The notes under the pieces: model-generated
Seen by the model: only the letters and a program-made list of their open reading frames with translations
What the model was told of the DNA's origin: nothing
The model's database searches: none
Assembly: GCF_014651075.1 (NCBI RefSeq)
Contig: NZ_BMWE01000003.1
Location: 372,001 to 436,000, forward strand
DNA: 64,000 nt
Origin: Streptomyces djakartensis
GTDB taxonomy: Bacteria > Actinomycetota > Actinomycetes > Streptomycetales > Streptomycetaceae
Direction of reading: 5' to 3'
Made by a program: the position numbers and the translations under genes
Shown: in pieces, positions 1 through 64,000 of the stretch
How the letters are laid out: each line of letters starts with the position of its first letter
How positions within the stretch are numbered: position 1 is the stretch's first letter

Positions 1-565
1 CGGCCATCGCCGCGAACAGCAGCGTCGAGTCGATGCCCTCGAAGGCCTTCGCGAAGTCGGCGGAGGTGCCGCCCGGGCCGGTCACGTGTACGGCCAGCCC
101 GGCCCCGCTCTCCCCGACGTCCTCCCGGATGGAGTCGACGGCGGGCGAGATCCGCTCCCAGCCCTTCTCGTCCATCATGATCGGCACGAGCACCTGCGCC
201 GCCCGCGGATCGGCCTGCCGGTCGAACACGGGCCCCCGGGTCTGCGCCCCGATGATGCCGTGGTCCCGCAGCTCCTTGAGCTGCCGCACGTCCTCGGCGA
301 TGCGGGCCCGGTCCGGGGCGGTCAGCCCGCTGTCCCGGGCGTAGATCACCACCGCCGGGATCTGCTCGGGCCGGAAGTCCTCGGAGATCTCCAGCACCTG
401 CGTGGACTCCGCGGACCCCGGCAGCCAGGACGCGGCGTCGTTGTCCTGGGCGTCGGTGAGCTTCATGGCGAACGGCGCCGCGACGAACAGCACCACCAGC
501 CACAGCACGAGCACCAGCCACTTGGCCCGCCGCCCGCAGACGAGATGCGCGACGCCCTGCTTCAT
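1..565 (-). CDS. MMPL/RND-family membrane transporter, N-terminal part
   Basis: The gene starts at an ATG (complement of 563-565) and runs out of the window, so only about 188 N-terminal residues are visible. They begin MKQGVAHLVCGRRAKWLVLV, a short basic cytoplasmic segment leading into one hydrophobic membrane helix (about residues 15-32). A long hydrophilic extracytoplasmic region follows (NDAASWLPGSAES, then VVIYARDSGL). This is the standard N-terminus of actinobacterial MMPL proteins, which export lipids or small molecules using proton motive force. The permease helices and the paired second half lie outside the window, so the substrate cannot be judged. It is transcribed divergently from rpe across about 155 bp. 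Confidence 0.85.
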   Translation of the reverse strand, partial: MKQGVAHLVCGRRAKWLVLVLWLVVLFVAAPFAMKLTDAQDNDAASWLPGSAESTQVLEISEDFRPEQIPAVVIYARDSGLTAPDRARIAEDVRQLKELRDHGIIGAQTRGPVFDRQADPRAAQVLVPIMMDEKGWERISPAVDSIREDVGESGAGLAVHVTGPGGTSADFAKAFEGIDSTLLFAAMA

Positions 566-720
566 GGCCACCCCCTCCGCAGAAGCGCCCCGCAAGGGGC
601 GCGGGCCGGTGACATCTGCGGCTCCGCCGCGTGGGCGCGAGCAAGCACCCACGGCCCGCAGCCAACAGACCACCGGGGACCGATGCCCGCAACCCCCGGA
701 GGGCATGGCAGTCTTAGGAC

Positions 721-1407
721 ATGGCCGTGCAGATCAACCCCAGCATCCTGTCCGCCGACTTCGCCCGCCTCGCGGACCAGGCGAAGGCCGTGGAGGGAGC
801 CGACTGGCTCCACGTCGACGTCATGGACAACCATTTCGTCCCGAACCTCACGCTCGGTGTGCCGGTCGTAGAGTCGCTGGCCCGTGCGACGGACACTCCG
901 CTGGACTGCCACCTGATGATCGAGGCCCCCGATCGCTGGGCGCCCCAGTACGTGGAGGCGGGGGCCGGTTCCGTCACCTTCCACGTCGAGGCCGCCGCCG
1001 CCCCGGTCCGGCTCGCCCGGGAGATCCGTGCCAAGGGCGCCCGCGCCTCCATGGCGCTGAAGCCCGCGACCCCGATCGAGCCGTACGAGGACCTGCTCCC
1101 CGAGCTCGACATGCTGCTGATCATGACGGTCGAACCGGGCTTCGGGGGACAGGCCTTCCTCGACATCATGCTTCCCAAGATTCGCCGCACCCGCGAGTTG
1201 ATCAGCAAGCACGGACTGGAGCTCTGGCTCCAGGTGGACGGCGGAGTGTCGGCTTCCACCATCGAGCGTTGCGCGGACGCCGGGGCCGACGTCTTCGTGG
1301 CCGGATCGGCGGTCTACGGGGCAAACGACCCGGCAGAGGCGGTACGTGCACTACGCACACAGGCGGAGGCGACGACGGCCAAGGCCTCCTGGGCCTGCGA
1401 CCACTGA
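721..1407 (+). CDS. rpe: Ribulose-phosphate 3-epimerase
   Basis: This cytoplasmic enzyme interconverts D-ribulose 5-phosphate and D-xylulose 5-phosphate in the pentose phosphate pathway. The 228 residues match the usual length of the TIM-barrel family. Visible signatures are [10 protein letters not shown] at the N-terminus, the metal/active-site segments [12 protein letters not shown] and DCHLMI, the catalytic loop [10 protein letters not shown], and the phosphate-binding DGG and AGSAVYG segments near the C-terminus. The start is the ATG at 721 (MAVQINPS). It is separated by about 78 bp from the downstream SorC/DeoR-type regulator, which may belong to the same sugar-phosphate context, but the sequence does not prove co-transcription. 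Confidence 0.97.
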
Positions 1408-1485
1408 GCCACAGCCAAGTGAACGGCTCCGATCAGGGCTGATCAAGCGCGCCGGATCTGCAAGGATGAACGGCGAATCCAGAGT

Positions 1486-2529
1486 GTGAACAGCAGTGAG
1501 GAGATCGCCGTGTCGGGTATGTCGGCGGGCCGGTCAGCCATGCGGATGGGACCCGCTGAGCTGGTGCAGGCGGCGGCCATGGCCCGCCGCTTCTACCTCG
1601 AGGGCAAGTCCAAGATCCAGATCGCGGAGGAGTTCGGCGTCAGCCGCTTCAAGGTGGCCCGGGTCCTGGAGACCGCCCTCGAACGGGATCTCGTGCGCAT
1701 CGAGATCCGTGTGCCCGCCGAGCTGGACGCGGATCGCTCGGACGCGCTCCGTGCCCGCTACGGCCTCAGGCACGCCGTCGTGGTCGAGTCCCCGGCCGAG
1801 GCCGAGGAGACGCCCGACCCCGAGAACCTGGGAGAGGTGGCCGCCGACCTGCTCGGCGAACTGGTCGACGAAGGTGACGTCCTGGGCCTGGCCTGGGGCC
1901 GCTCCACCATCCACATGGCGGCGGCGCTCGACCGGCTGCCGCCGTGCACGGTGGTGCAGCTGACGGGCGTGTACGACGCCGGGACCGCCGAGCGCGGTTC
2001 GGTCGAGGCCGTACGCCGCGCCGCCCAGGTGTCCGGGGGCGACGCCCACCCCATCTACGCCCCGATGCTGCTGCCCGACGCGGCCACGGCCTCGGCGCTG
2101 CGCAACCAGACGGGCATCGCCCGGGCCTTCGAGCACTTCGACAAGGTCACCGTCGCCTGTGTCTCCATCGGCTCCTGGGAGCCGGGCATCTCCACGGTGC
2201 ACGACATGCTCAGTGACGAGGAGCGCGCGCACTACGCCTCCCTCGGTGTCGCCGCCGAGATGTCGGCGCACCTCTTCGACGCCGAGGGCCGCCGGGTCGG
2301 CCGCGACCTGGGCGAGCGGTGCATCACCGTCAAGGCCGACCAGCTGCGCCGGATCCCCGAGGTCGTCGCGATCGCGGGCGGGCAGCGCAAGGGGCCCGCG
2401 ATCGACGCGGTGCTGCGCTCCGGGCTGGTCACCAGCCTGGTGACGGACACCTCGGCCGCGGACTACCTGATGACGGCGGGCCCGCCGCCGAAGTCCGCGC
2501 TCAACCGGGCCGACCCGGACGGAGTCTGA
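1486..2529 (+). CDS. SorC/DeoR-type sugar-binding transcriptional regulator
   Basis: A 347-residue cytoplasmic transcription factor. Residues about 24-75 form a helix-turn-helix (RRFYLEGKSKIQIAEEFGVS then RFKVARVLETALERDLVRI). The rest is a SorC-type sugar-phosphate-binding domain, with segments such as LAWGRSTIHMAAALD and the C-terminal VAIAGGQRKGPAIDAVLRSG. Proteins of this class bind a phosphorylated sugar and repress or activate carbohydrate genes. The start at GTG 1486 gives MNSSEEIAVSG; an internal ATG at 1519 (MSAGRSAMRMG) is an alternative. The ligand is unknown; adjacency to rpe suggests a pentose phosphate, which is inference. The barstar-like gene begins 3 nt after its stop, so the two are probably cotranscribed. 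Confidence 0.9.
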   Translation: MNSSEEIAVSGMSAGRSAMRMGPAELVQAAAMARRFYLEGKSKIQIAEEFGVSRFKVARVLETALERDLVRIEIRVPAELDADRSDALRARYGLRHAVVVESPAEAEETPDPENLGEVAADLLGELVDEGDVLGLAWGRSTIHMAAALDRLPPCTVVQLTGVYDAGTAERGSVEAVRRAAQVSGGDAHPIYAPMLLPDAATASALRNQTGIARAFEHFDKVTVACVSIGSWEPGISTVHDMLSDEERAHYASLGVAAEMSAHLFDAEGRRVGRDLGERCITVKADQLRRIPEVVAIAGGQRKGPAIDAVLRSGLVTSLVTDTSAADYLMTAGPPPKSALNRADPDGV

Positions 2530-2532
2530 CGC

Positions 2533-2904
2533 GTGGTCCAGTCGCACGGGGTGCCGGACGACCCGGCGGGCCGGATCGTGATCGTCCTGGACCTCGACGG
2601 GGTCACGGACAAGGCGGGCCTCATGGACCGCTGCGCCCGTGACCTGGCGCTGCCCGAGTGGTTCGGCCGCGACTGGGACGCCCTCGCCGACAGCCTGTCC
2701 GACCCCGCCCTGTGGCCCGAGGGCGCTCAGGAGCGGGGGCTGCTGGTCGTCGTCGTGGGCTGGCGGACGTACGCCGCGACACGGCCCGAGGAGTGGCAGG
2801 TCGCCGAGGAGATCTTCGCCGAGGCGACGGACCGGGGGCCGGGCCTCTTCGTGACCCTCGGCCTTGGAGAATCCTCCAAGCAGGGCCCTGACCAGCCTGG
2901 ATGA
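2533..2904 (+). CDS. Barstar-family protein (ribonuclease inhibitor fold)
   Basis: A 123-residue acidic protein beginning at GTG 2533. The barstar core is visible: an initial beta strand (IVIVLDLDGVTDKAGLM), then the helix and loop DLALPEWFGRDWDALADSL, in which the W-x-G-R/x-N/D-W-D-A-L pattern is diagnostic, then the strand GLLVVVVGW. Barstars bind and inhibit extracellular guanyl-specific RNases (barnase, RNase Sa) inside the producing cell. No RNase gene is visible nearby, so the partner must be elsewhere or the protein has another role. It follows the SorC/DeoR-type regulator by 3 nt. The C-terminal tail (about residues 105-123) is polar and probably disordered. Confidence 0.85.
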   Translation: MVQSHGVPDDPAGRIVIVLDLDGVTDKAGLMDRCARDLALPEWFGRDWDALADSLSDPALWPEGAQERGLLVVVVGWRTYAATRPEEWQVAEEIFAEATDRGPGLFVTLGLGESSKQGPDQPG

Positions 2905-4455
<1,551 letters not shown>

Positions 4456-4477
4456 CGCTCCCCGGCGTCGCGTCGTC

Positions 4478-4514
4478 GGCCCCCGTCGACCCGCTCCGCG
4501 GGAACGCGGGGGCC
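4478..4514 (+). terminator. Putative hairpin terminator after guaB1
   Basis: The arms ggcccccg (4478-4485) and cgggggcc (4507-4514) are perfect complements. The loop also contains a small ccgc/gcgg helix. There is no T-run, which is common for Streptomyces terminators. It lies 23 nt after the guaB1 stop. Confidence 0.55.
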
Positions 4515-4565
4515 GTTCCGTGTGCTCACCGGCGTGGTCGTCAGGGCCTCGTCGAAGTGGTCTCG

Positions 4566-4682
4566 CGCAACGGTCGACACGCCTACCGCAACGAAAAGTC
4601 ACGGAGCGCGGAGCAACGCAATGATCTTGCGGGGATGCGCAAGGTTGCTGCATTTCACCAGCAACGCCAATCCTCGTAGGCT
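4566..4682 (+). promoter_or_regulatory. CGCAACG-box cluster and promoter of the amino-acid permease
   Basis: In the 330-bp gap between guaB1 and the permease, cgcaacg occurs at 4566-4572 and 4587-4593 (21 bp apart, two helical turns). Related gcaacg copies lie at 4613-4618 and 4661-4666, with an inverted ttgcg at 4627-4631 and gcgcaag at 4638-4644. A candidate -10 TAGGCT at 4677-4682 with TTTCAC 18 bp upstream would place the boxes around and upstream of the -35. The same heptamer is repeated upstream of the nitrilase gene at 8713-8772. Phased repeats are typical of Lrp/AsnC octamers, and an Lrp gene is the second gene of this transcription unit. Confidence 0.5.
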
Positions 4683-4785
4683 GTCGCCTCGTACGTGGCG
4701 TGGCGGGGACTCCGCTAGGTGGTCCCTGCTCAAGGGTGCTGCCGGTCCCTGCCGCCCTGACCGGCAGCGATGAAGGAGCCAGCGC

Positions 4786-6255
4786 GTGCTCGACCAAGGC
4801 GCACCCCCGCAGAACCCAGGCCAGACCGCCGTATCCGCCTCCCCTGGCATCGGCGCGCGCCTCATGCGTCGTAAGCCCGTGGAACGCCTGGTCGCCGAGG
4901 GCGGCCAGGGCGAGGGAGGGTCGCTGCGGCGCTCCCTCGGGCTGTGGCAGCTCACCATGATCAGCATCGGTGCCACCCTCGGCACCGGCATCTTCGTCGT
5001 CCTCGGCGAGGCCGTCCCCAAGGCGGGACCGGCCGTCACGCTCGCCTTCGTCATCGCCGGTCTGACCGCCCTGTTCTCGGCCCTGTCCTACGCCGAGCTC
5101 GCGGGCACCATCCCGGTCTCCGGCTCCTCGTACTCGTATGCGTACGCAACGATGGGCGAGCTGATCGCCTGGATCTGCGGCTGGTGCCTGGTCCTGGAGT
5201 ACGGCGTCTCGGTCGCCGCCGTCGCCGTCGGCTGGGGCGAATACCTCAACGAGCTGCTCGACGGGACGATAGGCGTCACCATCCCGGCGGCCCTCTCCGC
5301 TCCGCCCGGCGACGGCGGTGTCTTCAACCTGCCGGCGCTGATCGTCGTCCTCCTCGCCATGGCGTTCCTGCTGGGCGGCGCCCGCGAGTCCGCCCGCGCC
5401 AACACCGTCATGGTCATCGTCAAGATCGGCGCCCTGGTGCTGTTCTGCGCCATCGGCGTGCAGGGTTTCCGCTCCGGCAACTACGAGAACTTCATGCCGC
5501 TCGGCATGGCCGGTGTGAGCGCCGCGGGAGCGACCCTGTTCTTCTCCTACATCGGCTTCGACGCCGCGTCCACCGCCGGTGAGGAGGCGAAGAACGCCCA
5601 GCGCGACCTGCCCCGCGCGATCATGCTGTCGCTGGTCATCGTCACCGCCCTGTACGTGCTCGTCGCGGCCGTCGCGGTCGGCGCCAAGCCCTGGAAGAAC
5701 TTCACCGACTCCGAGGCCGCCCTCGCCCAGATCATGCGCGAGGTCACCGGACAGACGTTCTGGGGCACCCTGCTGGCGTTCTGCGCCGTCATCGCCATCG
5801 CGAGCGTCGTCCTGACCGTGCTGTACGGCCAGACCCGCGTCCTGTTCGCCATGTCCCGCGACGGACTGGTGCCCAAGGTCTTCGCCAAGGTCAACCCGAA
5901 GACCGGCACGCCTCGCGCCAACACCCTGATCGTGTCCCTGTTCTGCGGTGTCCTGGCCGCCGCGATCCCGCTCGGGCAGCTCGCCGACGCCACCAGCATC
6001 GGCACCCTGTTCGCCTTCGCGCTGGTCAACGTGGCCGTCGTGGTGCTGCGCCGGACCCGGCCGGACATGCCCCGTACCTTCCGGGTGCCGCTCTCCCCGG
6101 TCCTGCCCGCCGTGGGCTTCGGCTTCTGCCTGTGGATGATGGGCAGCCTGCCGGCCATCACCTGGGTGGTCTTCGGTGTCTGGATGGCCGCCGGGCTCGT
6201 GTTCTACTTCGGGTACGGCTACCGCCGTTCCCGACTGGCACCATCCGAGAAGTGA
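4786..6255 (+). CDS. APC-superfamily amino-acid permease
   Basis: A 489-residue inner-membrane transporter with about 12 membrane helices. The first helix carries the APC signature MISIGATLGTGIFVVLGEAV (residues about 57-76). Another family-typical segment is FFSYIGFDAASTAGEEAKNAQ in the helix 6 region, as in cationic amino-acid transporters. The start is GTG 4786, preceded by aaggag at a suitable distance. The cytoplasmic N-terminal tail of about 50 residues is long but common in Streptomyces homologues. It is followed after 10 nt by an Lrp-type regulator, which suggests uptake controlled by an amino-acid sensor. The pairing with an amino-acid monooxygenase module a few kb downstream suggests lysine, arginine or an aromatic amino acid as substrate; that is inference. 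Confidence 0.9.
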   Translation: MLDQGAPPQNPGQTAVSASPGIGARLMRRKPVERLVAEGGQGEGGSLRRSLGLWQLTMISIGATLGTGIFVVLGEAVPKAGPAVTLAFVIAGLTALFSALSYAELAGTIPVSGSSYSYAYATMGELIAWICGWCLVLEYGVSVAAVAVGWGEYLNELLDGTIGVTIPAALSAPPGDGGVFNLPALIVVLLAMAFLLGGARESARANTVMVIVKIGALVLFCAIGVQGFRSGNYENFMPLGMAGVSAAGATLFFSYIGFDAASTAGEEAKNAQRDLPRAIMLSLVIVTALYVLVAAVAVGAKPWKNFTDSEAALAQIMREVTGQTFWGTLLAFCAVIAIASVVLTVLYGQTRVLFAMSRDGLVPKVFAKVNPKTGTPRANTLIVSLFCGVLAAAIPLGQLADATSIGTLFAFALVNVAVVVLRRTRPDMPRTFRVPLSPVLPAVGFGFCLWMMGSLPAITWVVFGVWMAAGLVFYFGYGYRRSRLAPSEK

Positions 6256-6265
6256 CCAACTCACT

Positions 6266-6718
6266 GTGCTGAACGATCTCGACGAACGCATCGTGCACGC
6301 CCTCGCCGAGGACGCCCGCCGCTCCTACGCCGACATCGGCCAACTGGTCGGCCTGTCCGCGCCCGCCGTGAAACGGCGCGTGGACCGGCTGCGCGCCACC
6401 GGAGCCATCACCGGCTTCACCGTACGGGTGGACCCGGGCGCCCTCGGCTGGGAGACGGAGGGGTTCGTCGAGATCTACTGCCGCGGCAACACCTCCCCGG
6501 AGACCATCCAGCGGGGGCTGGAGCGCTACCAGGAGGTCGTGGCCGCCTCCACCGTCACCGGGGACGCGGACGCGATCGCCCAGGTCTTCGCCTCCGACAT
6601 GCGGCACTTCGAACGGGTCCTGGAGAGGATCGCCGGGGAGCCGTTCGTCGAGCGGACCAAGTCCGTGCTCGTCCTGTCGCCGCTGCTGCGGCGCTTCTCG
6701 TCGGGATCGCCCACGTAA
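6266..6718 (+). CDS. Lrp/AsnC-family transcriptional regulator
   Basis: A 150-residue DNA-binding protein from GTG 6266 (VLNDLDERIVHALAEDARRS), 10 nt after the permease stop. The helix-turn-helix is SYADIGQLVGLSAPAVKRRVDRL (about residues 20-42). The C-terminal RAM/AsnC effector domain starts near ITGFTVRVDPGALG and contains the family-typical VTGDADAIAQVF. Lrp-type octamers bind amino acids and wrap phased sites. The CGCAACG repeats upstream of the permease, and their counterparts before the nitrilase gene, are natural candidate targets. An in-frame ATG at 6176 lies inside the permease gene and gives no conserved sequence, so it was rejected. Confidence 0.92.
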   Translation: MLNDLDERIVHALAEDARRSYADIGQLVGLSAPAVKRRVDRLRATGAITGFTVRVDPGALGWETEGFVEIYCRGNTSPETIQRGLERYQEVVAASTVTGDADAIAQVFASDMRHFERVLERIAGEPFVERTKSVLVLSPLLRRFSSGSPT

Positions 6719-6854
6719 TCCACGGGACGATCCGCCGGTCAGCCCTTAGCATCGGGGGCATGACCTGGCGACATTGATCCACCAGCCGCGCCTCCCGAGG
6801 GCCGCCTCGGACGCCGTACCTCCGGCATCCGATCCGTCCCCGCGGGAAGGCCTC

Positions 6855-8051
6855 ATGACAGTCTCACCCACACGCGTGACCGCCACCGGCGTCCGCCGGC
6901 TGACGGTCACGCTGTACGGCTACGCGTTCCTCGACGACTTCGTCCTGCTCTATCCGGTGTACGCGCTGCTGTTCGCCGGCACCGGCATGTCGCTCTGGCA
7001 GATCTCCTCGCTTTTCGCCCTGTGGTCGATCACGTCAGTCGTACTGGAGGTGCCCTCCGGTGCCTGGGCCGACGCGGTGTCGCGTCGCCGGCTGCTGTGG
7101 ACCGGCCCGCTGCTCACCGCCGCCGGCTTCGCGCTGTGGGTGGTTCTCCCCTCCTACGGGGCCTTCGCGATCGGCTTCGTCCTGTGGGGCGCGGGCGGGG
7201 CGCTCGGCTCCGGCGCGCTGGAGGCTCTGGTCTACGACGAGCTGGACCGGCTCGGCGCCGCCGGCCGGTACGCGCGGGTCATGGGCCGGGCCCGGGCCGC
7301 GCGGCTGCTGGGCACCGTGGCCGCCACCGGTCTCGCGGGGCCCGTCCTCGCCGAGGGGGGTTACGCGGCCGTCGGCGCCGCCAGCTTCCTGGCCTGTGTG
7401 CTGACCGCCGTCACCGCGACCCGGTTCCCCGAGCACCGGGCGCGGCCGGAGACCGCCCGCCCCGGCTGGGCGACGACCCTGCGGACCGGACTCGCCGAGG
7501 TGCGCGGGGACCGTTCGGTGCGTGGCGCTCTGCTGCTGGTCCCGGCGGTGGCCGCGGTGTGGGGCGCGCTCGACGAGTACACCCCGCTGCTGGTCCGGGA
7601 CACCGGCGTCGCCGAGGCGACGGTGCCCTACCTGATCATGGCGATCTGGGCCGGCGTCACCGTCGGCAGCCTCCTGGCCGGACCGGCCGAACGCCTCGGC
7701 ACGAGGGGGCTCGCGGCACTGATCGCGGGCGCCGCGCTCGCCCTGGCCGTCGGCGCCGTGTCGCGCTCCCTGGCCGGCATCGCCCTCCTGAGCCTCGCCT
7801 TCGCCGGTTTCCAGCTGGCCGAGGTACTCGCCGACGCCCGCCTCCAGCACCGTGTCGAGGAGTCCCGAAGGGCCACGCTCACCTCGGTGGCGAGCCTGGT
7901 CACCGAGCTGGCCACCGTCGCCACGTTCGGCGTGTACGCGCTGCTCGGCAGGGGCATGCCGCACAGCACGGTCTTCGCCGTGCTGGCGGTTCCCTACCTG
8001 GTGACAGCCCTGGCGCTGGCTAGAGCTCGGGCTGCCACGGCACGACCGTGA
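6855..8051 (+). CDS. MFS transporter
   Basis: A 398-residue polytopic membrane protein with about 12 predicted helices. The MFS motif between helices 2 and 3 is visible as VVLEVPSGAWADAVSRRRLL. The start at ATG 6855 is preceded by gggaagg; an in-frame ATG at 6774 adds a proline-rich non-hydrophobic stretch and is unlikely. This subgroup is annotated only as drug or small-molecule MFS and the substrate is unknown. Its 3' end overlaps the convergent secreted-protein gene by 32 bp. Confidence 0.85.
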   Translation: MTVSPTRVTATGVRRLTVTLYGYAFLDDFVLLYPVYALLFAGTGMSLWQISSLFALWSITSVVLEVPSGAWADAVSRRRLLWTGPLLTAAGFALWVVLPSYGAFAIGFVLWGAGGALGSGALEALVYDELDRLGAAGRYARVMGRARAARLLGTVAATGLAGPVLAEGGYAAVGAASFLACVLTAVTATRFPEHRARPETARPGWATTLRTGLAEVRGDRSVRGALLLVPAVAAVWGALDEYTPLLVRDTGVAEATVPYLIMAIWAGVTVGSLLAGPAERLGTRGLAALIAGAALALAVGAVSRSLAGIALLSLAFAGFQLAEVLADARLQHRVEESRRATLTSVASLVTELATVATFGVYALLGRGMPHSTVFAVLAVPYLVTALALARARAATARP

Positions 8052-8556
8052 AGTCGCCCGTCCCCTTCTCGACCTTCTCGAAGGGGGCGGAGCTGACGCA
8101 CTTCGGCGGCTCGTTCCCCTCACTGGGACTGCCCGTCGCGGCCCAGCTGTAGCCGAGCCGGTCGTGACGCCCGAGGTCGTGGACGGTGACGCCGACCCGC
8201 CTGCCCTCGGCGCCCGGCAGGTCCGACTCCGTGATCACACCGGAGACGACGGCCACCTTGCCCCCTGTGAGCAAGCAGTCGACCCTGACCTCGGCCCGAG
8301 CGCCCGAGCCGTTCAGGTAGTGGCTGAACTCGAAAGTGCCGGTGGCCTTCGCGGGGTCGGCCTTGTCCCTCGCGGCCAGGTGCGCGTCGAACGAGAAGGT
8401 GATGTCGTCCCCGTCCGAGCGGTACAGCTCGGCGGCGCCGGTGAGGGCCGCGGCCTCCCGCCCCCGGGGCGCGTCCGAGGCGGTCGCGGCCGACGCCACC
8501 CCGGCGGTGAGCAGCAGCGCGGAGCCCAGTACGACGATCTTGGTACGGCGCTTCAT
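8020..8556 (-). CDS. Putative secreted protein
   Basis: A 178-residue protein with a clear Sec signal peptide: basic start MKRRTKIVV, hydrophobic core LGSALLLTAGVA and an Ala-rich cleavage region (SAATASDA, about residue 25-28). The mature part has beta-type segments (DDITFSFDAHLAARDK, GTFEFSHYLNGSG, AEVRVDCLLTGGKVAVVSGV) and two cysteines, C95 and C153, which could form a disulfide. The composition resembles small actinobacterial secreted Repetin-like or lipocalin-like proteins, but no family can be assigned with confidence. It is convergent with, and overlaps, the MFS gene. Confidence 0.75.
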   Translation of the reverse strand: MKRRTKIVVLGSALLLTAGVASAATASDAPRGREAAALTGAAELYRSDGDDITFSFDAHLAARDKADPAKATGTFEFSHYLNGSGARAEVRVDCLLTGGKVAVVSGVITESDLPGAEGRRVGVTVHDLGRHDRLGYSWAATGSPSEGNEPPKCVSSAPFEKVEKGTGDFTVVPWQPEL

Positions 8557-8712
8557 CTCGTTCCTTCCCGCAGGTCGATCGGACAGCCCCTACTCTCGCG
8601 GCCCGGCACGGCCAGGACATCGCGCTGCGGGCGGGACCCCGCCTCCGCCGGACGGCGGAAGGGAGCGGGACGGACCGGGCTTCGAGGAGGAACCGGGATC
8701 CGACTCACGTCG

Positions 8713-8810
8713 CGCAACGAATCGCCGTCCGGCGCCCGGCGCACGCAACGAACCGTTCACCGGCGCGCAACGGCTCCTTCTTGTCCCCCCTGGTCAGCCG
8801 CCCGTACCTT
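8713..8810 (+). promoter_or_regulatory. Triple CGCAACG repeat and promoter upstream of the nitrilase gene
   Basis: Three exact cgcaacg heptamers lie at 8713-8719, 8744-8750 and 8766-8772, with start-to-start spacings of 31 and 22 bp, close to three and two helical turns. A possible promoter follows: TTGTCC at 8781-8786, an 18-bp spacer, and TACCTT at 8805-8810. The boxes would sit just upstream of the -35, where an activator binds. The same heptamer occurs upstream of the permease/Lrp operon. Confidence 0.5.
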
Positions 8811-8855
8811 CTATGTGGCCCCTCCAACCACCCTTCCGCCCGCTGAGGAACACGC

Positions 8856-9644
8856 ATGCGCACCGCCCTGCTCCAGAGCTCCGGCCGCCCCGGCTCGACC
8901 GCCGAGAACCTCAAGGTCCTCGACGAGGCCGCGGGCCGGGCCGCCGCCGCGGGCGCGGGGCTGCTGGTGACGCCGGAGATGTTCCTGACCGGGTACGCGA
9001 TCGGCGACGACATCGGCCGGCTCGCCGAACCCGCCGACGGCGACTGCGCCGACGCGATCGCCGAGACAGCCACCAGGCACGGCCTGGCGATCGCCTACGG
9101 CTACCCTGAGCGGGCCGGCGCGACGGTGTTCAACTCCGCCCAGCTGATCTCAGCGGACGGCACCCGTCTGGCCAACTACCGCAAGACGCACCTCTTTGGC
9201 TGCTTCGAGCGCGACCACTTCACCCCGGGCGACCGGCCGGTGGTCCAGGCGGAGATCGACGGTGTCCGGGTCGGCGTCCTGATCTGCTACGACGTCGAGT
9301 TCCCGGAGAACGTCCGCGCCCACGCCCTCGCCGGGACCGACCTGCTGGTCGTCCCGACGGCGCAGATGCACCCGTTCCAGTTCGTCGCCGAGTCGATGAT
9401 CCCGGTGCGGGCCTTCGAGAACCAGATGTACGTCGCGTACGTCAACCGGGCCGGGCGGGAAGGGGAGTTCGAGTTCGTCGGCCTCTCCACACTCGCGGGG
9501 CCCGACGGGGTCGCCCGCACCCGCGCCGGGCGCGGCGAGGAACTCGTGCTCGCCGACGTCGACCCGGCCTTCCTCGCAGCCTCCCGCGAGACCAACCCGT
9601 ACCTGCGGGACCGGCGCCCCGGCCTGTACCAGTCGCTGATCTGA
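8856..9644 (+). CDS. Nitrilase-superfamily carbon-nitrogen hydrolase (probable omega-amidase of an amino-acid monooxygenase pathway)
   Basis: A 262-residue cytoplasmic amidohydrolase with the complete nitrilase-superfamily catalytic triad: E41 in TPEMF, K110 in YRKTHLFG and C144 in ICYDVEFPE. The length and architecture match short-chain amidases such as DavA (5-aminovaleramidase). The neighbouring gene, 50 nt downstream, encodes a flavin monooxygenase of the type that oxidatively decarboxylates an amino acid to an amide. The pair therefore looks like a two-step route: amino acid to amide with loss of CO2, then amide to acid plus ammonia. Lysine (5-aminovaleramide), arginine (4-guanidinobutyramide) and aromatic amino acids are all possible substrates; the sequence alone does not decide. 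Confidence 0.85.
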   Translation: MRTALLQSSGRPGSTAENLKVLDEAAGRAAAAGAGLLVTPEMFLTGYAIGDDIGRLAEPADGDCADAIAETATRHGLAIAYGYPERAGATVFNSAQLISADGTRLANYRKTHLFGCFERDHFTPGDRPVVQAEIDGVRVGVLICYDVEFPENVRAHALAGTDLLVVPTAQMHPFQFVAESMIPVRAFENQMYVAYVNRAGREGEFEFVGLSTLAGPDGVARTRAGRGEELVLADVDPAFLAASRETNPYLRDRRPGLYQSLI

Positions 9645-9694
9645 CACCCCCCCGAGCTTCCCTCCCGTTCTTTCCTGCAAGGAGTCCGTACCCC

Positions 9695-11392
9695 ATGACG
9701 TCCACCGTGCCCAACGCCGTCGAGCACGCAGACGCGCAGCAGCCGCCGATCACCATGTTCGGCCCGGACTTCCCTTACGCCTACGACGACTTCCTTGCCC
9801 ACCCGGCCGGTCTCGGACAGATACCCGCGACCGAGCACGGCGCGGAGGTCGCGGTCATCGGCGGCGGTCTGTCCGGCATCGTCGCCGCGTACGAGCTGAT
9901 GAAGATGGGCCTCAAGCCGGTGGTCTACGAGGCCGACCAGATCGGTGGGCGTCTTCGGACGGTGGGCTTCGACGGCTGCGACGAGTCCCTCACCGCCGAG
10001 ATGGGCGCGATGCGCTTCCCGCCGTCCTCCACCGCCCTCCAGCACTACATCGACCTGGTCGGCCTCGAGACGCGGCCCTTCCCCAACCCCCTGGCGGAAG
10101 CGACCCCGTCGACCGTCGTCGACCTCAAGGGCGAGTCGCACTACGCCGAGACCATCGACGACCTGCCGCAGGTGTACCGGGACGTCGCCGAGGCCTGGAA
10201 CCGCTGCCTGGAGGAGGGCGCCGACTTCTCCGACATGAACCGGGCCCTGCGCGAGCGGGACGTCCCGCGCATCCGTGAGATCTGGTCCAGGCTCGTCGAG
10301 AAGCTCGACAACCAGACCTTCTACGGCTTCCTGTGCGACTCCGAGGCGTTCCGGTCCTTCCGGCACCGCGAGATCTTCGGCCAGGTCGGCTTCGGCACGG
10401 GCGGCTGGGACACCGACTTCCCCAACTCCATCCTGGAGATCCTGCGCGTCGTCTACACCGAGGCCGACGACCACCACCGCGGCATCGTCGGCGGCTCCCA
10501 GCAACTGCCGCTGCGCCTGTGGGAGCGCGAGCCGCAGAAGATCGTCCACTGGGCTCAGGGGACCTCGCTGGCGAGCCTGCACGAGGGCCGCGAGCCCCGC
10601 CCGGCGGTGACCCGCCTGCACCGCACCGCAGGCAACCGGATCACGGTGACGGACGCGCGCGGCGACATCCGCACCTACCGGGCGGCGATCTTCACCGCCC
10701 AGTCCTGGATGCTGCTGTCGAAGATCGACTGCGACGACTCGCTCTTCCCGATCGACCACTGGACCGCCATCGAGCGCACCCACTACATGGAGAGCTCCAA
10801 GCTCTTCGTGCCGGTCGACCGCCCGTTCTGGCTGGACAAGGACGAGGAGACGGGCCGGGACGTCATGTCGATGACGCTCACCGACCGCATGACGCGCGGC
10901 ACCTACCTGCTGGACGACGGCCCGGACAAGCCCGCCGTCATCTGCCTCTCGTACACCTGGTGCGACGACAGCCTCAAGTGGCTGCCGCTGTCGGCGAACG
11001 AGCGGATGGAGGTCATGCTGAAGTCGCTCGGCGAGATCTATCCCAAGGTCGACATCCGCAAGCACATCATCGGCAACCCGGTCACCGTGTCCTGGGAGAA
11101 CGAGCCCTACTTCATGGGCGCGTTCAAGGCCAACCTCCCCGGTCACTACCGCTACCAGCGGCGCCTGTTCACCCACTTCATGCAGGACCGGCTGCCCGAG
11201 GACAAGCGCGGCATCTTCCTCGCCGGCGACGACATCTCCTGGACGGCCGGCTGGGCCGAGGGCGCGATCCAGACCGCCCTCAACGCGGTCTGGGGCGTCA
11301 TGCACCACCTCGGCGGCACGACCGACCCGACCAACCCGGGGCCCGGCGACGTCTACGACGACATCGCACCGGTCGAGCTGCCGGAGGACTAG
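9695..11392 (+). CDS. Flavin monoamine oxidase-family protein (amino-acid 2-monooxygenase-like)
   Basis: A 565-residue FAD enzyme. The Rossmann dinucleotide-binding motif VAVIGGGLSGIVAAYEL lies at about residues 53-68, with the ribose-binding acid E79 in VYEADQIGGR. The C-terminal FAD contact is GIFLAGDDISWTAGWAEGAI. Length and order match bacterial lysine, phenylalanine and tryptophan 2-monooxygenases (DavB, IaaM), which convert an L-amino acid with O2 to the corresponding amide, CO2 and water. Pairing with the amidase immediately upstream supports this over simple amine oxidation. A start at ATG 9695 follows caaggag. The stop overlaps that of the convergent DUF5995 gene by 4 bp (ctag). Confidence 0.82.
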   Translation: MTSTVPNAVEHADAQQPPITMFGPDFPYAYDDFLAHPAGLGQIPATEHGAEVAVIGGGLSGIVAAYELMKMGLKPVVYEADQIGGRLRTVGFDGCDESLTAEMGAMRFPPSSTALQHYIDLVGLETRPFPNPLAEATPSTVVDLKGESHYAETIDDLPQVYRDVAEAWNRCLEEGADFSDMNRALRERDVPRIREIWSRLVEKLDNQTFYGFLCDSEAFRSFRHREIFGQVGFGTGGWDTDFPNSILEILRVVYTEADDHHRGIVGGSQQLPLRLWEREPQKIVHWAQGTSLASLHEGREPRPAVTRLHRTAGNRITVTDARGDIRTYRAAIFTAQSWMLLSKIDCDDSLFPIDHWTAIERTHYMESSKLFVPVDRPFWLDKDEETGRDVMSMTLTDRMTRGTYLLDDGPDKPAVICLSYTWCDDSLKWLPLSANERMEVMLKSLGEIYPKVDIRKHIIGNPVTVSWENEPYFMGAFKANLPGHYRYQRRLFTHFMQDRLPEDKRGIFLAGDDISWTAGWAEGAIQTALNAVWGVMHHLGGTTDPTNPGPGDVYDDIAPVELPED

Positions 11393-12114
11393 GAGAACCG
11401 GCAGCGCGCGGGCGGCGGTTCGGGCAGGGGCGTGAGCAGCATGCGCCCCGCGAAACCCACCGCCGTGTCCAGACGCTCGGTGAACTCGGTCGCGACATCC
11501 GGGAGTTCACTCAGCGCCCACAGGGCCCGGGCCGCCGTCCACGCCGCGTCCCTGGCCCGCTCCAGGCTCCATGAGCCGAGCAGATGGGTCAGCGGATCGG
11601 CGATCTGGAGGAGGTCGGGACCCGGCATCAGGTCTTCGCGGATGCGCTCCTCAAGCGAGACGAGGAGATCGCCCACCGTGTCGAACTCGTCCTCCAGCTC
11701 GGCCGGTGCGCAGCCGAGCGTACGGCAGGTGTCCACGACGGCCAGTGCGAGATCGTGCCCGATGTGCGCGTTGATGCCCGCGAGCGCGAACTGCACCGGC
11801 CGTACGCCCGGATGCCGGCGGAACTGGAACAGCGGCCGCCAGCAGGCGGGGGGAGGCCGCTCGTCCGCGACCCCCTCCACGACGGTCAGGTACCGCTGCG
11901 CGAACCGGACGGACAGCGTGATCGCGGCGCACCGGTCGGCGAACCGCCCGGTGTCCACATGCCGGTCCACCGCCTGGGTCACGGTGAGGTAGACGCGGTT
12001 GAAGACGGCCACGCCGTCCCGGGGATCCAGCGTCGCGTCGAGGGCGCGCATACGGGAGACGACTCCGTCGACCGGAGTGTCCACGGCCGGGGGGACTTGT
12101 TCGCATCGCGGCAT
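11389..12114 (-). CDS. DUF5995-family protein
   Basis: A 241-residue protein starting at the ATG complementary to 12112-12114 (MPRCEQVPPAVDT); an upstream in-frame ATG at 12186 would add 24 Pro/Arg-rich residues. It is mostly helical and soluble, with conserved-looking segments FNRVYLTVTQAVDRHV, GVRPVQFALAGINAHIGHDL and GSWSLERARDAAWTAARALW. The Asn-Ala-His-Ile-Gly-His-Asp pattern and nearby acidic residues suggest a metal-binding helical bundle. DUF5995 proteins are common in actinobacteria without known function. It converges on the flavin monooxygenase gene with a 4-bp overlap. Confidence 0.75.
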   Translation of the reverse strand: MPRCEQVPPAVDTPVDGVVSRMRALDATLDPRDGVAVFNRVYLTVTQAVDRHVDTGRFADRCAAITLSVRFAQRYLTVVEGVADERPPPACWRPLFQFRRHPGVRPVQFALAGINAHIGHDLALAVVDTCRTLGCAPAELEDEFDTVGDLLVSLEERIREDLMPGPDLLQIADPLTHLLGSWSLERARDAAWTAARALWALSELPDVATEFTERLDTAVGFAGRMLLTPLPEPPPARCRFS

Positions 12115-12221
12115 GCGGGCAGCGTCGCAGTTCCGGACCGGCCGGAGAGCCGGCGGGCCCGGTACTTCCCCGAAACGGGGGAACACGGCCCGCCGCGGGG
12201 AGGCGACGGGCGCCCACGCTC

Positions 12222-13601
12222 CTACGATTTGGTGTCGTCGTAGGAGGAGGTGCCCTCGTCCAGCAGCGGGTGCTGCGTCTTGAGGTGGGCCGGTGCGAAG
12301 GCCCGCAGCGCGTGGTAGCCGGTGATGACGACCAGTGTGCCGAGGGCGATACCGCTCAGCGAGAAGGTGTCCGTGAACTTCATGGAGACGTTGCCGACGC
12401 CGATGATGATTCCCGCGGCCGCCGGGACCAGGTTCAGCGGATTGCGCAGATCCACCTCGGCGTTGATCCAGATCTGCGCGCCGAGCAGGCCGATCATGCC
12501 GTACAGGATGACGGTGATGCCACCGAGCACACCGCCCGGGATCGCGGCCACGACCGCGCCGAACTTCGGGCAGACGCCGAAGAGGAGCGCGAAACCGGCG
12601 GCGGCCCAGTAGGCGGCCGTCGAGTAGACGCGGGTCGCGGCCATCACGCCGATGTTCTCGGAGTACGTGGTGTTGGGCGGGCCGCCGACCGCGGTGGACA
12701 GCATCGACCCGACGCCGTCGGCCGCGATCGCGGTGCCGAGCTTGTCGTCCAGTGAGTCACCGGTCATCTCGCCGACCGCCTTCACATGCCCGGCGTTCTC
12801 CGCGACCAGCGCGATGACGACCGGCAGGGCGACCAGGATCGCCGACCACTCGAACGACGGGCCGTGCAGGGCCGGCAGCCCGATCCAGTCGGCCTGGCCG
12901 ACGCCGGAGAGGTCGAGCCGCCAGTGGTCGGTGAGCTCGCCGCTCGCGTCGACCGAGTGGATCTTGCCGAAGACCAGGTCGAAGACCCAGGAGATGCCGT
13001 AACCGAAGACCAGCCCGAGGAAGATCGCGATCCGGGACCAGAACCCGCGCAGGCACACCACGGCGAGACCCGTGAACAGCATCACCAGCAGCGCCGTCCA
13101 CTGGTCCTGCGGCCAGTACGTCGAGGCCGTCACCGGCGCCAGATTGAAGCCGATCAGCATCACCACCGCGCCGGTCACGATGGGCGGCATCGTGGCGTGG
13201 ATGATCCGCGCCCCGAACCGCCGCACGGCGAGCCCCACCAGGAACAGCGCGGCGCCGACGACCAGGACCGCGCCGGTCACCGTGGCGCTGCTGCCGCCCT
13301 GCGCGCGGATGACCGCCGCCACCCCCACGAACGACAGGGAACAGCCCAGGTAGCTGGGGACCCGCCCGCGCGTGGCCAGCAGGAACACGACGGTCGCGAC
13401 GCCCGACATCATGATCGCCAGATTGGGGTCCAGACCCATCAGGACCGGGGCCACGAAGGAGGCGCCGAACATGGCCACCACGTGCTGGGCACCCAGCCCG
13501 GCCGTGCGGGGCCAGGACAGGCGCTCGTCGGGGCGGACCACCGCGCCGGGCGCCGGGGTGCGTCCGTCGCCGTGCAGTTTCCAGCGGACGCCGAGATCCA
13601 T
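12222..13601 (-). CDS. Uracil/xanthine permease (NCS2 family)
   Basis: A 459-residue inner-membrane nucleobase:proton symporter with 12-14 helices. The family hallmarks are the N-terminal QHVVAMFGASFVAPVLMGL, the substrate-binding segment VALVAENAGHVKAVGEMTG with the conserved Glu, and the signature GGPPNTTYSENIGVMAATRV (the NCS2 N-T-T-Y-x-E-N-I-G pattern). The C-terminus is short and hydrophilic. The Asn-Ile-Gly version of the motif favours uracil over xanthine, so the protein is UraA-like. It lies downstream of the MFS gene on the same strand, with a hairpin between them, so it probably has its own promoter. Confidence 0.92.
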   Translation of the reverse strand: MDLGVRWKLHGDGRTPAPGAVVRPDERLSWPRTAGLGAQHVVAMFGASFVAPVLMGLDPNLAIMMSGVATVVFLLATRGRVPSYLGCSLSFVGVAAVIRAQGGSSATVTGAVLVVGAALFLVGLAVRRFGARIIHATMPPIVTGAVVMLIGFNLAPVTASTYWPQDQWTALLVMLFTGLAVVCLRGFWSRIAIFLGLVFGYGISWVFDLVFGKIHSVDASGELTDHWRLDLSGVGQADWIGLPALHGPSFEWSAILVALPVVIALVAENAGHVKAVGEMTGDSLDDKLGTAIAADGVGSMLSTAVGGPPNTTYSENIGVMAATRVYSTAAYWAAAGFALLFGVCPKFGAVVAAIPGGVLGGITVILYGMIGLLGAQIWINAEVDLRNPLNLVPAAAGIIIGVGNVSMKFTDTFSLSGIALGTLVVITGYHALRAFAPAHLKTQHPLLDEGTSSYDDTKS

Positions 13602-13674
13602 GGTGCGGTATCGCTTTCGTCGTGCGTGCGAGTGTCCGGACCATTGTCGGGGTGCCCCCGGAGCGGTGCTGACG

Positions 13675-13695
13675 GGGGCCGCCCCGGCCGGCCCC
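13675..13695 (-). terminator. Possible GC hairpin between the MFS and permease genes
   Basis: The arms ggggccg (13675-13681) and cggcccc (13689-13695) are separated by a 7-nt loop. It lies 9 nt beyond the stop of the upstream minus-strand MFS gene. There is no T-run, so the call is tentative. Confidence 0.35.
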
Positions 13696-13703
13696 GGATC
13701 CGC

Positions 13704-14909
13704 TCAGGTCCGCGGGCCGGAAACGACCGCGTCCGGCCGGCTGATCCTCGCCCGGTCGCCGGCACGCAGCACGCCCGCGAACGCCATCAGGCCGCCGGAC
13801 AGCAGCGTCACCAGGCAGAACGACACCATCAGGCTGGTCGCCTGGGCCAGCATGCCGATCGCGCTCGGCGCGATCAGGCCCGAGGTGTACGTGATGGTCG
13901 CGACACCCGCGATGGCCAGGCTCGGGTTGGAACCGCTGCGCCCCGCGGCCGCGAAGCACAGCGGCACGACGACGGCGATGCCCAACCCCGTCAGCGCGAA
14001 CCCGGTCATCGCCACCGCCGGTTGCTCCGCGACGACGATCAGCAGCCCGCCGAGGACGGCGAGCACCCCGCCGGTCCGCACGGTCCGCACGGCACCGAAG
14101 CGGTCCACGACCCGGTCCCCGGCGATCCGGGCGACGGCCATGGTGAGGGTGAAGCCCGTCGTGCACGCCGCGGCGAGACCGGCCGAGGTCTCGAGCTGCT
14201 CGCGCAGGTACACGGCCGACCAGTCCAGGCTCGCGCCCTCGGCGAACACCGCGCAGAATCCGATCGCGCCGATGACCAGCGCCGACCGGGGCGGCAGCGC
14301 GAACCTCGGCGGCGGCTCCTCGTCCTCGGCGGGCTGCAGGTCGAGCACCCACTGGCAGGACAGAACACCGGACAAGGTGAGGACCGCGGCGGCCAGCACG
14401 TGGTGCAGCCGGGCGTCCGATCCGAGGTGCGCGGCGAGCGTGCCGGCGGCCGAACCGACCAGGGCCCCGACGCTCCACATGCCGTGCAGCCCGGACATGA
14501 TCGACCGGCCGAGGCGGTTCTCGACCTCGACACCGAGGGCGTTCATCGCCACGTCCGCCATGCCCGCCGTCGCGCCGTAGGTGAACAGGGCCAGGCAGAG
14601 GGCGAGGAGGTTCGGGGCGAGGGACGGCAGGACCAGCGACATCGTCCACAGGGCGATCAGCCCGCGCAGTGCGTTACGGGCCCCGAAACGGTGGCTGACG
14701 CTGCCCGCCAGCGGCATGGCGACGGACGCGCCCAGCGCGGGGAAGGCCAGGGCGATCCCCAACTGCCCCGCGCTGACACCCGCGTGATCCTGGATCCACG
14801 GCACACGCGTGGCGAAGGAGCCGGTCACGGCGCCGTGCACGGCGAAGACGGCGGCCACGGCGTACCGCGACCGCCTCACCTCGCGCAGTTCGTCGAGCAC
14901 GTTGCCCAT
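13704..14909 (-). CDS. MFS transporter divergent from a ROK regulator
   Basis: A 401-residue, 12-helix MFS permease starting at the ATG complementary to 14907-14909 (MGNVLDELREVRRS), preceded by a Gly-rich ribosome-binding site. In-frame sequence upstream to 15053 is not conserved in character and runs through the operator. Visible segments include RVPWIQDHAGVSAGQLGIAL in the helix 1-2 region and SVSHRFGARNALRG between helices 2 and 3. The substrate is unknown. Divergence from a ROK-family regulator around a strong palindrome at 14964-14984 suggests a sugar or sugar-derivative transporter under that regulator; this is inference. Confidence 0.85.
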   Translation of the reverse strand: MGNVLDELREVRRSRYAVAAVFAVHGAVTGSFATRVPWIQDHAGVSAGQLGIALAFPALGASVAMPLAGSVSHRFGARNALRGLIALWTMSLVLPSLAPNLLALCLALFTYGATAGMADVAMNALGVEVENRLGRSIMSGLHGMWSVGALVGSAAGTLAAHLGSDARLHHVLAAAVLTLSGVLSCQWVLDLQPAEDEEPPPRFALPPRSALVIGAIGFCAVFAEGASLDWSAVYLREQLETSAGLAAACTTGFTLTMAVARIAGDRVVDRFGAVRTVRTGGVLAVLGGLLIVVAEQPAVAMTGFALTGLGIAVVVPLCFAAAGRSGSNPSLAIAGVATITYTSGLIAPSAIGMLAQATSLMVSFCLVTLLSGGLMAFAGVLRAGDRARISRPDAVVSGPRT

Positions 14910-14963
14910 TCTGCGGCCCCCCTCCAGGTCTTCGCCGCCGCGCTCACCGCAGCGGGCGTAAAC

Positions 14964-14984
14964 TATCAGGAACCCTGCCTGATA
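14964..14984. promoter_or_regulatory. Perfect inverted repeat in the MFS/ROK intergenic region (probable ROK operator)
   Basis: TATCAGG (14964-14970), a 7-nt spacer, and CCTGATA (14978-14984) form a perfect interrupted palindrome. It sits between the MFS start at 14909 and the ROK start at 15044. Its A/T-rich half-sites stand out in GC-rich surroundings, and it is placed to control both genes. Confidence 0.7.
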
Positions 14985-15043
14985 ATAAGAGGGTCTTCCG
15001 GCGGGCCGCGGCCGACGGGCTCGCCGTCTGGAAGGATTCCGGC

Positions 15044-16291
15044 ATGCCCGCATCCCCGAGCACCGCCCGGGCCATCAACGACCGGCTCGCCCTGCGTCTG
15101 CTCCAGCAGGAGGGCCCGCTGACGGCAGGGCGGTTGAAGCAGCTGACCGGCCTCTCCCGGCCGACCGTCGCCGACCTCGTCGAGCGCCTCGCCGCCGCCG
15201 GCCTGATCGCGGTGGTGGGTGAGGCGGGGGAGCGGCGGCGCGGACCCAACGCCAAGGTGTACGGCATCGTCGCCGACCGGGCGCACCTGGCCGCGCTGGA
15301 CGTGCGCACCGAGGGCGTCGCCGTGACCGTCGCCGATCTGGTGGGCCGGGTGCTGGCCGAGGCGTCCGTGCCGATCGGCGGTGACACGGGGACGGGGCCC
15401 GCCGTGGAGCAGGCGGTCGCACTGGTCGAGCGCGTGGTGAAGGAAGCCGGCGCCGACCGGCTGCACACCGTCGGGATCGGGGCCCCCGGCCTGATCGACC
15501 CGGCGGGCGGCGAACTGCGCGACTCCTCCGGGCTGCCCGAGTGGCACCGCCGGCTCGTCGCCGCCCTCCAGGAGCGCCTGCCCGAGGCCCGGGTCGGCGT
15601 CGAGAACGAGACCAACCTCGCGGCACTCGCGGAGCAGCGCGACGGGGCGGCGCGGGACCGGGACACCTTCGTGCTGCTGTGGCTGGGGCACGGCACGGGC
15701 GCGGCGGTGGTCCTCGACGGCGCCCTGCGCCGCGGGGCTTCGGGCGGCACCGGCGAGATCGGCTTCCTGCCGGTGCCGGGCGCGGCCGCGCTGCCGTCCT
15801 CGACGGACTGCGAGGGCGGGTTCCACGCGCTGGCCTCCTCGGCTGCCGTGGTGAAGCTGGCGGCGTTGTGCGGCGTGCCGGTGGCCGCGGAGGAGGAACC
15901 GTCGCTGGTGGGGGTGGTGCGGGCGGCGACTTGTGCGGTGCGGTCGGCGGTGGGGCTGGTGGGGGAGGGGGCGAGCCATACCGTTGAGGCCGGCTCCGCC
16001 GCTCGGTTCCTCGACGCCCTGGCCGACCGTGTCGCCGTGGGTGTCGCCGCGGTCGTGGCGATCCTGGACCCCGGGTGCGTGGTGCTCGGCGGCGAGGTGG
16101 GCCAGGCCGGCGGCGAGGAACTCGCGGGGCGTGTGCAGCGGCGCGTCGCCCGGATGACACCGCTGGCCACGGAGGTGCGGACGACCGCACTGGGTGGCGG
16201 CGCGGTCCTGCGCGGCGCCCTCCTCACCGCCCGCGATCGCGCCCAGCAGGAACTCTTCGCGCTTGGGGAACGGCCCGTTCCGGGGTGGTAG
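15044..16291 (+). CDS. ROK-family transcriptional regulator
   Basis: A 415-residue regulator. Residues about 8-60 form a winged helix (AINDRLALRLLQQEGPLTAG, LTGLSRPTVADLVERLAAAG). The ROK kinase-fold follows, with phosphate and sugar loops GIGAPGLIDP, ENETNLAAL and GTGAAVVLDGALRRG. Two features differ from canonical sugar-binding ROK proteins: the zinc-binding Cys-x-Cys-G-x-x-G-C motif is absent (only DCEGGF is present), and the usual GEIGH is GEIGF here. It probably still dimerises and binds DNA but may recognise a different ligand. It is divergent from an MFS gene, with a palindrome between them. Confidence 0.87.
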   Translation: MPASPSTARAINDRLALRLLQQEGPLTAGRLKQLTGLSRPTVADLVERLAAAGLIAVVGEAGERRRGPNAKVYGIVADRAHLAALDVRTEGVAVTVADLVGRVLAEASVPIGGDTGTGPAVEQAVALVERVVKEAGADRLHTVGIGAPGLIDPAGGELRDSSGLPEWHRRLVAALQERLPEARVGVENETNLAALAEQRDGAARDRDTFVLLWLGHGTGAAVVLDGALRRGASGGTGEIGFLPVPGAAALPSSTDCEGGFHALASSAAVVKLAALCGVPVAAEEEPSLVGVVRAATCAVRSAVGLVGEGASHTVEAGSAARFLDALADRVAVGVAAVVAILDPGCVVLGGEVGQAGGEELAGRVQRRVARMTPLATEVRTTALGGGAVLRGALLTARDRAQQELFALGERPVPGW

Positions 16292-16354
16292 GGCCCGACG
16301 GCGGGCAAGGGCCGTCGTCACCGCCGCCGGGCCGGTCTGTGCGGATGTGCGTCG

Positions 16355-16384
16355 ACCCTAGAAAGGACTAGACCAGAGCGTCAA
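16355..16384 (-). promoter_or_regulatory. Orphan chitinase-type promoter with DasR-like operator
   Basis: On the minus strand, TTGACG (complement of 16379-16384) and TAGGGT (complement of 16355-16360) are 18 bp apart. The spacer contains TGGTCTAGTCCT (16364-16375), identical to the 12-mer inside the chitinase promoter at 31052-31063; the identity extends to 13 bp. The promoter points left into the 3' end of the plus-strand ROK gene, and no minus-strand gene follows. It may be the remnant of a deleted chitinase gene or may drive an antisense transcript. Confidence 0.55.
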
Positions 16385-16510
16385 TAGGTGTGCCTCTGAC
16401 AGCGGTTGGGCCGCCCTGTCGCACTGCGGAAGGGCGGTGCCACGGTCTGTGAGGCACCCCACATTCTTAACGTCGATCAGACGTGGCACACTGGCCATGT
16501 ATCAGCAGCA

Positions 16511-16637
16511 GCGCACTCCGGGGTCGGTGAAAGTCCGAACCGGCGGTTAAAGTCCGCGACCCGGCCGCCTCCAGTGGCCGGTTGACCAGGTGAAATTCCT
16601 GGACCGACGGTTAAAGTCCGGATGGGAGGCAGTGCGC
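16511..16637 (+). ncRNA. FMN riboswitch (RFN element)
   Basis: The P1 stem is gcgcact (16511-16517) pairing with agtgcgc (16631-16637). The conserved RFN core is present: ggggtcggtgaaagtccgaa near the 5' side, the repeated ggcggttaaagtccgcgac and gacggttaaagtccggatgg segments, and ggtgaaattcc between them. The element binds FMN and lowers expression of riboflavin genes. The expression platform lies before the ribE start: arms gtggac (16668-16673) and gtccac (16688-16693) enclose a perfect cgtcc/ggacg inner stem, a good terminator or sequestering hairpin. Confidence 0.97.
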
Positions 16638-16782
16638 GGCGAGCGGGCATCCGTGCGCGCCGCCGAAGTGGACCGTCCTCGGACGAAGTCCACCGGCGTC
16701 GTCCCCGGTGTTCCTGCTCGTACCTTCTGTCGTCATCGACAGCCCCGGAGTCCGTGCCCGAAGAGGCAGGAGGACCCGGGAA

Positions 16783-17391
16783 GTGTTCACCGGAATCGTC
16801 GAAGAGCTGGGCGAGGTCACCGCCGTCGAGACCCTCGACGACGCCTGTCGCTTCCGCCTGCGGGGCCCCGTCGTCACCCAGGGTGCCAAGCACGGCGACT
16901 CCATCGCCGTCAACGGCGTCTGCCTCACGGTCGTCGACCACGAGGGCGACGAGTTCACCGCCGACGTGATGGCCGAGACGCTGCACCGCTCCAGCCTCGG
17001 CGCTCTGAAGGCCGGCTCCCGCGTCAACCTCGAACGCCCCATGGCCGTCGGCGAACGCCTCGGCGGGCACATCGTGCAGGGCCATGTGGACGGCACCGGC
17101 GAGATCCTGGAGCGCAAGCCGTCCGAGAACTGGGAGATCGTGAAGATCTCCCTCCCCGCGGACCTCACCCGGTACGTGGTCGAGAAGGGCTCCATCACCG
17201 TCGACGGCATCAGCCTCACGGTCGTCGACGCCGGCCCCGACCACTTCACCGTGAGCCTCATCCCCACCACCCTCGACCTGACCACGCTCGGCCACAAGCA
17301 GCCCGGCGACCCGGTCAACCTCGAGGTGGACGTCATCGCCAAGTACGTCGAGCGGATGCTGGGCGACCGCACGCTGGGGGCGGCCGAGTGA
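16783..17391 (+). CDS. ribE: Riboflavin synthase alpha subunit
   Basis: A 202-residue enzyme catalysing dismutation of two 6,7-dimethyl-8-ribityllumazines to riboflavin and the pyrimidine diaminouracil product. Two homologous lumazine-binding domains are visible. Each has the GHIVQGHVDGTG-type or SIAVNGVCLTVV-type repeat, namely DSIAVNGVCLTVVDHEGD in the first and GSITVDGISLTVVDAG in the second. The start is GTG 16783 (VFTGIVEELG), with cagggagga-like sequence just upstream; an in-frame ATG at 16708 lies in the riboswitch expression platform. It is the first gene of the FMN-controlled operon and its stop overlaps ribM by 4 nt. Confidence 0.96.
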   Translation: MFTGIVEELGEVTAVETLDDACRFRLRGPVVTQGAKHGDSIAVNGVCLTVVDHEGDEFTADVMAETLHRSSLGALKAGSRVNLERPMAVGERLGGHIVQGHVDGTGEILERKPSENWEIVKISLPADLTRYVVEKGSITVDGISLTVVDAGPDHFTVSLIPTTLDLTTLGHKQPGDPVNLEVDVIAKYVERMLGDRTLGAAE

Positions 17392-18029
17392 ACTCGCTGA
17401 ACTCCGAGGCGTTCGTCCTCTTCGGCCAGCACATCCTCTGGTCCGACATGGTCGGCAACCTCTTCGGCCTGGCCGCCCTCGCCCTGGGCTGGCGGCGCTC
17501 CATCTGGACCTGGCCCGTGCAGTTCCTGGCCGGCCTCATCCTCTTCGGGGCCTTCTTCGGGCATCTGACCGGCAGCGCGGGCAAGCAGGCCGTCGTCATG
17601 CTCGTGGCCCTCTACGGCTGGTGGCAGTGGCAGCGCGGCAAGAGGGAGGGGGACGACGGCCACATCGCCGTACGGTTCGCCACCTGGCGTGAGCGCGCGG
17701 TGATGGCCGCGGCGGCCGCCGCCGGCACCGTCGCGGTGGCGCTGCTCTTCAAGGCGTACCCCACGCTGTCCTGGGACCCCTGGCCCGACGCCTACATCTT
17801 CGTCGGCACCATCGTCGCCATGTACGCCCAGGCCCGCGGCATGGTCGAGTTCTGGTTCGCCTGGCTCCTCGTCGACCTCGTCGGCGTCCCCCTCAACTTC
17901 GCCAACGGCTACGCCTTCTCCGGCTTCGTCTACGTCATCTACGGCGCGCTCGTCCTGTGGGGCCTGCGCGACTGGTGGCTGCGCTCCCGCGCGGCAGCCC
18001 AGCCCACTCTGGAAGGAGCGCCGGCATGA
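17388..18029 (+). CDS. ribM: RibM/PnuX riboflavin transporter (PnuC-like)
   Basis: A 213-residue membrane protein with about seven helices, starting at GTG 17388 with a GTGA overlap with ribE. The PnuC-family segments are [40 protein letters not shown] and ALYGWWQW, and near the C-terminus [22 protein letters not shown]. Family PnuC proteins carry nicotinamide riboside. Homologues inside actinobacterial rib operons (RibM of Streptomyces davawensis and Corynebacterium) are facilitators for riboflavin and roseoflavin. Position between ribE and ribBA under an FMN riboswitch makes riboflavin the likely substrate here. Confidence 0.9.
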
Positions 18030-19315
18030 GTGCCGCAACTGTCCTGTACGGCACGGAAGACCCCGAGGACTTCGGGCTCGACCCCGTCGAGCAGGCCATC
18101 GCCGACATCGCGGCCGGCCGGCCGGTCGTGGTCGTCGACGACGAGGACCGGGAGAACGAGGGCGACCTCGTCATCGCCGCGGAGAAGGCCACCCCCGAGA
18201 TCGTCGCCTTCATGATGAGCGAGTGCCGCGGCCTGATCTGCGCGCCCATGGAGGGCGACGAACTGGACCGGCTGAACCTCCCGCAGATGGTCGAGGACAA
18301 CACCGAGTCGATGAAGACCGCCTTCACGGTCTCCGTCGACGCCTCCGCCGCGCACGGCGTGAGCACCGGCATCTCCGCCTCCGACCGCGCCACCACGCTC
18401 CAGTTGCTCGCCGACGGTGTCTCCGGGCCCGACGACTTCGTCCGCCCCGGCCACATCTTCCCGCTGCGGGCCCGCCCCGGCGGCGTCCTCACCCGCAACG
18501 GACACACCGAGGCCGCCGTCGACCTGGCCCGCCTCGCGGGCCTGCGCCCGGCAGGCGCCATCGTCGAGATCGCCGGCGAGGACGGGCAGATGCTGCGCCT
18601 GCCCGAACTCATCCTCTTCGCCCGCAAGCACGGCCTGACGATCATTTCCATCGAGGACCTGATCGCCTACCGTCGCAGCAGCGAACCCACCGTCCGCCGT
18701 GAGGCCAGGACCCAACTGCCCACCGCCCACGGCACCTTCACGGCGTACGGCTACCGCTCCACCGTCGACGGCGTCGAGCACGTCGCCCTGGTGCACGGCG
18801 AGGTCGGCGGCGGCGAGGACGTCCTGGTCCGCGTCCACTCCGAATGCCTCACCGGTGACGTCTTCTCCTCCGCCCGCTGCGACTGCGGCCCCCAGCTGGA
18901 CGCCTCCCTGGCGCGCATCCAGGCCGAGGGCCGGGGCGTGGTGGTGTACCTGCGCGGACACGAGGGCCGCGGCATCGGCCTGATGTCCAAGCTGCGCGCC
19001 TACGAACTCCAGGAGCGCGGCCGCGACACCCTCGACGCCAACCTCGAACTCGGCCTGCCCGCCGACGCCAGGGACTACGCGGCAGGGGCCCGGATCCTCG
19101 CCGACCTCGGCGTGCGCGGCGTCCGCCTGCTGACCAACAACCCCGACAAGACCGACGCGCTCGTCCGGCACGGCATCATCGTCAAGGCGCGCGTCCCAAT
19201 GCCGGTGAGCGCCGGCGAGCACAACCTCCGCTACCTGCGCACCAAGCGGGACCGGATGGGCCACGACCTGCCCTGGCTGGACACGACCACCGTGCCGGCC
19301 TGCGGCAACCAGTAA
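18026..19315 (+). CDS. ribBA: Bifunctional DHBP synthase / GTP cyclohydrolase II
   Basis: A 429-residue fusion starting at ATG 18026, overlapping ribM by ATGA. The N-terminal half (about residues 20-215) is 3,4-dihydroxy-2-butanone 4-phosphate synthase, with [20 protein letters not shown] and the [20 protein letters not shown] region. The C-terminal half (about 220-415) is GTP cyclohydrolase II. Its zinc ligands fit Cys-x10-Cys-x-Cys in [18 protein letters not shown], and the active-site segment is [11 protein letters not shown]. It supplies both precursors for riboflavin. An in-frame start at 17957 lies inside ribM and was not used. Confidence 0.97.
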
Positions 19316-19334
19316 GAAAGCACGAGGGAGAGAC

Positions 19335-19820
19335 GTGAGCGGCAAGGGTGCACCGGAGCTGTCCGTACGCAATGTGGGTGACCTCCGGGTCGCCGTCATC
19401 GCGGCACAGTGGCACGAGAAGGTGATGGACGGTCTGGTCGACGGCGCCCTGCGGGCCCTGCACGACCTGGGCATCGACGAGCCGACCCTCCTCAGGGTCC
19501 CCGGCAGCTGGGAGCTCCCGGTCGTCGCCAAGGTCCTCGCGGGCCGGGGCTACGACGCGATCGTCGCCCTCGGCGTCGTCATCCGCGGCGGCACCCCCCA
19601 CTTCGACTACGTGTGCCAGGGCGTGACCCAGGGCCTCACCCAGGTCTCCGTCGACACCGGTGTCCCCGTCGGCTTCGGCGTGCTCACCTGCGACACCGAG
19701 GAGCAGGCCCTGGACCGCGCCGGCCTGGAGGGCTCGAACGAGGACAAGGGGCACGAGGCGGTGACGGCGGCGGTGGCGACCGCGGCCACCCTCCGCTCAG
19801 TATCCGAACCCTGGCGCTGA
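19335..19820 (+). CDS. ribH: 6,7-dimethyl-8-ribityllumazine synthase
   Basis: A 161-residue lumazine synthase joining the diaminouracil and DHBP to form the substrate of RibE; the family forms pentamers or icosahedral shells. Visible signatures are [20 protein letters not shown] at the N-terminus, [35 protein letters not shown] (with the catalytic His) and [21 protein letters not shown]. The start is GTG 19335, preceded by gagggagag, 19 nt after ribBA. It is the last gene of the rib operon; hisE starts 34 nt downstream and may be read through. Confidence 0.96.
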
Positions 19821-19854
19821 CGAAAGCCGGCTGTGGCATAGGCTGAGCGTCACC

Positions 19855-20127
19855 ATGTCCAAGAAGACGTTCGAGGAGCTCTTCACCGAGCTCCAGCACA
19901 AGGCCACCCACGGCGACCCGGCCACGTCCCGCACCGCGGAACTGGTCGGCAAGGGCGTCCACGCCATCGGCAAGAAGGTCGTCGAAGAGGCCGCCGAGGT
20001 CTGGATGGCCGCCGAGTACGAGGGCAAGGAGGCGGCCGCCGAGGAGATCTCGCAGCTGCTGTACCACGTCCAGGTGATGATGGTCGCCCGCGGCATCTCG
20101 CTCGACGACGTCTACGCCCACCTCTGA
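19855..20127 (+). CDS. hisE: Phosphoribosyl-ATP pyrophosphatase
   Basis: A 90-residue all-alpha MazG-like enzyme catalysing step 2 of histidine synthesis (phosphoribosyl-ATP to phosphoribosyl-AMP plus PPi). The motif [15 protein letters not shown] with its acidic metal ligands and the second helix [20 protein letters not shown] are characteristic. It is encoded 46 nt upstream of hisG, as in most actinobacteria, where hisE and hisG are separated from the main his operon. Confidence 0.95.
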
Positions 20128-20173
20128 GCCGCACCCCGTTCACGCAAGACACCACGCGAAGGAAGCCGACCTC

Positions 20174-21022
20174 ATGCTGCGCATCGCCGTCCCCAACAAG
20201 GGTTCACTGTCCGGCCCTGCGGCGGAGATGCTGCATGAGGCCGGCTACCAGCAGCGCCGGGAGTCCAAGGAACTGCGGATCGTCGACCCGACGAACGAGG
20301 TCGAGTTCTTCTACCTGCGCCCCCGCGACATCGCCCTCTACGTCGCCTCCGGTCAGCTGGACATCGGCCTCACCGGCCGGGACCTGCTCATCGACTCCGG
20401 CGCCGACGCCGAGGAGATCCTCGCCCTCGGTTTCGCCCGCTCGACCTTCCGCTACGCGAGCAAGCCCGGCACCATCAGCGGCCTCGCCGACCTGGCGGGC
20501 AAGACCGTCGCCACCTCCTATGAGGGCATCGTCGCGGGCCACCTCGCCGACCACGGCATCGACGCCTCCGTCGTCCACCTCGACGGCGCCGTCGAGACCG
20601 CCATCCAGCTCGGCGTCGCCCAGGTCATCGCGGACGTCGTCGAGACCGGCACGTCGCTGCGCAACGCCGGCCTCGAGGTCGTCGGCGAGCCCATCATGCG
20701 GTCCGAGGCCGTCGTCATCCGCCGCACCGGCGCGGACGCCGACGACCCCAAGGTGCAGCAGTTCCTGCGCCGCCTCCAGGGCGTCCTGGTCGCCCGGACG
20801 TACGTGATGATGGACTACGACTGCCGAGTCGAGCAGCTGGAGAAGGCCGTCGCCCTCACCCCCGGTCTGGAATCGCCGACCGTCTCCCCGCTGCACAACG
20901 AGGGCTGGGTCGCCGTCCGCGCGATGGTTCCGGCCAAGGAGGCGCAGCGGATCATGGACGATCTGTACGACATCGGCGCCCGGGCCATCCTGACCACGGC
21001 CATCCACGCCTGCCGTCTCTGA
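20174..21022 (+). CDS. hisG: ATP phosphoribosyltransferase (long form)
   Basis: A 282-residue enzyme for the first committed step of histidine synthesis (ATP + PRPP). It is the long, homohexameric form with a C-terminal ACT-like regulatory domain (about residues 210-282), the site of histidine feedback inhibition. The catalytic domain shows MLRIAVPNKGSLSGPA, DIALYVASGQLDIGLTGRDL, and the PRPP-binding loop DVVETGTSLRNAGLEVV. No HisZ partner is expected for this form. The PH-domain gene starts 13 nt after its stop and is probably cotranscribed. Confidence 0.96.
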   Translation: MLRIAVPNKGSLSGPAAEMLHEAGYQQRRESKELRIVDPTNEVEFFYLRPRDIALYVASGQLDIGLTGRDLLIDSGADAEEILALGFARSTFRYASKPGTISGLADLAGKTVATSYEGIVAGHLADHGIDASVVHLDGAVETAIQLGVAQVIADVVETGTSLRNAGLEVVGEPIMRSEAVVIRRTGADADDPKVQQFLRRLQGVLVARTYVMMDYDCRVEQLEKAVALTPGLESPTVSPLHNEGWVAVRAMVPAKEAQRIMDDLYDIGARAILTTAIHACRL

Positions 21023-21035
21023 GGGGCGAGAGCCG

Positions 21036-21485
21036 ATGTCCGACCTGCCCACCCTGCCCGTCACGTTCCGGCCGGGCAGCACCCGCGTGGTGCTGCTCAC
21101 CGCCGCCGTCGCCGTCTTCGTGGTGATCACGGCCGTCGCGATGTCGCTGCAGCAGCTCAGTCCGGGCGAGCGCGTCAGCTTCGTGTTCACGGCGCTCCTG
21201 CTGGACGCCGTGCTGCTCCTGCTGGCACGGCCCAAGGTCGTCGCCGACGAGGACGGCGTCACTGTCGTCAATCTCACGAACAAGCGCCGGCTGGAGTGGG
21301 CCGAGATCCTTCAGGTGACCCTCCGCCCGGGCGATCCCTGGGTGTTCCTCAACCTCAGCGACGGCACCAGCCTGCCCGCGCTCGGCATTCAGCCGGGCCT
21401 GGCCAGACAGCGCGCGATCGCCGACGCCCGAGCCCTGCGCTCGCTCGCCGAGGCCCGTTCCGTGCCGGACCGCGAGCGGCCCTGA
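21036..21485 (+). CDS. PH-domain-containing membrane protein
   Basis: A 149-residue protein with two N-terminal membrane helices (VVLLTAAVAVFVVITAVAMS and VFTALLLDAVLLLLA). They are followed by a bacterial PH domain (about residues 67-140; VVADEDGVTVVNLTNKRRLE, WAEILQVTLRPGDPWVFLNL). Such PF10756-type proteins are common in actinobacteria next to hisG and their role is unknown. It lies 13 nt after hisG. Confidence 0.85.
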   Translation: MSDLPTLPVTFRPGSTRVVLLTAAVAVFVVITAVAMSLQQLSPGERVSFVFTALLLDAVLLLLARPKVVADEDGVTVVNLTNKRRLEWAEILQVTLRPGDPWVFLNLSDGTSLPALGIQPGLARQRAIADARALRSLAEARSVPDRERP

Positions 21486-21553
21486 GGACCGGCTCGGAGA
21501 GATCCTCGGGGTGGTCACCCTGCCGCATCGGGCCATGTCTTGATTAATCTGGT

Positions 21554-21583
21554 GGCGGAGGCGTGAACGGATGCGCCTCCGCC
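21554..21583 (+). terminator. Perfect 10-bp hairpin after the hisEG/PH gene unit
   Basis: The arms ggcggaggcg (21554-21563) and cgcctccgcc (21574-21583) flank a 10-nt loop. It lies 68 nt beyond the PH-domain gene in the 245-bp gap before the CBS membrane protein. No T-run follows. The remaining sequence up to 21730 shows no recognisable element. Confidence 0.5.
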
Positions 21584-21730
21584 CCTGTCGCCCCGCCCGG
21601 TGTGCCAGGGGCTCCTGCTGATCGAGGAGTGACCCTCTCCGGCGATGGACGGATCGTCCTGCAGTACCTGCGCCGCCCCCTGCCGACATAGCGCGGACCG
21701 TGTCCGCGACCGTGCGGAGGCGGCGGCATC

Positions 21731-23062
21731 ATGACCATCCCCCTGCTGCTCCTGGCAGCCGCGTTCCTGCTGATTTTGGCCAACGGTTTCTTCGTGGCCG
21801 CCGAGTTCGGCCTCGTGACGGTCGAGCGGGCGGACGCCGAGAAGGCCGCAGCCGAGGGCGACCGGCGCGCCCACCGCGTCGTCGAGTCCCTCAGGGAACT
21901 GTCCTTCCAGCTCTCCGGCACCCAGCTCGGCATCACCATCACCTCCCTCGTCGTCGGCATGCTCGCCGAACCGGCGCTCGCGGAGCTGCTGCACGGCCCG
22001 TTCACCTCGATCGGCGTACCCGAGGGTGCCGTCTCCGGGGTCACGGTGGTCGTCGGCATGCTGCTGGCCTCCGCCGTGCAGATGGTGATCGGCGAGCTGC
22101 TGCCCAAGAACTGGGCGGTGTCCAGGCCGCTCCAGGTCGCGCGCTTCGTCGCGGGCCCGCAGCATGTCTTCGCCCGGCTGTTCCGCCCGGTGATCGCCGG
22201 TCTGAACGCCGTCGCGAACCGGCTGGTACGCGCCCTGGGCATCGAGCCCGCCGAGGAACTGGCCTCCGCCCGCACTCCCGGCGAGCTCGTCTCCCTGGCC
22301 CGTCACTCCGCCCGGGCCGGCGCCCTGGAGCAGGACACGGCCGATCTCTTCGTCCGCACGCTGTCGCTGGCCGAGCTCACCGCTCAGCACGTGATGACGC
22401 CGCGGGTGAAGGTCAGTGCCCTGCAGTCCTCCGCCACCGCCGAGGACGTCGTCAACCTGACCCGCGCCACCGGCCTGTCCCGCTTCCCCGTCTACCGGGA
22501 CAAGATCGACGAGGTCGTCGGCATGGTCCACCTCAAGGACGCCCTGGCGGTGCCCGTGCGGGACCGGCTGCGCACCCCCGTCGGCCGCATCGCCCGCCCG
22601 GCGCTGCTCGTCCCCGAGACCCTGCCCGTACGGCCGCTGCTCGCCCGCCTGCGCAGCGAGCAGCCCATCGCGGTCGTCGTCGACGAGTACGGCGGCACCG
22701 CCGGTGTGGTCACGCTGGAGGACATCGTCGAGGAGATCGTCGGCGAGGTCCGCGACGAGCACGACGAACACGACCTGCCCGAGCTGGCCGCCGCCCCGCC
22801 CGAGGACGGCAGGCCCGCCTGGGACGTCGACGGCGGCTGCCGTGTCGACATCCTCCAGCGCATAGGCCTGGAGGTGCCCGAGGGCCCGTACGAGACCGTG
22901 GCGGGCCTCATCGCCGACCTGCTGGGCCGGATCCCGGCCGTCGGTGACAAGGCGGAGCTTCCCGGCTGGCGGCTGTCGGTGCGCCAGGTCGGCCACTACC
23001 GCGCCGAGCGGGTGCGGCTCGTCAGGACCGCCCCGGTCGCCGTGATGGAGGCCGCCCGATGA
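21731..23062 (+). CDS. CNNM/hemolysin-C-like membrane protein with CBS pair (first of two)
   Basis: A 443-residue protein with an N-terminal CNNM/DUF21 membrane domain of about four helices (FLLILANGFFVAAEFGLVTV, QLGITITSLVVGMLAEPALA, MVIGELLPKNWAVSRP). It continues with a CBS pair (about residues 215-340; TAQHVMTPRVKVSALQ, PIAVVVDEYGGTAGVVTLED) and a C-terminal CorC_HlyC domain. Homologues act in magnesium or cobalt export and tolerance; older databases name them hemolysins without evidence for that role. It is translationally coupled to the next gene by a 4-nt overlap. Confidence 0.9.
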   Translation: MTIPLLLLAAAFLLILANGFFVAAEFGLVTVERADAEKAAAEGDRRAHRVVESLRELSFQLSGTQLGITITSLVVGMLAEPALAELLHGPFTSIGVPEGAVSGVTVVVGMLLASAVQMVIGELLPKNWAVSRPLQVARFVAGPQHVFARLFRPVIAGLNAVANRLVRALGIEPAEELASARTPGELVSLARHSARAGALEQDTADLFVRTLSLAELTAQHVMTPRVKVSALQSSATAEDVVNLTRATGLSRFPVYRDKIDEVVGMVHLKDALAVPVRDRLRTPVGRIARPALLVPETLPVRPLLARLRSEQPIAVVVDEYGGTAGVVTLEDIVEEIVGEVRDEHDEHDLPELAAAPPEDGRPAWDVDGGCRVDILQRIGLEVPEGPYETVAGLIADLLGRIPAVGDKAELPGWRLSVRQVGHYRAERVRLVRTAPVAVMEAAR

Positions 23063-24135
23063 GCGTGCTCCAACTGACCTTCGCCGCGCTCCTGGTGCTG
23101 GCCAACGGCTTCTTCGTCGGCGCGGAGTTCGCGCTCGTCTCCGTACGCCGCAGTCAGATCGAACCGCTCGGCACCGCCCGGGCCCGGCAGGTCCTCTACG
23201 GACTGGAGCGGCTGCCGCAGATGATGGCGGCGGCCCAGTTCGGCATCACGATCTGCTCCCTCACTCTGGGCGCGGTCGCCGAACCGACGGTCGCGCACCT
23301 GCTGGAGCCGGTGTTCGAGTGGATCCACCTGCCGCACGGCATGATCCATCCGCTCACCTATGTCATCGCCCTCGCCGCGGTGGTCTTCTTCCACCTCGTC
23401 ATCGGTGAGATGGTCCCGAAGAACCTGGCGATGGCGGCCCCCGAGAAGACCGCGCTGTGGCTCAGCCCCGGTCTGGTCTGGTTCGCCCGCTTCTGCAAGC
23501 CGATCACCGCCGCCCTCGGCGCGGTCTCGCAGGGCATCCTGCGGCTGTTCCACGTCGAGCCCAAGGACGAGGTCGAGGCCGTCTTCACCAGCGAGCAGCT
23601 CAACCGGCTGGTGGAGGACGCCGGCCAGGCGGGGCTGCTCGACCCCGAGGAGGCCGAACGCCTGGAGGACGCCCTGGAGCTGGGCTCCCGCCCGGTGACG
23701 GACGTCCTGCTGACACACGAGTCACTGGTGACGGTGAGCCCGTCGGTCACCCCCGCCCGCATCGTCGAGCTCACCGCCCGCACCGGGTACTCCCGCTTCC
23801 CGGTCGCCGCGGACAACGGTGTGTTCATGGGCTACCTGCACGTCAAGGACGTCCTCGACCTGGAGCACTCGGACCGGGCCGTGCCGCAGCAGCTGTGGCG
23901 GCCCATGACGACGCTGAGGCCCGAGCTGCCGCTGGACGACGCGCTGACGGTGATGCGGCGGGCGGCCACGCACCTGGCGCAGGTGGCCGACGGGGCCGGG
24001 AAGGTGCTCGGTCTTGTCGCGTTGGAGGACGTGCTGGAGCTGCTGGTGGGGGAGGTGCGGGATCCGGCTCACCGGCAGGTGCGCGAGGTCCGGCTGACCG
24101 AGCCGAGGTCCGGTGAAGAGGTGCTGGCGACGTAG
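23059..24135 (+). CDS. CNNM/hemolysin-C-like membrane protein with CBS pair (second of two)
   Basis: A 358-residue paralogue of the preceding gene, starting at ATG 23059 (ATGA overlap). It has the same DUF21 membrane domain (LLVLANGFFVGAEFALVSVR, QFGITICSLTLGAVAEPTVA, LVIGEMVPKNLAM) and a CBS pair (about residues 205-335). It ends soon after LVALEDVLELLVGEVRDP, so it lacks the C-terminal CorC_HlyC domain of its partner. The two probably act as a heteromeric divalent-cation transport or regulation pair. Confidence 0.9.
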   Translation: MSVLQLTFAALLVLANGFFVGAEFALVSVRRSQIEPLGTARARQVLYGLERLPQMMAAAQFGITICSLTLGAVAEPTVAHLLEPVFEWIHLPHGMIHPLTYVIALAAVVFFHLVIGEMVPKNLAMAAPEKTALWLSPGLVWFARFCKPITAALGAVSQGILRLFHVEPKDEVEAVFTSEQLNRLVEDAGQAGLLDPEEAERLEDALELGSRPVTDVLLTHESLVTVSPSVTPARIVELTARTGYSRFPVAADNGVFMGYLHVKDVLDLEHSDRAVPQQLWRPMTTLRPELPLDDALTVMRRAATHLAQVADGAGKVLGLVALEDVLELLVGEVRDPAHRQVREVRLTEPRSGEEVLAT

Positions 24136-24154
24136 CACCGTAGCTGCGGGCACG

Positions 24155-24258
24155 TGGGGGCTGGTCGCGCGGTTCCCCGCCCCCGGACAGGTGGGTGCGG
24201 CTCGACCGGCCTTCACCGGACCCACTCAGGGGCGCGGGGAACCGCGCGACCAGCCCCA
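24155..24258. repeat. Long Streptomyces intergenic palindrome between convergent genes
   Basis: Two 30-nt arms, 24155-24184 (containing ctggtcgcgcggttccccgc) and 24229-24258, are almost perfect inverted copies. The 44-nt centre holds a smaller gtgggt/acccac stem. The arm sequence belongs to a type seen in many copies between convergent Streptomyces genes. It fills the gap between the CBS membrane protein gene and the minus-strand AAA ATPase and probably terminates both transcripts. Confidence 0.75.
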
Positions 24259-24278
24259 CCGGCCCGCGGCCGGCGAAC

Positions 24279-26138
24279 TCACATGGCCGACGGATCCTGC
24301 GGTCCCCGCCCCGACAAGACCTCTCCATACGCCTGCATCAGATCCGGCAGCCGCAGCGTCGCCAGATCGTCCCGCCCCAGCACCCCGGGGTACCCGGACA
24401 GCCTGAGGTCCCGGTACGCACAGCTCTTCTCGTACAGCGTCCGCAGAAACCGCCCGTTCCCCAGCTCGTCGATCCACCCCTGATCCACCACGTGCCCGGC
24501 GATCGACCGCAACTCGTCGAGGGCCTCCTCGTCCCACAGATCCCCGTTCTCCGCCGCGAGCACCTTGCCGATCTCGGTGAGTTCCGGGGGCCGGTACGAA
24601 GGAAAGTCCACGCGGGTGGTGAAGCGGGAGGAGAGCCCGGGGTTCGCGGCGAGCAGGCGGTCCATGCCCTCCGGGTAGCCGGCCAGGATGACCACGAGGT
24701 GGTCGCGGTTGTCCTCGGCCCGCTTCAGCAGCACCTGCAGCGCCTCGTCGCCGTACGCGTCTCCCTTGCCGTAACCGGAGTTGGACAGCGAGTACGCCTC
24801 GTCGACGAAGAGCACACCGCCGAGGGCCGAGTCGATCAGCTCGTTCGCCTTCACGGCCGTCTGCCCGAGGTACTCGCCGACCAGATCGGCCCGCTGGGCC
24901 TCCACCAGATGGTCGCCACCGAGCAGGCCGAGGGCGTAGAACACGCGGCCGAGGATCCGGGCGACGGTGGTCTTGCCGGTGCCGGAAGGGCCGGAGAAGA
25001 CGAAGTGCCGTTTCGGCGGCTGGACCGGCAGCCCCTGCCCGGCCCTCAGCCGGGCCATGTTCAACTGTGCCGACAACGCCTTGACCTGCCGCTTCACCGG
25101 CTCCAGCCCCACCATGCGCTCCAGCTCGGCGAGGGCCGCCTCGAGTAACGCCGGGTCGGTGGGCCCGGCGGGCAGCCACGACGCCGGCCCGCCTTTCTCG
25201 CGCACCGAGGGGTCGCTGACCGGTGGCAGGGGAGCGGAGCCGGGCGGCTCGGGATCGGGCAGTCTCAGATCGCGGCCGTCGGTGCCGAAGAGGGGATCGA
25301 ACCCGTCAGGACCGTCCACGGCGTCCTGGCCGGCGCCGGTGAGTGTGATGGCCGCGAGATCGGCGGCGTCGTAGCCGTCGCCCTCGGCGATCGCGGCGAG
25401 CCGCGCCGAGGTGTCCATGAAGGCGGGGTCGACGCGGTGCACGGCCCGGTACAGGGGGAGCGCGGCGGCGCTGCGGCCGGTGCCCTCGTGCGCCCGGGCC
25501 AGCCAGTAGCGCAGCTCCTTGCGCTGGGGCTGCTCACTGCGGCAGCGCATCAGCGCGGCGGACAGCAGCGGCTCGGCCTGGCCGTACATCTCCAGGCGAA
25601 CCCGGGCCATGCCGCCGAACAGGCCCGCCTCGATGCCGAGCACCGGGTCGTCGAGGAGGGGGTCGGTGTGCCGGACCAGCTGCTCCCAGTCCTTCACCAG
25701 GTAGGCGCGGCAGGCGTGCAGGAACCGGATGTGGTGATCGGTGTCCACCGGCGGCAGTCCGGCGAGCGCCCGGTCCAGCTCGGGGACGTGGCGGCCGTCC
25801 AGCCAGTGGGAGGCGTGCGCGAGCAGCAGATCGCGCGGGCTCTCCAGCACGGGCTGTACCCACCAGCCCAGCCAGTACCAGGAGTTGAGGGTGCGCCGGT
25901 AGCGGGAACGCTGCTCGCCGAAGCGGTCACGGTGCCGGAACATCCTGAGGAGCGCCGTCGTCGTGTCGACGCGCAGCGCGTGCAGCCCGAGCCAGCCGTC
26001 GGCCATCCCCGGGTCCATCCGGACGGCGGCGTGGAACTCCTCCTCCGCCTGCGGATAGGCACCCATGGTGTAGGCGTCCACGCCTCGCAGCCAGGCGAGG
26101 TCGGCGGGGGCCTGAGGGCCCTGCGTGCCGAAGTCCAT
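24279..26138 (-). CDS. AAA+ ATPase of the CbxX/EccA type with N-terminal TPR region
   Basis: A 619-residue protein starting at the complement of 26136-26138 (MDFGTQGPQAPADLAW). Residues 1-260 are helical TPR-like repeats, followed by a Pro-rich linker (about 285-325). The AAA+ domain has Walker A GPSGTGKT at 383-390, Walker B VLFVDE at 442-447 and the arginine-finger region NPGLSSRFTTRVDF. This order matches EccA ATPases of type VII secretion, yet no other esx gene is nearby. Codon 331 is TTA (complement of 25146-25148), rare in Streptomyces and read only by the bldA tRNA, so translation is probably tied to development. No client is visible. Confidence 0.85.
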   Translation of the reverse strand: MDFGTQGPQAPADLAWLRGVDAYTMGAYPQAEEEFHAAVRMDPGMADGWLGLHALRVDTTTALLRMFRHRDRFGEQRSRYRRTLNSWYWLGWWVQPVLESPRDLLLAHASHWLDGRHVPELDRALAGLPPVDTDHHIRFLHACRAYLVKDWEQLVRHTDPLLDDPVLGIEAGLFGGMARVRLEMYGQAEPLLSAALMRCRSEQPQRKELRYWLARAHEGTGRSAAALPLYRAVHRVDPAFMDTSARLAAIAEGDGYDAADLAAITLTGAGQDAVDGPDGFDPLFGTDGRDLRLPDPEPPGSAPLPPVSDPSVREKGGPASWLPAGPTDPALLEAALAELERMVGLEPVKRQVKALSAQLNMARLRAGQGLPVQPPKRHFVFSGPSGTGKTTVARILGRVFYALGLLGGDHLVEAQRADLVGEYLGQTAVKANELIDSALGGVLFVDEAYSLSNSGYGKGDAYGDEALQVLLKRAEDNRDHLVVILAGYPEGMDRLLAANPGLSSRFTTRVDFPSYRPPELTEIGKVLAAENGDLWDEEALDELRSIAGHVVDQGWIDELGNGRFLRTLYEKSCAYRDLRLSGYPGVLGRDDLATLRLPDLMQAYGEVLSGRGPQDPSAM

Positions 26139-26399
26139 CACGTCCCCCACGAACCGTGCCCCCGTCGGAATGCCAACGAGCCGCCCCCAGCCGGCTGCCC
26201 TGCTCGAACCGCTCTGCCACGGACCGGAGTTGCCAGGTGCGCGAAGCAACCGTCCGTGGGTCGCAACGAGGGCATCGTACCCGCGGGGGCCGCTGCCCCG
26301 TAGGGTGCCGCACGGGCCGTTCGGCGAGGTGGGAGCGGACGCGGCGAAGCAGCGCACGGTGACCGAGGGTGAGCGTTCTCGGCATACGGCGCCTCGAAA

Positions 26400-26568
26400 A
26401 CCGGAAGAAGACAGAACGAAGCCCCCGGTCACGGGGGAACAACCGGGGGCTTCGCGTCTGTGGGCGGCTCCGAATGGCCGCACATTGAGAACGTAAATCC
26501 TGTACGGGCCCTCGGTCAAGCCGAGTTGGAGCACTTCGCCAAGTTGCCCCGCAAGGGCTTTCACGAGT
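26400..26568 (-). ncRNA. Candidate small RNA or long 3' UTR with intrinsic terminator
   Basis: On the minus strand, downstream of the kinase stop, about 115 nt of unusually A/T-tolerant sequence leads into a strong hairpin followed by a T-rich tail. Frames through it use AAA, CTT, CAA, ATT and GTT codons and do not look coding. It could be a processed 3' UTR RNA or an independent sRNA. No Rfam family was recognised. Confidence 0.3.
26417..26454 (-). terminator. Strong intrinsic terminator
   Basis: The arms cgaagcccccggt (26417-26429) and accgggggcttcg (26442-26454) are perfect 13-bp complements with a 12-nt loop, extended by acaga/tctgt. On the minus strand the stem is followed by a T-rich ttctgtcttctt tract. 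This is the best rho-independent terminator in the window and is oriented to end minus-strand transcription coming from the kinase gene. Confidence 0.8.
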
Positions 26569-27225
26569 TCAGCACACTGCGGGCGGCCCGTCACCCTGAG
26601 TGAGATTCCGGTCCGGTCCAGTGGACCCTGCAGGCCCCGGAAGCACGTGATACCCCTTCTCCACCTCCCGCACCAGGAGGTCGGCGTAGGGCCGCGAGGG
26701 GTCGTCGGCGAAGTGCCGGCGTTCGGCGGGGATCCAGCCGTTCCAGAACTCCCGTTGCTCCTCCCCGTCCCGCGCCCGCCCGCGCGCCCAGGCTTCCTCG
26801 TCCGGCCGTTCCATCCACAGCAGCAGGGCCAGATGAGGGCGCAGGTCCCGGCGTCCCGCGCCGACGCCCTCCACGAGCGCCACCGGGGCGGCCGGCAGGG
26901 GGCGCGGGGGGCCGAAGCGGCGGGCCCGCCAGTCGTAGGGGGCGTACCGCGCGGTCCGGCCGTGGCGCAGCGGTTCGATCACCTGGTCGAGCAGGCGCCC
27001 GGTCCAGTCGAAGAGTTCGTCGTGGCTGGCGATGTCGTCGAGGCGCAGCACCGGTGCGCCGTCCAGCGCCGTGGCCAGGCGACCGGCGAACGTGGTCTTC
27101 CCGGATCCGGCGTGCCCGTCCACGCCGACGAGACGGACCGGGCCGCAGGAGGGCGGGAGGCCGCGGATGTGCGAGGCCAGATCGCGGACTGCTGATCCCG
27201 GGGCGGAGCGGAAGGGCACATTCAT
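26569..27225 (-). CDS. Uridine kinase-like P-loop protein
   Basis: A 218-residue P-loop kinase starting at the complement of 27223-27225 (MNVPFRSAPGSAV). Walker A is GVDGHAGSGKTTFAGRLA (about residues 33-50). A substrate/lid region follows: LRLDDIASHDELFDWTGRL and YAPYDWRARRFG. The last part has the LALLLWMERPDEEAWARGRARDG segment with the arginines typical of uridine kinase-like NTPases. The substrate may be a nucleoside or another small molecule. An upstream in-frame GTG near 27237 is possible. It is divergent from the secreted peptidase gene. Confidence 0.8.
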   Translation of the reverse strand: MNVPFRSAPGSAVRDLASHIRGLPPSCGPVRLVGVDGHAGSGKTTFAGRLATALDGAPVLRLDDIASHDELFDWTGRLLDQVIEPLRHGRTARYAPYDWRARRFGPPRPLPAAPVALVEGVGAGRRDLRPHLALLLWMERPDEEAWARGRARDGEEQREFWNGWIPAERRHFADDPSRPYADLLVREVEKGYHVLPGPAGSTGPDRNLTQGDGPPAVC

Positions 27226-27416
27226 CTCGTGCAGCACTCTAACGAGGGTGCCCTCGGCCCCGGCGGCCGGTCCACGCCCGTACCGGTTGGCGTGGCGCCG
27301 GTCGAAGTGCTGGCGGGACCCGGCGCGCTGTGCTCCTATGTGGCGCATACACGTGCGATCCACGTGCCAGAGCCTGCCCCGCCCCTGCCCGACTCCGACA
27401 TCCGGGGGTCCCCGCC

Positions 27417-28796
27417 ATGAGCAGAGCCGAACACCCGTCACGCAGAACCGTCCTGGCCGCCGCGGCCGTCGCCGCCTTAACAGCGGGCTCGACTTCGGCA
27501 GCCGCCGAGCCCGAGGCCGTCATGCCGACCGACACCGCAGATCCCGCCCGCGCCGTCCCGGCCCGCACCGTGGGCAACCGGGCCTGGACCTCGTTCGCCG
27601 ACTGGAGCGGGGGCGCCGCCCGGGGCACCCGTGCCGTCGCGGGCTCCCGCCCGGGCGTGGTGATCGCGACGCCCGCCGGAACCACCGACTACAGGGACCC
27701 GCACACCGGCACCACAGCCTCCTGGGAATACGGCACCTGGACGTCCCCCACCCACCGGTTCGCGGTTCCCGCGACGGAGGCGATCGTCTCCTGGAACGCG
27801 CACACCCCGGCCGGCACCTGGCTCCAGGCCGAGCTCAAGGGCACCTACACCGACGGCACCAGCACCCCCTGGTACGTGATGGGCCGCTGGGCGGCCGGCG
27901 ACCAGGACATCCGGCGCACCTCGGTCGACGACCAGAGCGACGGCAGGAGCACCGTCTGGACGGACACGCTGGCGGTCGACGACCCGGCGACGGGGCTGCG
28001 CCTGGCCTCCTGCCGGCTGCGTCTGACCCTGTACCGCAAGCCGGGCTCCAAGGCCACGCCCACCGTGTGGCGGCTGCACGTGATGGGCTCGGACGTCCCC
28101 GACCGCTTCACCGTCCCGGCGTCCGTACCCGGCCTCGCGAACGAACTGGCCGTCCCCCGGTACTCACAGGAGATCCACAAGGGCCAGTACCCCGAGTACG
28201 ACAACGGCGGCGAGGCCTGGTGCAGTCCCACGTCCTCCCAGATGATCATCGAGTACTGGGGCGGCCGGCTCACACCCGAGCAGCTGGCCTGGGTCGATCC
28301 GGCGTACGCCGACCCGCAGGTCTGCCACGCGGCCCGGTTCACGTACGACCACCAGTACGCGGGCTGCGGCAACTGGCCGTTCAACGCCGCCTACGCGGCC
28401 ACGTTCAGGGATCTCCGGGGTGTGGTCACCCGGCTCGGCTCGCTCACCGACCTGGAGACGCTGATCGCCGCCGGCGTCCCGGTCATAACGTCCCAGTCCT
28501 TCCTGAAGGAGGAGCTGACGGGCGCCGGGTACGGCACCGCCGGACATCTGATGACCGTCATCGGCTTCACCGGCGAGGGCGACGTGATCGCGAACGACCC
28601 GGCCTCGGCGAGCAACGAGGCCGTGCGGCGGGTCTACCGGCGTCGTGAGTTCGAGAACATCTGGCTGCGGACGAAGCGGTACAACTCCTCCGGCAAGGTC
28701 GTCTCCGGAACCGGCGGCGTCTGTTACCTCTACTTCCCGGCGCGTCCGGCCGCGGCCCAGCGCATGGCGCTCGCGGCCGTGGGCGTGCGCGTGTGA
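27417..28796 (+). CDS. Tat-exported peptidase C39-like protein
   Basis: A 459-residue secreted protein starting at ATG 27417. The N-terminus MSRAEHPSRRTVLAAAAVAA is a twin-arginine signal with an Ala-rich cleavage region. Residues about 45-230 form a beta-rich domain; the papain-like C39 domain follows. The probable catalytic residues are C269 in GGEAWCSPTSS, His in GTAGHLMTVIGF and Asp in VIANDPAS. No ABC exporter is attached, unlike bacteriocin-processing C39 proteins. Codon 21, inside the signal peptide, is TTA (27477-27479), so synthesis should depend on bldA. It is probably a developmental extracellular hydrolase; the substrate is unknown. Confidence 0.85.
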   Translation: MSRAEHPSRRTVLAAAAVAALTAGSTSAAAEPEAVMPTDTADPARAVPARTVGNRAWTSFADWSGGAARGTRAVAGSRPGVVIATPAGTTDYRDPHTGTTASWEYGTWTSPTHRFAVPATEAIVSWNAHTPAGTWLQAELKGTYTDGTSTPWYVMGRWAAGDQDIRRTSVDDQSDGRSTVWTDTLAVDDPATGLRLASCRLRLTLYRKPGSKATPTVWRLHVMGSDVPDRFTVPASVPGLANELAVPRYSQEIHKGQYPEYDNGGEAWCSPTSSQMIIEYWGGRLTPEQLAWVDPAYADPQVCHAARFTYDHQYAGCGNWPFNAAYAATFRDLRGVVTRLGSLTDLETLIAAGVPVITSQSFLKEELTGAGYGTAGHLMTVIGFTGEGDVIANDPASASNEAVRRVYRRREFENIWLRTKRYNSSGKVVSGTGGVCYLYFPARPAAAQRMALAAVGVRV

Positions 28797-28989
28797 GTCC
28801 GCGTCATGGTTGTCGCGGCGATGCCCGTGCCCCGTCCCTGAGCGCCGTGACCCGGCTCTCCGGGGCACTGTGACCTGACCCACGACCCGGCCCTGCGACC
28901 TGCCATACTGCGGGTGTCCCGCCTGGGCCCTTCTGATGGATCTCCGCGGGAGAAGGGCTCCAGTCCGCCCGTTGGAACCAGGGTCGAAA

Positions 28990-29646
28990 TTGAATATCAG
29001 TCAGCAACCTGCCGCGCGTCCCAGAGCCCGCGGCACCGAACGCTCGCTGGCGCGCCGTGCCGAACTCATCGCCATCGGGCGCAGGTTGTTCGCCCACACG
29101 TCCTACGACGCCCTGTCGATGGACGACATCGCCCGGCAGGCGCACGTGGCCAAGGGGCTGATCTACTACTACTTCCAGTCCAAGCGCGGCTACTACCTGG
29201 CCATCATCGAGGACTCGGTCACCGACCTGGTCACTCTGGCGGCGAGCGGCCTGGAACTGCCCCCGGTCGACCGTGTCCAGCGCACCATCGACAGCTATCT
29301 GCGCTACGCCGAGCACCATCAGGCCGCGTACCGCACGATCGTCAGCGGCGGCGTCGGTTTCGACACCGAGGTGCACGCCATCCGTGACGGGGTGCGTGAG
29401 GCCATCGTCGCCGCCATCGCCGAGGGGGCGTACGGTCGCGTCGACATCGCCCCGCTGGCTCGCATGGGGCTGCTGGCCTGGGTGTGCGGCGTCGAGGGTG
29501 CCACCCTCGAATGGATCGACCGCCCCGAGCTGCCCCGCGGGACCATGTGCGAGCTGCTGGTGAAGGGGCTCGGCGGCGCCCTGCGCGCGATCGAGGACCT
29601 GGACCCCGCCTACCCGGCCCCAAAGGCCGCCCGGCAGGGGGCGTGA
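28990..29646 (+). CDS. TetR/AcrR-family transcriptional regulator
   Basis: A 218-residue regulator. The N-terminal HTH spans about residues 15-65 (LARRAELIAIGRRLFAHTSY, MDDIARQAHVAKGLIYYYFQSKRGYY), and the C-terminal ligand domain is mostly helical. The start is taken as TTG 28990, giving LNISQQPAARPRARG, because the in-frame ATG at 28936 adds 18 residues with no evident ribosome-binding site; this choice is uncertain. The gene stands alone between the peptidase and the convergent chitinase, so its target is not apparent. A hairpin at 29651-29681 follows. Confidence 0.88.
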   Translation: MNISQQPAARPRARGTERSLARRAELIAIGRRLFAHTSYDALSMDDIARQAHVAKGLIYYYFQSKRGYYLAIIEDSVTDLVTLAASGLELPPVDRVQRTIDSYLRYAEHHQAAYRTIVSGGVGFDTEVHAIRDGVREAIVAAIAEGAYGRVDIAPLARMGLLAWVCGVEGATLEWIDRPELPRGTMCELLVKGLGGALRAIEDLDPAYPAPKAARQGA

Positions 29647-29650
29647 GCAA

Positions 29651-29681
29651 GGGCGGAGGAACCGTCACGGCCCCTCCGCCC
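29651..29681. terminator. Bidirectional hairpin between TetR and chitinase genes
   Basis: The arms gggcggagg (29651-29659) and cctccgccc (29673-29681) form a perfect 9-bp stem with a 13-nt loop. It lies between the convergent stops at 29646 and 29699. Confidence 0.6.
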
Positions 29682-29698
29682 CCGGCGCTCCACCCGGC

Positions 29699-30967
<1,269 letters not shown>

Positions 30968-31044
30968 CCGGTGTCTCCTCGTGGGGAGAGGGGGAGCGCG
31001 AGGCGCGCAGATTGGCATGAACGCGGTGATTTGGTGGAGCGAAA

Positions 31045-31085
31045 CAGTAGGAGGACTAGACCAGTCAGGTCAATGGTGCGGACCA
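31045..31085 (-). promoter_or_regulatory. Chitinase promoter with two DasR-type 12-bp repeats
   Basis: On the minus strand, -35 TTGACC (complement of 31068-31073) and -10 CTACTG (complement of 31045-31050) are 17 bp apart. TGGTCTAGTCCT occupies the spacer (31052-31063) and TGGTCCGCACCA lies just upstream of the -35 (31074-31085). The two repeats are 22 bp apart, the arrangement known for Streptomyces chitinase promoters; the inner one resembles the DasR responsive element. Confidence 0.8.
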
Positions 31086-31139
31086 ATTCGCCCTCGCGGG
31101 CGCACTCGGGTATTTCTTGAAGTGAGCGGTCGTTAACTG

Positions 31140-31168
31140 GTGACGGGACGCCTCCGATCGGGCATACT
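31140..31168 (+). promoter_or_regulatory. Putative promoter of the acyl-CoA dehydrogenase gene
   Basis: GTGACG (31140-31145), a 17-bp spacer and CATACT (31163-31168) lie about 140 nt before the start codon, in the 338-bp divergent region shared with the chitinase. The match to consensus is moderate. Confidence 0.35.
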
Positions 31169-31305
31169 CACAGCCCAGAGCCGCTGGTCAGCAGCTTCCG
31201 AGACCCGGAACTGCAAGCATCGGCCAGGCACCAGGAACGACCCGGCGGCGCCGCCCTCACCCACGGGCCCGTCCGCCAGCGCCCGACAGGGAGGAGAGCG
31301 TCGAC

Positions 31306-32478
31306 ATGCCCGACCGCGCCCCGCAGCCGGTGGACCGGCAACTGCCCACGGACGAGGCCCGGGATCTGATCTCGCTCGTCCGTGACATCGCGCGGCAGGA
31401 GATCGCCCCGAAGGCGGCCGAGGAGGAGGACGCCGGCCGTTTCCCGCGCGAACTCTTCACCCTCCTCTCGCGCTCCGGCCTGCTCGGCCTGCCGTACGAC
31501 TCGGAGTACGGCGGCGGCGACCAGCCGTACGAGGTGTACCTCCAGGTCCTGGAAGAGCTCGCCGCGGCCCGCCTCACCGTCGGCCTCGGTGTCAGCGTGC
31601 ACACCCTGGCCTCGTACGCCCTCGCCGCCTACGGCAGCAAGGAGCAGCAGGTCGAGCACCTGCCCGCGATGCTCGGCGGTGGCATGCTCGGTGCCTACTG
31701 CCTCTCCGAGCCGCATTCGGGATCGGATGCGGCCGCCCTGCGGACCAAGGCCGTGCGGGACGGTGACGAGTGGGTGATCAGTGGCACCAAGGCCTGGATC
31801 ACGCACGGCGGGATCGCCGACTTCTACACGGTCATGGCGCGCACCGGCGGGGAGGGCCCCCGTGGGATCACCGCCTTCCTCGTGCCGGGCGACGCCCAGG
31901 GGGTCGGTGCCGCCGCGCCCGAGAAGAAGATGGGCATGAAGGGCTCGCCCACCGCCCAGGTCCACTTCGACGACGTACGGGTCCCCGACGACCGTCGCAT
32001 CGGTGAGGAGGGGCAGGGCTTCGCGATCGCGCTGTCCGCGCTCGACTCGGGACGGCTCGGCATCGCGGCGTGCGCCATCGGCGTGGCCCAGGCGGCGCTC
32101 GACGAGGCGCTGGCCTACGCGGCCGAGAGGCGGCAGTTCGGCAAGCCGATCGCCGACTTCCAGGGTCTGCGTTTCATGCTCGCCGACATGGCGACGCAGA
32201 TCGAGGCGGGCCGCGCGCTCTACCTGACGGCGGCGCGACTGCGGGACGCGGGCCGGCCCTTCGCCCGGCAGGCGGCCATGGCGAAGCTGCACTGCACCGA
32301 CACGGCGATGCGGGTCACCACCGACGCCGTGCAGATCCTCGGCGGCTACGGCTACACCGCGGACTTCGCGGTCGAGCGCTACATGCGCGAGGCCAAGGTG
32401 CTCCAGATCGTCGAGGGCACCAATCAGATCCAGCGGATGGTCATCGCCCGTCATCTCGTGGGTCCAGAGGGACGCTGA
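31306..32478 (+). CDS. Acyl-CoA dehydrogenase
   Basis: A 390-residue FAD flavoprotein with the three-domain acyl-CoA dehydrogenase fold: N-terminal helices (about 15-125), beta domain (about 128-225; GAYCLSEPHSGSDAAALRT, GTKAWITHGGIADFY) and C-terminal helices (about 235-388). The second signature is RRQFGKPIADFQGLRFMLAD, and the catalytic Glu lies in LQIVEGTNQIQRMVIARHL. It oxidises an acyl-CoA ester to the enoyl-CoA; chain-length preference cannot be read. No electron-transfer flavoprotein or other beta-oxidation gene is adjacent. Its last 38 bp overlap the small convergent gene. Confidence 0.95.
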   Translation: MPDRAPQPVDRQLPTDEARDLISLVRDIARQEIAPKAAEEEDAGRFPRELFTLLSRSGLLGLPYDSEYGGGDQPYEVYLQVLEELAAARLTVGLGVSVHTLASYALAAYGSKEQQVEHLPAMLGGGMLGAYCLSEPHSGSDAAALRTKAVRDGDEWVISGTKAWITHGGIADFYTVMARTGGEGPRGITAFLVPGDAQGVGAAAPEKKMGMKGSPTAQVHFDDVRVPDDRRIGEEGQGFAIALSALDSGRLGIAACAIGVAQAALDEALAYAAERRQFGKPIADFQGLRFMLADMATQIEAGRALYLTAARLRDAGRPFARQAAMAKLHCTDTAMRVTTDAVQILGGYGYTADFAVERYMREAKVLQIVEGTNQIQRMVIARHLVGPEGR

Positions 32479-32689
32479 ACTGGTCCAGGCCCCGCCAGGG
32501 TGCCGCGAGCCGCATCCACTCCGGGTCGTGACGGCCCGGGAGGGTGCGGCCGCGCTCTGCCCAGGCCCGCATCAGGTCGCTGTAGATCGGCGGGTCCTGA
32601 TACCGCGGCGCAGTCGGCCGAACCGATTCTGCGGGCGGCGGGACGTAGAGGAGGCGCTGACGCCCGGTCGCTGAGGAGATGGGGGTCAT
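32441..32689 (-). CDS. Small conserved-looking hypothetical protein
   Basis: An 82-residue basic, proline-rich protein starting at the complement of 32687-32689 (MTPISSATGRQRLLYVPPPA). It continues with YQDPPIYSDLMRAWAERGRT and ends in DDGR. The strong third-position GC and my recollection of near-identical small proteins in many Streptomyces genomes support a real gene, although its 3' end overlaps the acyl-CoA dehydrogenase gene by 38 bp. No membrane segment, signal peptide or known domain is visible and no function can be proposed. Confidence 0.6.
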   Translation of the reverse strand: MTPISSATGRQRLLYVPPPAESVRPTAPRYQDPPIYSDLMRAWAERGRTLPGRHDPEWMRLAAPWRGLDQFSVPLDPRDDGR

Positions 32690-32835
32690 GCCAGGGCAAC
32701 GTGGCGAAGGCCGGACAGGTCACCGGCGGGTGGATTCGGGCGTGCGTTCACGGGCGCCCGGTCCGTGTGCCGTCCGTGTCCCGTCCGGCGCGTCGGCACC
32801 AGGGCACCGCCGTCATCCGCCGGGGCGCACTGAAC

Positions 32836-32866
32836 CGCACCACGGCAGGCCTCGGGCCGTGGTGCG
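32836..32866 (-). terminator. Hairpin downstream of the zinc-ribbon-like gene
   Basis: The arms cgcaccacggc (32836-32846) and gccgtggtgcg (32856-32866) form a perfect 11-bp stem with a 9-nt loop. It lies 45 nt beyond the stop of the minus-strand gene ending at 32911. The rest of the 221-bp gap 32690-32910 shows nothing else recognisable. Confidence 0.6.
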
Positions 32867-32910
32867 GGCAGTTACGGGAGTGGAGCGTGCGGGCCGGGAA
32901 AGGTCCGTGC

Positions 32911-33342
32911 TCACGCCGCCTGGCGGCGCAGGACGGGGACCCTGATGGGGCGTGAGCCCGGTCCGCCGACGTGCGAGAAGGGCTGGGTCCGCCAGTCGAG
33001 TCCCTGAGGGAGCGTCAACAACAGGCCGGTGTCCTGCTCCTGAGGGCCGACGGACTCGTCGGCGGGGCGGGCGTCGGTGGCCCGGCGGCCGGTTCCGGCG
33101 CAGACCGTCAGCCCGAAGGGGTTCCACGGCGAGGCGCACAGCGCGTGCTCCGGCAGGACCTCCTCGTCCGCCAGGAGGGCGATGGGCTGCGCGCAGTCCG
33201 GGCAGACGACCCGGAACATCTCGAAGGTGTCGTAGGCGTCGAGTTCGTCGTCGAGAGCGTCGGGTTCGACGCCCTCCGGCTCGGGCTCGACGACGAGCTG
33301 CCGCTTGGGTGCGGTGCGACCAGGGCGCTTAAGACTCTGCAT
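32911..33342 (-). CDS. Hypothetical protein with a CPxC zinc-ribbon-like motif
   Basis: A 143-residue soluble protein starting at the complement of 33340-33342 (MQSLKRPGRTAPKRQ). A basic N-terminus is followed by an acidic stretch (EPEPEGVEPDALDDELDAYD). The middle contains CPDC in FRVVCPDCAQPIALLADEE, and two later cysteines, in HALCASPWN and LTVCAGTG; these could form a zinc site. The C-terminal part (TLPQGLDWRTQPFSHVGGPG) looks conserved. Similar proteins are recalled from Streptomyces only; the function is unknown. It is divergent from the Lrp-type regulator gene. Confidence 0.7.
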   Translation of the reverse strand: MQSLKRPGRTAPKRQLVVEPEPEGVEPDALDDELDAYDTFEMFRVVCPDCAQPIALLADEEVLPEHALCASPWNPFGLTVCAGTGRRATDARPADESVGPQEQDTGLLLTLPQGLDWRTQPFSHVGGPGSRPIRVPVLRRQAA

Positions 33343-33430
33343 TGGATTCTCCCCCTCGGGCTGGGCCGTTCAGGCGCTGCGGCCTCGGCCACAGCAAGCA
33401 CTTCCCGTCCCCCCTGGGCGGTAATCACGA

Positions 33431-33454
33431 GAACATTACGCAGACTGTTCGAAC
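33431..33454. promoter_or_regulatory. Inverted repeats in the divergent region before the second Lrp-type gene
   Basis: gaaca (33431-33435) and tgttc (33446-33450) form an interrupted inverted repeat, overlapped by the 8-bp palindrome gttcgaac (33447-33454). They lie between the divergent zinc-ribbon-like and Lrp-type genes in a locally A/T-richer patch. They could be an autoregulatory site. Confidence 0.3.
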
Positions 33455-33544
33455 CCTGTGGCGTTCGTCACATGCCGTACGCAGGTGCCCGCTCTGGCTC
33501 CTCGGGTGTCCGGGGGGACCGGGCGCCCTGTAGGTTCTTGCGCC

Positions 33545-33985
33545 ATGGAGGAGCTGGACCGACAGATCGTGCAGCTGCTCGTCAAGGACGGGCGGATGAG
33601 CTACACCGACCTGGGCAAGGCCACGGGTCTGTCCACGTCGGCCGTGCATCAGCGGGTGCGGCGGCTGGAGCAGCGGGGGGTCATCCGGGGCTATGCGGCG
33701 GTCGTCGACCCGGAGGCCGTGGGACTGCCCATGACGGCCTTCATCTCGGTGAAGCCGTTCGATCCCAGTGCGCCGGACGACATCGCGGACCGGCTGGCGG
33801 GTGTGCCCGAGATCGAGGCTTGTCACAGTGTCGCGGGCGACGAGAACTACATCCTCAAGGTGCGGGTGGCCACCCCGCACGAGTTGGAGGAGTTGCTGGC
33901 CAGGGTGCGGTCGCTGGCCGGGGTCTCCACACGGACGACGGTGGTGCTGTCCACGCCGTACGAGGCGCGACCGCCGCGGATCTGA
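33545..33985 (+). CDS. Lrp/AsnC-family transcriptional regulator (second)
   Basis: A 146-residue regulator starting at ATG 33545 (MEELDRQIVQLLVKDGRMSY). The HTH is YTDLGKATGLSTSAVHQRVRRLEQRG (about residues 20-45), and the RAM effector domain begins at IRGYAAVVDPEAVGLPM with EACHSVAGDENYILKVRV. A -10-like TAGGTT at 33531-33536 would place the transcription start within a few nt of the ATG, so the mRNA may be leaderless; no ribosome-binding site is visible. It is unlinked to any amino-acid gene here. Targets are unknown. Confidence 0.92.
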   Translation: MEELDRQIVQLLVKDGRMSYTDLGKATGLSTSAVHQRVRRLEQRGVIRGYAAVVDPEAVGLPMTAFISVKPFDPSAPDDIADRLAGVPEIEACHSVAGDENYILKVRVATPHELEELLARVRSLAGVSTRTTVVLSTPYEARPPRI

Positions 33986-34034
33986 TCGCGGGTTCCCGGG
34001 CGCGGGTCTCGGGGGTTGCCCGTGCCCACACCGC

Positions 34035-34056
34035 GGGCCGCACAGCCGTGCGGCCC
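34035..34056 (+). terminator. Hairpin after the second Lrp-type gene
   Basis: The arms gggccgcac (34035-34043) and gtgcggccc (34048-34056) form a perfect 9-bp stem with a 4-nt loop, between the Lrp gene and the amidohydrolase start at 34106. Confidence 0.55.
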
Positions 34057-34105
34057 CGCGCCCCTGACTCGGGGCGTCGCACCCGCCCCTGTGAGACTGT
34101 GCCCC

Positions 34106-35710
34106 ATGAGTGAGTCCAGTGCGCCGCCCCAGACCCTCCTGCTCCGTCGCGGAGAGGTCCACAGTCCTGCCGATCCCTTCGCCACGGCGATGGTCGTGGA
34201 ACGGGGACAGGTCGCCTGGGTCGGTTCCGAGGGAGCCGCCGACGCCTTCGCCGACGGGGTCGACGAAGTGATCGACCTCGACGGCGCTCTGGTCACACCG
34301 GCGTTCACGGACGCGCACGTGCACACCACTGCCACCGGGCTCGCGCTGACCGGACTCGATCTGTCGGCCGCCCCCTCCCTCGAGGCGGCCCTGGCCCTGG
34401 TACGGGACTTCGCCGCCTCCCGGCCGGACGACCGCGTGCTGCTCGGGCACGGCTGGGACGCCGCCCGCTGGCCCGGCGGCCGCCCCCCGACACGCGCCGA
34501 ACTCGACGAGGCCACCGGCCACCGGCCCCTCTACCTCAGCCGGATCGACGTCCACTCCGCGGTCGTCACCACGGCCCTGCTCGACCTCCTCCCGGCGGAC
34601 GTCACCCGCGAGGACGGACCGCTCACCGCCGACGCCCACCACGCGGTGCGCGCCGCCGCCTTCGCGGCCGTGACGCCTCAGCAGCGCGCCGACGCCCAGC
34701 GCGCCGCCCTCGCGCACGCCGTGTCGCTCGGGATCGGCACCGTCCACGAGTGCGCCGGCCCGGAGATCTCCTCCGAGGACGATTTCACCGGGCTGCTGCG
34801 TCTCGCCGCCGAGGAGCCCGGCCCGCGCGTCGTCGGCTACTGGGCCGAGCGGGACGTCGCCAAGGCCCGGCAGCTGGGCGCGGCCGGCGCCGCGGGCGAC
34901 CTGTTCGTCGACGGCGCCCTCGGCTCGCACACGGCCTGCCTGCACCAGCCGTACGCCGACGCCGGCCACACCGGCACGGCCTACCTGGACGCCGCCGAGG
35001 TCGCCGCACACGTCGTGGCCTGCACCGAGGCGGGCCTCCAGGCCGGCTTCCACGCCATCGGCGACGCGGCGGTGGACGCCGTGGCCGAGGGTGTGCGGGA
35101 AGCCGCCGAGAAGCTCGGTCTCGCACGGGTCCGGGCCGCCCGCCACCGCGTCGAGCACGCCGAGATGCTCAGCCCCGAGACGATCGCGGCGTTCGCCGAA
35201 CTCGGCCTCACCGCCTCGGTCCAGCCTGCCTTCGACGCCCTGTGGGGCGGCGAGGACGGCATGTACGCGCAGCGGCTGGGTGCCGAGCGGGCGCGTGCGC
35301 TGAACCCCTTCGCGGGCCTGCTGCGCGCGGGCGTCCCGCTCGCCTTCGGTTCCGACAGCCCGGTCACCCCGCTCGACCCGTGGGGCACGGTGAGGGCCGC
35401 CGCCTTCCATCGCACCCCGGAGCACCGCGTGTCCGTCCGCGCGGCGTTCACGGCGCACACGCGGGGCGGCTGGCGGGCCGTCGGACGGGACGACGCGGGC
35501 GTCCTGGTCCCCGGGGCACCCGCCGACTACGCGGTGTGGCGCACCGGCGAACTCGTGGTCCAGGCGCCGGACGACCGGGTCGCCCGCTGGTCGACGGACC
35601 CCCGCTCGGGCACCCCGGGGCTGCCCGACCTGACCCCGGGCCGGGACCTGCCCGTCTGCTTGCGCACCGTGGTGGGCGGACGCACGGTCTTCGTACGGCC
35701 GGGCGAGTGA
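34106..35710 (+). CDS. Amidohydrolase-family protein (YtcJ-like)
   Basis: A 534-residue metal-dependent hydrolase starting at ATG 34106 (MSESSAPPQTLLLRRGEV). The metal-binding DAHVHTTATG motif lies at about residues 69-78, after VTPAFT. Further metal-site segments are GFHAIGDAAVDAVAEG, the HRVEHAEMLSPE region, and FGSDSPVTPLDPWGTVRAA near the C-terminus. This is the amidohydrolase_3 (PF07969) layout, with split beta-sandwich at both ends. Substrates of such enzymes are mostly unknown. It stands alone; a hairpin follows at 35716-35752. Confidence 0.88.
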   Translation: MSESSAPPQTLLLRRGEVHSPADPFATAMVVERGQVAWVGSEGAADAFADGVDEVIDLDGALVTPAFTDAHVHTTATGLALTGLDLSAAPSLEAALALVRDFAASRPDDRVLLGHGWDAARWPGGRPPTRAELDEATGHRPLYLSRIDVHSAVVTTALLDLLPADVTREDGPLTADAHHAVRAAAFAAVTPQQRADAQRAALAHAVSLGIGTVHECAGPEISSEDDFTGLLRLAAEEPGPRVVGYWAERDVAKARQLGAAGAAGDLFVDGALGSHTACLHQPYADAGHTGTAYLDAAEVAAHVVACTEAGLQAGFHAIGDAAVDAVAEGVREAAEKLGLARVRAARHRVEHAEMLSPETIAAFAELGLTASVQPAFDALWGGEDGMYAQRLGAERARALNPFAGLLRAGVPLAFGSDSPVTPLDPWGTVRAAAFHRTPEHRVSVRAAFTAHTRGGWRAVGRDDAGVLVPGAPADYAVWRTGELVVQAPDDRVARWSTDPRSGTPGLPDLTPGRDLPVCLRTVVGGRTVFVRPGE

Positions 35711-35715
35711 TCTAC

Positions 35716-35752
35716 GGGGGGTGGCGCGCGCGGGTCGTGTGCCGCACCCCCG
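35716..35752 (+). terminator. Putative terminator after the amidohydrolase gene
   Basis: The arms gggggtg (35717-35723) and caccccc (35745-35751) form a 7-bp stem starting a few nt after the stop. The loop is 21 nt and GC rich. Confidence 0.4.
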
Positions 35753-36233
35753 TCACTCGACCTGCGCCTGACCAGGGCTTTGCCGCAACATGCGCAGGTC
35801 AAACGGCTGTTGACAGGCGGCCGCAGGAGGCCGGTAGGTTCGGCCGAGTCCACCACCGGACGCCCGACCGGGAACCGTCCGCGCACTCGCCGCAGCGCCG
35901 CCGGGTCAGGGACGGTGTGCCGCACCGGGCACCGTCGCTGGGAGCCAGGCTCAGGCCGGCGCGGCGCCGAGGGAAGGTTCCGGCCGGTCGGGGAGGTGTG
36001 ACCCGGGTGGGGCCCGGGCGCTCAGTAGACAACGGCTTTCGGTCGATCCGCAGCCAGCGGGTCCCAGGTCGGCCCGAAGGGCGCCGGGCCCCCATCCGCC
36101 GTACGCGCGCGGCCAAAGGCGCATTCCTACCCGCTTCTCGCGGACTCGACACCGCCATTCGTACGTCCAGTCATGTCATCGCAGGCCGGGCGCACTATGG
36201 TGGACCCCTGCGTACGGACATGAAGGGGCATCA
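35753..36233 (+). other. Gene-free leader region before ppm1
   Basis: The region between the amidohydrolase and ppm1 is about 520 bp. After the promoter-like hexamers it contains several GC-rich hairpins, for example gacggtg/caccgtc at 35911-35936, and a second possible -10 (TATGGT at 36196-36201) closer to ppm1. No frame looks coding. No riboswitch family could be matched. Confidence 0.45.
35810..35840 (+). promoter_or_regulatory. Consensus-like promoter far upstream of ppm1
   Basis: TTGACA (35810-35815), a 19-bp spacer and TAGGTT (35835-35840) resemble a vegetative HrdB promoter. The next annotated start is about 390 nt away, so transcription from here would make a long leader or a separate RNA. 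Confidence 0.45.
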
Positions 36234-37037
36234 GTGAACGACGGCGACGGAACCCTCGCGGCAGGAGCCCAGGGGAGGAAGTTCGGCCCGCTCGGCACGG
36301 CCTTGGTGATCATCCCGACCTACAACGAGGCGGAGAACATCAAGAGCATCGTCGGCCGGGTGCGGGGGGCCGTCCCCGAGGCACACGTGCTGGTGGCCGA
36401 CGACAACAGCCCGGACGGCACGGGCAAGCTGGCCGACGAGCTGGCCGTCGACGACGACCACGTGCACGTGCTGCACCGCAAGGGCAAGGAGGGCCTGGGC
36501 GCGGCCTACCTCGCCGGCTTCCGCTGGGGCATGGAGCGCGACTACGGCGTGCTGATCGAGATGGACGCCGACGGCTCCCACCAGCCCGAGGAACTGCCCC
36601 GACTGCTCACCGCCCTCAAGAGCGCCGACCTGGTCCTCGGCTCACGCTGGGTGCCGGGCGGCCGGGTGGTGAACTGGCCGAAGTCCCGCGAGGTGATCTC
36701 CCGGGGCGGCAGCCTGTACTCCCGCCTGGCGCTCGACCTGCCGCTGCGTGACATCACCGGGGGCTACCGTGCCTTCCGCCGCGAGACCCTCGAGGGCCTC
36801 GGACTCGACGAGGTCGCCTCGCAGGGCTACTGCTTCCAGGTCGACCTCGCCCGGCGCGCGGTCAAGGCCGGCTACCACGTGGTCGAGGTGCCGATCACCT
36901 TCGTCGAGCGGGAACACGGTGACTCCAAGATGAGCCGCGACATCCTCGTGGAGGCGCTGTGGCGGGTCACCGCGTGGGGCGTCGGGGAGCGGGTCGGCAA
37001 GGTCACGGGGCGCGACAGCAGGCCGTCGAAGCCGTAA
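36234..37037 (+). CDS. ppm1: Polyprenol monophosphomannose synthase
   Basis: A 267-residue GT2-family glycosyltransferase starting at GTG 36234 (VNDGDGTLAAGAQGRKFG), with aagggg upstream. It transfers mannose from GDP-mannose to polyprenyl phosphate on the cytoplasmic membrane face. The GT-A fold shows VIIPTYNEAENIKSIVGRVR, the metal-binding region VADDNSPDGT and EMDADGSHQP, and GSRWVPGGRVVNWP. The C-terminal ITFVEREHGDSKMS segment is typical of DPM1-type synthases. No Lnt domain is fused, unlike mycobacterial Ppm1. In S. coelicolor the product feeds protein O-mannosylation by Pmt, and both genes are needed for phage phiC31 infection. Confidence 0.93.
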   Translation: MNDGDGTLAAGAQGRKFGPLGTALVIIPTYNEAENIKSIVGRVRGAVPEAHVLVADDNSPDGTGKLADELAVDDDHVHVLHRKGKEGLGAAYLAGFRWGMERDYGVLIEMDADGSHQPEELPRLLTALKSADLVLGSRWVPGGRVVNWPKSREVISRGGSLYSRLALDLPLRDITGGYRAFRRETLEGLGLDEVASQGYCFQVDLARRAVKAGYHVVEVPITFVEREHGDSKMSRDILVEALWRVTAWGVGERVGKVTGRDSRPSKP

Positions 37038-37129
37038 CGCCGACCGGGTCACCGCCGGGCCGGCCGCGCCCAGGAACCGCTGATCACGGGCTTATCCCGT
37101 GCTGAGCCGGGGCCAGGCACACTGGAGGC

Positions 37130-37705
37130 ATGACGACTGGCGCTCAGACTCCCACGTCCCCCGCCCGGCCCCGGCGCTCCCGGCTGCGCACCTTCCTGCC
37201 CTTGGGCGTCGCCGCGTGGTTCGTGCTGGAGATCTGGCTGCTCACGATGATCGCGGGGGCGTCGAGCGGACTGGTGGTCCTCCTCGTCCTGATCGCCGGC
37301 TTCGTCCTCGGCGCGGTCGTGATCAAGCGGGCCGGCCGGCGGGCCTTCCGCAACCTCTCCGAGGCGCTGCAACAGCAGCAGAGCGGTGTGATGCCGGCGG
37401 CGGACCGCCCGAACAGCGAGGGCAACGGCCTGATGATGCTCGGCGGTCTGCTGCTGATGATCCCCGGCGTGGTGTCGGACGCGGTGGGCCTGCTCCTGCT
37501 GCTGCCCCCGGTCCAGAAGGCCGTGAGCCGTTCAGCGGAACGCACCTTCGAGCGCAGGCTCCGGGAGGCCGGTCCGGGCAGTCTGGGCGGCGCCTTCCAG
37601 CAGGCCCGGATGCGCCGCCCCGACGGCAAGGTCGTCCAGGGCGAGGTGATCAGGGACGAGCCGGGCGACGCCCCGCAGGGACCGCGCCCGCCGCTGGCGC
37701 ACTGA
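37130..37705 (+). CDS. fxsA: FxsA-family membrane protein
   Basis: A 191-residue membrane protein with three or four helices: FLPLGVAAWFVLEIWLLTMI, GLVVLLVLIAGFVLGAVVIK and MMLGGLLLMIPGVVSDAVGL, the last with the conserved Leu-rich IPG-x-x-(S/T)D signature. The C-terminal tail (about residues 125-191) is charged and cytoplasmic. FxsA was named in E. coli, where overproduction relieves F-plasmid exclusion of phage T7; its molecular role is unclear. It lies 92 nt after ppm1 on the same strand. Confidence 0.9.
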   Translation: MTTGAQTPTSPARPRRSRLRTFLPLGVAAWFVLEIWLLTMIAGASSGLVVLLVLIAGFVLGAVVIKRAGRRAFRNLSEALQQQQSGVMPAADRPNSEGNGLMMLGGLLLMIPGVVSDAVGLLLLLPPVQKAVSRSAERTFERRLREAGPGSLGGAFQQARMRRPDGKVVQGEVIRDEPGDAPQGPRPPLAH

Positions 37706-37749
37706 GTTCTTCCCCTGGCAGGTCTGGCAGGCCTGGCAGGACGCAGAAG

Positions 37750-37786
37750 ACCGCGGGCGCCGTACTTCACGTACGGCGCCCGCGGT
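37750..37786. terminator. Strong bidirectional terminator between fxsA and rbpA
   Basis: The arms accgcgggcgccgtac (37750-37765) and gtacggcgcccgcggt (37771-37786) form a perfect 16-bp stem with a 5-nt loop. It lies between the convergent stops at 37705 and 37827. Confidence 0.85.
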
Positions 37787-37826
37787 CACTGACGCGCTGT
37801 AATCTCGGCCAGACCCCGGAGGGGAC

Positions 37827-38201
37827 TTACGCCGACTTGCGGCTGTCTCGCGGATGAACCGCGATGTTCATCGCACCGGAACGCAGAACCGCCAGGCGCT
37901 CCTCGAGGACCTCTTCGAGTTCCTCACGGGTGCGCCGCTCCATCAGCATGTCCCAATGCGTACGCGCGGGCTTGGCCTTCTTTTCTTCCGGGCCGTCGCC
38001 GTCCACGAGGAGTGCTTGGGCTCCGCAGACCTTGCACTCCCACTCCGGCGGGATCTCCGCCTCGACCGAGAAGGGCATCTCGAAGCGGTGCCCCTTCTCG
38101 CATGCGTACTCCACGGCCTGGCGCGGGGCCAGGTCGATGCCGCGGTCCGTCTCGTAGCTGGTCACCACGAGGCGCGTGCCGCGAAGAGCTCGCTCACTCA
38201 T
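37827..38201 (-). CDS. rbpA: RNA polymerase-binding protein RbpA
   Basis: A 124-residue actinobacterial RNA polymerase accessory protein that stabilises holoenzyme and open complexes with HrdB-type sigma factors. It starts MSERALRGTRLVVTSYETDR. The core RbpA domain follows, with EYACEKGHRFEMPFSVEAEI and WECKVCGAQALLVDGDG; the cysteines here (C34, then C-x-x-C) are the redox/zinc-type residues of Streptomyces RbpA. The C-terminal sigma-interaction helix is THWDMLMERRTREELEEVLE. A sigmaR-type promoter lies upstream (38263-38289), consistent with the known thiol-stress regulation of S. coelicolor rbpA. Confidence 0.97.
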   Translation of the reverse strand: MSERALRGTRLVVTSYETDRGIDLAPRQAVEYACEKGHRFEMPFSVEAEIPPEWECKVCGAQALLVDGDGPEEKKAKPARTHWDMLMERRTREELEEVLEERLAVLRSGAMNIAVHPRDSRKSA

Positions 38202-38262
38202 GAATCGTGCCTCCCGGGCTTGTCGCCCACAGGACAGGTGTCGCTGTCGTCGTCATCCGGTC

Positions 38263-38289
38263 AACGTCCGGTCGGCGGTAAAGATTCCC
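38263..38289 (-). promoter_or_regulatory. SigmaR-type promoter of rbpA
   Basis: On the minus strand GGGAAT (complement of 38284-38289), an 18-bp spacer and GTT (complement of 38263-38265) match the sigmaR consensus GGGAAT-N18-GTT exactly. It lies 62 nt upstream of the rbpA start. Confidence 0.85.
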
Positions 38290-38360
38290 GTTCCGGGTCC
38301 CGTTCCGGGTCATGCGTCGCCGTCGTAGCCGCCCTTGTTGTACCCACCAGCGCCCGGTTT

Positions 38361-38384
38361 GTCACATCTAATAGCAGATGTGAC
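38361..38384. promoter_or_regulatory. Perfect 9-bp inverted repeat upstream of the rbpA promoter
   Basis: gtcacatct (38361-38369), a 6-nt spacer aatagc, and agatgtgac (38376-38384). It lies between the MFS stop (38468) and the sigmaR promoter of rbpA, both on the minus strand. A TAGGTC directly upstream on the minus strand could be a -10, making this an operator at a second rbpA promoter; a terminator for the MFS gene is the alternative. Confidence 0.5.
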
Positions 38385-38467
38385 CTAGCGTTTCGGCATC
38401 TTTGACGCGCAGTAACGGTCCGCCTGGCAGGCCAAACGCGTACACTACAGCCCTTTCGCTTCCAGTG

Positions 38468-39814
38468 CTAAATCCGGTCAGGAACCGGATTCCCCGATTC
38501 GGCGATCGCACGCCGCACCGGAACCCTCGCGAGCAGAACGAACCCGATGACGAAGAACGCCACCAGCGAGATGATCGCGTCCCGGTAGCTCCCGGTCAGC
38601 TGGTAGATGACACCGAACAGCAGCGGGCCCAGCCAGCTCATCCCGCGGTCGCTGATCTCGTAGGCCGAGAAGTACTCGGCCTCCTTTCCGGGCGGCACGA
38701 GATGGGAGAACAGGGACCGGGAGAGCGCCTGGCTGCCGCCGAGGACCAGACCGATCCCGGCGGCCAGTGCGAAGAACCACACCGGAGCCCCGGCCGGCAG
38801 GAAGTAGCCGGCCGCCAGTGTCAGCGTCCACGCGAGCAGCGAACCGAGGATCGTGCGCTTGGCCCCGTAGGCCCGGGCCAGCCGGCCCATCGTCAGCGCA
38901 CCCGCGACCGCCAGCACCTGCACCAGCAGGACGGCGCCGATGAGGGTGGACTGCCCGAGGCCGAGCTCCTTGGAGCCGTAGACCGAGGCCTGGCTGATCA
39001 CCGTCTGGATGCCGTCGTTGTAGACGAGGTAGGCCAGCAGGAAGGCCAGGGTCAGCGGGTGGCGGCGCATGTCGCGGACGGTCGCCGCGAGCTGCCGGAA
39101 GCCCGGCAGGGCGGCCCCCGGCGCGGCCGGCCCGCGATCGCGCAGCCGCCGCAGCGGGATGAGGGCGAACGCGCCCCACCACAGGCCCGCCGAGGCCAGG
39201 CAGATGCGGACCGCCGTGCTCTCCGAGACGCCGAAGCCGTCGTGCCCGGTGTAGAGGACGAGGTCGGCGACCAGGACCAGCGAGCCCGCCGCGTAGCCGA
39301 AGGCCCAGCCGCGGGAGGAGACCGCGTCCCGCTGCTCGGGCGGCGCGATCTGCGGCAGGTACGAGTTGTAGAGCATCATCGCCACGGACTGCGCCGCGTT
39401 CGCGACCACCAGGAGCAGCCCGCCGAGCAGATAACGGCCGCCGTCCAGGAAGAACATGGCCGTGGTGGCCGTCGCCCCCAGGTACGCGGCGGCGGCGAGC
39501 AGCGGCTTCTTGCGGCCGGTGCGGTCGGCGGCGGCCCCGACGATGGGCATCGTCAGCACCGCCACGATCACCGACAGGGACACCGAATAGGCGAAGTAGG
39601 AACCGGCCCGGACCGGGATGCCGAGAGGGTGGACGTACCCGTCGGCGTCGGCGGCGGACTCGGCGACCGAGGTCAGATAGGGGCCCAGGAACACGGTGAG
39701 CACGCTCGTCGAGTAGACGGAACACGCCCAGTCGTAGAAGTACCAGCCCCGCTGCTCGCGTCTGAGCTCCCCGGCCCCGTCGGCCGGCGGTGTCCGCACG
39801 GTGTCGGTGCCCAC
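38468..39814 (-). CDS. MFS transporter of the UMF1/Atg22-like type
   Basis: A 448-residue membrane protein with 11-12 helices, starting at GTG (complement of 39812-39814; VGTDTVRTPPADG). The UMF1/Atg22-like family begins with the distinctive WYFYDWACSVYSTSVLTVFL segment; other typical parts are LPQIAPPEQRDAVSSRGWAF and GGSQALSRSLFSHLVPPGKE. In yeast Atg22 exports amino acids from the vacuole; bacterial substrates are unknown. An in-frame ATG at 39880 adds 22 Arg/Pro-rich residues and looks worse. It lies downstream of the GDPD gene on the same strand. Confidence 0.87.
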   Translation of the reverse strand: MGTDTVRTPPADGAGELRREQRGWYFYDWACSVYSTSVLTVFLGPYLTSVAESAADADGYVHPLGIPVRAGSYFAYSVSLSVIVAVLTMPIVGAAADRTGRKKPLLAAAAYLGATATTAMFFLDGGRYLLGGLLLVVANAAQSVAMMLYNSYLPQIAPPEQRDAVSSRGWAFGYAAGSLVLVADLVLYTGHDGFGVSESTAVRICLASAGLWWGAFALIPLRRLRDRGPAAPGAALPGFRQLAATVRDMRRHPLTLAFLLAYLVYNDGIQTVISQASVYGSKELGLGQSTLIGAVLLVQVLAVAGALTMGRLARAYGAKRTILGSLLAWTLTLAAGYFLPAGAPVWFFALAAGIGLVLGGSQALSRSLFSHLVPPGKEAEYFSAYEISDRGMSWLGPLLFGVIYQLTGSYRDAIISLVAFFVIGFVLLARVPVRRAIAESGNPVPDRI

Positions 39815-39883
39815 CCGCGCCCTCGCTTCCCCGTGAACACGCGCAGGCGAGCGACCCGGGGCCCTCAGAGGTCCTCGCACTCC

Positions 39884-40651
39884 TCAGGCCCAGACGCCCC
39901 GGTCCTCCATGACCTTGCGCAACGTGTCGATGTGATCGGTCATGATGCCATCCACGCCCAGGTCCAGGAGCCGGTGCATGCGCTCGGGGTCGTTGACGGT
40001 CCACACGTGCACCTGGAGCCCGCACGCGTGGGCGGCGTGGAGGAAGCGGCGGTCCACGACCTGGATGCCGGACTGGATCTCCGGGACCTGCGCGGCGACC
40101 GCCGAGCGGCGCACCGCCGCCGGCAGCCCCCAGGAGCGCAGCCGCAGGTTGAGCACGCCCCGGGTGCCGTACGACGTGGCCAGGCGCGGGCCCGCCAGCC
40201 GCTGGGCGCGCACCACACGCGCCTCTGAGAAGGAACCGAGGCAGATCCGGTCCCAGGAGCCCGTCCGCCCGACCAGGTCCAGGAAGGGCAGCAGGGCCGC
40301 CTCCGCCTTGACGTCGACGTTCCAGCGCACCTGGGGGAAGCTCTCCAGGAGCTCCTCGAAGAGCGGTACCGGTTCCGCGCCCGCCACCCGCGCCCGCCGT
40401 ACCTCCTGCCACGGCAGGTCGGCGATCCGGCCCGCCCCGTCCGTCACCCGGTCCAGGGTCGCGTCGTGGAAGGCGACGAGCCTGCCGTCCCGCGTGGCGT
40501 GCACATCGGTCTCGATGAACCGGTATCCCGCCTCGACGGCGCACCGGAACTGCCGCACGGTGTTCTCCAGGCCGTCCGCGGCCCCGCCCCGGTGGGCGAA
40601 GGGGATCGGGCCGGGATGGTCGAGGTAGGGGTGGCGTATCCGCGAGCTCAC
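39884..40651 (-). CDS. Glycerophosphodiester phosphodiesterase
   Basis: A 255-residue GDPD enzyme that hydrolyses glycerophosphodiesters to glycerol 3-phosphate and an alcohol. It begins at GTG (complement of 40649-40651), overlapping the YczE-like stop by 4 nt. The catalytic motif FAHRGGADGLENT-like segment includes H20 (PFAHRGGAADGLENT). The metal ligands lie in FIETDVHATRDGRLVAFHDA, with the second catalytic His. The C-terminal part ends HVWTVNDPERMHRLLDLGVD and GIMTDHIDTL as usual. No signal peptide is present, so it acts in the cytoplasm. Confidence 0.93.
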   Translation of the reverse strand: MSSRIRHPYLDHPGPIPFAHRGGAADGLENTVRQFRCAVEAGYRFIETDVHATRDGRLVAFHDATLDRVTDGAGRIADLPWQEVRRARVAGAEPVPLFEELLESFPQVRWNVDVKAEAALLPFLDLVGRTGSWDRICLGSFSEARVVRAQRLAGPRLATSYGTRGVLNLRLRSWGLPAAVRRSAVAAQVPEIQSGIQVVDRRFLHAAHACGLQVHVWTVNDPERMHRLLDLGVDGIMTDHIDTLRKVMEDRGVWA

Positions 40652-41301
40652 GCTCGCAGTATCGCTCCTCGTGGTTGACCGGTGGCAACGACCGCGCTGC
40701 CGCCGGATGCCGAGGGAATGGCGGACACCCGCAGGAAGAGCTGGGCGAGCGGGCCGATCGACACCGCGTAGAGCAGCGTGCCGACGCCGACGGTGCCGCC
40801 CAGGGCGAAGCCGGTCGCCACGACCGTGAGCTCGATGCCCGTGCGCACCAGGCGGACCGAGACGCCGGTGAGCCGGTGCAGGCCCGTCATCAGACCGTCG
40901 CGCGGTCCCGGGCCGAAGCGCGCCGCGATGTACAGGCCGGTCGCGGCCCCGTTGAGGACGATTCCCCCCACCGTCAGCGCCCCGCGCACCGCCAGGCCGT
41001 GCGCATCGGGCACCAGGGCCAGTGTGGCGTCCATCGCCATGCCGATGACCAGCACGTTGGAGACCGTGCCCAGACCCGGCCGCTGTCGCAGCGGGATCCA
41101 GGCGAGCAGCACCATGGCACCCACGATGGTCAGGACCACGCCGATGGACATGCCCGTCCGCTCGGCGATGCCCTGATGCAGCACGTTCCACGGCTCCAGG
41201 CCGAGCCCCGACCGGACGAGCAGTGCCGAACTCGCGCCGTACAGCGCGAGACCGGCGTACAGCTGGGTCAGTCGCCGACCGAGACGGCGCTGCGTGGACA
41301 T
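40648..41301 (-). CDS. YczE/YitT-like integral membrane protein
   Basis: A 217-residue protein with about five helices, starting at the complement of 41299-41301 (MSTQRRLGRRLTQLYAGLAL). Typical YczE-type segments are SGLGLEPWNVLHQGIAERTG and ARFGPGPRDGLMTGLHRLTG, the latter a conserved loop. It is transcribed divergently from a MocR-type gene, an association known for this membrane family. The function is unknown; a transport or sensing role for the MocR ligand is possible. It is coupled to the downstream GDPD gene by a 4-nt overlap. Confidence 0.87.
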   Translation of the reverse strand: MSTQRRLGRRLTQLYAGLALYGASSALLVRSGLGLEPWNVLHQGIAERTGMSIGVVLTIVGAMVLLAWIPLRQRPGLGTVSNVLVIGMAMDATLALVPDAHGLAVRGALTVGGIVLNGAATGLYIAARFGPGPRDGLMTGLHRLTGVSVRLVRTGIELTVVATGFALGGTVGVGTLLYAVSIGPLAQLFLRVSAIPSASGGSAVVATGQPRGAILRA

Positions 41302-41310
41302 GAGGTGCCC

Positions 41311-41396
41311 CCCTGTGGTGGTAGTGGACTGACGCATGACACCCTGTGGCTTGTACGGACGAGCCATCCATGGCCAATCCGGGGAAGGTGGACTGA
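41311..41396. promoter_or_regulatory. Direct repeats in the MocR/YczE divergent region
   Basis: ccctgtgg occurs at 41311-41318 and 41342-41349 (31 bp apart, three helical turns). gtggactga occurs at 41324-41332 and 41388-41396. A tggct/agcca inverted repeat lies at 41347-41366. MocR regulators commonly bind direct repeats, so this 99-bp region is the likely operator. Confidence 0.5.
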
Positions 41397-41400
41397 TTTC

Positions 41401-42900
41401 ATGGCGCAGTGGACCTCTGCCGTCGGTGCGGCGCAGCTCGCCCGGCTGCTCAGCTCCCAGCAGGACCGCCCGGCGGGGCCCGGCGCCCGCCGCCCGCCGG
41501 CCTACCGTGCGCTCGCCGACGGCATCCGCCTGCTGGTGCTCGAAGGACGCGTCCCGGTGGCCGCCCGGCTGCCGGCCGAGCGCGAACTGGCCCTGTCCCT
41601 GTCCGTGAGCCGTACCACGGTCGCCGCCGCGTACGAGGCGCTGCGCACCGAGGGGTTCCTGGAGTCCCGGCGGGGCGCGGGCAGCTGGACCGCGGTGCCG
41701 GCCGGGAACCCACTGCCCGCGCGCGGCCTCGAACCGCTGCCGCCCGAGGCCCTGGGGTCGATGATCGACCTGGGCTGCGCGGCGCTTGGGGCCCCCGAGC
41801 CGTGGCTGACCCGGGCCGTGCAGGGCGCGCTGGAGGAACTGCCGCCGTACGCGCACACGCACGGCGACTATCCCGCCGGGCTGCCCGCGCTGCGGTCGAT
41901 GATCGCCGAGCGGTACACCGCTCGCGGGATTCCGACCATGCCCGAGCAGATCATGGTCACCACCGGGGCGATGGGCGCGATCGACGCGATCTGCCATCTG
42001 TTCGCCGGGCGGGGCGAGCGCGTCGCCGTCGAGTCACCCTCGTACGCCAACATCCTCCAGCTGATGCGCGAGGCCGGAGCCCGGCTGGTGCCCGTCGCGA
42101 TGGCCGAGGGGCTCGCCGGATGGGACATGGACCGCTGGCGGCAGGTCCTGCGGGACGCCGCGCCGAGGCTCGCTTACGTCGTCGCCGACTTCCACAACCC
42201 GACCGGGGCGCTCGCCGACGAGGACCAGCGACGGCGTCTGGTGGACGCGGCGCGCTCCGCCGGGACCGTGCTGATCGCCGACGAGACGATGAGCGAACTG
42301 TGGCTGGATCCGGATGTGCGGATGCCGCGGCAGGTGTGCGCGTTCGACCCGGCCGGTTCGACCGTCATCACGGTCGGCTCGGCGAGCAAGGCCTTCTGGG
42401 CCGGGATGCGCATCGGGTGGGTACGGGCCGCGCCGGACGTGGTCCGCAGCCTGGTCGCCGCACGGGCCTACGCGGATCTCGGCACGCCGGTGCTGGAGCA
42501 GCTGGCCGTGAACTGGCTGTTCGGCACGGGTGGCTGGGAACGGGCGGTGCAGGCGCGGCGGGAGCAGGCGCGGCAGAACCGGGACGAGCTCGTGGCGGCG
42601 GTGCGCAGGGAGCTTCCCCGGTGGGAGTTCGAGGTGCCGCGGGGCGGGCTGACGCTGTGGGTGCGGACCGGGGGCCTCTCCGGGTCCCGGCTCGCGGAGG
42701 CCGGGGAGCGGGTCGGGGTCCGGGTGCCGTCCGGGCCGCGCTTCGGAGTGGACGGGGCGTTCGAGGGATACGTGCGGTTGCCGTTCACCGTGGGGGGTGT
42801 GGTGGCCGAGGAGGCGGCTGTGCGGCTGGCCGCGGCGGCGGGGCTTGTGGAGTCCGGTGGGGTCGGCGGTACGGAGGCGCCGCGTACGTTCGTCGCCTAG
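41401..42900 (+). CDS. MocR-type GntR/aminotransferase transcriptional regulator
   Basis: A 499-residue chimeric regulator. The N-terminal GntR winged helix covers about residues 35-100 (YRALADGIRLLVLEGRVPVA, SLSVSRTTVAAAYEALRTEG). A fold-type I aminotransferase domain covers about 120-490. The PLP-binding lysine is K330 in GSASKAFWAGMRIGW; other PLP contacts are DFHNPTGAL and IADETMSELWLD. Start ATG 41401 follows the operator region; in-frame sequence further upstream runs through the divergent YczE gene. Family members sense PLP or an amino compound. The divergent YczE-like gene is its probable target. Confidence 0.93.
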   Translation: MAQWTSAVGAAQLARLLSSQQDRPAGPGARRPPAYRALADGIRLLVLEGRVPVAARLPAERELALSLSVSRTTVAAAYEALRTEGFLESRRGAGSWTAVPAGNPLPARGLEPLPPEALGSMIDLGCAALGAPEPWLTRAVQGALEELPPYAHTHGDYPAGLPALRSMIAERYTARGIPTMPEQIMVTTGAMGAIDAICHLFAGRGERVAVESPSYANILQLMREAGARLVPVAMAEGLAGWDMDRWRQVLRDAAPRLAYVVADFHNPTGALADEDQRRRLVDAARSAGTVLIADETMSELWLDPDVRMPRQVCAFDPAGSTVITVGSASKAFWAGMRIGWVRAAPDVVRSLVAARAYADLGTPVLEQLAVNWLFGTGGWERAVQARREQARQNRDELVAAVRRELPRWEFEVPRGGLTLWVRTGGLSGSRLAEAGERVGVRVPSGPRFGVDGAFEGYVRLPFTVGGVVAEEAAVRLAAAAGLVESGGVGGTEAPRTFVA

Positions 42901-42945
42901 GGCCTGTTGTGAAAGTGACAGGCTGGTCACTCTCACAACAGGCCC
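42900..42945. terminator. Bidirectional terminator between convergent genes
   Basis: The arms gggcctgttgtga (42900-42912) and tcacaacaggccc (42933-42945) form a perfect 13-bp stem, continued by an inner gtgac/gtcac helix. It lies between the MocR stop and the convergent FtsK-like gene. Confidence 0.8.
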
Positions 42946-42976
42946 CAGCCCTCGGGGCCGGCGCTCGCCGACCGGC

Positions 42977-44608
42977 TCAAGGCGTCTGGGTGGGCTTGGT
43001 CAGCGCCGGTACGGGCTCGGGCTCCGCCGGCTCCGGCTCCTGATCCGCCGGCTCGGGGCCGCCTTCCGCCGGTTCCGGCACCGTCGCTTCGTCCGCCGGC
43101 GCCGTGCGGGGCGGGAGGAGGTCCAGCACCGCCTGGCGGTGGGCGTCCGTGGTCGCGTCGTCGTAGGGGTGAGGGGTGGCGGGGACCTGGAGACGGTGGA
43201 CCGGGCCGGTGCCCAGGCGGGCGTAGCCGCGACCGGGCGGGACCTCGTCGACGGGGGTGGTGTGCGGGGGTGCGCCCAGGACGGACTCGAGCAGCCCGGC
43301 CGTCGCCGGACCGAGGACGACGCGGGCGCGCGTGTGGTGCAGCACCGGTTCGCTGAGGGTCTCCATGCTGTCCAGCTGGTCGGCCACCACCACCGTCACG
43401 TTCGCCAGGCGGCCGTGCCGCAGGGGGACCTGGAGAAGGGACTGGGGGTCCTTGCGGTCGTCCGCGGCGGCCAGGTGGGTGAACGCCGACGGGCGGTCCA
43501 GCAGGATCCAGAGCGGGCGCCTGGTGTCGTCGGGCGGCGGGTGCCCCGCCTGGTGGGCGCGGTTGATGGCGATCAGGCGGCGCTCGGTCTCGTGCGCGGC
43601 CCACTCCAGGCTCGCCAGTACCCCTGCGAGCCCGCACTCGACGGCCAGGACGCCGTCCCGTCCGGTCAGGCAGGCGTACTCGCCGGTGCCGCCACCGTCG
43701 GCGATCACCACGTCGCCGTGCCGGAGCGCCTGCAGGGCGACGGACCGCAGCAGCGTGGACGTGCCGCTGCCGGGCCGGCCGAGGGCGAGCAGGTGGGGCT
43801 CGGTGGAGCGCGGGCCCGTGCGCCAGAGGACCGGATGAACGTCCCGTCGCTGTTCTCCGCAGACCACGGGCAGCGTGCGCCGGACCCGGGTCCGGTCGGT
43901 GAAGCCGAGGACGATCTCGCCGGGAGCCGTGACGAAGCGCTGGGCGGCGATGTCGGCGGCGAGCGGCATGAGCACACGGACCGTCAACTGGTTGTCCTCC
44001 TCGTCCCACGTGAAGTGGTACTCGCGGCCACGGCCCGACTTGGCGGCGAGGAGGTGTTCGATCCGGGCCCGGGCGTCGGCCTCGCCGTCGGCGAAGTACG
44101 GCGGGTAGCGCACCACCAGGTGCGAGATCCGGGCGCCGCCGTCGAACGCGTAGGTGGGAAAGGCCTTGTCCCACGCGCCGCCGTGCGCGTACAGCGGATC
44201 GGGGTCCTCGGCGGTGGAGAAGTAGGGCACGAGCGCCTCGTAGAGCGACGTCAGGCGCTGGGACTGCGACTCGTCGGGCCCGTCGGGTGCCGTCGCGGCG
44301 CGGTCCCTGCCCTGCCAGGCCGCCGAAGCGGTCAGCGTGATGGCCGCGAGCAGGGGTCCGTACGGCACCAGCGCCACGACCAGGATCACGGAGGCCGCCA
44401 GGAACAGCAGCGCCCCCCGCCTCTCCTTCGGGGTCTGCGCCCATCTGCGCCGCCCGGCCGCCGCCAGCCGGCGCAGACCCCGCGTGATCGTGATCAGCGG
44501 ATGGAGCACATCCGTGGCGCTGTCGGCGGCCGTCCGGGCCAGCTCCCGGCTCCGGGCGAACTGCGCGCCGCCGTTGCTCAGAATGCGGGGGAGGGGGCGC
44601 CGGGTCAC
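42977..44608 (-). CDS. FtsK-like membrane-anchored protein with degenerate Walker A
   Basis: A 543-residue protein starting at GTG (complement of 44606-44608; VTRRPLPRILSNGG). An N-terminal cytoplasmic part is followed by two hydrophobic helices (about residues 66-96; GALLFLAASVILVVALVPYG, PLLAAITLTASAAW). The rest resembles an FtsK/TraB-like motor domain. The P-loop region LALGRPGSGTSTLLRSVAL (about 275-293) has Thr where the catalytic Lys of GxxGxGK(S/T) is expected. A Walker B-like PLWILLDRP follows. The C-terminal 60 residues are Pro/Glu/Ala-rich. It may bind but not hydrolyse ATP. A 64-residue membrane protein is encoded 52 bp upstream on the same strand. Confidence 0.7.
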   Translation of the reverse strand: MTRRPLPRILSNGGAQFARSRELARTAADSATDVLHPLITITRGLRRLAAAGRRRWAQTPKERRGALLFLAASVILVVALVPYGPLLAAITLTASAAWQGRDRAATAPDGPDESQSQRLTSLYEALVPYFSTAEDPDPLYAHGGAWDKAFPTYAFDGGARISHLVVRYPPYFADGEADARARIEHLLAAKSGRGREYHFTWDEEDNQLTVRVLMPLAADIAAQRFVTAPGEIVLGFTDRTRVRRTLPVVCGEQRRDVHPVLWRTGPRSTEPHLLALGRPGSGTSTLLRSVALQALRHGDVVIADGGGTGEYACLTGRDGVLAVECGLAGVLASLEWAAHETERRLIAINRAHQAGHPPPDDTRRPLWILLDRPSAFTHLAAADDRKDPQSLLQVPLRHGRLANVTVVVADQLDSMETLSEPVLHHTRARVVLGPATAGLLESVLGAPPHTTPVDEVPPGRGYARLGTGPVHRLQVPATPHPYDDATTDAHRQAVLDLLPPRTAPADEATVPEPAEGGPEPADQEPEPAEPEPVPALTKPTQTP

Positions 44609-44660
44609 TGCTGCCTCCACTGGGTACCTACGGTCGGGACGCGTACGAGGCTCGGGGCCG

Positions 44661-44855
44661 TCAGAACTTGATTCCGCCCAGGAGGCTCGCCAGGCTCTCG
44701 CCACCCGCCTTGATGCTCGGCGCGATGGCCGTGCTGGCCAGATAGAAGCCGAAGAGCATCGTCACCACGGCGTGCGACGCCTTCAGGCCGTCCTTGCGGA
44801 AGAAGATGAAGACGACGATGCCGAGCAGGACCACGCCTGAGATGGACAGAATCAT
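44661..44855 (-). CDS. Small two-helix membrane protein
   Basis: A 64-residue protein starting at the complement of 44853-44855. It has an N-terminal membrane helix (MILSISGVVLLGIVVFIFF), a short charged loop RKDGLKASH, a second hydrophobic helix (AVVTMLFGFYLASTAIAPSI) and a short tail ending GIKF. It is encoded just upstream of the FtsK-like gene on the same strand, so the two probably form a membrane complex. A similar small-membrane-protein plus FtsK-like pair is recalled from other Streptomyces loci. No function is known. Confidence 0.75.
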   Translation of the reverse strand: MILSISGVVLLGIVVFIFFRKDGLKASHAVVTMLFGFYLASTAIAPSIKAGGESLASLLGGIKF

Positions 44856-44948
44856 GTGGGTTCTCCTGGTTCGCGGGGACAGTCACCATGAGTACTTCCA
44901 GGCTCACAGGATGTATCCATACGATAAAAGGTGCAACTGGGTATGAAT

Positions 44949-44969
44949 CCGACCATTCAGGTTGGTCGG
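44949..44969. promoter_or_regulatory. Interrupted palindrome in the divergent region before the ankyrin gene
   Basis: ccgacca (44949-44955), a 7-nt spacer, and tggtcgg (44963-44969) form a perfect inverted repeat in a locally AT-rich stretch (44890-45000) between the small membrane protein and ankyrin genes. A second palindrome, caggcg-tacg-cgcctg, lies at 45061-45076. Both could be regulator sites or hairpins. Confidence 0.4.
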
Positions 44970-45108
44970 TGATCCGTGGTGATCTTTACCTCGGGCACAT
45001 CGGGTCATGTACGGCGCGAGCCAGTACCCTGGCGATTCACTCGTACGGCTGCCCCACTCGCAGGCGTACGCGCCTGACGTGACGTGCAGTGGAGAGGCGG
45101 TCCGGCCG

Positions 45109-45501
45109 ATGACCGAAGTCCCCGACCCCGAGGTCGTGGAGCTGGCGACCAAGATCTTCGATCTGGCCCGGCGGGGGGAGACCGAGGCGCTCGTGGCGTA
45201 CGTCGACGCGGGTGTTCCGGCCGATCTCACCAACGACCGCGGCGACTCGCTCGTGATGCTCGCCGCCTACCACGGCCACTCCGGCGCGGTGCGGGCCCTG
45301 CTCGCCCGCGGCGCCGAGGCCGACCGGGTGAACGACCGGGGCCAGACCCCGCTCGCCGGAGCGGCCTTCAAGGGTGAGACCGAAGTGGTCAGAGCCCTCC
45401 TCGAGGGCGGCGCCGACCCGTCCGCCGGCACTCCCTCGGCCGTCGACACGGCCCGGATGTTCGGCCGGACGGAACTGCTGGAACTGTTCGGCGAGCACTG
45501 A
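45109..45501 (+). CDS. Ankyrin-repeat protein
   Basis: A 130-residue soluble protein starting at ATG 45109 (MTEVPDPEVVELATKIFDLA). Three ankyrin repeats are visible: GDSLVMLAAYHGHSGAVRAL, GQTPLAGAAFKGETEVVRAL and a diverged third one ending in RMFGRTELLELFGEH. It is a protein-interaction module; short stand-alone ankyrin proteins are common in Streptomyces and partners are unknown. An in-frame ATG at 45007 was rejected because it starts within the palindromic upstream region. Confidence 0.87.
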   Translation: MTEVPDPEVVELATKIFDLARRGETEALVAYVDAGVPADLTNDRGDSLVMLAAYHGHSGAVRALLARGAEADRVNDRGQTPLAGAAFKGETEVVRALLEGGADPSAGTPSAVDTARMFGRTELLELFGEH

Positions 45502-45696
45502 ACAGGCCAGTCTGACCTGAAACGACGACGAAAACGGGGGAGGCGGTACAAGGCCGCCGAAATTTCGGTCGCGGCAGACGGAAGTGCCGGGTCATCATGA
45601 CGACGTGGTTCACGGACGTGATGGCTGGGCAGGTAGTGCCGCACCGCGCGGACCGTGACGCGGTCCGCAAGGGCCACCGACGAGAGGCAGAGGAAG

Positions 45697-45756
45697 ATGG
45701 TCTACAGCAAGCAGGAAACGGCGGGCGCCCCGACGTGTTGTCACGCGGCCAGGTAG
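45697..45756 (+). CDS. Leader-peptide-like small ORF ending in Cys-Cys-His-Ala-Ala-Arg
   Basis: Nineteen codons (MVYSKQETAGAPTCCHAAR) with a good ribosome-binding site (gaggaag immediately before the ATG). It ends 46 nt before the HEAT-like gene. Two consecutive TGT cysteine codons are unusual here because Streptomyces strongly prefers TGC. Small upstream ORFs with CCH-type or Cys-rich ends are recalled as putative leader peptides in Streptomyces; translation through them could sense cysteine or tRNA-Cys. A hairpin (gcggacc 45648-45654 / ggtccgc 45662-45668) lies just upstream. Confidence 0.55.
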   Translation: MVYSKQETAGAPTCCHAAR

Positions 45757-45802
45757 TTACACGTCCCCGGTCGCGTCGACGCTTGATGTGAGGCTGTTTC
45801 CC

Positions 45803-47221
45803 ATGTTCGATCCGGTCATAGCGCCCAGCGGCACGCTGCTCGGCCTGCTCCAGCGGGGCCGCGGCGACGGCACGCTGCACGCGCTCACCGCCCCGCGCTC
45901 CGAGGCGCTCGCGGCGTTGAACCACTGCGTACTGCGCGATCCCCGCCACGACTGGCAGCTGGAGAACCGCTCCCTCTACTACGCCCGCCTCTACCTCGAT
46001 CTGAACGGCGAGCTGGACGCGGTCGAATCCCATCTCTTCAGTGCCGAGGACGTCCTCGGCACCGACGAGTCACGCACCGGGCTCGCGCTCGCCGTCCTCG
46101 GGCACCTCGCCTCCTACGGCAGGCGGGACGCGCTCGAACTGCTGCGCAGGTACGCCGCCCACGGCTCCAACTGGGCCTGGGCCCTCGACGAACTCGCCCT
46201 CCGGGACGACGACGCCGGCCTGCGTGCCCTCGCCGCACCCGTCCTCGCGCGGTTCCCGGCCGATCCCGAGGGAGACGCCGAACTGGCCGCCGCCGTCCGG
46301 GACGCCTTCGAGCCCCGGCCGTGGCGGCTGTGGGCCGAGGACCCGCGCGAATCCGTCGCCACCCGCGTGCGGGCCGCCCACGAGGCGGGCTGCTTCGACC
46401 GCTGGCAGCGGCAGATGCGGCCGCCCGGGCCTCGCCCCGGGTGGAGCGTGAGCGCCGTCTTCGAGTGGGCCCAGCAGGGCCTGGAACGGGGGGCGGCCCT
46501 CCATGTCCCGGCCGCCCGCTGCCTCACGGCCGTGGCGGGGCCCGAGGACCGGGCCGAGATCGTGCAGGCGGCGAAGGACGGCACCGAGGGAGCCCGGTGT
46601 ACGGCTCTGCGCTACCTGGCCGACGGCGGCGATCCCGACGCCCTCGACCTGATCGAGGGCGCCGTGGCCACCGGCTCGACGGTCGTCGTGGAGGCCGCCG
46701 TCGACGCCTTCGAGCGGATGCGGAGCCTTGCCGCCGTGGACCGGGCGCGGGGCTGGGCACACCGGCCCGACGAGCTCGGTGCCGCCGCCGGACGCGTCCT
46801 GGCCTGCCGGGGCGGAACGCACGACCGGGACCTGGTCCTCGCGGCTCTGCGGGAGGCGGTGCGCGGCGAGGGCCCCGACGCACAGACGCTGTGGACCCTG
46901 GTCGACGGCGCCGGACGGCTCGGCATCGCCTGTGCCGCACCCGTGCTCCGGCACATCTACCGCGAGACCGCCTCCTCCCACCTGCGCGGCCGGGCCGCTC
47001 GCGCCCTCGCCGCCACCGACCCCTCCTTCGCCACCGGCTTCGCCGTCGAGTGCCTGTGGGACTGCGAGGAGTCCACCCGAGAGGTCGCCGCCCGGCATGC
47101 CGAGACCGGTGACGCCCGGGTCGTCGAGCGGCTGCGCCGGCTCGCCGCCGACCCGGCCGAGGAGGCCGAGGTCCAGACGGCCGTACGCAGCCGGATCGGT
47201 CCGGAGGAGACCGCTGTGTGA
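45803..47221 (+). CDS. HEAT-repeat-like protein
   Basis: A 472-residue, mostly helical, soluble protein starting at ATG 45803 (MFDPVIAPSGTLLGLLQRGR). A GTG at 45788 would add five residues. Repeated helix pairs with the HEAT-like pattern are visible, for example RDALELLRRYAAHGSNWAWA, GARCTALRYLADGGDPDALD and SHLRGRAARALAATDPSFAT. No catalytic motif or membrane segment was found. Such proteins act as scaffolds; partners are unknown. The upstream 19-codon ORF may control its translation. Confidence 0.8.
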   Translation: MFDPVIAPSGTLLGLLQRGRGDGTLHALTAPRSEALAALNHCVLRDPRHDWQLENRSLYYARLYLDLNGELDAVESHLFSAEDVLGTDESRTGLALAVLGHLASYGRRDALELLRRYAAHGSNWAWALDELALRDDDAGLRALAAPVLARFPADPEGDAELAAAVRDAFEPRPWRLWAEDPRESVATRVRAAHEAGCFDRWQRQMRPPGPRPGWSVSAVFEWAQQGLERGAALHVPAARCLTAVAGPEDRAEIVQAAKDGTEGARCTALRYLADGGDPDALDLIEGAVATGSTVVVEAAVDAFERMRSLAAVDRARGWAHRPDELGAAAGRVLACRGGTHDRDLVLAALREAVRGEGPDAQTLWTLVDGAGRLGIACAAPVLRHIYRETASSHLRGRAARALAATDPSFATGFAVECLWDCEESTREVAARHAETGDARVVERLRRLAADPAEEAEVQTAVRSRIGPEETAV

Positions 47222-47407
47222 CCCCCTCCGCAGCAGATCGGCGGGGCAGCGTCAGGCCGCCCGGGTGAACGTGGGATGACTCGCGGGTCAGGAGGGCATG
47301 GACACCGCCTGACCTGCGCGGGTGCACCTCAGAACGCTCATGGGACGTTCCCCGCCCGGAAAGATCGACGTTGACGCGGCCACGTCCGGTACGGCGACAA
47401 CACCGGT

Positions 47408-48535
47408 ATGCGTGTCGTCATCGTGACCGAATCCTTTCCCCCCGATGTGAACGGCGTCGCCCACTGCGCGCTCCAGACCGCCCGGCACCTCGTCGATCGC
47501 GGTCACGCCCCCGTCGTCGTCGCCCCGGCCCCGGCGCCCGGGAACAAGCCCGACGCCGATGTGCCGTGCCCCGTCGTCCACGTCCCCTCCCTCCCGCTCC
47601 CCGGCTACCCCCAGGTCCGTGTCGCCCTCCCCAGCCGCCGCCTGACCGCCACCCTCGTCGAGCACCGTGCCGACGTCGTCCACCTCGCCAGTCCCTTCGT
47701 CCTCGGTGTGCGCGGCATGGCCGCCGCCGCCCGCCTCGGCGTTCCGGCCGTCGCCGTCTACCAGACCGACCTGGCCGGATACGCCCGCACGTACATGGGC
47801 GCCGGAGAAGCCGCCGCCTGGCGACGCATCCGCTCGGTCCACGGTGCCGCCGACCTCACCCTCGCCCCGTCCACCGCGGCCCTGCGCGACCTGGAGACAC
47901 ACGGGGTGCCCCGGGTCGCGCTGTGGCCGCGCGGCGTGGACGCCGAACGGTTCCGGCCCGACCGCCGCGACGAGGCCCTGCGGCGGGAACTCGCCCCGAA
48001 CGGCGAGCTGATCGTCGGCTACGTCGGCCGGCTCGCCCCCGAGAAGCAGGTCGAACTCCTCGCCGGTGCGTGCGCTCTGGAGGGCGTCCGGGTCGTGGTC
48101 GTCGGCGACGGCCCGAGCCGGCCCGGCCTGGAGCAGGCGCTGCCCGGGGCGGTCTTCCTGGGCCGCCGTACCGGTGACGACCTGGCCCGGGTCTTCGCCT
48201 CGCTGGACGTCTTCGCGCACACCGGCCCCTTCGAGACCTTCTGCCAGACGGTGCAGGAGGCCATGGCCAGTGGCCTGCCTGTGGTGGCGCCCGCCGCGGG
48301 GGGACCGCTGGACCTGATCACCCACGGACACACCGGGCTGCTCGTGCCGCCGCGCGACGCCACCGCCGTGACGGACGCGGTGCGGGCCCTGGCCGCCGAC
48401 CCCGCGCTGCGGGCCGCCTTCGGCGCCGCCGGGCGGGCCGCGGTGCGGGGCCGCACCTGGGCGGCCGTCGGGGACCGGCTGATAGGGCACTACGCGAACG
48501 TGCTCGCCGGGCGCCGGACGGCGGTGGCGGCATGA
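47408..48535 (+). CDS. Glycosyltransferase family 4 protein (mannosyltransferase-like)
   Basis: A 375-residue GT-B enzyme. The N-terminal domain begins MRVVIVTESFPPDVNGVAHC, the typical start of actinobacterial alpha-mannosyltransferases. The C-terminal nucleotide-sugar domain shows IVGYVGRLAPEKQVELLAGA and the E-x7-E motif in FETFCQTVQEAMASGLPVVA. GDP-mannose is the likely donor and a lipid or glycan acceptor is likely, by analogy with mycobacterial PimB/MgtA-type enzymes. It overlaps the next glycosyltransferase gene by 4 nt, and the third gene of the unit is an SGNH hydrolase. Confidence 0.88.
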   Translation: MRVVIVTESFPPDVNGVAHCALQTARHLVDRGHAPVVVAPAPAPGNKPDADVPCPVVHVPSLPLPGYPQVRVALPSRRLTATLVEHRADVVHLASPFVLGVRGMAAAARLGVPAVAVYQTDLAGYARTYMGAGEAAAWRRIRSVHGAADLTLAPSTAALRDLETHGVPRVALWPRGVDAERFRPDRRDEALRRELAPNGELIVGYVGRLAPEKQVELLAGACALEGVRVVVVGDGPSRPGLEQALPGAVFLGRRTGDDLARVFASLDVFAHTGPFETFCQTVQEAMASGLPVVAPAAGGPLDLITHGHTGLLVPPRDATAVTDAVRALAADPALRAAFGAAGRAAVRGRTWAAVGDRLIGHYANVLAGRRTAVAA

Positions 48536-49710
48536 ACACGGGCAACCAGAGCAACCGGTCGCTGCGGATCGTCCGGCTGGCCAACTTCGTCGCGCCCGCC
48601 TCCGGCGGTCTGCGCACGGCACTGCGCGAACTCGGCAAGGGCTACAAGGCGGCGGGGCACGAACCCGTTCTCGTGATCCCGGGCGAGCGTTTCGCAGACC
48701 GCGAGACCGAACAGGGGCGGGTGATCACCCTCCCCGGGCCGCTGCTGCCCGGCACCGGCGGCTACCGCGTCCTCGCCGACCGGCGGCGGGTGAGCCGGCT
48801 CTTGGAGGAGCTCGCCCCGGACCGGCTCGAGGTGTCCGACCGTACGACCCTGAGGTGGACCGGCAAGTGGGCCCGTCGGGCGCGCGTCCCGGCCGTGATG
48901 GTGTCCCACGAGACCGCCGACGGCGTACTGCGCACCTGGGGCCTGCCCGACGGGGCCGCCCGGCGTGCCGCCGACGCCCTCAACGTCCGTACGGCCCACA
49001 CGTACGCGCGCGTGGTGTGCACCACCGAGTTCGCCGAGCGGGAGTTCGTGCGGATCGGAGCCCGCAACGTCGTCCGGGCCCCGCTGGGCGTCGACCTGGT
49101 GCGGCGGCACCCCGCCCTGCGCGACCCGGAGGTACGCGCGCGCCACGCCCGTGGGGACGAGACGCTGCTGGTGATGTGCTCGCGGCTGTCCGTGGAGAAG
49201 CGGCCCGGCACGGCGCTCGACGCCCTGGAGGTGCTGCGCCGGCGCGGACGGCGGGCGGTGCTGGTGGTGGCCGGGGACGGCCCCCTGCGCGCCCGGCTGG
49301 AACAGCGGGCCCGCGAGAGGGCGCTGCCGGTCACCTTCCTCGGCCATGTCTCCGACCGTGGACTGCTCGGCGCGCTCCAGGCGTCCGCAGACGTGGCCCT
49401 GGCGCCGGGACCCGCCGAGACCTTCGGGCTCGCCGCCCTGGAGGCCATGGCGTGCGGTACGCCCGTCGTGGCGAGCGCGTCGTCCGCGCTGCCCGAGGTG
49501 ATCGGCTCGGCCGGGGCCGTCGCGGCGGACCACGGGGAGTCCTTCGCGGATGCCGTGGACCTGCTGCTGCGCCGGCCGCGGCGGTACCGCCGCGAGGCCG
49601 CACGCGGGCGTGCCGAGTGCTTCGGGTGGAACGCGGCGGTGGACGCCTTCCTCGCCGCGCACGACGCGGCCGCAGCCGTGCGCCCGTTCGTGCCCGGAGG
49701 CGCGGCATGA
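48532..49710 (+). CDS. Glycosyltransferase family 4 protein (second)
   Basis: A 392-residue GT-B enzyme from ATG 48532, coupled to the first glycosyltransferase gene. The N-terminal part (LRIVRLANFVAPASGGLRTA) and C-terminal part (LLVMCSRLSVEKRPGTALDA, the FLGHVSDRGLLGALQASADV segment, and AETFGLAALEAMACGTPVVA with the E-x7-E motif) define the family. It probably acts after or with the first enzyme on the same glycan or glycolipid. No membrane segment is present. Confidence 0.88.
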   Translation: MNTGNQSNRSLRIVRLANFVAPASGGLRTALRELGKGYKAAGHEPVLVIPGERFADRETEQGRVITLPGPLLPGTGGYRVLADRRRVSRLLEELAPDRLEVSDRTTLRWTGKWARRARVPAVMVSHETADGVLRTWGLPDGAARRAADALNVRTAHTYARVVCTTEFAEREFVRIGARNVVRAPLGVDLVRRHPALRDPEVRARHARGDETLLVMCSRLSVEKRPGTALDALEVLRRRGRRAVLVVAGDGPLRARLEQRARERALPVTFLGHVSDRGLLGALQASADVALAPGPAETFGLAALEAMACGTPVVASASSALPEVIGSAGAVAADHGESFADAVDLLLRRPRRYRREAARGRAECFGWNAAVDAFLAAHDAAAAVRPFVPGGAA

Positions 49711-50609
49711 GACCGCGGAGCCTCGCCGGCCCCCGGGGGGTCGCGGGACCTTTGAGGTTCGTGGCCCTCGGCGACTCGCTGACCGAGGGTGTGGGCGACC
49801 CGGCCGGCGACGGGGCGTGGCGCGGCTGGGCCGCGCTGCTGGCCCGCGGCCTCGCGGAGGAACCCGTCACCGACGGGTCCGGCGGCTTCACGAACCTCGC
49901 GGTGAGCGGGGCGCAGACCCGGGAAGTGCTGGAGCGGCAGCTTCCTGTGGCGCTGGGGCTGCGGCCCGATCTCGTGTCCGTCGTCGTCGGCGTCAACGAC
50001 ACCCTGCGCCGCACCTTCGACATCCAGGCCGTCGCCGCCCGGCTCGACCAGGTGTACGCGGCCCTCACCGAGCAGGGCGCGGTCCTGCTCACCGCCTGCC
50101 TGCCGGACCCGGGCACGATGCTCGGGCTGCCCGGGGCGCTGGGCCGTCCGCTGGCCCGGCGGCAGCGGGCCGTGAACACGGTGGTGCACGTCCTGTCCGA
50201 CCGGTACGGAGCCCTGCATCTGCACGCCTGTGAGGGCGACTGGATCACGGACCGGTCCATGTGGAGCGCGGACCGCCTGCACCCGGGGGAGCGGGGGCAC
50301 CGGCAGCTGGCCCTGCGCTTCCACGCGCTGCTCGCCGAGCACGGGCTCGTGACGGGGCGCGCGCCCTCGCCCGAGCCGGAGTTCCCCGTCCCCACCAGGT
50401 CGGCGAGCCTGTGGTGGCTGGCCACGGCAGGCACCGGCTGGGTGGCTCGCCGGTGCACCGACCTGCTGCCGCAGTTGCTGACACTCGCCGCCGACGAGCT
50501 CCGGCATCGTGCCCGCGGCACCAGCGCCCGCCTCGATCTGCGGGCGTCCGCGGCGGTGTCGGCCGCCCTCGCGGCGCTGTCGGTGGCCGAGCGGCCCGAC
50601 GCGGCATGA
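49707..50609 (+). CDS. SGNH/GDSL-type hydrolase
   Basis: A 300-residue hydrolase from ATG 49707 (ATGA overlap with the glycosyltransferase). SGNH blocks: block I with the nucleophile Ser in FVALGDSLTEGVG, the Gly in NLAVSGAQTREVL, the Asn in VVVGVNDTLRRTF, and the Asp/His pair in WSADRLHPGERGH. There is no signal peptide. The C-terminal 80 residues after the catalytic domain are extra and partly hydrophobic (SLWWLATAGTGWVARRCTDL). It may deacylate or acylate the product of the two glycosyltransferases. Confidence 0.87.
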   Translation: MRPRSLAGPRGVAGPLRFVALGDSLTEGVGDPAGDGAWRGWAALLARGLAEEPVTDGSGGFTNLAVSGAQTREVLERQLPVALGLRPDLVSVVVGVNDTLRRTFDIQAVAARLDQVYAALTEQGAVLLTACLPDPGTMLGLPGALGRPLARRQRAVNTVVHVLSDRYGALHLHACEGDWITDRSMWSADRLHPGERGHRQLALRFHALLAEHGLVTGRAPSPEPEFPVPTRSASLWWLATAGTGWVARRCTDLLPQLLTLAADELRHRARGTSARLDLRASAAVSAALAALSVAERPDAA

Positions 50610-50614
50610 CCGGT

Positions 50615-51484
50615 TCAGCGGCGACGTACCGCCACGAAGCGGACCGGCGTTCCGGGAACCGCCTGGGCGGCGGCCGCGAGGTCGGCCGTGTGGACCACCG
50701 CGATCACCGGGTAGCCCCCGGTGGTCGGGTGGTCGGCCAGGAACACCACCGGCCTGCCGTCGGGCGGGACCTGGACCGCGCCCAGCACCACTCCCTCGCT
50801 GGGGAGTTCCCCGGGCCGTGCCCGCTCCAGAGCGGGGCCGTCCGTGCGCAGTCCGATGCGGTTGCTCGCGGGGGACACGCGGTAGGAGCGTGACACGAAG
50901 GCCCGCAAGGCCTCCCGCGTGAACCAGTCGTCGCGCGGGCCGAGCGTCACCCGCAGGACCAGTTCGGCAGGCGGCGCCGGCTGCGGGGCGGCGTCCACCC
51001 GCGCGGGCGCGCCCGTCGGCCGGCCCAGGGGCAGCACCGTGCCGTCCGCGAGCGGCGCCGGGCCCAGACCCGACAGCAGGTCCGTGGAGCGGCTGCCGAG
51101 CACGGGCTCGACGGCGATGCCCCCGGAGATCCCGACGTAGGCGCGTACCCCCGACACCGCCGGACCGACGTCCAGCAGCGCGCCGGCGGGCACGCGCACC
51201 GGCGCCCCCCACGCGACGGGCCGTCCGTCCACCGTGACCCGGCAGGGAGCGCCCGCCACCGCCACGGTGACGGTCGAGCGAGGCCGCACGGCACAGCCGC
51301 TGAGGGTCGTCTCCAGGACGGCCGCCCCGTGCGGGTTGCCGGTCAGCCGGTTGACGAGGTCCGCGGCGGGCCTATCCAGTGCCCCGGAGCGGGGCACGCC
51401 GAGGTGGGCGTGCCCGGGGCGGCCGAGGTCCTGCACGGTGGTCAGGGCACCGGCCCGTACGACGGCGAGTGCGCGGTCCGTCAT
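50615..51484 (-). CDS. pxpC: 5-oxoprolinase subunit C (biotin-dependent carboxyltransferase-like)
   Basis: A 289-residue protein starting at the complement of 51482-51484 (MTDRALAVVRAGALTTVQDL). The KipA/allophanate hydrolase subunit 2 hallmarks are TTVQDLGRPGHAHLGVPRSG at the N-terminus, ISGGIAVEPVLGSRSTDLLSG, and SNRIGLRTDGPALERARPGE then PSEGVVLGAVQVPPDGRPVV. PxpC with PxpB and PxpA uses ATP to open 5-oxoproline to glutamate. It overlaps pxpB by 4 nt. Confidence 0.93.
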   Translation of the reverse strand: MTDRALAVVRAGALTTVQDLGRPGHAHLGVPRSGALDRPAADLVNRLTGNPHGAAVLETTLSGCAVRPRSTVTVAVAGAPCRVTVDGRPVAWGAPVRVPAGALLDVGPAVSGVRAYVGISGGIAVEPVLGSRSTDLLSGLGPAPLADGTVLPLGRPTGAPARVDAAPQPAPPAELVLRVTLGPRDDWFTREALRAFVSRSYRVSPASNRIGLRTDGPALERARPGELPSEGVVLGAVQVPPDGRPVVFLADHPTTGGYPVIAVVHTADLAAAAQAVPGTPVRFVAVRRR

Positions 51485-52098
51485 GGGCCCGCCTCGGGGA
51501 CGAACCGCACGAGGGTGCCCGGCGAGAGCAGCGCGGCCGGCACGCGCGCGTGGTCCCACAGCACGGCGTCCGTCGTGCCGATCAGCTGCCAGCCGCCCGG
51601 CGACGAGCGCGGGTACACGCCGGTGTACGGGCCGGCCAGGGCCACCGAGCCGGCCGGGACGGCCGTGCGCGGGGTGGCCCGGCGCGGGACGTCGTAGCGA
51701 GGCGGCAGTCCGGTGAGGTAGCCGAAGCCGGGCGCGAAGCCGCAGAAGGCCACGCGGAACTCCGTCTCCGCGTGGATGCGGGCGACCTCCCCCTCGGGTA
51801 CGCCCCAGTGCGCGGCGACGTCGGCCAGGTCCGGGCCGTCGTAGCGCACCGGGATCTCGACCGCCTCACGCGCGCGGGGCGGAGCGGGCGGCAGTTCGGC
51901 GGCGGCCAGTTCGGCGGCCAGCCGGGCGGGGGAGTCCAGGCCGTCGAGGAGGACCGTACGGGCCGCCGGGACGATCTCGCGGGCCGACAGCGACCCCTCC
52001 GCACGACGTCGCAGCAGCTCCGCGTGCAGGGCCTGGGCCTCCTCGCCCGAGGAGACCTCGACGAGCAGGGCGTCCTCGCCGACGGGCAGGACCTTCAT
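51481..52098 (-). CDS. pxpB: 5-oxoprolinase subunit B (KipI/allophanate hydrolase subunit 1-like)
   Basis: A 205-residue protein starting at the complement of 52096-52098 (MKVLPVGEDALLVEVSSGEE). The KipI-family signature FRVAFCGFAPGFGYLTGLP is present, as are the segments IPVRYDGPDLADVAAHWGVP and SVALAGPYTGVYPRSSPGGW. It forms the carboxylase-like ATP-dependent module with PxpC. It overlaps both neighbours by 4 nt. Confidence 0.94.
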   Translation of the reverse strand: MKVLPVGEDALLVEVSSGEEAQALHAELLRRRAEGSLSAREIVPAARTVLLDGLDSPARLAAELAAAELPPAPPRAREAVEIPVRYDGPDLADVAAHWGVPEGEVARIHAETEFRVAFCGFAPGFGYLTGLPPRYDVPRRATPRTAVPAGSVALAGPYTGVYPRSSPGGWQLIGTTDAVLWDHARVPAALLSPGTLVRFVPEAGP

Positions 52099-52853
52099 GA
52101 GAAGGCCTCCACCCGGACCCCCGACGCCTCCAGCCGCTCCCGCACCCGCCGCGCCAGCTCCACCGCGCCGGGCGTGTCGCCGTGCAGGCACAGGGAGCGC
52201 GCCCGCACCTCGATCCGCGTGCCCGACCGGGAGACGACCTCCCCGGTCCGGGCCAGCCCCAGGGACCGCTCCACGACGGCCTCCGGGTCGGTGACCACGG
52301 CACCCTCCTGGGCGCGCGGCACCAGGGTGCCCGCGTCGGTGTACGCCCGGTCCGCGAACGCCTCGGTGACGACCGGCAGTCCGGCCTTCGCGGCAAGCTC
52401 CAGCAGGCGTGAACCGGGCAGGCCGAGCACGGGCAGCGTGGTGTCGGCGAGGAGCACGCCGTCGACCACCGCGGCGGCCTGCTCCTCGTCGTGCACGACC
52501 CGGTTGTAGAGCGCGCCGTGCGGCTTGACGTAGGCCACACCGGCGCCGGCCGCGCGCGCGAAGACCTCCAGGGCGCCGATCTGGTAGGCGACCTCGGCCG
52601 CCAGCTCGGCGGGCGGTACGTCCATCGCGCGCCGCCCGAACCCGGCCAGGTCCCGGTAGGACACCTGGGCGCCGATCCGCACACCGCGCTCCGCCGCCAG
52701 CTCGCACACCCGGCGCATGGTGGCCGCGTCCCCGGCGTGGAAGCCGCACGCCACGTTGGCGCTGGTGACGACGGACAACAGCCTTTCGTCGTCGGTGAGT
52801 CGCCAACGGCCGAAGCCCTCGCCGAGATCGGCGTTCAGGTCGATCGAAGTCAC
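52095..52853 (-). CDS. pxpA: 5-oxoprolinase subunit A (LamB/YcsF family)
   Basis: A 252-residue protein from GTG (complement of 52851-52853; VTSIDLNADLGEGFGRWRLT). LamB/YcsF-family segments are DLNADLGEG, NVACGFHAGDAATMRRVCEL, VRIGAQVSYRDLAGFGRRAM and VKPHGALYNRVVHDEEQAAA. It carries the lactam hydrolysis step of 5-oxoproline cleavage. pxpA-pxpB-pxpC are translated as a coupled unit and probably share the promoter of the MFS gene with the DUF1445 gene. Confidence 0.95.
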   Translation of the reverse strand: MTSIDLNADLGEGFGRWRLTDDERLLSVVTSANVACGFHAGDAATMRRVCELAAERGVRIGAQVSYRDLAGFGRRAMDVPPAELAAEVAYQIGALEVFARAAGAGVAYVKPHGALYNRVVHDEEQAAAVVDGVLLADTTLPVLGLPGSRLLELAAKAGLPVVTEAFADRAYTDAGTLVPRAQEGAVVTDPEAVVERSLGLARTGEVVSRSGTRIEVRARSLCLHGDTPGAVELARRVRERLEASGVRVEAFS

Positions 52854-52864
52854 GGGTTCTCCTG

Positions 52865-53698
52865 TCAGGCGACGCGGTACTGCTCGTCGCGGGCGTCGGT
52901 GAGGAACATCTGCCCCGGCGCGTGCGTGAGGGCGAACGGTGGACGCGAGGCCATCACGGCCGCCTGCGGGGTCACTCCGCACGCCCAGAACACCGGGATG
53001 TCGTCCGGCTCGGTCCGCACCGGGTCTCCGAAGTCGGGGCTGCCGAGGTCGTCGATGCCGAGCCCCGAGGGGTCGCCGCAGTGCACCGGGCTGCCGTGCA
53101 CCGCCGGCATCAGACCGCTCTCCCGGATGGCCGCCGCCAGGTGCCCGGGCGGCACCGGCCGCATCGACACCACCAGCGGTCCGTGCAGCCGCCCCGCCGG
53201 GCGGCACTGCCGGCCCGTCACGTACATGGGGACGTTGCGGCCCTGCTCGACGTGGCGCATCGGCACCCCGGCCTCGCCCAGCGCCCACTCGAAGGTGAAG
53301 CTGCAGCCGATCAGGAACGACACCAGGTCGTCCCGCCAGTGGGCGCGTACGTCGGTCGGCTCGTCCACCAGCTCGCCGTCCCGCCAGACCCGGTAGCGCG
53401 GCAGGTCGGTGCGCAGGTCCGCGCCCTTCGCGAGGACGGTCGTGAAGGAACCGGCGTCCGTGACGTCGAGGACCGGGCAGGGCTTGGGGTTGCGCTGGCA
53501 GAACAGCAGCATGTCGTAGGCCCAGTCGGCGGGCACCGAGATCAGGTTGACCTGGGTGTGGCCCGCCGCGACTCCGGCCGTGGGGCCGGTCAGGCCTTCG
53601 CGGAAGCGCGCCCGTGCCGTTTCCGGGCTCCACGCGTGCGCGTGCTCGTCGACGAGAACCACAGGACGGTCCCCGGTGCCGGTGCCCGCGCGGCTCAC
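52865..53698 (-). CDS. DUF1445 / putative hydro-lyase (D-glutamate cyclase-like)
   Basis: A 277-residue protein from GTG (complement of 53696-53698), overlapping the MFS stop by 4 nt. DUF1445 segments are [52 protein letters not shown] and [14 protein letters not shown]. Mammalian and some bacterial members cyclise D-glutamate to 5-oxo-D-proline; bacterial members beside pxp genes are usually named putative hydro-lyases. The neighbourhood fits 5-oxoproline metabolism well. The actual reaction in this organism is not shown by sequence. Confidence 0.85.
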
Positions 53699-54996
53699 GC
53701 GAGTTCCTTCCCACGCGTCTCCGGCAGCCCGAGCAGCGCCAGCGCCGCCAGGCCGTAGCCGATCGCGCCGAAGACCAGCGCGCCGCCGACGCCCCAGCTG
53801 TCGGCCAGGAACCCGACCGTGGTCGGGAACACGGCACCCACCGCGCGTCCGGTGTTGTACGTGAAGCCCTGTCCCGTGCCGCGCACCGCCGTCGGGTAGA
53901 GCTCGCTGAGGTAGGAGCCGAAGCCGCTGAAGATCGCCGACATGCAGAAACCGAGCGGGAAACCGAGCACCAGGATCAGGGTGTTGGCGCCGCTCGGGAT
54001 GTTCGCGTACGCCAGGATGCAGATCGCCGAGAGCAGGGCGAAGAGCCAGATGTTGCGCCGCCGGCCCAGCTTGTCGGTGAGGTAACCGCCGGTCAGATAG
54101 CCGATGAAGGCGCCCGATATCAGGAAGGTCAGGTAGCCGCCGGTACCCACGACCGACAGCTCGCGCTCGGACTTCAGGTACGTCGGCACCCAGGTGGCCA
54201 GGGTGTAGTAACCGCCCTGGACCCCGGTCGAGAGCAGGACCGCGAACACGGTCGTCCGCAGCAGGCCGGGCTTGAAGATCGCCGTGAAGGAGCCCTTGTC
54301 AGCGCTCTGTTCACGTGCGGCGGCGGCCTCGGGCGCGTCGTGCACACTGCGCCGGAGCCAGATCACCAGCAGCGCGGGCAGTGCCCCGGTCCAGAACATG
54401 ATGCGCCAGGCCAGGTCGTCGCCGGCCACCGAGAAGACCAGCGTGTAGACGATCACGGCGAGGCCCCAGCCCACGGCCCAGGAGCTCTGGATCGCGCCGA
54501 GCGTGCGGCCCCGGTGCCTGGCACTCGCGTACTCGGCGACCAGGATGGCGCCGACCGCCCACTCACCGCCGAAACCGAGGCCCTGGAGGGCGCGGAAGAC
54601 CAGCAGCGTCTCGTAGTTGGGCGCGAAGCCGCAGGCGACGGTGAAGACGGCGTATGTGATCACCGTGATCATCAGTGCCCTGACCCGGCCGATGCGGTCC
54701 GCGAGGACACCCGCGAGAGCGCCGCCGATCGCGGAGACCACCAGGGTGACCGTCGTGAAGAGGCCGGTCTGGCCGCTGTTCAGGCCGAAGTAGGCGGACA
54801 GCGCGACCATGCTCAGCGGGAGCGTGAAGTAGTCGTAGGAGTCCAGGGCATAGCCGCCGAAGGCACCGGCGAACGCGCGGCGGCCACGCGGCCCCAGGGC
54901 GCGCAACCAGGCGAATGCCCCGTCGCCGGAGCGGTGTTCCGCCGCGGTGGATCGTGTCTCGTCGGTCAGGGTCCTGGGGGGAGGGGGCGTGCTCAT
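53695..54996 (-). CDS. MFS transporter of the 5-oxoproline cluster
   Basis: A 433-residue, 12-helix sugar/metabolite:H+ symporter-type MFS protein starting at the complement of 54994-54996 ([20 protein letters not shown]). The family motif is [20 protein letters not shown] between helices 2 and 3, followed by [20 protein letters not shown]. As the first gene of the five-gene unit, it is probably the importer of 5-oxoproline or a related carboxylate. The divergent GntR gene lies 127 bp away. Confidence 0.88.
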
Positions 54997-55055
54997 GGGC
55001 ACCTCGCAGAGGGAGGAGAGGAGGGCGCTTCGGGGTGAGCCGTGCGAGCACCGTA

Positions 55056-55077
55056 GAGGATTGTTCAACGATTCCTC
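55056..55077. promoter_or_regulatory. Near-perfect palindrome between the MFS and GntR genes (probable GntR operator)
   Basis: The centre attgttcaacgat is close to the FadR-type GntR consensus (T-x-G-T-x-x-A-C). It is flanked by gagga (55056-55060) and tcctc (55073-55077), giving an overall dyad of 22 bp with two mismatched base pairs. It lies in the 127-bp divergent region and could control both genes. Confidence 0.65.
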
Positions 55078-55123
55078 AATACCTCTGTTGGTTCGTTCTT
55101 GTGATCTGCGATTGAATTCCGGC

Positions 55124-55819
55124 ATGGCAGAGCAGCTGAAGGACCTCGCCGGCGACCGGGCCCTCCTGGGGCGCACCAGCACCGCCGAACGGGTCTCCGA
55201 CATCCTGAGGAGCCGGATCGCCGAGGGGTACTTCCCGCCCGGGACCCGGCTGTCGGAGGACAGCATCGGCGGCGCGCTCGGCGTCTCCCGCAACACGCTG
55301 CGCGAGGCGTTCCGGCTGCTCACCCACGAACGCCTGCTTGTCCACGAGCTGAACCGGGGAGTCTTCGTGCGGGTCCTGACCGTGGAGGACGTCGAGGACA
55401 TCTACCGCACCCGGCAGCTGGTCGAGTGCGCCGTGGTCGGGAGCCTGGGGGAGCCGCCGTACGCTCTCGACGGGCTGGTCGCCGCCGTCGAGGAGGGCAG
55501 GCGGGCGGCTCGCGAGGGCGACTGGAAGGGAGTGGGGACGGCGAACATCCACTTCCACCGGGAACTGGTCGCGCTGGCCGCGAGTGAACGCACCGACGAA
55601 TTGATGCGCAGCGTCTTCGCCGAACTGCGTCTCGCGTTCCACGTGGTGGACGACCCGCAGCGGCTGCATGAGCCCTATATCGCTCGAAATGTCGCAATTC
55701 TGCAGGCGCTTCAGGGTGGGGACCGCGAGCAGGCCGCGAGGCTGCTCGCCGGATACCTCGACGACTCGCTGCAGCGGGTCGTCGAGGTGTACCGCCGTCG
55801 CGTCGGGGAGGACGGCTGA
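55124..55819 (+). CDS. GntR-family (FadR subfamily) transcriptional regulator
   Basis: A 231-residue regulator from ATG 55124 (MAEQLKDLAGDRALLGRTST). The winged helix (about residues 20-85) includes VSDILRSRIAEGYFPPGTRL and IGGALGVSRNTLREAFRLLT. The C-terminal all-helical FCD ligand domain includes FHRELVALAASERTDELM. It is divergent from the MFS-DUF1445-pxpABC unit and is its likely regulator, responding to a carboxylic acid such as 5-oxoproline; this is inferred from context. Confidence 0.9.
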   Translation: MAEQLKDLAGDRALLGRTSTAERVSDILRSRIAEGYFPPGTRLSEDSIGGALGVSRNTLREAFRLLTHERLLVHELNRGVFVRVLTVEDVEDIYRTRQLVECAVVGSLGEPPYALDGLVAAVEEGRRAAREGDWKGVGTANIHFHRELVALAASERTDELMRSVFAELRLAFHVVDDPQRLHEPYIARNVAILQALQGGDREQAARLLAGYLDDSLQRVVEVYRRRVGEDG

Positions 55820-55875
55820 GGAGCCGTACCGCGCCGTTTGGGATGTTGTCAGACCCAGGACCTAGTCTGTGCACC

Positions 55876-57402
55876 GTGACTTCGCCTGCATCGACGGACA
55901 GCGTTCCGCCCCAGCTCAGCGCGGGGCCGCGCCCCGCGCCGGGGCCGGCCGCCGACGAGGGCCTGGCGCGGCGCCTGCGCGCGCTCGCCTGCACCGCGCC
56001 GCTGCACGACCTCGACGCGCGCAAGGCCAACCTCGCCGGCGAGTACTCGGTGTACGGCATGGCTGAGGTCGCCCTCGCGGCCATCGACCTCGTCACCCTG
56101 AACATGGACTTCGACACGGGCGCGGACCACGACCAGATCGTCGCCCGGCTCATCCCGCGCATCGCCGCCCAGGCACCGCGGCGGCCCGCCGCCGAGCACG
56201 AGCGGGTGGCCCGCTGGGTCCTGGAGAACCTGATCAACGTCGGCAGCGTCGACCGCGGCTTCCGCGCGGTGTACGGCACCTTCGGTGCGGACGGCGCCTA
56301 TGTGCGCCGTGACTACGACTTCAAGCTGATCGAGGAGGTCCCCGGCCCGGGCGGCACGGTGTACCTGCGCACGACGGACGAGGCGGTCAACGTCCTCGTC
56401 GGCGCCCTCGACACGGACGTCACCAGCGCGCAGATCGCCGCCGAGGTCAAGCTGGAGGTGCTGATCAACCGGGGCCGGCTGGCCGACGCCCAGCTCGCCG
56501 CCGAACAGGCCCGCTACCGGACCGTGCAGTACTCGGAGACCCTGCGCAGGGCCCTCGAGGCGACCCGGCGCAACGTGCGCGCGGTGGACTGGCTCAGCAC
56601 CGTGCCCGACATGATCGCCGAGGCTCTGGAGCACGTCGCCGACCGCTACCGCCACGAGAACGCGATCCTCACCAACATCCGCAAGGCACGCGACGAGACC
56701 GAGGAGCCGGAGCACAAGCGCCGCGCCGCGGAGCTCGTCGACATCGTCAAGGACTGCATCCGCCGGCACACGCAGCTGCAGTCCCGGCTGCTCGAGGCCG
56801 GGCCGCTGTTCCGCGCCGAGCAGGACCGGCAGGCCTTCGCCACTCCGACGGCCACCTCGGGCATCGACCTGTACGGCCAACTCGTCGTCCCGGTCCTGCC
56901 GCTGCCGCTCGAGCAGGCCGTCCGTGTCACGGACGCCTTCTTCGGGCGCGGCACCGGTCTGCGCACGCCCGTGTCCGTCCGGGTCGGCGACCTCGTCGAC
57001 ATACTGCTCACGCCGCCGGTGGAGCGGGAGCACCTGGGCGCGGAGATGCCCGAGCCGGATCTCATCGCCACACCCGACGACAGCCGGTTCAGCGAGGAGC
57101 AGCTGGCGGCCGCGCAGGAGCTGCTCGACCTGCCGGCGGACGCGCCGAGACGGCTGTCCGGGCTGCTGGCCGAAGCCCGCAGGCAAGACCCCGAACTGCC
57201 GTATCTGGTGGCCCTGCTGGCGGTGCACGCCGCCAGTCCGCCGGTCGGCACGGCCTATCGCCAGGGCGAGCAGAAGCTGCTGTTCGCCGTGGACGACGGC
57301 ACCGAACTCGACGACCCGGAGTTCGGCGGAGCCGACCTCATCGTCGGCACGGCACTGCTGGACGCGGCGGGGATGGCCGCGGACCGGACGGAAGCAGCAT
57401 GA
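55876..57402 (+). CDS. Kleisin-like subunit of a MukF/MksF/JetA-type SMC complex
   Basis: A 508-residue soluble protein starting at GTG 55876 (VTSPASTDSVPPQLSAGPRP). The first 40 residues are Pro/Ala-rich. Residues about 40-200 are winged-helix-like (ARWVLENLINVGSVDRGFRA, VYLRTTDEAVNVLVGALDTD). A long helical middle follows (ADAQLAAEQARYRTVQYSET, ADRYRHENAILTNIRKARDE). This is the layout of MukF/JetA kleisins. The gene order kleisin-MukE-MukB and the sizes 508/293/1545 residues support the call. It does not resemble any enzyme. Family assignment is structural inference rather than a sequence match. Confidence 0.6.
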   Translation: MTSPASTDSVPPQLSAGPRPAPGPAADEGLARRLRALACTAPLHDLDARKANLAGEYSVYGMAEVALAAIDLVTLNMDFDTGADHDQIVARLIPRIAAQAPRRPAAEHERVARWVLENLINVGSVDRGFRAVYGTFGADGAYVRRDYDFKLIEEVPGPGGTVYLRTTDEAVNVLVGALDTDVTSAQIAAEVKLEVLINRGRLADAQLAAEQARYRTVQYSETLRRALEATRRNVRAVDWLSTVPDMIAEALEHVADRYRHENAILTNIRKARDETEEPEHKRRAAELVDIVKDCIRRHTQLQSRLLEAGPLFRAEQDRQAFATPTATSGIDLYGQLVVPVLPLPLEQAVRVTDAFFGRGTGLRTPVSVRVGDLVDILLTPPVEREHLGAEMPEPDLIATPDDSRFSEEQLAAAQELLDLPADAPRRLSGLLAEARRQDPELPYLVALLAVHAASPPVGTAYRQGEQKLLFAVDDGTELDDPEFGGADLIVGTALLDAAGMAADRTEAA

Positions 57403-57437
57403 CCGAGCACCAGTGGAACGAGGAGCCCCGACCGTGA
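57399..57437 (+). CDS. 12-codon mini-ORF bridging the first two SMC-operon genes
   Basis: ATG 57399 overlaps the stop of the kleisin-like gene (ATGA). The reading frame MTEHQWNEEPRP stops at TGA 57435-57437, which overlaps the GTG start of the next gene (GTGA). tgaccgagcac is present both at 57400-57410 and at 57435-57445, so the mini-ORF looks like a 35-bp duplication of the original start region. It may keep the ribosome moving between the two genes. Confidence 0.4.
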   Translation: MTEHQWNEEPRP

Positions 57438-58315
57438 CCGAGCACGTCGAGTGGAGCGAGCCGGAGGACCCGGCTGCGACGGCCACCGCCGCCGTCACTC
57501 CGGCCGACGCCGCCGACGCGGCGCGGCTCGTGTCCTTCGGGCTGCAGCCCAAGCTTCAGCCCGCCCGCGACCAGGAGTACGCGGACCTGCTGCGGCGCTA
57601 CCGGGAGGACCCGCCGTTCGCGCGGCTCGCCGACGCCGTGGCGACCGGCCTCGGCCTGATCGTGCTGGAGGTCTCCCCGCGCGCGGGCATGGCCGTGACC
57701 GCCGCCGAGGACTCGGTGTTCGCCGTCCGCATGGGTGACTACGCGCGTCGTACGTCCGCCGACGGCGGCGACCGGTTCCTGCACGGGCTCGCCCATCTCG
57801 CCGTCGCCGCCATGGCGTTCCCGCGCCCCGAGGACCTCGCCGACGACGGCTACATCGGCCGTGTCACGGTCAACGGCGTCGACGCCTTCGTACGCCAGGC
57901 CTGCCGCCGGCTGGAGGAGCGCGCCGCCGAACAGGGCGAGAACACCGACCCGGCGACCGAGGCGCCCGGGCTGGAGGCCGCCTGGCGGATCTGGGTGCGG
58001 CGCAGCTCGACCGGCGCCACCAAGGACGCCCGCCGGCTCGCCGGCTCGACCACCGGCATCGTCGCCAAGGCCCTCGCCTTCCTCACCGACTCCGGATTCC
58101 TCCAGCGCACCGGCGACGACAACGGCGGCACGTACCGCACCACCGCCCGCTACCAGCTCCAGGTCCGGGACATGGCCGGCAGCGCAGCCATGGCCGAGCT
58201 GCTGGAGCTCGGCGTCGTCCCGGTCACCGACGGCACGCCGACGCTGCTGCCCGCCGAGGAGAGCGACGACCTGGAGCTGGTCGCCGACGCCGGGCTGCCG
58301 TTCCACTCCTCCTGA
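57434..58315 (+). CDS. MukE/MksE/JetB-like subunit of the SMC complex
   Basis: A 293-residue soluble protein starting at GTG 57434 (VTEHVEWSEPEDPAATAT). An N-terminal acidic/Ala-rich segment is followed by helical and winged-helix-like regions: YADLLRRYREDPPFARLADA, HLAVAAMAFPRPEDLADDGY, and a C-terminal winged helix around KALAFLTDSGFLQRTGDDNG and TYRTTARYQLQVRDMAG. This tandem winged-helix composition and the central position fit the MukE/JetB (KITE) role, bridging kleisin and SMC heads. The assignment rests on context and fold features. Confidence 0.6.
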   Translation: MTEHVEWSEPEDPAATATAAVTPADAADAARLVSFGLQPKLQPARDQEYADLLRRYREDPPFARLADAVATGLGLIVLEVSPRAGMAVTAAEDSVFAVRMGDYARRTSADGGDRFLHGLAHLAVAAMAFPRPEDLADDGYIGRVTVNGVDAFVRQACRRLEERAAEQGENTDPATEAPGLEAAWRIWVRRSSTGATKDARRLAGSTTGIVAKALAFLTDSGFLQRTGDDNGGTYRTTARYQLQVRDMAGSAAMAELLELGVVPVTDGTPTLLPAEESDDLELVADAGLPFHSS

Positions 58316-58351
58316 ACATCCCTTTCTGAAGAAGGCTTACGAGAGTCCGCC

Positions 58352-61300
58352 ATGTACGAGCTGTCCCGGGTCCGCCTCTACTCCATCGGACCCGCCGGTG
58401 CGCGCTACGCCGACACCGTGCTTGACCTGCGCGGGGTGGGCGCACCCGTGCCCGACCCCGCCCCCACGCAGGCGGAGTTCTTCGAGGAGGAGCCCGTCGG
58501 GCCGCCGCGCCGGCCCGCGCCCGCCGGCGTGCTCTTCCTGGAGAACGGCGGCGGCAAGTCGGTACTGCTCAAGCTGATCTTCTCGGTGATGCTGCCGGGA
58601 CACCGCAACACGCTCGGCGGCGCCAGCTCCGGTGTGCTGCGCAAGTTCCTGCTCGCCGACGACTGCGGCCACGTGGCGCTGGAGTGGCAGCACGTGCAGA
58701 CCGGCGAGTGCGTCGTCGTCGGCAAGGTGAGCGAGTGGCGCGGACGGCAGGTCTCCAACGACCCCCGGAAGTTCGCGGAGGCCTGGTACTCCTTCCGGCC
58801 CGGTCCCGGACTCAGCCTCGACAACCTCCCCGTGGCCGAGGCCACCACCGTCCGGCCCCCGGCCGAGGGCCAGTCGGGTGCGCGCGGGCGGCGGCGCACC
58901 ATGAAGGGCTTCCGCGACGCCCTGACGGAGGCGGGCAGGACCTACCCACACCTGGAGGTGCACTGGGAGGAGATCCACGACCGCTGGATCGAGCACCTCG
59001 GCGACCTCGGCCTCGACCCCGAACTCTTCCGCTACCAGCGGGAGATGAACGCCGACGAAGGCGAGGCCGCCGGCCTCTTCGCCGTCAAGAAGGACGCCGA
59101 CTTCACCGACCTGCTGCTGCGCGCCGTCACCGACACGCGGGACACCGACGGGCTCGCCGACCTGGTCAGCGGCTTCGGCAACAAGCTGGGCCGGCGCGCC
59201 GAGCTGATCGCCGAACGGGACTTCACCGCCGGGTCCGTGGACCTGCTCGGGCGGATCGTCGAGGCCGCCGAGGCCCGCACCCGCGCGCGTGACGTCCACG
59301 CCGGGGCCGAGCGCCGTACCCGCGCCCTGGCGCGCCGGCTCTCCGCGCGCGGCGTGCGGGAGCGGGCCAGAGCCGCCGACCTGGCCCAGCGGGTCACCGC
59401 CGCCGCGTACGCCGTCACCCACGCCGAGGCGGCCCGCGAGCGCAGTGCCCTGATTGCCGCCGAACTCGCCTACCGGCACGCCTCACTGGCCCTCGCCGCG
59501 GCCGAGAAGTCCGCCGCCGCGCAGAAACGCGAACTCGCCGACGCCCGCACGCTGTACTCGGCCTGGCAGGCCGCCGAGGCCGTACTGCGGCACCGCGCCG
59601 CCGCCGACCGTGTCGCCCGGGTGTCCGCCGCGATCCAGGAGGCGGAGCGGGACGCCGCCCCGGCCCTGGCCGCCCGCTCCCAGGCCGCCGTCGACCTGGT
59701 ACGGGCCCTGCACGCCGCCGCGGAGAAGGCCGAGAGCCACGCCAACGAGGAGGAGGAGCGCTCGGCCGCCCTCCAGGAGGTCAGCGACAGCGCCTACCGC
59801 GACTCCACCGCCGCGGCCACGCAGGCGCAACGGGCCCGCAGCGAGGTCGGCCACCTGAAGCAGCGTCTCACCGAGGTCGAGCAGGAGACCGCCGAGGCGG
59901 TGCGGGCCGGCTGGCTCGACGACAGCGCGCCCGACGCCGACCCGGCCCGCGCCGCCCTCGCCGCCAGTGACGCGGAGAAGAGCGCCGTCGAGGCCTGGGA
60001 CGCCGCCCGCGAGGCGTCACGCCGGGCGACCGAGCACGCGCGGGAGGCAGCCGCCACCGAGACCCGCGCGGAGCTGACCGCGGCCCGCGCGGCGGACGCG
60101 GCCACGGCGGCGGAGCGGTCCTATCAAGCCGAGCGCCGCACCGCCGAGGCGCTGGCGGGGGAGGAGCGGCTGGCGGAACTGCTCAGCCTGACCCCCAAGG
60201 CCCGCCCCGGTATCCCCCAACCCCGCCACGGCACGGACGGCGAGCAGCCCGCCCCGCCGGACGCCGGCGAGCAGCAACTCAGCCCCGAGGAACTCGACCG
60301 CTTCGCCGACGACCTGCGCGAACTGCTCGACGACGCCGTCTCCTCCGCCGAACGGCAGCTGTTCGACCTGCGGACGGCCGCCGCCGACGACTCCCGGATC
60401 CTCGGCGCGCTCGGCGACGGCGGCCTGCTGCCGCCCGGCCCGGACGTCCTGGCCACGGTCGAGTTCCTGGGCGAGCACGGCATCCCGGCGCTGCCCGGCT
60501 GGCGTTACCTCGCACAGGCCGTCGATCCGGCCGACCACGCGCGCGTGCTGGCCGCCCGGCCCGAACTCGTCGACGGCGTGATCATCACCGACCCGGACTC
60601 CCACGCCCGGGCCCGGGAGGCGCTGGGCGACGCCGCCCTGCTGCCGAGGTCCGCCGTGGCGGTCGGCACGGCCGCCGCCCTGCTCGCCCCGGCCCCGGCC
60701 CCGGACACCGACGGCGGTGACGTGTTCCTCGTGCCGCCGAACCCGGCCATGCACGACGAGCACGCCGCGGACGAGGAGCGGCAGGCCCTGCGCGCCAGGG
60801 CGGCCGAACGCGACGAGGAGATCCGTACGCTCGCCGCCCGGCTGGGCAAGGACCGGGAGCTGGCGGCCCGGCTCGCTTCCTGGCGCACCGGCTGCCCGGC
60901 CGGCCGGCTGGCCGAGCTGGCCCAGGCGGCCCGCGCCACCCGCGAGTTCGCCGAGGAGTCCGAGGCCGAGCTGGCCGAGGCCCGCACCGCGCGGGCGGAG
61001 GCCGAGGAGGCCGCCGCCGAGGCCGCGCACGTCCGGGACGAGCGGCAGGAGGCCGCCCAGAAGGCCCGCCGCTCCGCCGACGCCCTCGCCGGGCTCGCCT
61101 TCCGGCTGCGCGAGCGGGCGGGCTGGCAGGCCAAGCTGCGCGAACTGGCCGACGAGGCGGCCGAGTCCGAGGCGGCCGCCCAGGCGTGTCTGGAGCGCGC
61201 CCGGGCCGCCGACGAGGACCGGCGCGCCGCCCAGCGCGCCGCCGACGACGCCCGCCGCACCGCCCGTGCGCTGCGCGCCGAACGCTCCGAGATCGCGGGC

Positions 61301-62989
61301 GCGCCCGATGTCGTGCCCGAGGACGACGCCCAGACCCCGAAGGCCTCCCTGCCCGCTCTGCGCGAGGCCTACCGGGCCGCCTCCCAGGTGTACGAGAAGG
61401 TCGGTGTCGGCGCGGACCTGCGGGCCGAGCAGGCCCGCGCGGAGAGCGACGAGAGCGCGGCGCGCGCGGACCTGGACCGGCTGAGCAACAAGGTCCGCAC
61501 ACGCGCGGAGCAGCTCCTCGAATCCCCCGACGGCTCCGACGGGCCCAGCCGCCAGGCCGCCGCCGCCCGCGCCGAGGAGCTGGTGCAGCTCCTGGAAACC
61601 CGTATGTCGAGCGCGAGCGAGCAGCTCGGGCGGCTGCGCGGCGAGGCCGAACGGCACGCACCCGAGGACGGTGACGCGCACACCGAACTCCCCGAGGACC
61701 GCCGGCCGCGCGACGCGGAGCACGCGCAGGCCCTGCTGCGCACGGCCACGGCCGAACTCGCCTCCCACACCGAGGCGCTGACCCAGGCACGCGAGGCGCA
61801 CGCCGAACTCCTCGACGCACACCGCGCCGCCGAGGACGCGGCGAGCGGGTTCGACGAGATCGCCGCGATGCTCCGCGACCTGCTGCGCGAGCACACCACG
61901 GACGAGGAGCAGGAGGAGACCGAGCCGTACCCCGGCAGCCCCGAGGAGGCCCGGCAGTCGGCCGCCGAGGCCCGCCGCTCGCTGCGCGGCTGCGCCGCCG
62001 ACCTGTCCGCCGCCGAGGCCGCCGTCCGCGAGGCCTGCGACATCCTCGTCCGGCACGCCAACTCCACGCGCTACGAGCAGGTCCGCACGCCGGCCCGCCA
62101 GCAGATCCGCGAACTGCCCGCCTCCGCGCTGCCCGAGCACGCCCAGAAGTGGGCGGACGCCTTCGCGCCCCGGCTCCGCGTCCTGACGGACGAGCTGGAG
62201 CAACTGGAGCGAAACCGCGACTCGATCGTGGACCGCCTGCGCGGCCTGGTCGAGTCCTCACTGGCCACCCTGCGCTCCGCCCAGCGGCTCTCCCGGCTGC
62301 CGGAGGGCCTCGGCGAATGGTCGGGGCAGGAGTTCCTGCGCATCCGCTTCGAGGAGCCCGACCAGGCCACGCTCACCGAACGGCTCGGCGAGGTCATCGA
62401 CGAGGCGACCCGCGCCGCCGTCAAGAAGAACTCCGACCTGCGCCGCGACGGCATGTCCCTGCTGCTGCGGGGCGTCGCCGCCGCGCTGCAGCCCAGGGGC
62501 GTCGCCGTGGAGATCCTCAAGCCCGACGCGGTGCTGCGCGCCGAGCGTGTCCCCGTCGGGCAGATGGGCGACGTGTTCTCCGGCGGCCAGCTGCTCACCG
62601 CGGCGATCGCGCTGTACTGCACGATGGCCGCGCTGCGGAGCAACGACCGGGGCCGCGACAAGCACCGGCACGCCGGCACGCTGTTCCTCGACAACCCGAT
62701 CGGCCGCGCCAACGCCACCTACCTGCTGGAACTCCAGCGGGCGGTGTCCGACGCCCTGGGCGTCCAGCTCCTGTACACCACCGGCCTGTTCGACACCACC
62801 GCGCTGGCCGAGTTCCCCCTCGTCATCCGCATGCGCAACGACGCCGACCTGCGGGCCGGCCTCAAGTACATCAGCGTCGAGGAACATCTCCGACCGGGCC
62901 TGCCCCAGCAGCCCCAGGCGGGAGAGGCGGTGCACAGCGAGATCACGGCGACCAGGATGTTCAGACGTCCCTCGCCATCGGCGTCCTGA
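58352..62989 (+). CDS. MukB/MksB/JetC-like SMC ATPase
   Basis: A 1545-residue SMC-type ATPase starting at ATG 58352 (MYELSRVRLYSIGPAG). Walker A is NGGGKS at residues 65-70 (FLENGGGKSVLLKL). Two long Ala/Arg/Glu-rich coiled coils (about 290-640 and 810-1340) flank a globular hinge-like region (about 680-800; EFLGEHGIPALPGWRYLAQA, PELVDGVIITDPDSH). The ABC signature is FSGGQ at 1409-1413 and the Walker B region is LFLDNPIG around D1447. The combination of N-terminal NGGGKS and C-terminal SGGQ is MukB-like. Length is close to MukB (about 1480) and longer than typical JetC. The gene starts 36 nt after the MukE-like gene. Confidence 0.75.
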   Translation: MYELSRVRLYSIGPAGARYADTVLDLRGVGAPVPDPAPTQAEFFEEEPVGPPRRPAPAGVLFLENGGGKSVLLKLIFSVMLPGHRNTLGGASSGVLRKFLLADDCGHVALEWQHVQTGECVVVGKVSEWRGRQVSNDPRKFAEAWYSFRPGPGLSLDNLPVAEATTVRPPAEGQSGARGRRRTMKGFRDALTEAGRTYPHLEVHWEEIHDRWIEHLGDLGLDPELFRYQREMNADEGEAAGLFAVKKDADFTDLLLRAVTDTRDTDGLADLVSGFGNKLGRRAELIAERDFTAGSVDLLGRIVEAAEARTRARDVHAGAERRTRALARRLSARGVRERARAADLAQRVTAAAYAVTHAEAARERSALIAAELAYRHASLALAAAEKSAAAQKRELADARTLYSAWQAAEAVLRHRAAADRVARVSAAIQEAERDAAPALAARSQAAVDLVRALHAAAEKAESHANEEEERSAALQEVSDSAYRDSTAAATQAQRARSEVGHLKQRLTEVEQETAEAVRAGWLDDSAPDADPARAALAASDAEKSAVEAWDAAREASRRATEHAREAAATETRAELTAARAADAATAAERSYQAERRTAEALAGEERLAELLSLTPKARPGIPQPRHGTDGEQPAPPDAGEQQLSPEELDRFADDLRELLDDAVSSAERQLFDLRTAAADDSRILGALGDGGLLPPGPDVLATVEFLGEHGIPALPGWRYLAQAVDPADHARVLAARPELVDGVIITDPDSHARAREALGDAALLPRSAVAVGTAAALLAPAPAPDTDGGDVFLVPPNPAMHDEHAADEERQALRARAAERDEEIRTLAARLGKDRELAARLASWRTGCPAGRLAELAQAARATREFAEESEAELAEARTARAEAEEAAAEAAHVRDERQEAAQKARRSADALAGLAFRLRERAGWQAKLRELADEAAESEAAAQACLERARAADEDRRAAQRAADDARRTARALRAERSEIAGAPDVVPEDDAQTPKASLPALREAYRAASQVYEKVGVGADLRAEQARAESDESAARADLDRLSNKVRTRAEQLLESPDGSDGPSRQAAAARAEELVQLLETRMSSASEQLGRLRGEAERHAPEDGDAHTELPEDRRPRDAEHAQALLRTATAELASHTEALTQAREAHAELLDAHRAAEDAASGFDEIAAMLRDLLREHTTDEEQEETEPYPGSPEEARQSAAEARRSLRGCAADLSAAEAAVREACDILVRHANSTRYEQVRTPARQQIRELPASALPEHAQKWADAFAPRLRVLTDELEQLERNRDSIVDRLRGLVESSLATLRSAQRLSRLPEGLGEWSGQEFLRIRFEEPDQATLTERLGEVIDEATRAAVKKNSDLRRDGMSLLLRGVAAALQPRGVAVEILKPDAVLRAERVPVGQMGDVFSGGQLLTAAIALYCTMAALRSNDRGRDKHRHAGTLFLDNPIGRANATYLLELQRAVSDALGVQLLYTTGLFDTTALAEFPLVIRMRNDADLRAGLKYISVEEHLRPGLPQQPQAGEAVHSEITATRMFRRPSPSAS

Positions 62990-63018
62990 CGGGTGCCCTC
63001 GGACGCCTTGCGTGCTCC

Positions 63019-63480
63019 TCAAGGGTGGGACAGCTGCCCGGCACCGCCCCGCCGGCGTATCCGCTCCCGCGCCCGTTCGTCGGCGCGCGCCCGCCGTCGG
63101 GCACGGCGCCGCTCGCGCCGCAGGGCCCGGGCCGTGCTGCTCGGCACGGACACCACGCCATGGCGCTGGTTCCACACCTGGCGCGTCACCCATACGTCGA
63201 GCACGCCCCACGTCGCCACGATGGTGCTGACCACGCTGCTGATCACCATGGGCAGGGCCAGCCAGGAGCCGGCCATCGTGCACAGGAAGGCCGTCATGGC
63301 CTGAAGCAGCGTCAGGGCGATGACGAGGACCGCCCGCACGGCTGCCGTCCTCACCGGATCCGGCAGCCTGCGCCGCCGCGCGGGCTCCTCCACCCACAGG
63401 GGCCGGTTGGACCGCTGCTCGCGCGGGTCTCGCGCCTTTCCGCCCGCCCCGGGCGCCTCGTACCGCTCCGCCGTGCCCAT
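63019..63480 (-). CDS. Small membrane protein of unknown function
   Basis: A 153-residue protein from the complement of 63478-63480 (MGTAERYEAPGAGGKARDPR); an in-frame start at 63498 would add six residues. A basic, polar N-terminal region precedes two hydrophobic helices (VRAVLVIALTLLQAMTAFLC and LALPMVISSVVSTIVATWGV). The tail is extremely Arg-rich (RALRRERRRARRRARADERA). It is convergent with the SMC ATPase gene across 29 bp. No homologue was recognised. Confidence 0.7.
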   Translation of the reverse strand: MGTAERYEAPGAGGKARDPREQRSNRPLWVEEPARRRRLPDPVRTAAVRAVLVIALTLLQAMTAFLCTMAGSWLALPMVISSVVSTIVATWGVLDVWVTRQVWNQRHGVVSVPSSTARALRRERRRARRRARADERARERIRRRGGAGQLSHP

Positions 63481-63903
63481 CACCCTGTCACTCCCCACCG
63501 CCAGCAGACCGCTCCCGCTCGCGTCCGAAGACCCGCGCTCCCCAGTGGCTGCCCTGCTTGCGCTGTATTACGCCGCCCAAGTGCGGGATGCGGCGCCTGT
63601 GGCCGATTCCGCCCCCATTTCCTACGGGGAAGGACGAGCGACCCACCACGAAGATTCCCAGAGGACGAAAAATTTCAGCCAACCGCCCAAGTGAGTCCCG
63701 GAGGTCGGCCGATGCGTCCGCCATCGGTTTCGGGGAGACAACTCCCGCAATGCCCGGACAACTCGACATGCCCGGCGAGTGGCGCGGAAGTTCAGGCTCC
63801 GGACCGGTCTTCGAGTTCCCTGTTCGTCGGTAGTAGGCTCGCGGCGTTTGTTGACGCACATGTGTACCCCCGGTAGGCCGGGGGGCCCGAGCTGGGGGAG
63901 GCC
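63481..63903. other. 423-bp gene-free, relatively AT-rich region before the sensor kinase
   Basis: The region between the divergent membrane-protein and sensor-kinase genes includes A/T-richer stretches (for example gaaaaatttcagcc at 63668-63681). No frame in it has Streptomyces codon bias, so the short ORFs there are not called. A promoter-like pair lies at 63851-63879. Confidence 0.5.
63851..63879 (+). promoter_or_regulatory. Putative promoter of the CvnA-type sensor kinase
   Basis: TTGACG (63851-63856), a 17-bp spacer and TAGGCC (63874-63879) lie 25 nt before the ATG at 63904. The ribosome-binding site ggggag is just upstream of the start. Confidence 0.5.
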
Positions 63904-64000
63904 ATGCGCTTTCGCGGGAAGTCCATCCGCCGGAAGATCGTGGCGCTGCTCCTCGTGCCGCTGGTGTCCCTGACCGCGATCTGGTCCTTCGCCACGGTGC
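63904..64000 (+). CDS. CvnA-type nitrate/nitrite-sensing-like histidine kinase, N-terminal fragment
   Basis: Only 32 codons fall within the window (MRFRGKSIRRKIVALLLVPL and on into a first membrane helix). The basic start followed by a strongly hydrophobic segment is the characteristic N-terminus of conservon sensor kinases (CvnA), which carry an extracytoplasmic NIT domain and precede cvnB, cvnC and cvnD. If so, the rest of a conservon should lie immediately beyond position 64000. Confidence 0.65.
   Translation, partial: MRFRGKSIRRKIVALLLVPLVSLTAIWSFATV

Follow-up and report, generated by a model that had tools for sequence, protein, structure and literature searches.

In Corynebacterium glutamicum, a Muk-like SMC complex, MksBEFG, has been termed a type I Wadjet (PMC10123090). 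In Streptomyces, chromosome folding has been studied through ParB, Smc-ScpAB and HupS alone. In S. venezuelae, the loss of smc raises short-range contacts and the phenotype of the double smc hupS mutant was described as 'rather mild' (PMC8410768). The chromosome-folding papers PMC8410768, PMC13121528, PMC12511625 and PMC8410849 make no mention of a MukB/Wadjet-type complex in this genus. Here, we report that a 64,000-nucleotide stretch of the Streptomyces djakartensis genome (hereafter the window) contains an operon whose identity as a Wadjet type III-type JetABC, together with the absence of its nuclease, is well supported.

The operon and its products

Positions 55876-62989 of the window hold an intact operon of three same-strand ORFs in the order jetA-jetB-jetC (Table 1), separated by 31 bp (jetA/jetB) and 36 bp (jetB/jetC). 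A first-pass annotation had proposed three coupled genes coding for a kleisin-like protein, a winged-helix protein and a MukB-sized SMC ATPase with three nucleotide-binding motifs, and the ORFs and motifs were all recovered as it described them.

Table 1. Coordinates of the jetABC operon features in the window.
Feature	Position	Strand	Remarks
Promoter-like block TGTC-N12-TAGTCT	55847..55868	+	ends 7 bp before jetA GTG 55876
jetA-like kleisin gene	55876..57402	+	508 aa, GTG start; PADLOC JetA3 profile and MukF-like predicted fold
jetB-like KITE (double winged-helix) gene	57434..58315	+	293 aa, GTG start; MukE-like predicted fold
jetC-like SMC ATPase gene	58352..62989	+	1545 aa, ATG start; PADLOC JetC3 profile
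Walker A NGGGKS, JetC residues 65-70	58544..58561	+	conserved in JetD-bearing paralogues
ABC signature FSGGQ, JetC residues 1409-1413	62576..62590	+	conserved
Walker B LFLDNPIG, JetC residues 1444-1451	62681..62704	+	DNP motif also in JetD-bearing paralogues

Because Pfam and NCBIfam gave no family name for JetA, JetB or JetC (including no MukB, MukE or MukF family) and sequence searches against PDB chains returned no match for the three proteins, identification had to rely on PADLOC profiles and fold comparison. JetA matches the JetA3 profile PDLC00567 (628 bits, E=3e-189) and JetC the JetC3 profile PDLC00588 (1426 bits, E=0), PDLC00589 and PDLC00579 also matching JetC over its full length. 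No Pfam, NCBIfam or PADLOC profile matches JetB; at the loci examined its gene is conserved as the middle one, with 30-86% identity among relatives, and JetB is homologous to the JetB of JetABCD loci. Regarding predicted structures, the best PDB matches of the JetA AlphaFold2 model are the MukF chains 9gm7_C (E 1.2e-4) and 7nz2_C1, while the top 12 matches of the JetB model comprise 11 MukE chains and the Wadjet JetB chain 8as8_C, another JetB chain, 8dk1_F, ranking 14th. The kleisin and KITE similarity of the two small proteins, for which the first-pass annotation had advised structure prediction, was hence found. The 'DN' of the Walker B motif was considered as an ATPase lesion and rejected, since it is identical in JetD-bearing paralogues and represents a family trait.

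A longer JetA of 519 aa could start at ATG 55843. GTG 55876 is favored because the promoter-like block ending just upstream of it is conserved genus-wide. Indeed, TGTC-N12-TANNNT precedes jetA in 32/32 core Streptomycetaceae loci, mostly at exactly -29 from the start, and the upstream sequence beyond it is not conserved. Its position 7 bp before the GTG start suggests that jetA has a leaderless transcript. Downstream, a convergent and usually syntenic gene on the minus strand (63019-63498) encodes a small protein with no Pfam match; no conserved co-transcribed effector is thus visible downstream of jetC. The core operon site is often syntenic where checked. An attempt to place the operon in S. 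coelicolor, with the downstream histidine kinase taken as a marker of the cvn9 region (SCO1630) and jetC sought near SCO1631-1633, was abandoned: SCO1631 is HelY and SCO1633 a Tat-secreted protein in published papers, so no SCO numbers were assigned to jetABC.

Conservation of the core operon and distribution of JetD

The core jetA gene occurs in 147 of 150 Streptomyces genomes and 246 of 249 Streptomycetaceae genomes, spanning 16-17 genera and usually in single copy, and the Streptomycetaceae core operons form a single JetD-less clade in the tree. Plasmid and phage records contain no core-type jetA. All three genes are under purifying selection (dN/dS of 0.05-0.15 for jetA and 0.10-0.29 for jetC, about 0.05-0.33 overall) with intact ATPase motifs: the three JetC motifs lie within one ORF at 36 of 46 core loci, most of the remaining 10 being cut by contig ends or having jetC missing from the record. 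Where an assembly consists of one contig, the operon mostly sits 4-18% from an end (34-38% in two cases), away from the presumed central origin. The complex is also present in Amycolatopsis, Pseudonocardia and Cellulomonas, and JetD-less forms were found in Pseudonocardiaceae and one further family.

The first-pass annotation had noted the lack of an adjacent nuclease gene. There is no JetD beside the operon in S. djakartensis, and the whole 7.67-Mb draft assembly (109 contigs, with a listed completeness of 100%) contains no match to JetD_C (PF09983) or to JetD3 (PDLC00594). As PF09983 scores type III JetD weakly (25-31 bits), its absence is inconclusive, and the JetD3 model was therefore used together with a home-made JetD HMM run over all ORFs of the loci; jetD is absent at all core loci, including by this HMM. 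Genome-wide, JetD3 was detected in 11/150 Streptomyces and a PF09983 protein in 18/150, leaving ~85% of operon-bearing Streptomyces without a match to either model. All 11 JetD3-bearing genomes also carry a second, divergent jetA (Fisher p=5e-15), and jetD directly follows jetC at 8/8 fetched JetABCD paralogue loci. This paralogue is a sporadic, true Wadjet. A distant JetD, which the first-pass annotation had suggested searching for, is hence tied to a second jetABC and not regularly encoded elsewhere.

Positions conserved in at least 90% of JetD-bearing complexes are almost all kept in the Streptomyces core JetABC (94/99, 46/49 and 154/169), and a search for residues lost together with JetD revealed no obvious decayed interface; the core complex may therefore serve an effector encoded elsewhere. 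Changes in JetD state occurred at least four times on the tree, a count best treated as about three to four since one of the loci included is cut off within jetC by the end of its contig. Amycolatopsis rifamycinica carries a jetD that interrupts the end of a jetC of the JetD-less type, with the jetC tail left behind it. This tail shows that jetD was inserted, and the reading of this jetD as an ancestral remnant was rejected even though jetD and its JetABC occupy matching places in their trees. Judged from these loci, JetD acts like a plug-in module that relatives have lost and, in at least one case, acquired again.

Proposed role and alternatives

We consider it somewhat probable that the core JetABC extrudes loops on the host chromosome as a Wadjet-type motor that is no longer coupled to DNA cleavage. 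The operon would encode a complete Wadjet type III motor (JetA kleisin, JetB KITE and JetC SMC) working without nuclease. Its ATP-driven JetABC dimer of dimers would load onto the chromosome and extrude loops, as MukBEF and Pseudomonas aeruginosa MksBEF, and, without JetD, the 'total extrusion' step for cutting a small circle would have no effector. JetABC would be a second condensin beside ParB-loaded Smc-ScpAB, aiding compaction or segregation in multigenomic hyphae. In favor of this reading are the JetA3/JetC3 profiles and the MukF- and MukE-like folds, the near-universal occurrence in one JetD-less clade, the link of JetD3 to a second jetA, the low dN/dS, the fixed promoter-like block, the frequent synteny and the lack of core-type jetA on plasmids and phages. 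The mild smc hupS phenotype and the raised short-range contacts of S. venezuelae leave room for such an additional loop extruder. Against a chromosomal role, the published Streptomyces Hi-C studies needed no second extruder, the core proteins show no decayed JetD interface, and the operon usually lies off the presumed central origin. Overall, the data suggest a defence machine turned into a second, overlooked chromosome organiser in almost every Streptomyces species. More tentatively, and with a little less than even confidence, we propose a family-wide second condensin of the Streptomycetaceae that would have arisen from Wadjet type III by nuclease shedding, separately from the MksBEF lineage of Pseudomonas. 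This condensin would fold the chromosome with Smc-ScpAB and help to explain the mild effect of smc deletion, its nuclease being a detachable part with losses in several lineages and at least one re-insertion.

A JetD-independent system against plasmids or mobile elements would also fit the close kinship with Wadjet type III and the fact that the core keeps almost every residue conserved in JetD-bearing complexes. It would fit the A. rifamycinica locus too, where a JetD-less operon received jetD, so that the motor may stay defence-ready. Such a system would load onto small circles and compact, silence or mis-segregate them, as proposed for Smc5/6, or pass them to an unrelated host nuclease. We regard it as unlikely, though the foremost of the alternatives, because the core operon is universal, vertically inherited and strongly constrained, in contrast to the sporadic JetABCD paralogues, and because the convergent downstream gene leaves no conserved co-transcribed effector on that side. 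Less probable still is a specialised role in DNA maintenance (repair, replication restart, linear-chromosome terminal regions or sporulation) rather than general folding. Most of the carriers named belong to mycelial genera, and the majority of single-contig assemblies have the operon closer to an end than to the centre; however, Cellulomonas timonensis, another carrier, is unicellular, Amycolatopsis and Pseudonocardia chromosomes are generally taken as circular, and neither repair nor sporulation genes accompany the core operon consistently at the loci examined. The presence of the complex in these three genera makes a role limited to linear chromosomes or Streptomyces sporulation less likely.

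That the core JetABC works with a JetD supplied in trans by another Wadjet of the same genome, and so forms a conventional split Wadjet, is very improbable and largely refuted: JetD3 and PF09983 proteins do exist in the genus, but most operon-bearing Streptomyces, S. djakartensis included, lack both, and JetD3 genomes carry a full second jetABC adjoining jetD at the loci read. Although an ancestor with JetD is plausible, a decaying Wadjet remnant, drifting after the loss of a toxic nuclease, is refuted by the conservation data and hardly deserves credence, given the low dN/dS of jetA, jetB and jetC (well below 1 in each), JetC motifs preserved in single ORFs and the spread across genera.

A second SMC motor, conserved in almost all species, gives a direct way to test why smc mutants are mild. 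Moreover, the coexistence of JetD-less and JetD-bearing JetABC in one genus provides natural replicates for asking whether an SMC defence system can become a chromosome organiser, the Amycolatopsis species with a recent jetD insertion being a further one.

Comparison with known systems

Like E. coli MukBEF, the complex is nuclease-free and its JetA and JetB models resemble MukF and MukE; in contrast, no sequence similarity is seen by Pfam or PDB chains, and Streptomyces keeps Smc instead of having it replaced. P. aeruginosa MksBEF is likewise a nuclease-free JetABC-type complex alongside Smc, probably from another Wadjet lineage, given that C. glutamicum MksBEFG is termed type I, with a chromosomal role that has been shown for MksBEF and that we infer for Streptomyces JetABC. 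The MksBEFG of C. glutamicum and mycobacteria is also an actinobacterial Muk-like complex beside Smc, but it possesses the MksG/JetD nuclease and targets plasmids (PMC10123090). With Smc-ScpAB, which the first-pass annotation noted as already present in Streptomyces, the complex shares the SMC superfamily, whereas JetC has no NCBIfam SMC match (including TIGR02168); a canonical Smc is indeed encoded separately in S. djakartensis (G000:C22:47432-51034, 935 bits), the search having covered Smc alone. Wadjet type III stands closer to the complex than MukBEF itself does. The two have in common the JetA3 and JetC3 profiles, the A-B-C gene order and the ATPase motifs, with a JetA identity of about 30-53% to the Streptomyces JetD-bearing paralogues and 55-64% to JetD-bearing ones from other actinobacteria. 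The core operon differs from Wadjet type III in lacking JetD, the TOPRIM nuclease that plasmid restriction requires, and in being universal, single-copy and chromosomal where Wadjet type III is sporadic.

Components of the operon and their predicted folds

The window (G000:C3:372001-436000) belongs to a genome of 7.67 Mb in 109 contigs, and its three jet-like ORFs, which lie on the same strand with small gaps between them, have the positions and lengths reported by the first-pass annotation. No named family was found for their products in Pfam or NCBIfam searches, and jetA shares 97% identity with its Streptomyces massasporeus counterpart (locus L136), which places the genome in Streptomyces. 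JetC carries a Walker A (NGGGKS), a signature (FSGGQ) and a Walker B motif (LFLDNPIG); the unusual D-N of the latter was considered as a lesion and ruled out, since nuclease-bearing relatives have the same residues.

Features of the operon and its flanks in the window
Feature	Position	Length	PADLOC profile or remark
Promoter-like block	55847-55868		TGTC-N12-TA(G/A)TCT
jetA-like ORF	55876-57402	508 aa	JetA3, 628 bits
jetB-like ORF (middle gene)	57434-58315	293 aa	no match among PADLOC profiles
jetC-like ORF	58352-62989	1545 aa	JetC3, 1426 bits
Histidine-kinase-like gene, start	63904-64000		large membrane protein (MRFRGKSIRRKIVALLLVPLVSLTAIW...)

The kinship of the two small proteins with MukF and MukE, raised by the same annotation, is borne out by AlphaFold2 models of moderate confidence, built from alignments of related loci (JetA: pLDDT 76.5, pTM 0.56; JetB: pLDDT 73, pTM 0.69). 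Indeed, the top PDB matches of the JetA model are MukF chains (9gm7_C, E=1.2e-4; 7nz2_C1), and 11 of the top 12 matches of the JetB model are MukE chains (3rpu, 3euh, 7nyy, 7nyw, 9gmb, 7v8p), the remaining one being the Wadjet JetB 8as8_C, with JetB 8dk1_F at rank 14. As TM-scores are modest (about 0.2-0.5), which is expected for flexible multi-domain chains, the weight of this evidence lies in the consistency of the matches.

Distribution and evolution of the nuclease

The annotation's statement that no JetD nuclease gene adjoins the operon held, and neither PF09983 (JetD_C) nor the type III-specific PDLC00594 model found one elsewhere in the genome, in which a canonical Smc is encoded separately (935 bits). 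Among 150 Streptomyces genomes, jetA is present in 147, the other three being incomplete and/or highly fragmented (78%, 82%, and 98% complete in 1,140 contigs). JetD3 above 100 bits was found in 11 of the 150, and all of these also encode a further jetA of divergent sequence (Fisher exact p=5e-15), with 32-53% identity where read. Moreover, jetD directly follows jetC at all eight fetched loci of this paralogue (L053-L060), and at 14 core loci fetched likewise none was found within the stretch read; about 31 further Streptomycetaceae (named loci of GTDB genomes) follow the same pattern. In the whole family, jetA occurs in 246/249 genomes and 17/17 genera, including g123 with a weak, paralogue-like match alone, and JetD3 exceeds 100 bits in 23/249. 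The g123 genome (G446, 5.2 Mb) represents the sole sampled genus with just this divergent, JetD3-associated match, and the core operon was possibly lost there. In three genomes (G048, G128, G089; contig C1), JetD-type nuclease genes lie within ~16-35 kb of each end of the chromosome, in what appear to be terminal inverted repeats, and hence are present twice.

Beyond this family, JetD-less JetABC is found in Pseudonocardiaceae (Amycolatopsis, Prauserella, Pseudonocardia and others), Cellulomonas timonensis and family f18, and JetD-bearing forms in Actinoallomurus, a Streptosporangiaceae MAG, a Micromonosporaceae MAG, Amycolatopsis palatopharyngis and the Streptomyces paralogues. In f18 (L061-L071, L074, L076-L078), JetC ORFs reach about 1,650-1,970 aa, and the JetC heads have an extended low-complexity insert, rich in Ala, Gly and Pro, that immediately precedes Walker A. 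In the concatenated JetABC tree, the Streptomycetaceae core forms a single, entirely JetD-less clade (SH-aLRT 100), and its starred branches require four or more switches between JetD-less and JetD-bearing states, the state of one row being uncertain. For the JetD-bearing set, the JetD and JetABC trees agree in outline, as expected if both usually travel together. In Amycolatopsis rifamycinica (L115:16700-17783), the stretch after jetD is a leftover jetC 3' end (TDSAEDEQPA-stop), which corresponds to the authentic jetC termini in A. vastitatis, A. vancoresmycina, A. pretoriensis and A. bullii; jetD is therefore an insertion at the jetC 3' end of an otherwise JetD-less operon. The nuclease is thus a module both lost and gained; at deep nodes loss is favoured, because JetD is found in the deeper type III branches as well as in other Wadjets, the polarity being inferred.

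Conservation and genomic setting

Compared with core relatives, the three genes of the window give NG86 dN/dS values of 0.05-0.15 (jetA), 0.10-0.33 (jetB) and 0.10-0.29 (jetC). The promoter-like block, ending 7 bp 5' of the jetA GTG start, is present at 32/32 core Streptomycetaceae loci, with unrelated sequence farther upstream, and suggests a leaderless jetA transcript specific to the operon. Across Streptomyces, a GTTTSG motif upstream of the block is conserved together with it just before jetA. Upstream neighbours (FadR-type GntR, MFS, D-glutamate cyclase) and downstream ones (a short gene in convergent orientation, followed by a histidine kinase that is usually syntenic) are common to many species, not all, and hence none is a likely obligate partner. 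In L049 and L167, jetC is broken into shorter ORFs, which may reflect frameshifts introduced in assembly or an infrequent decay of the gene. None of 72,556 plasmid records contained core-type jetA (four divergent matches, ≤53% identity), and neither did any of 50,697 phage records.

Proposed function and relation to known systems

Type I Wadjet JetABC and MukBEF are ATP-driven dimer-of-dimers motors regarded as DNA loop extruders; the cutting effector is JetD, which in the total-extrusion model cleaves a small circle when its extrusion is complete; Pseudomonas aeruginosa MksBEF, a chromosome organiser, is thought to have lost JetD (PMC10586767). The Streptomyces complex would likewise have kept the motor and be missing the cutter. 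Its universality and constraint are more in keeping with a housekeeping function on the chromosome than with optional defence. In S. venezuelae, arm alignment is lost on deletion of smc but contacts over less than 200 kb become more frequent, and even without both smc and hupS the phenotype is mild (PMC8410768); a second extruder would fit these observations. An anti-plasmid role, nuclease-independent or recruiting another effector, appears unlikely, though it retains some probability since the core complex has kept almost every residue that is conserved among JetD-bearing complexes.

A survey of defence in Actinobacteria counts Wadjet in 42% of the genomes of this group, with enrichment towards the ends of Streptomyces chromosomes, and its text mentions neither JetD nor JetA (PMC10482375). 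A nuclease-free type III complex common to a whole family seems not to have been described so far, judging by the literature searched, which excluded most subscription papers and bioRxiv. As the defining nuclease of Wadjet was searched for in this genome and not found, the operon is not classed as a Wadjet system; its components are of a known kind, and the Streptomyces complex would work like MukBEF and MksBEF in its parts.
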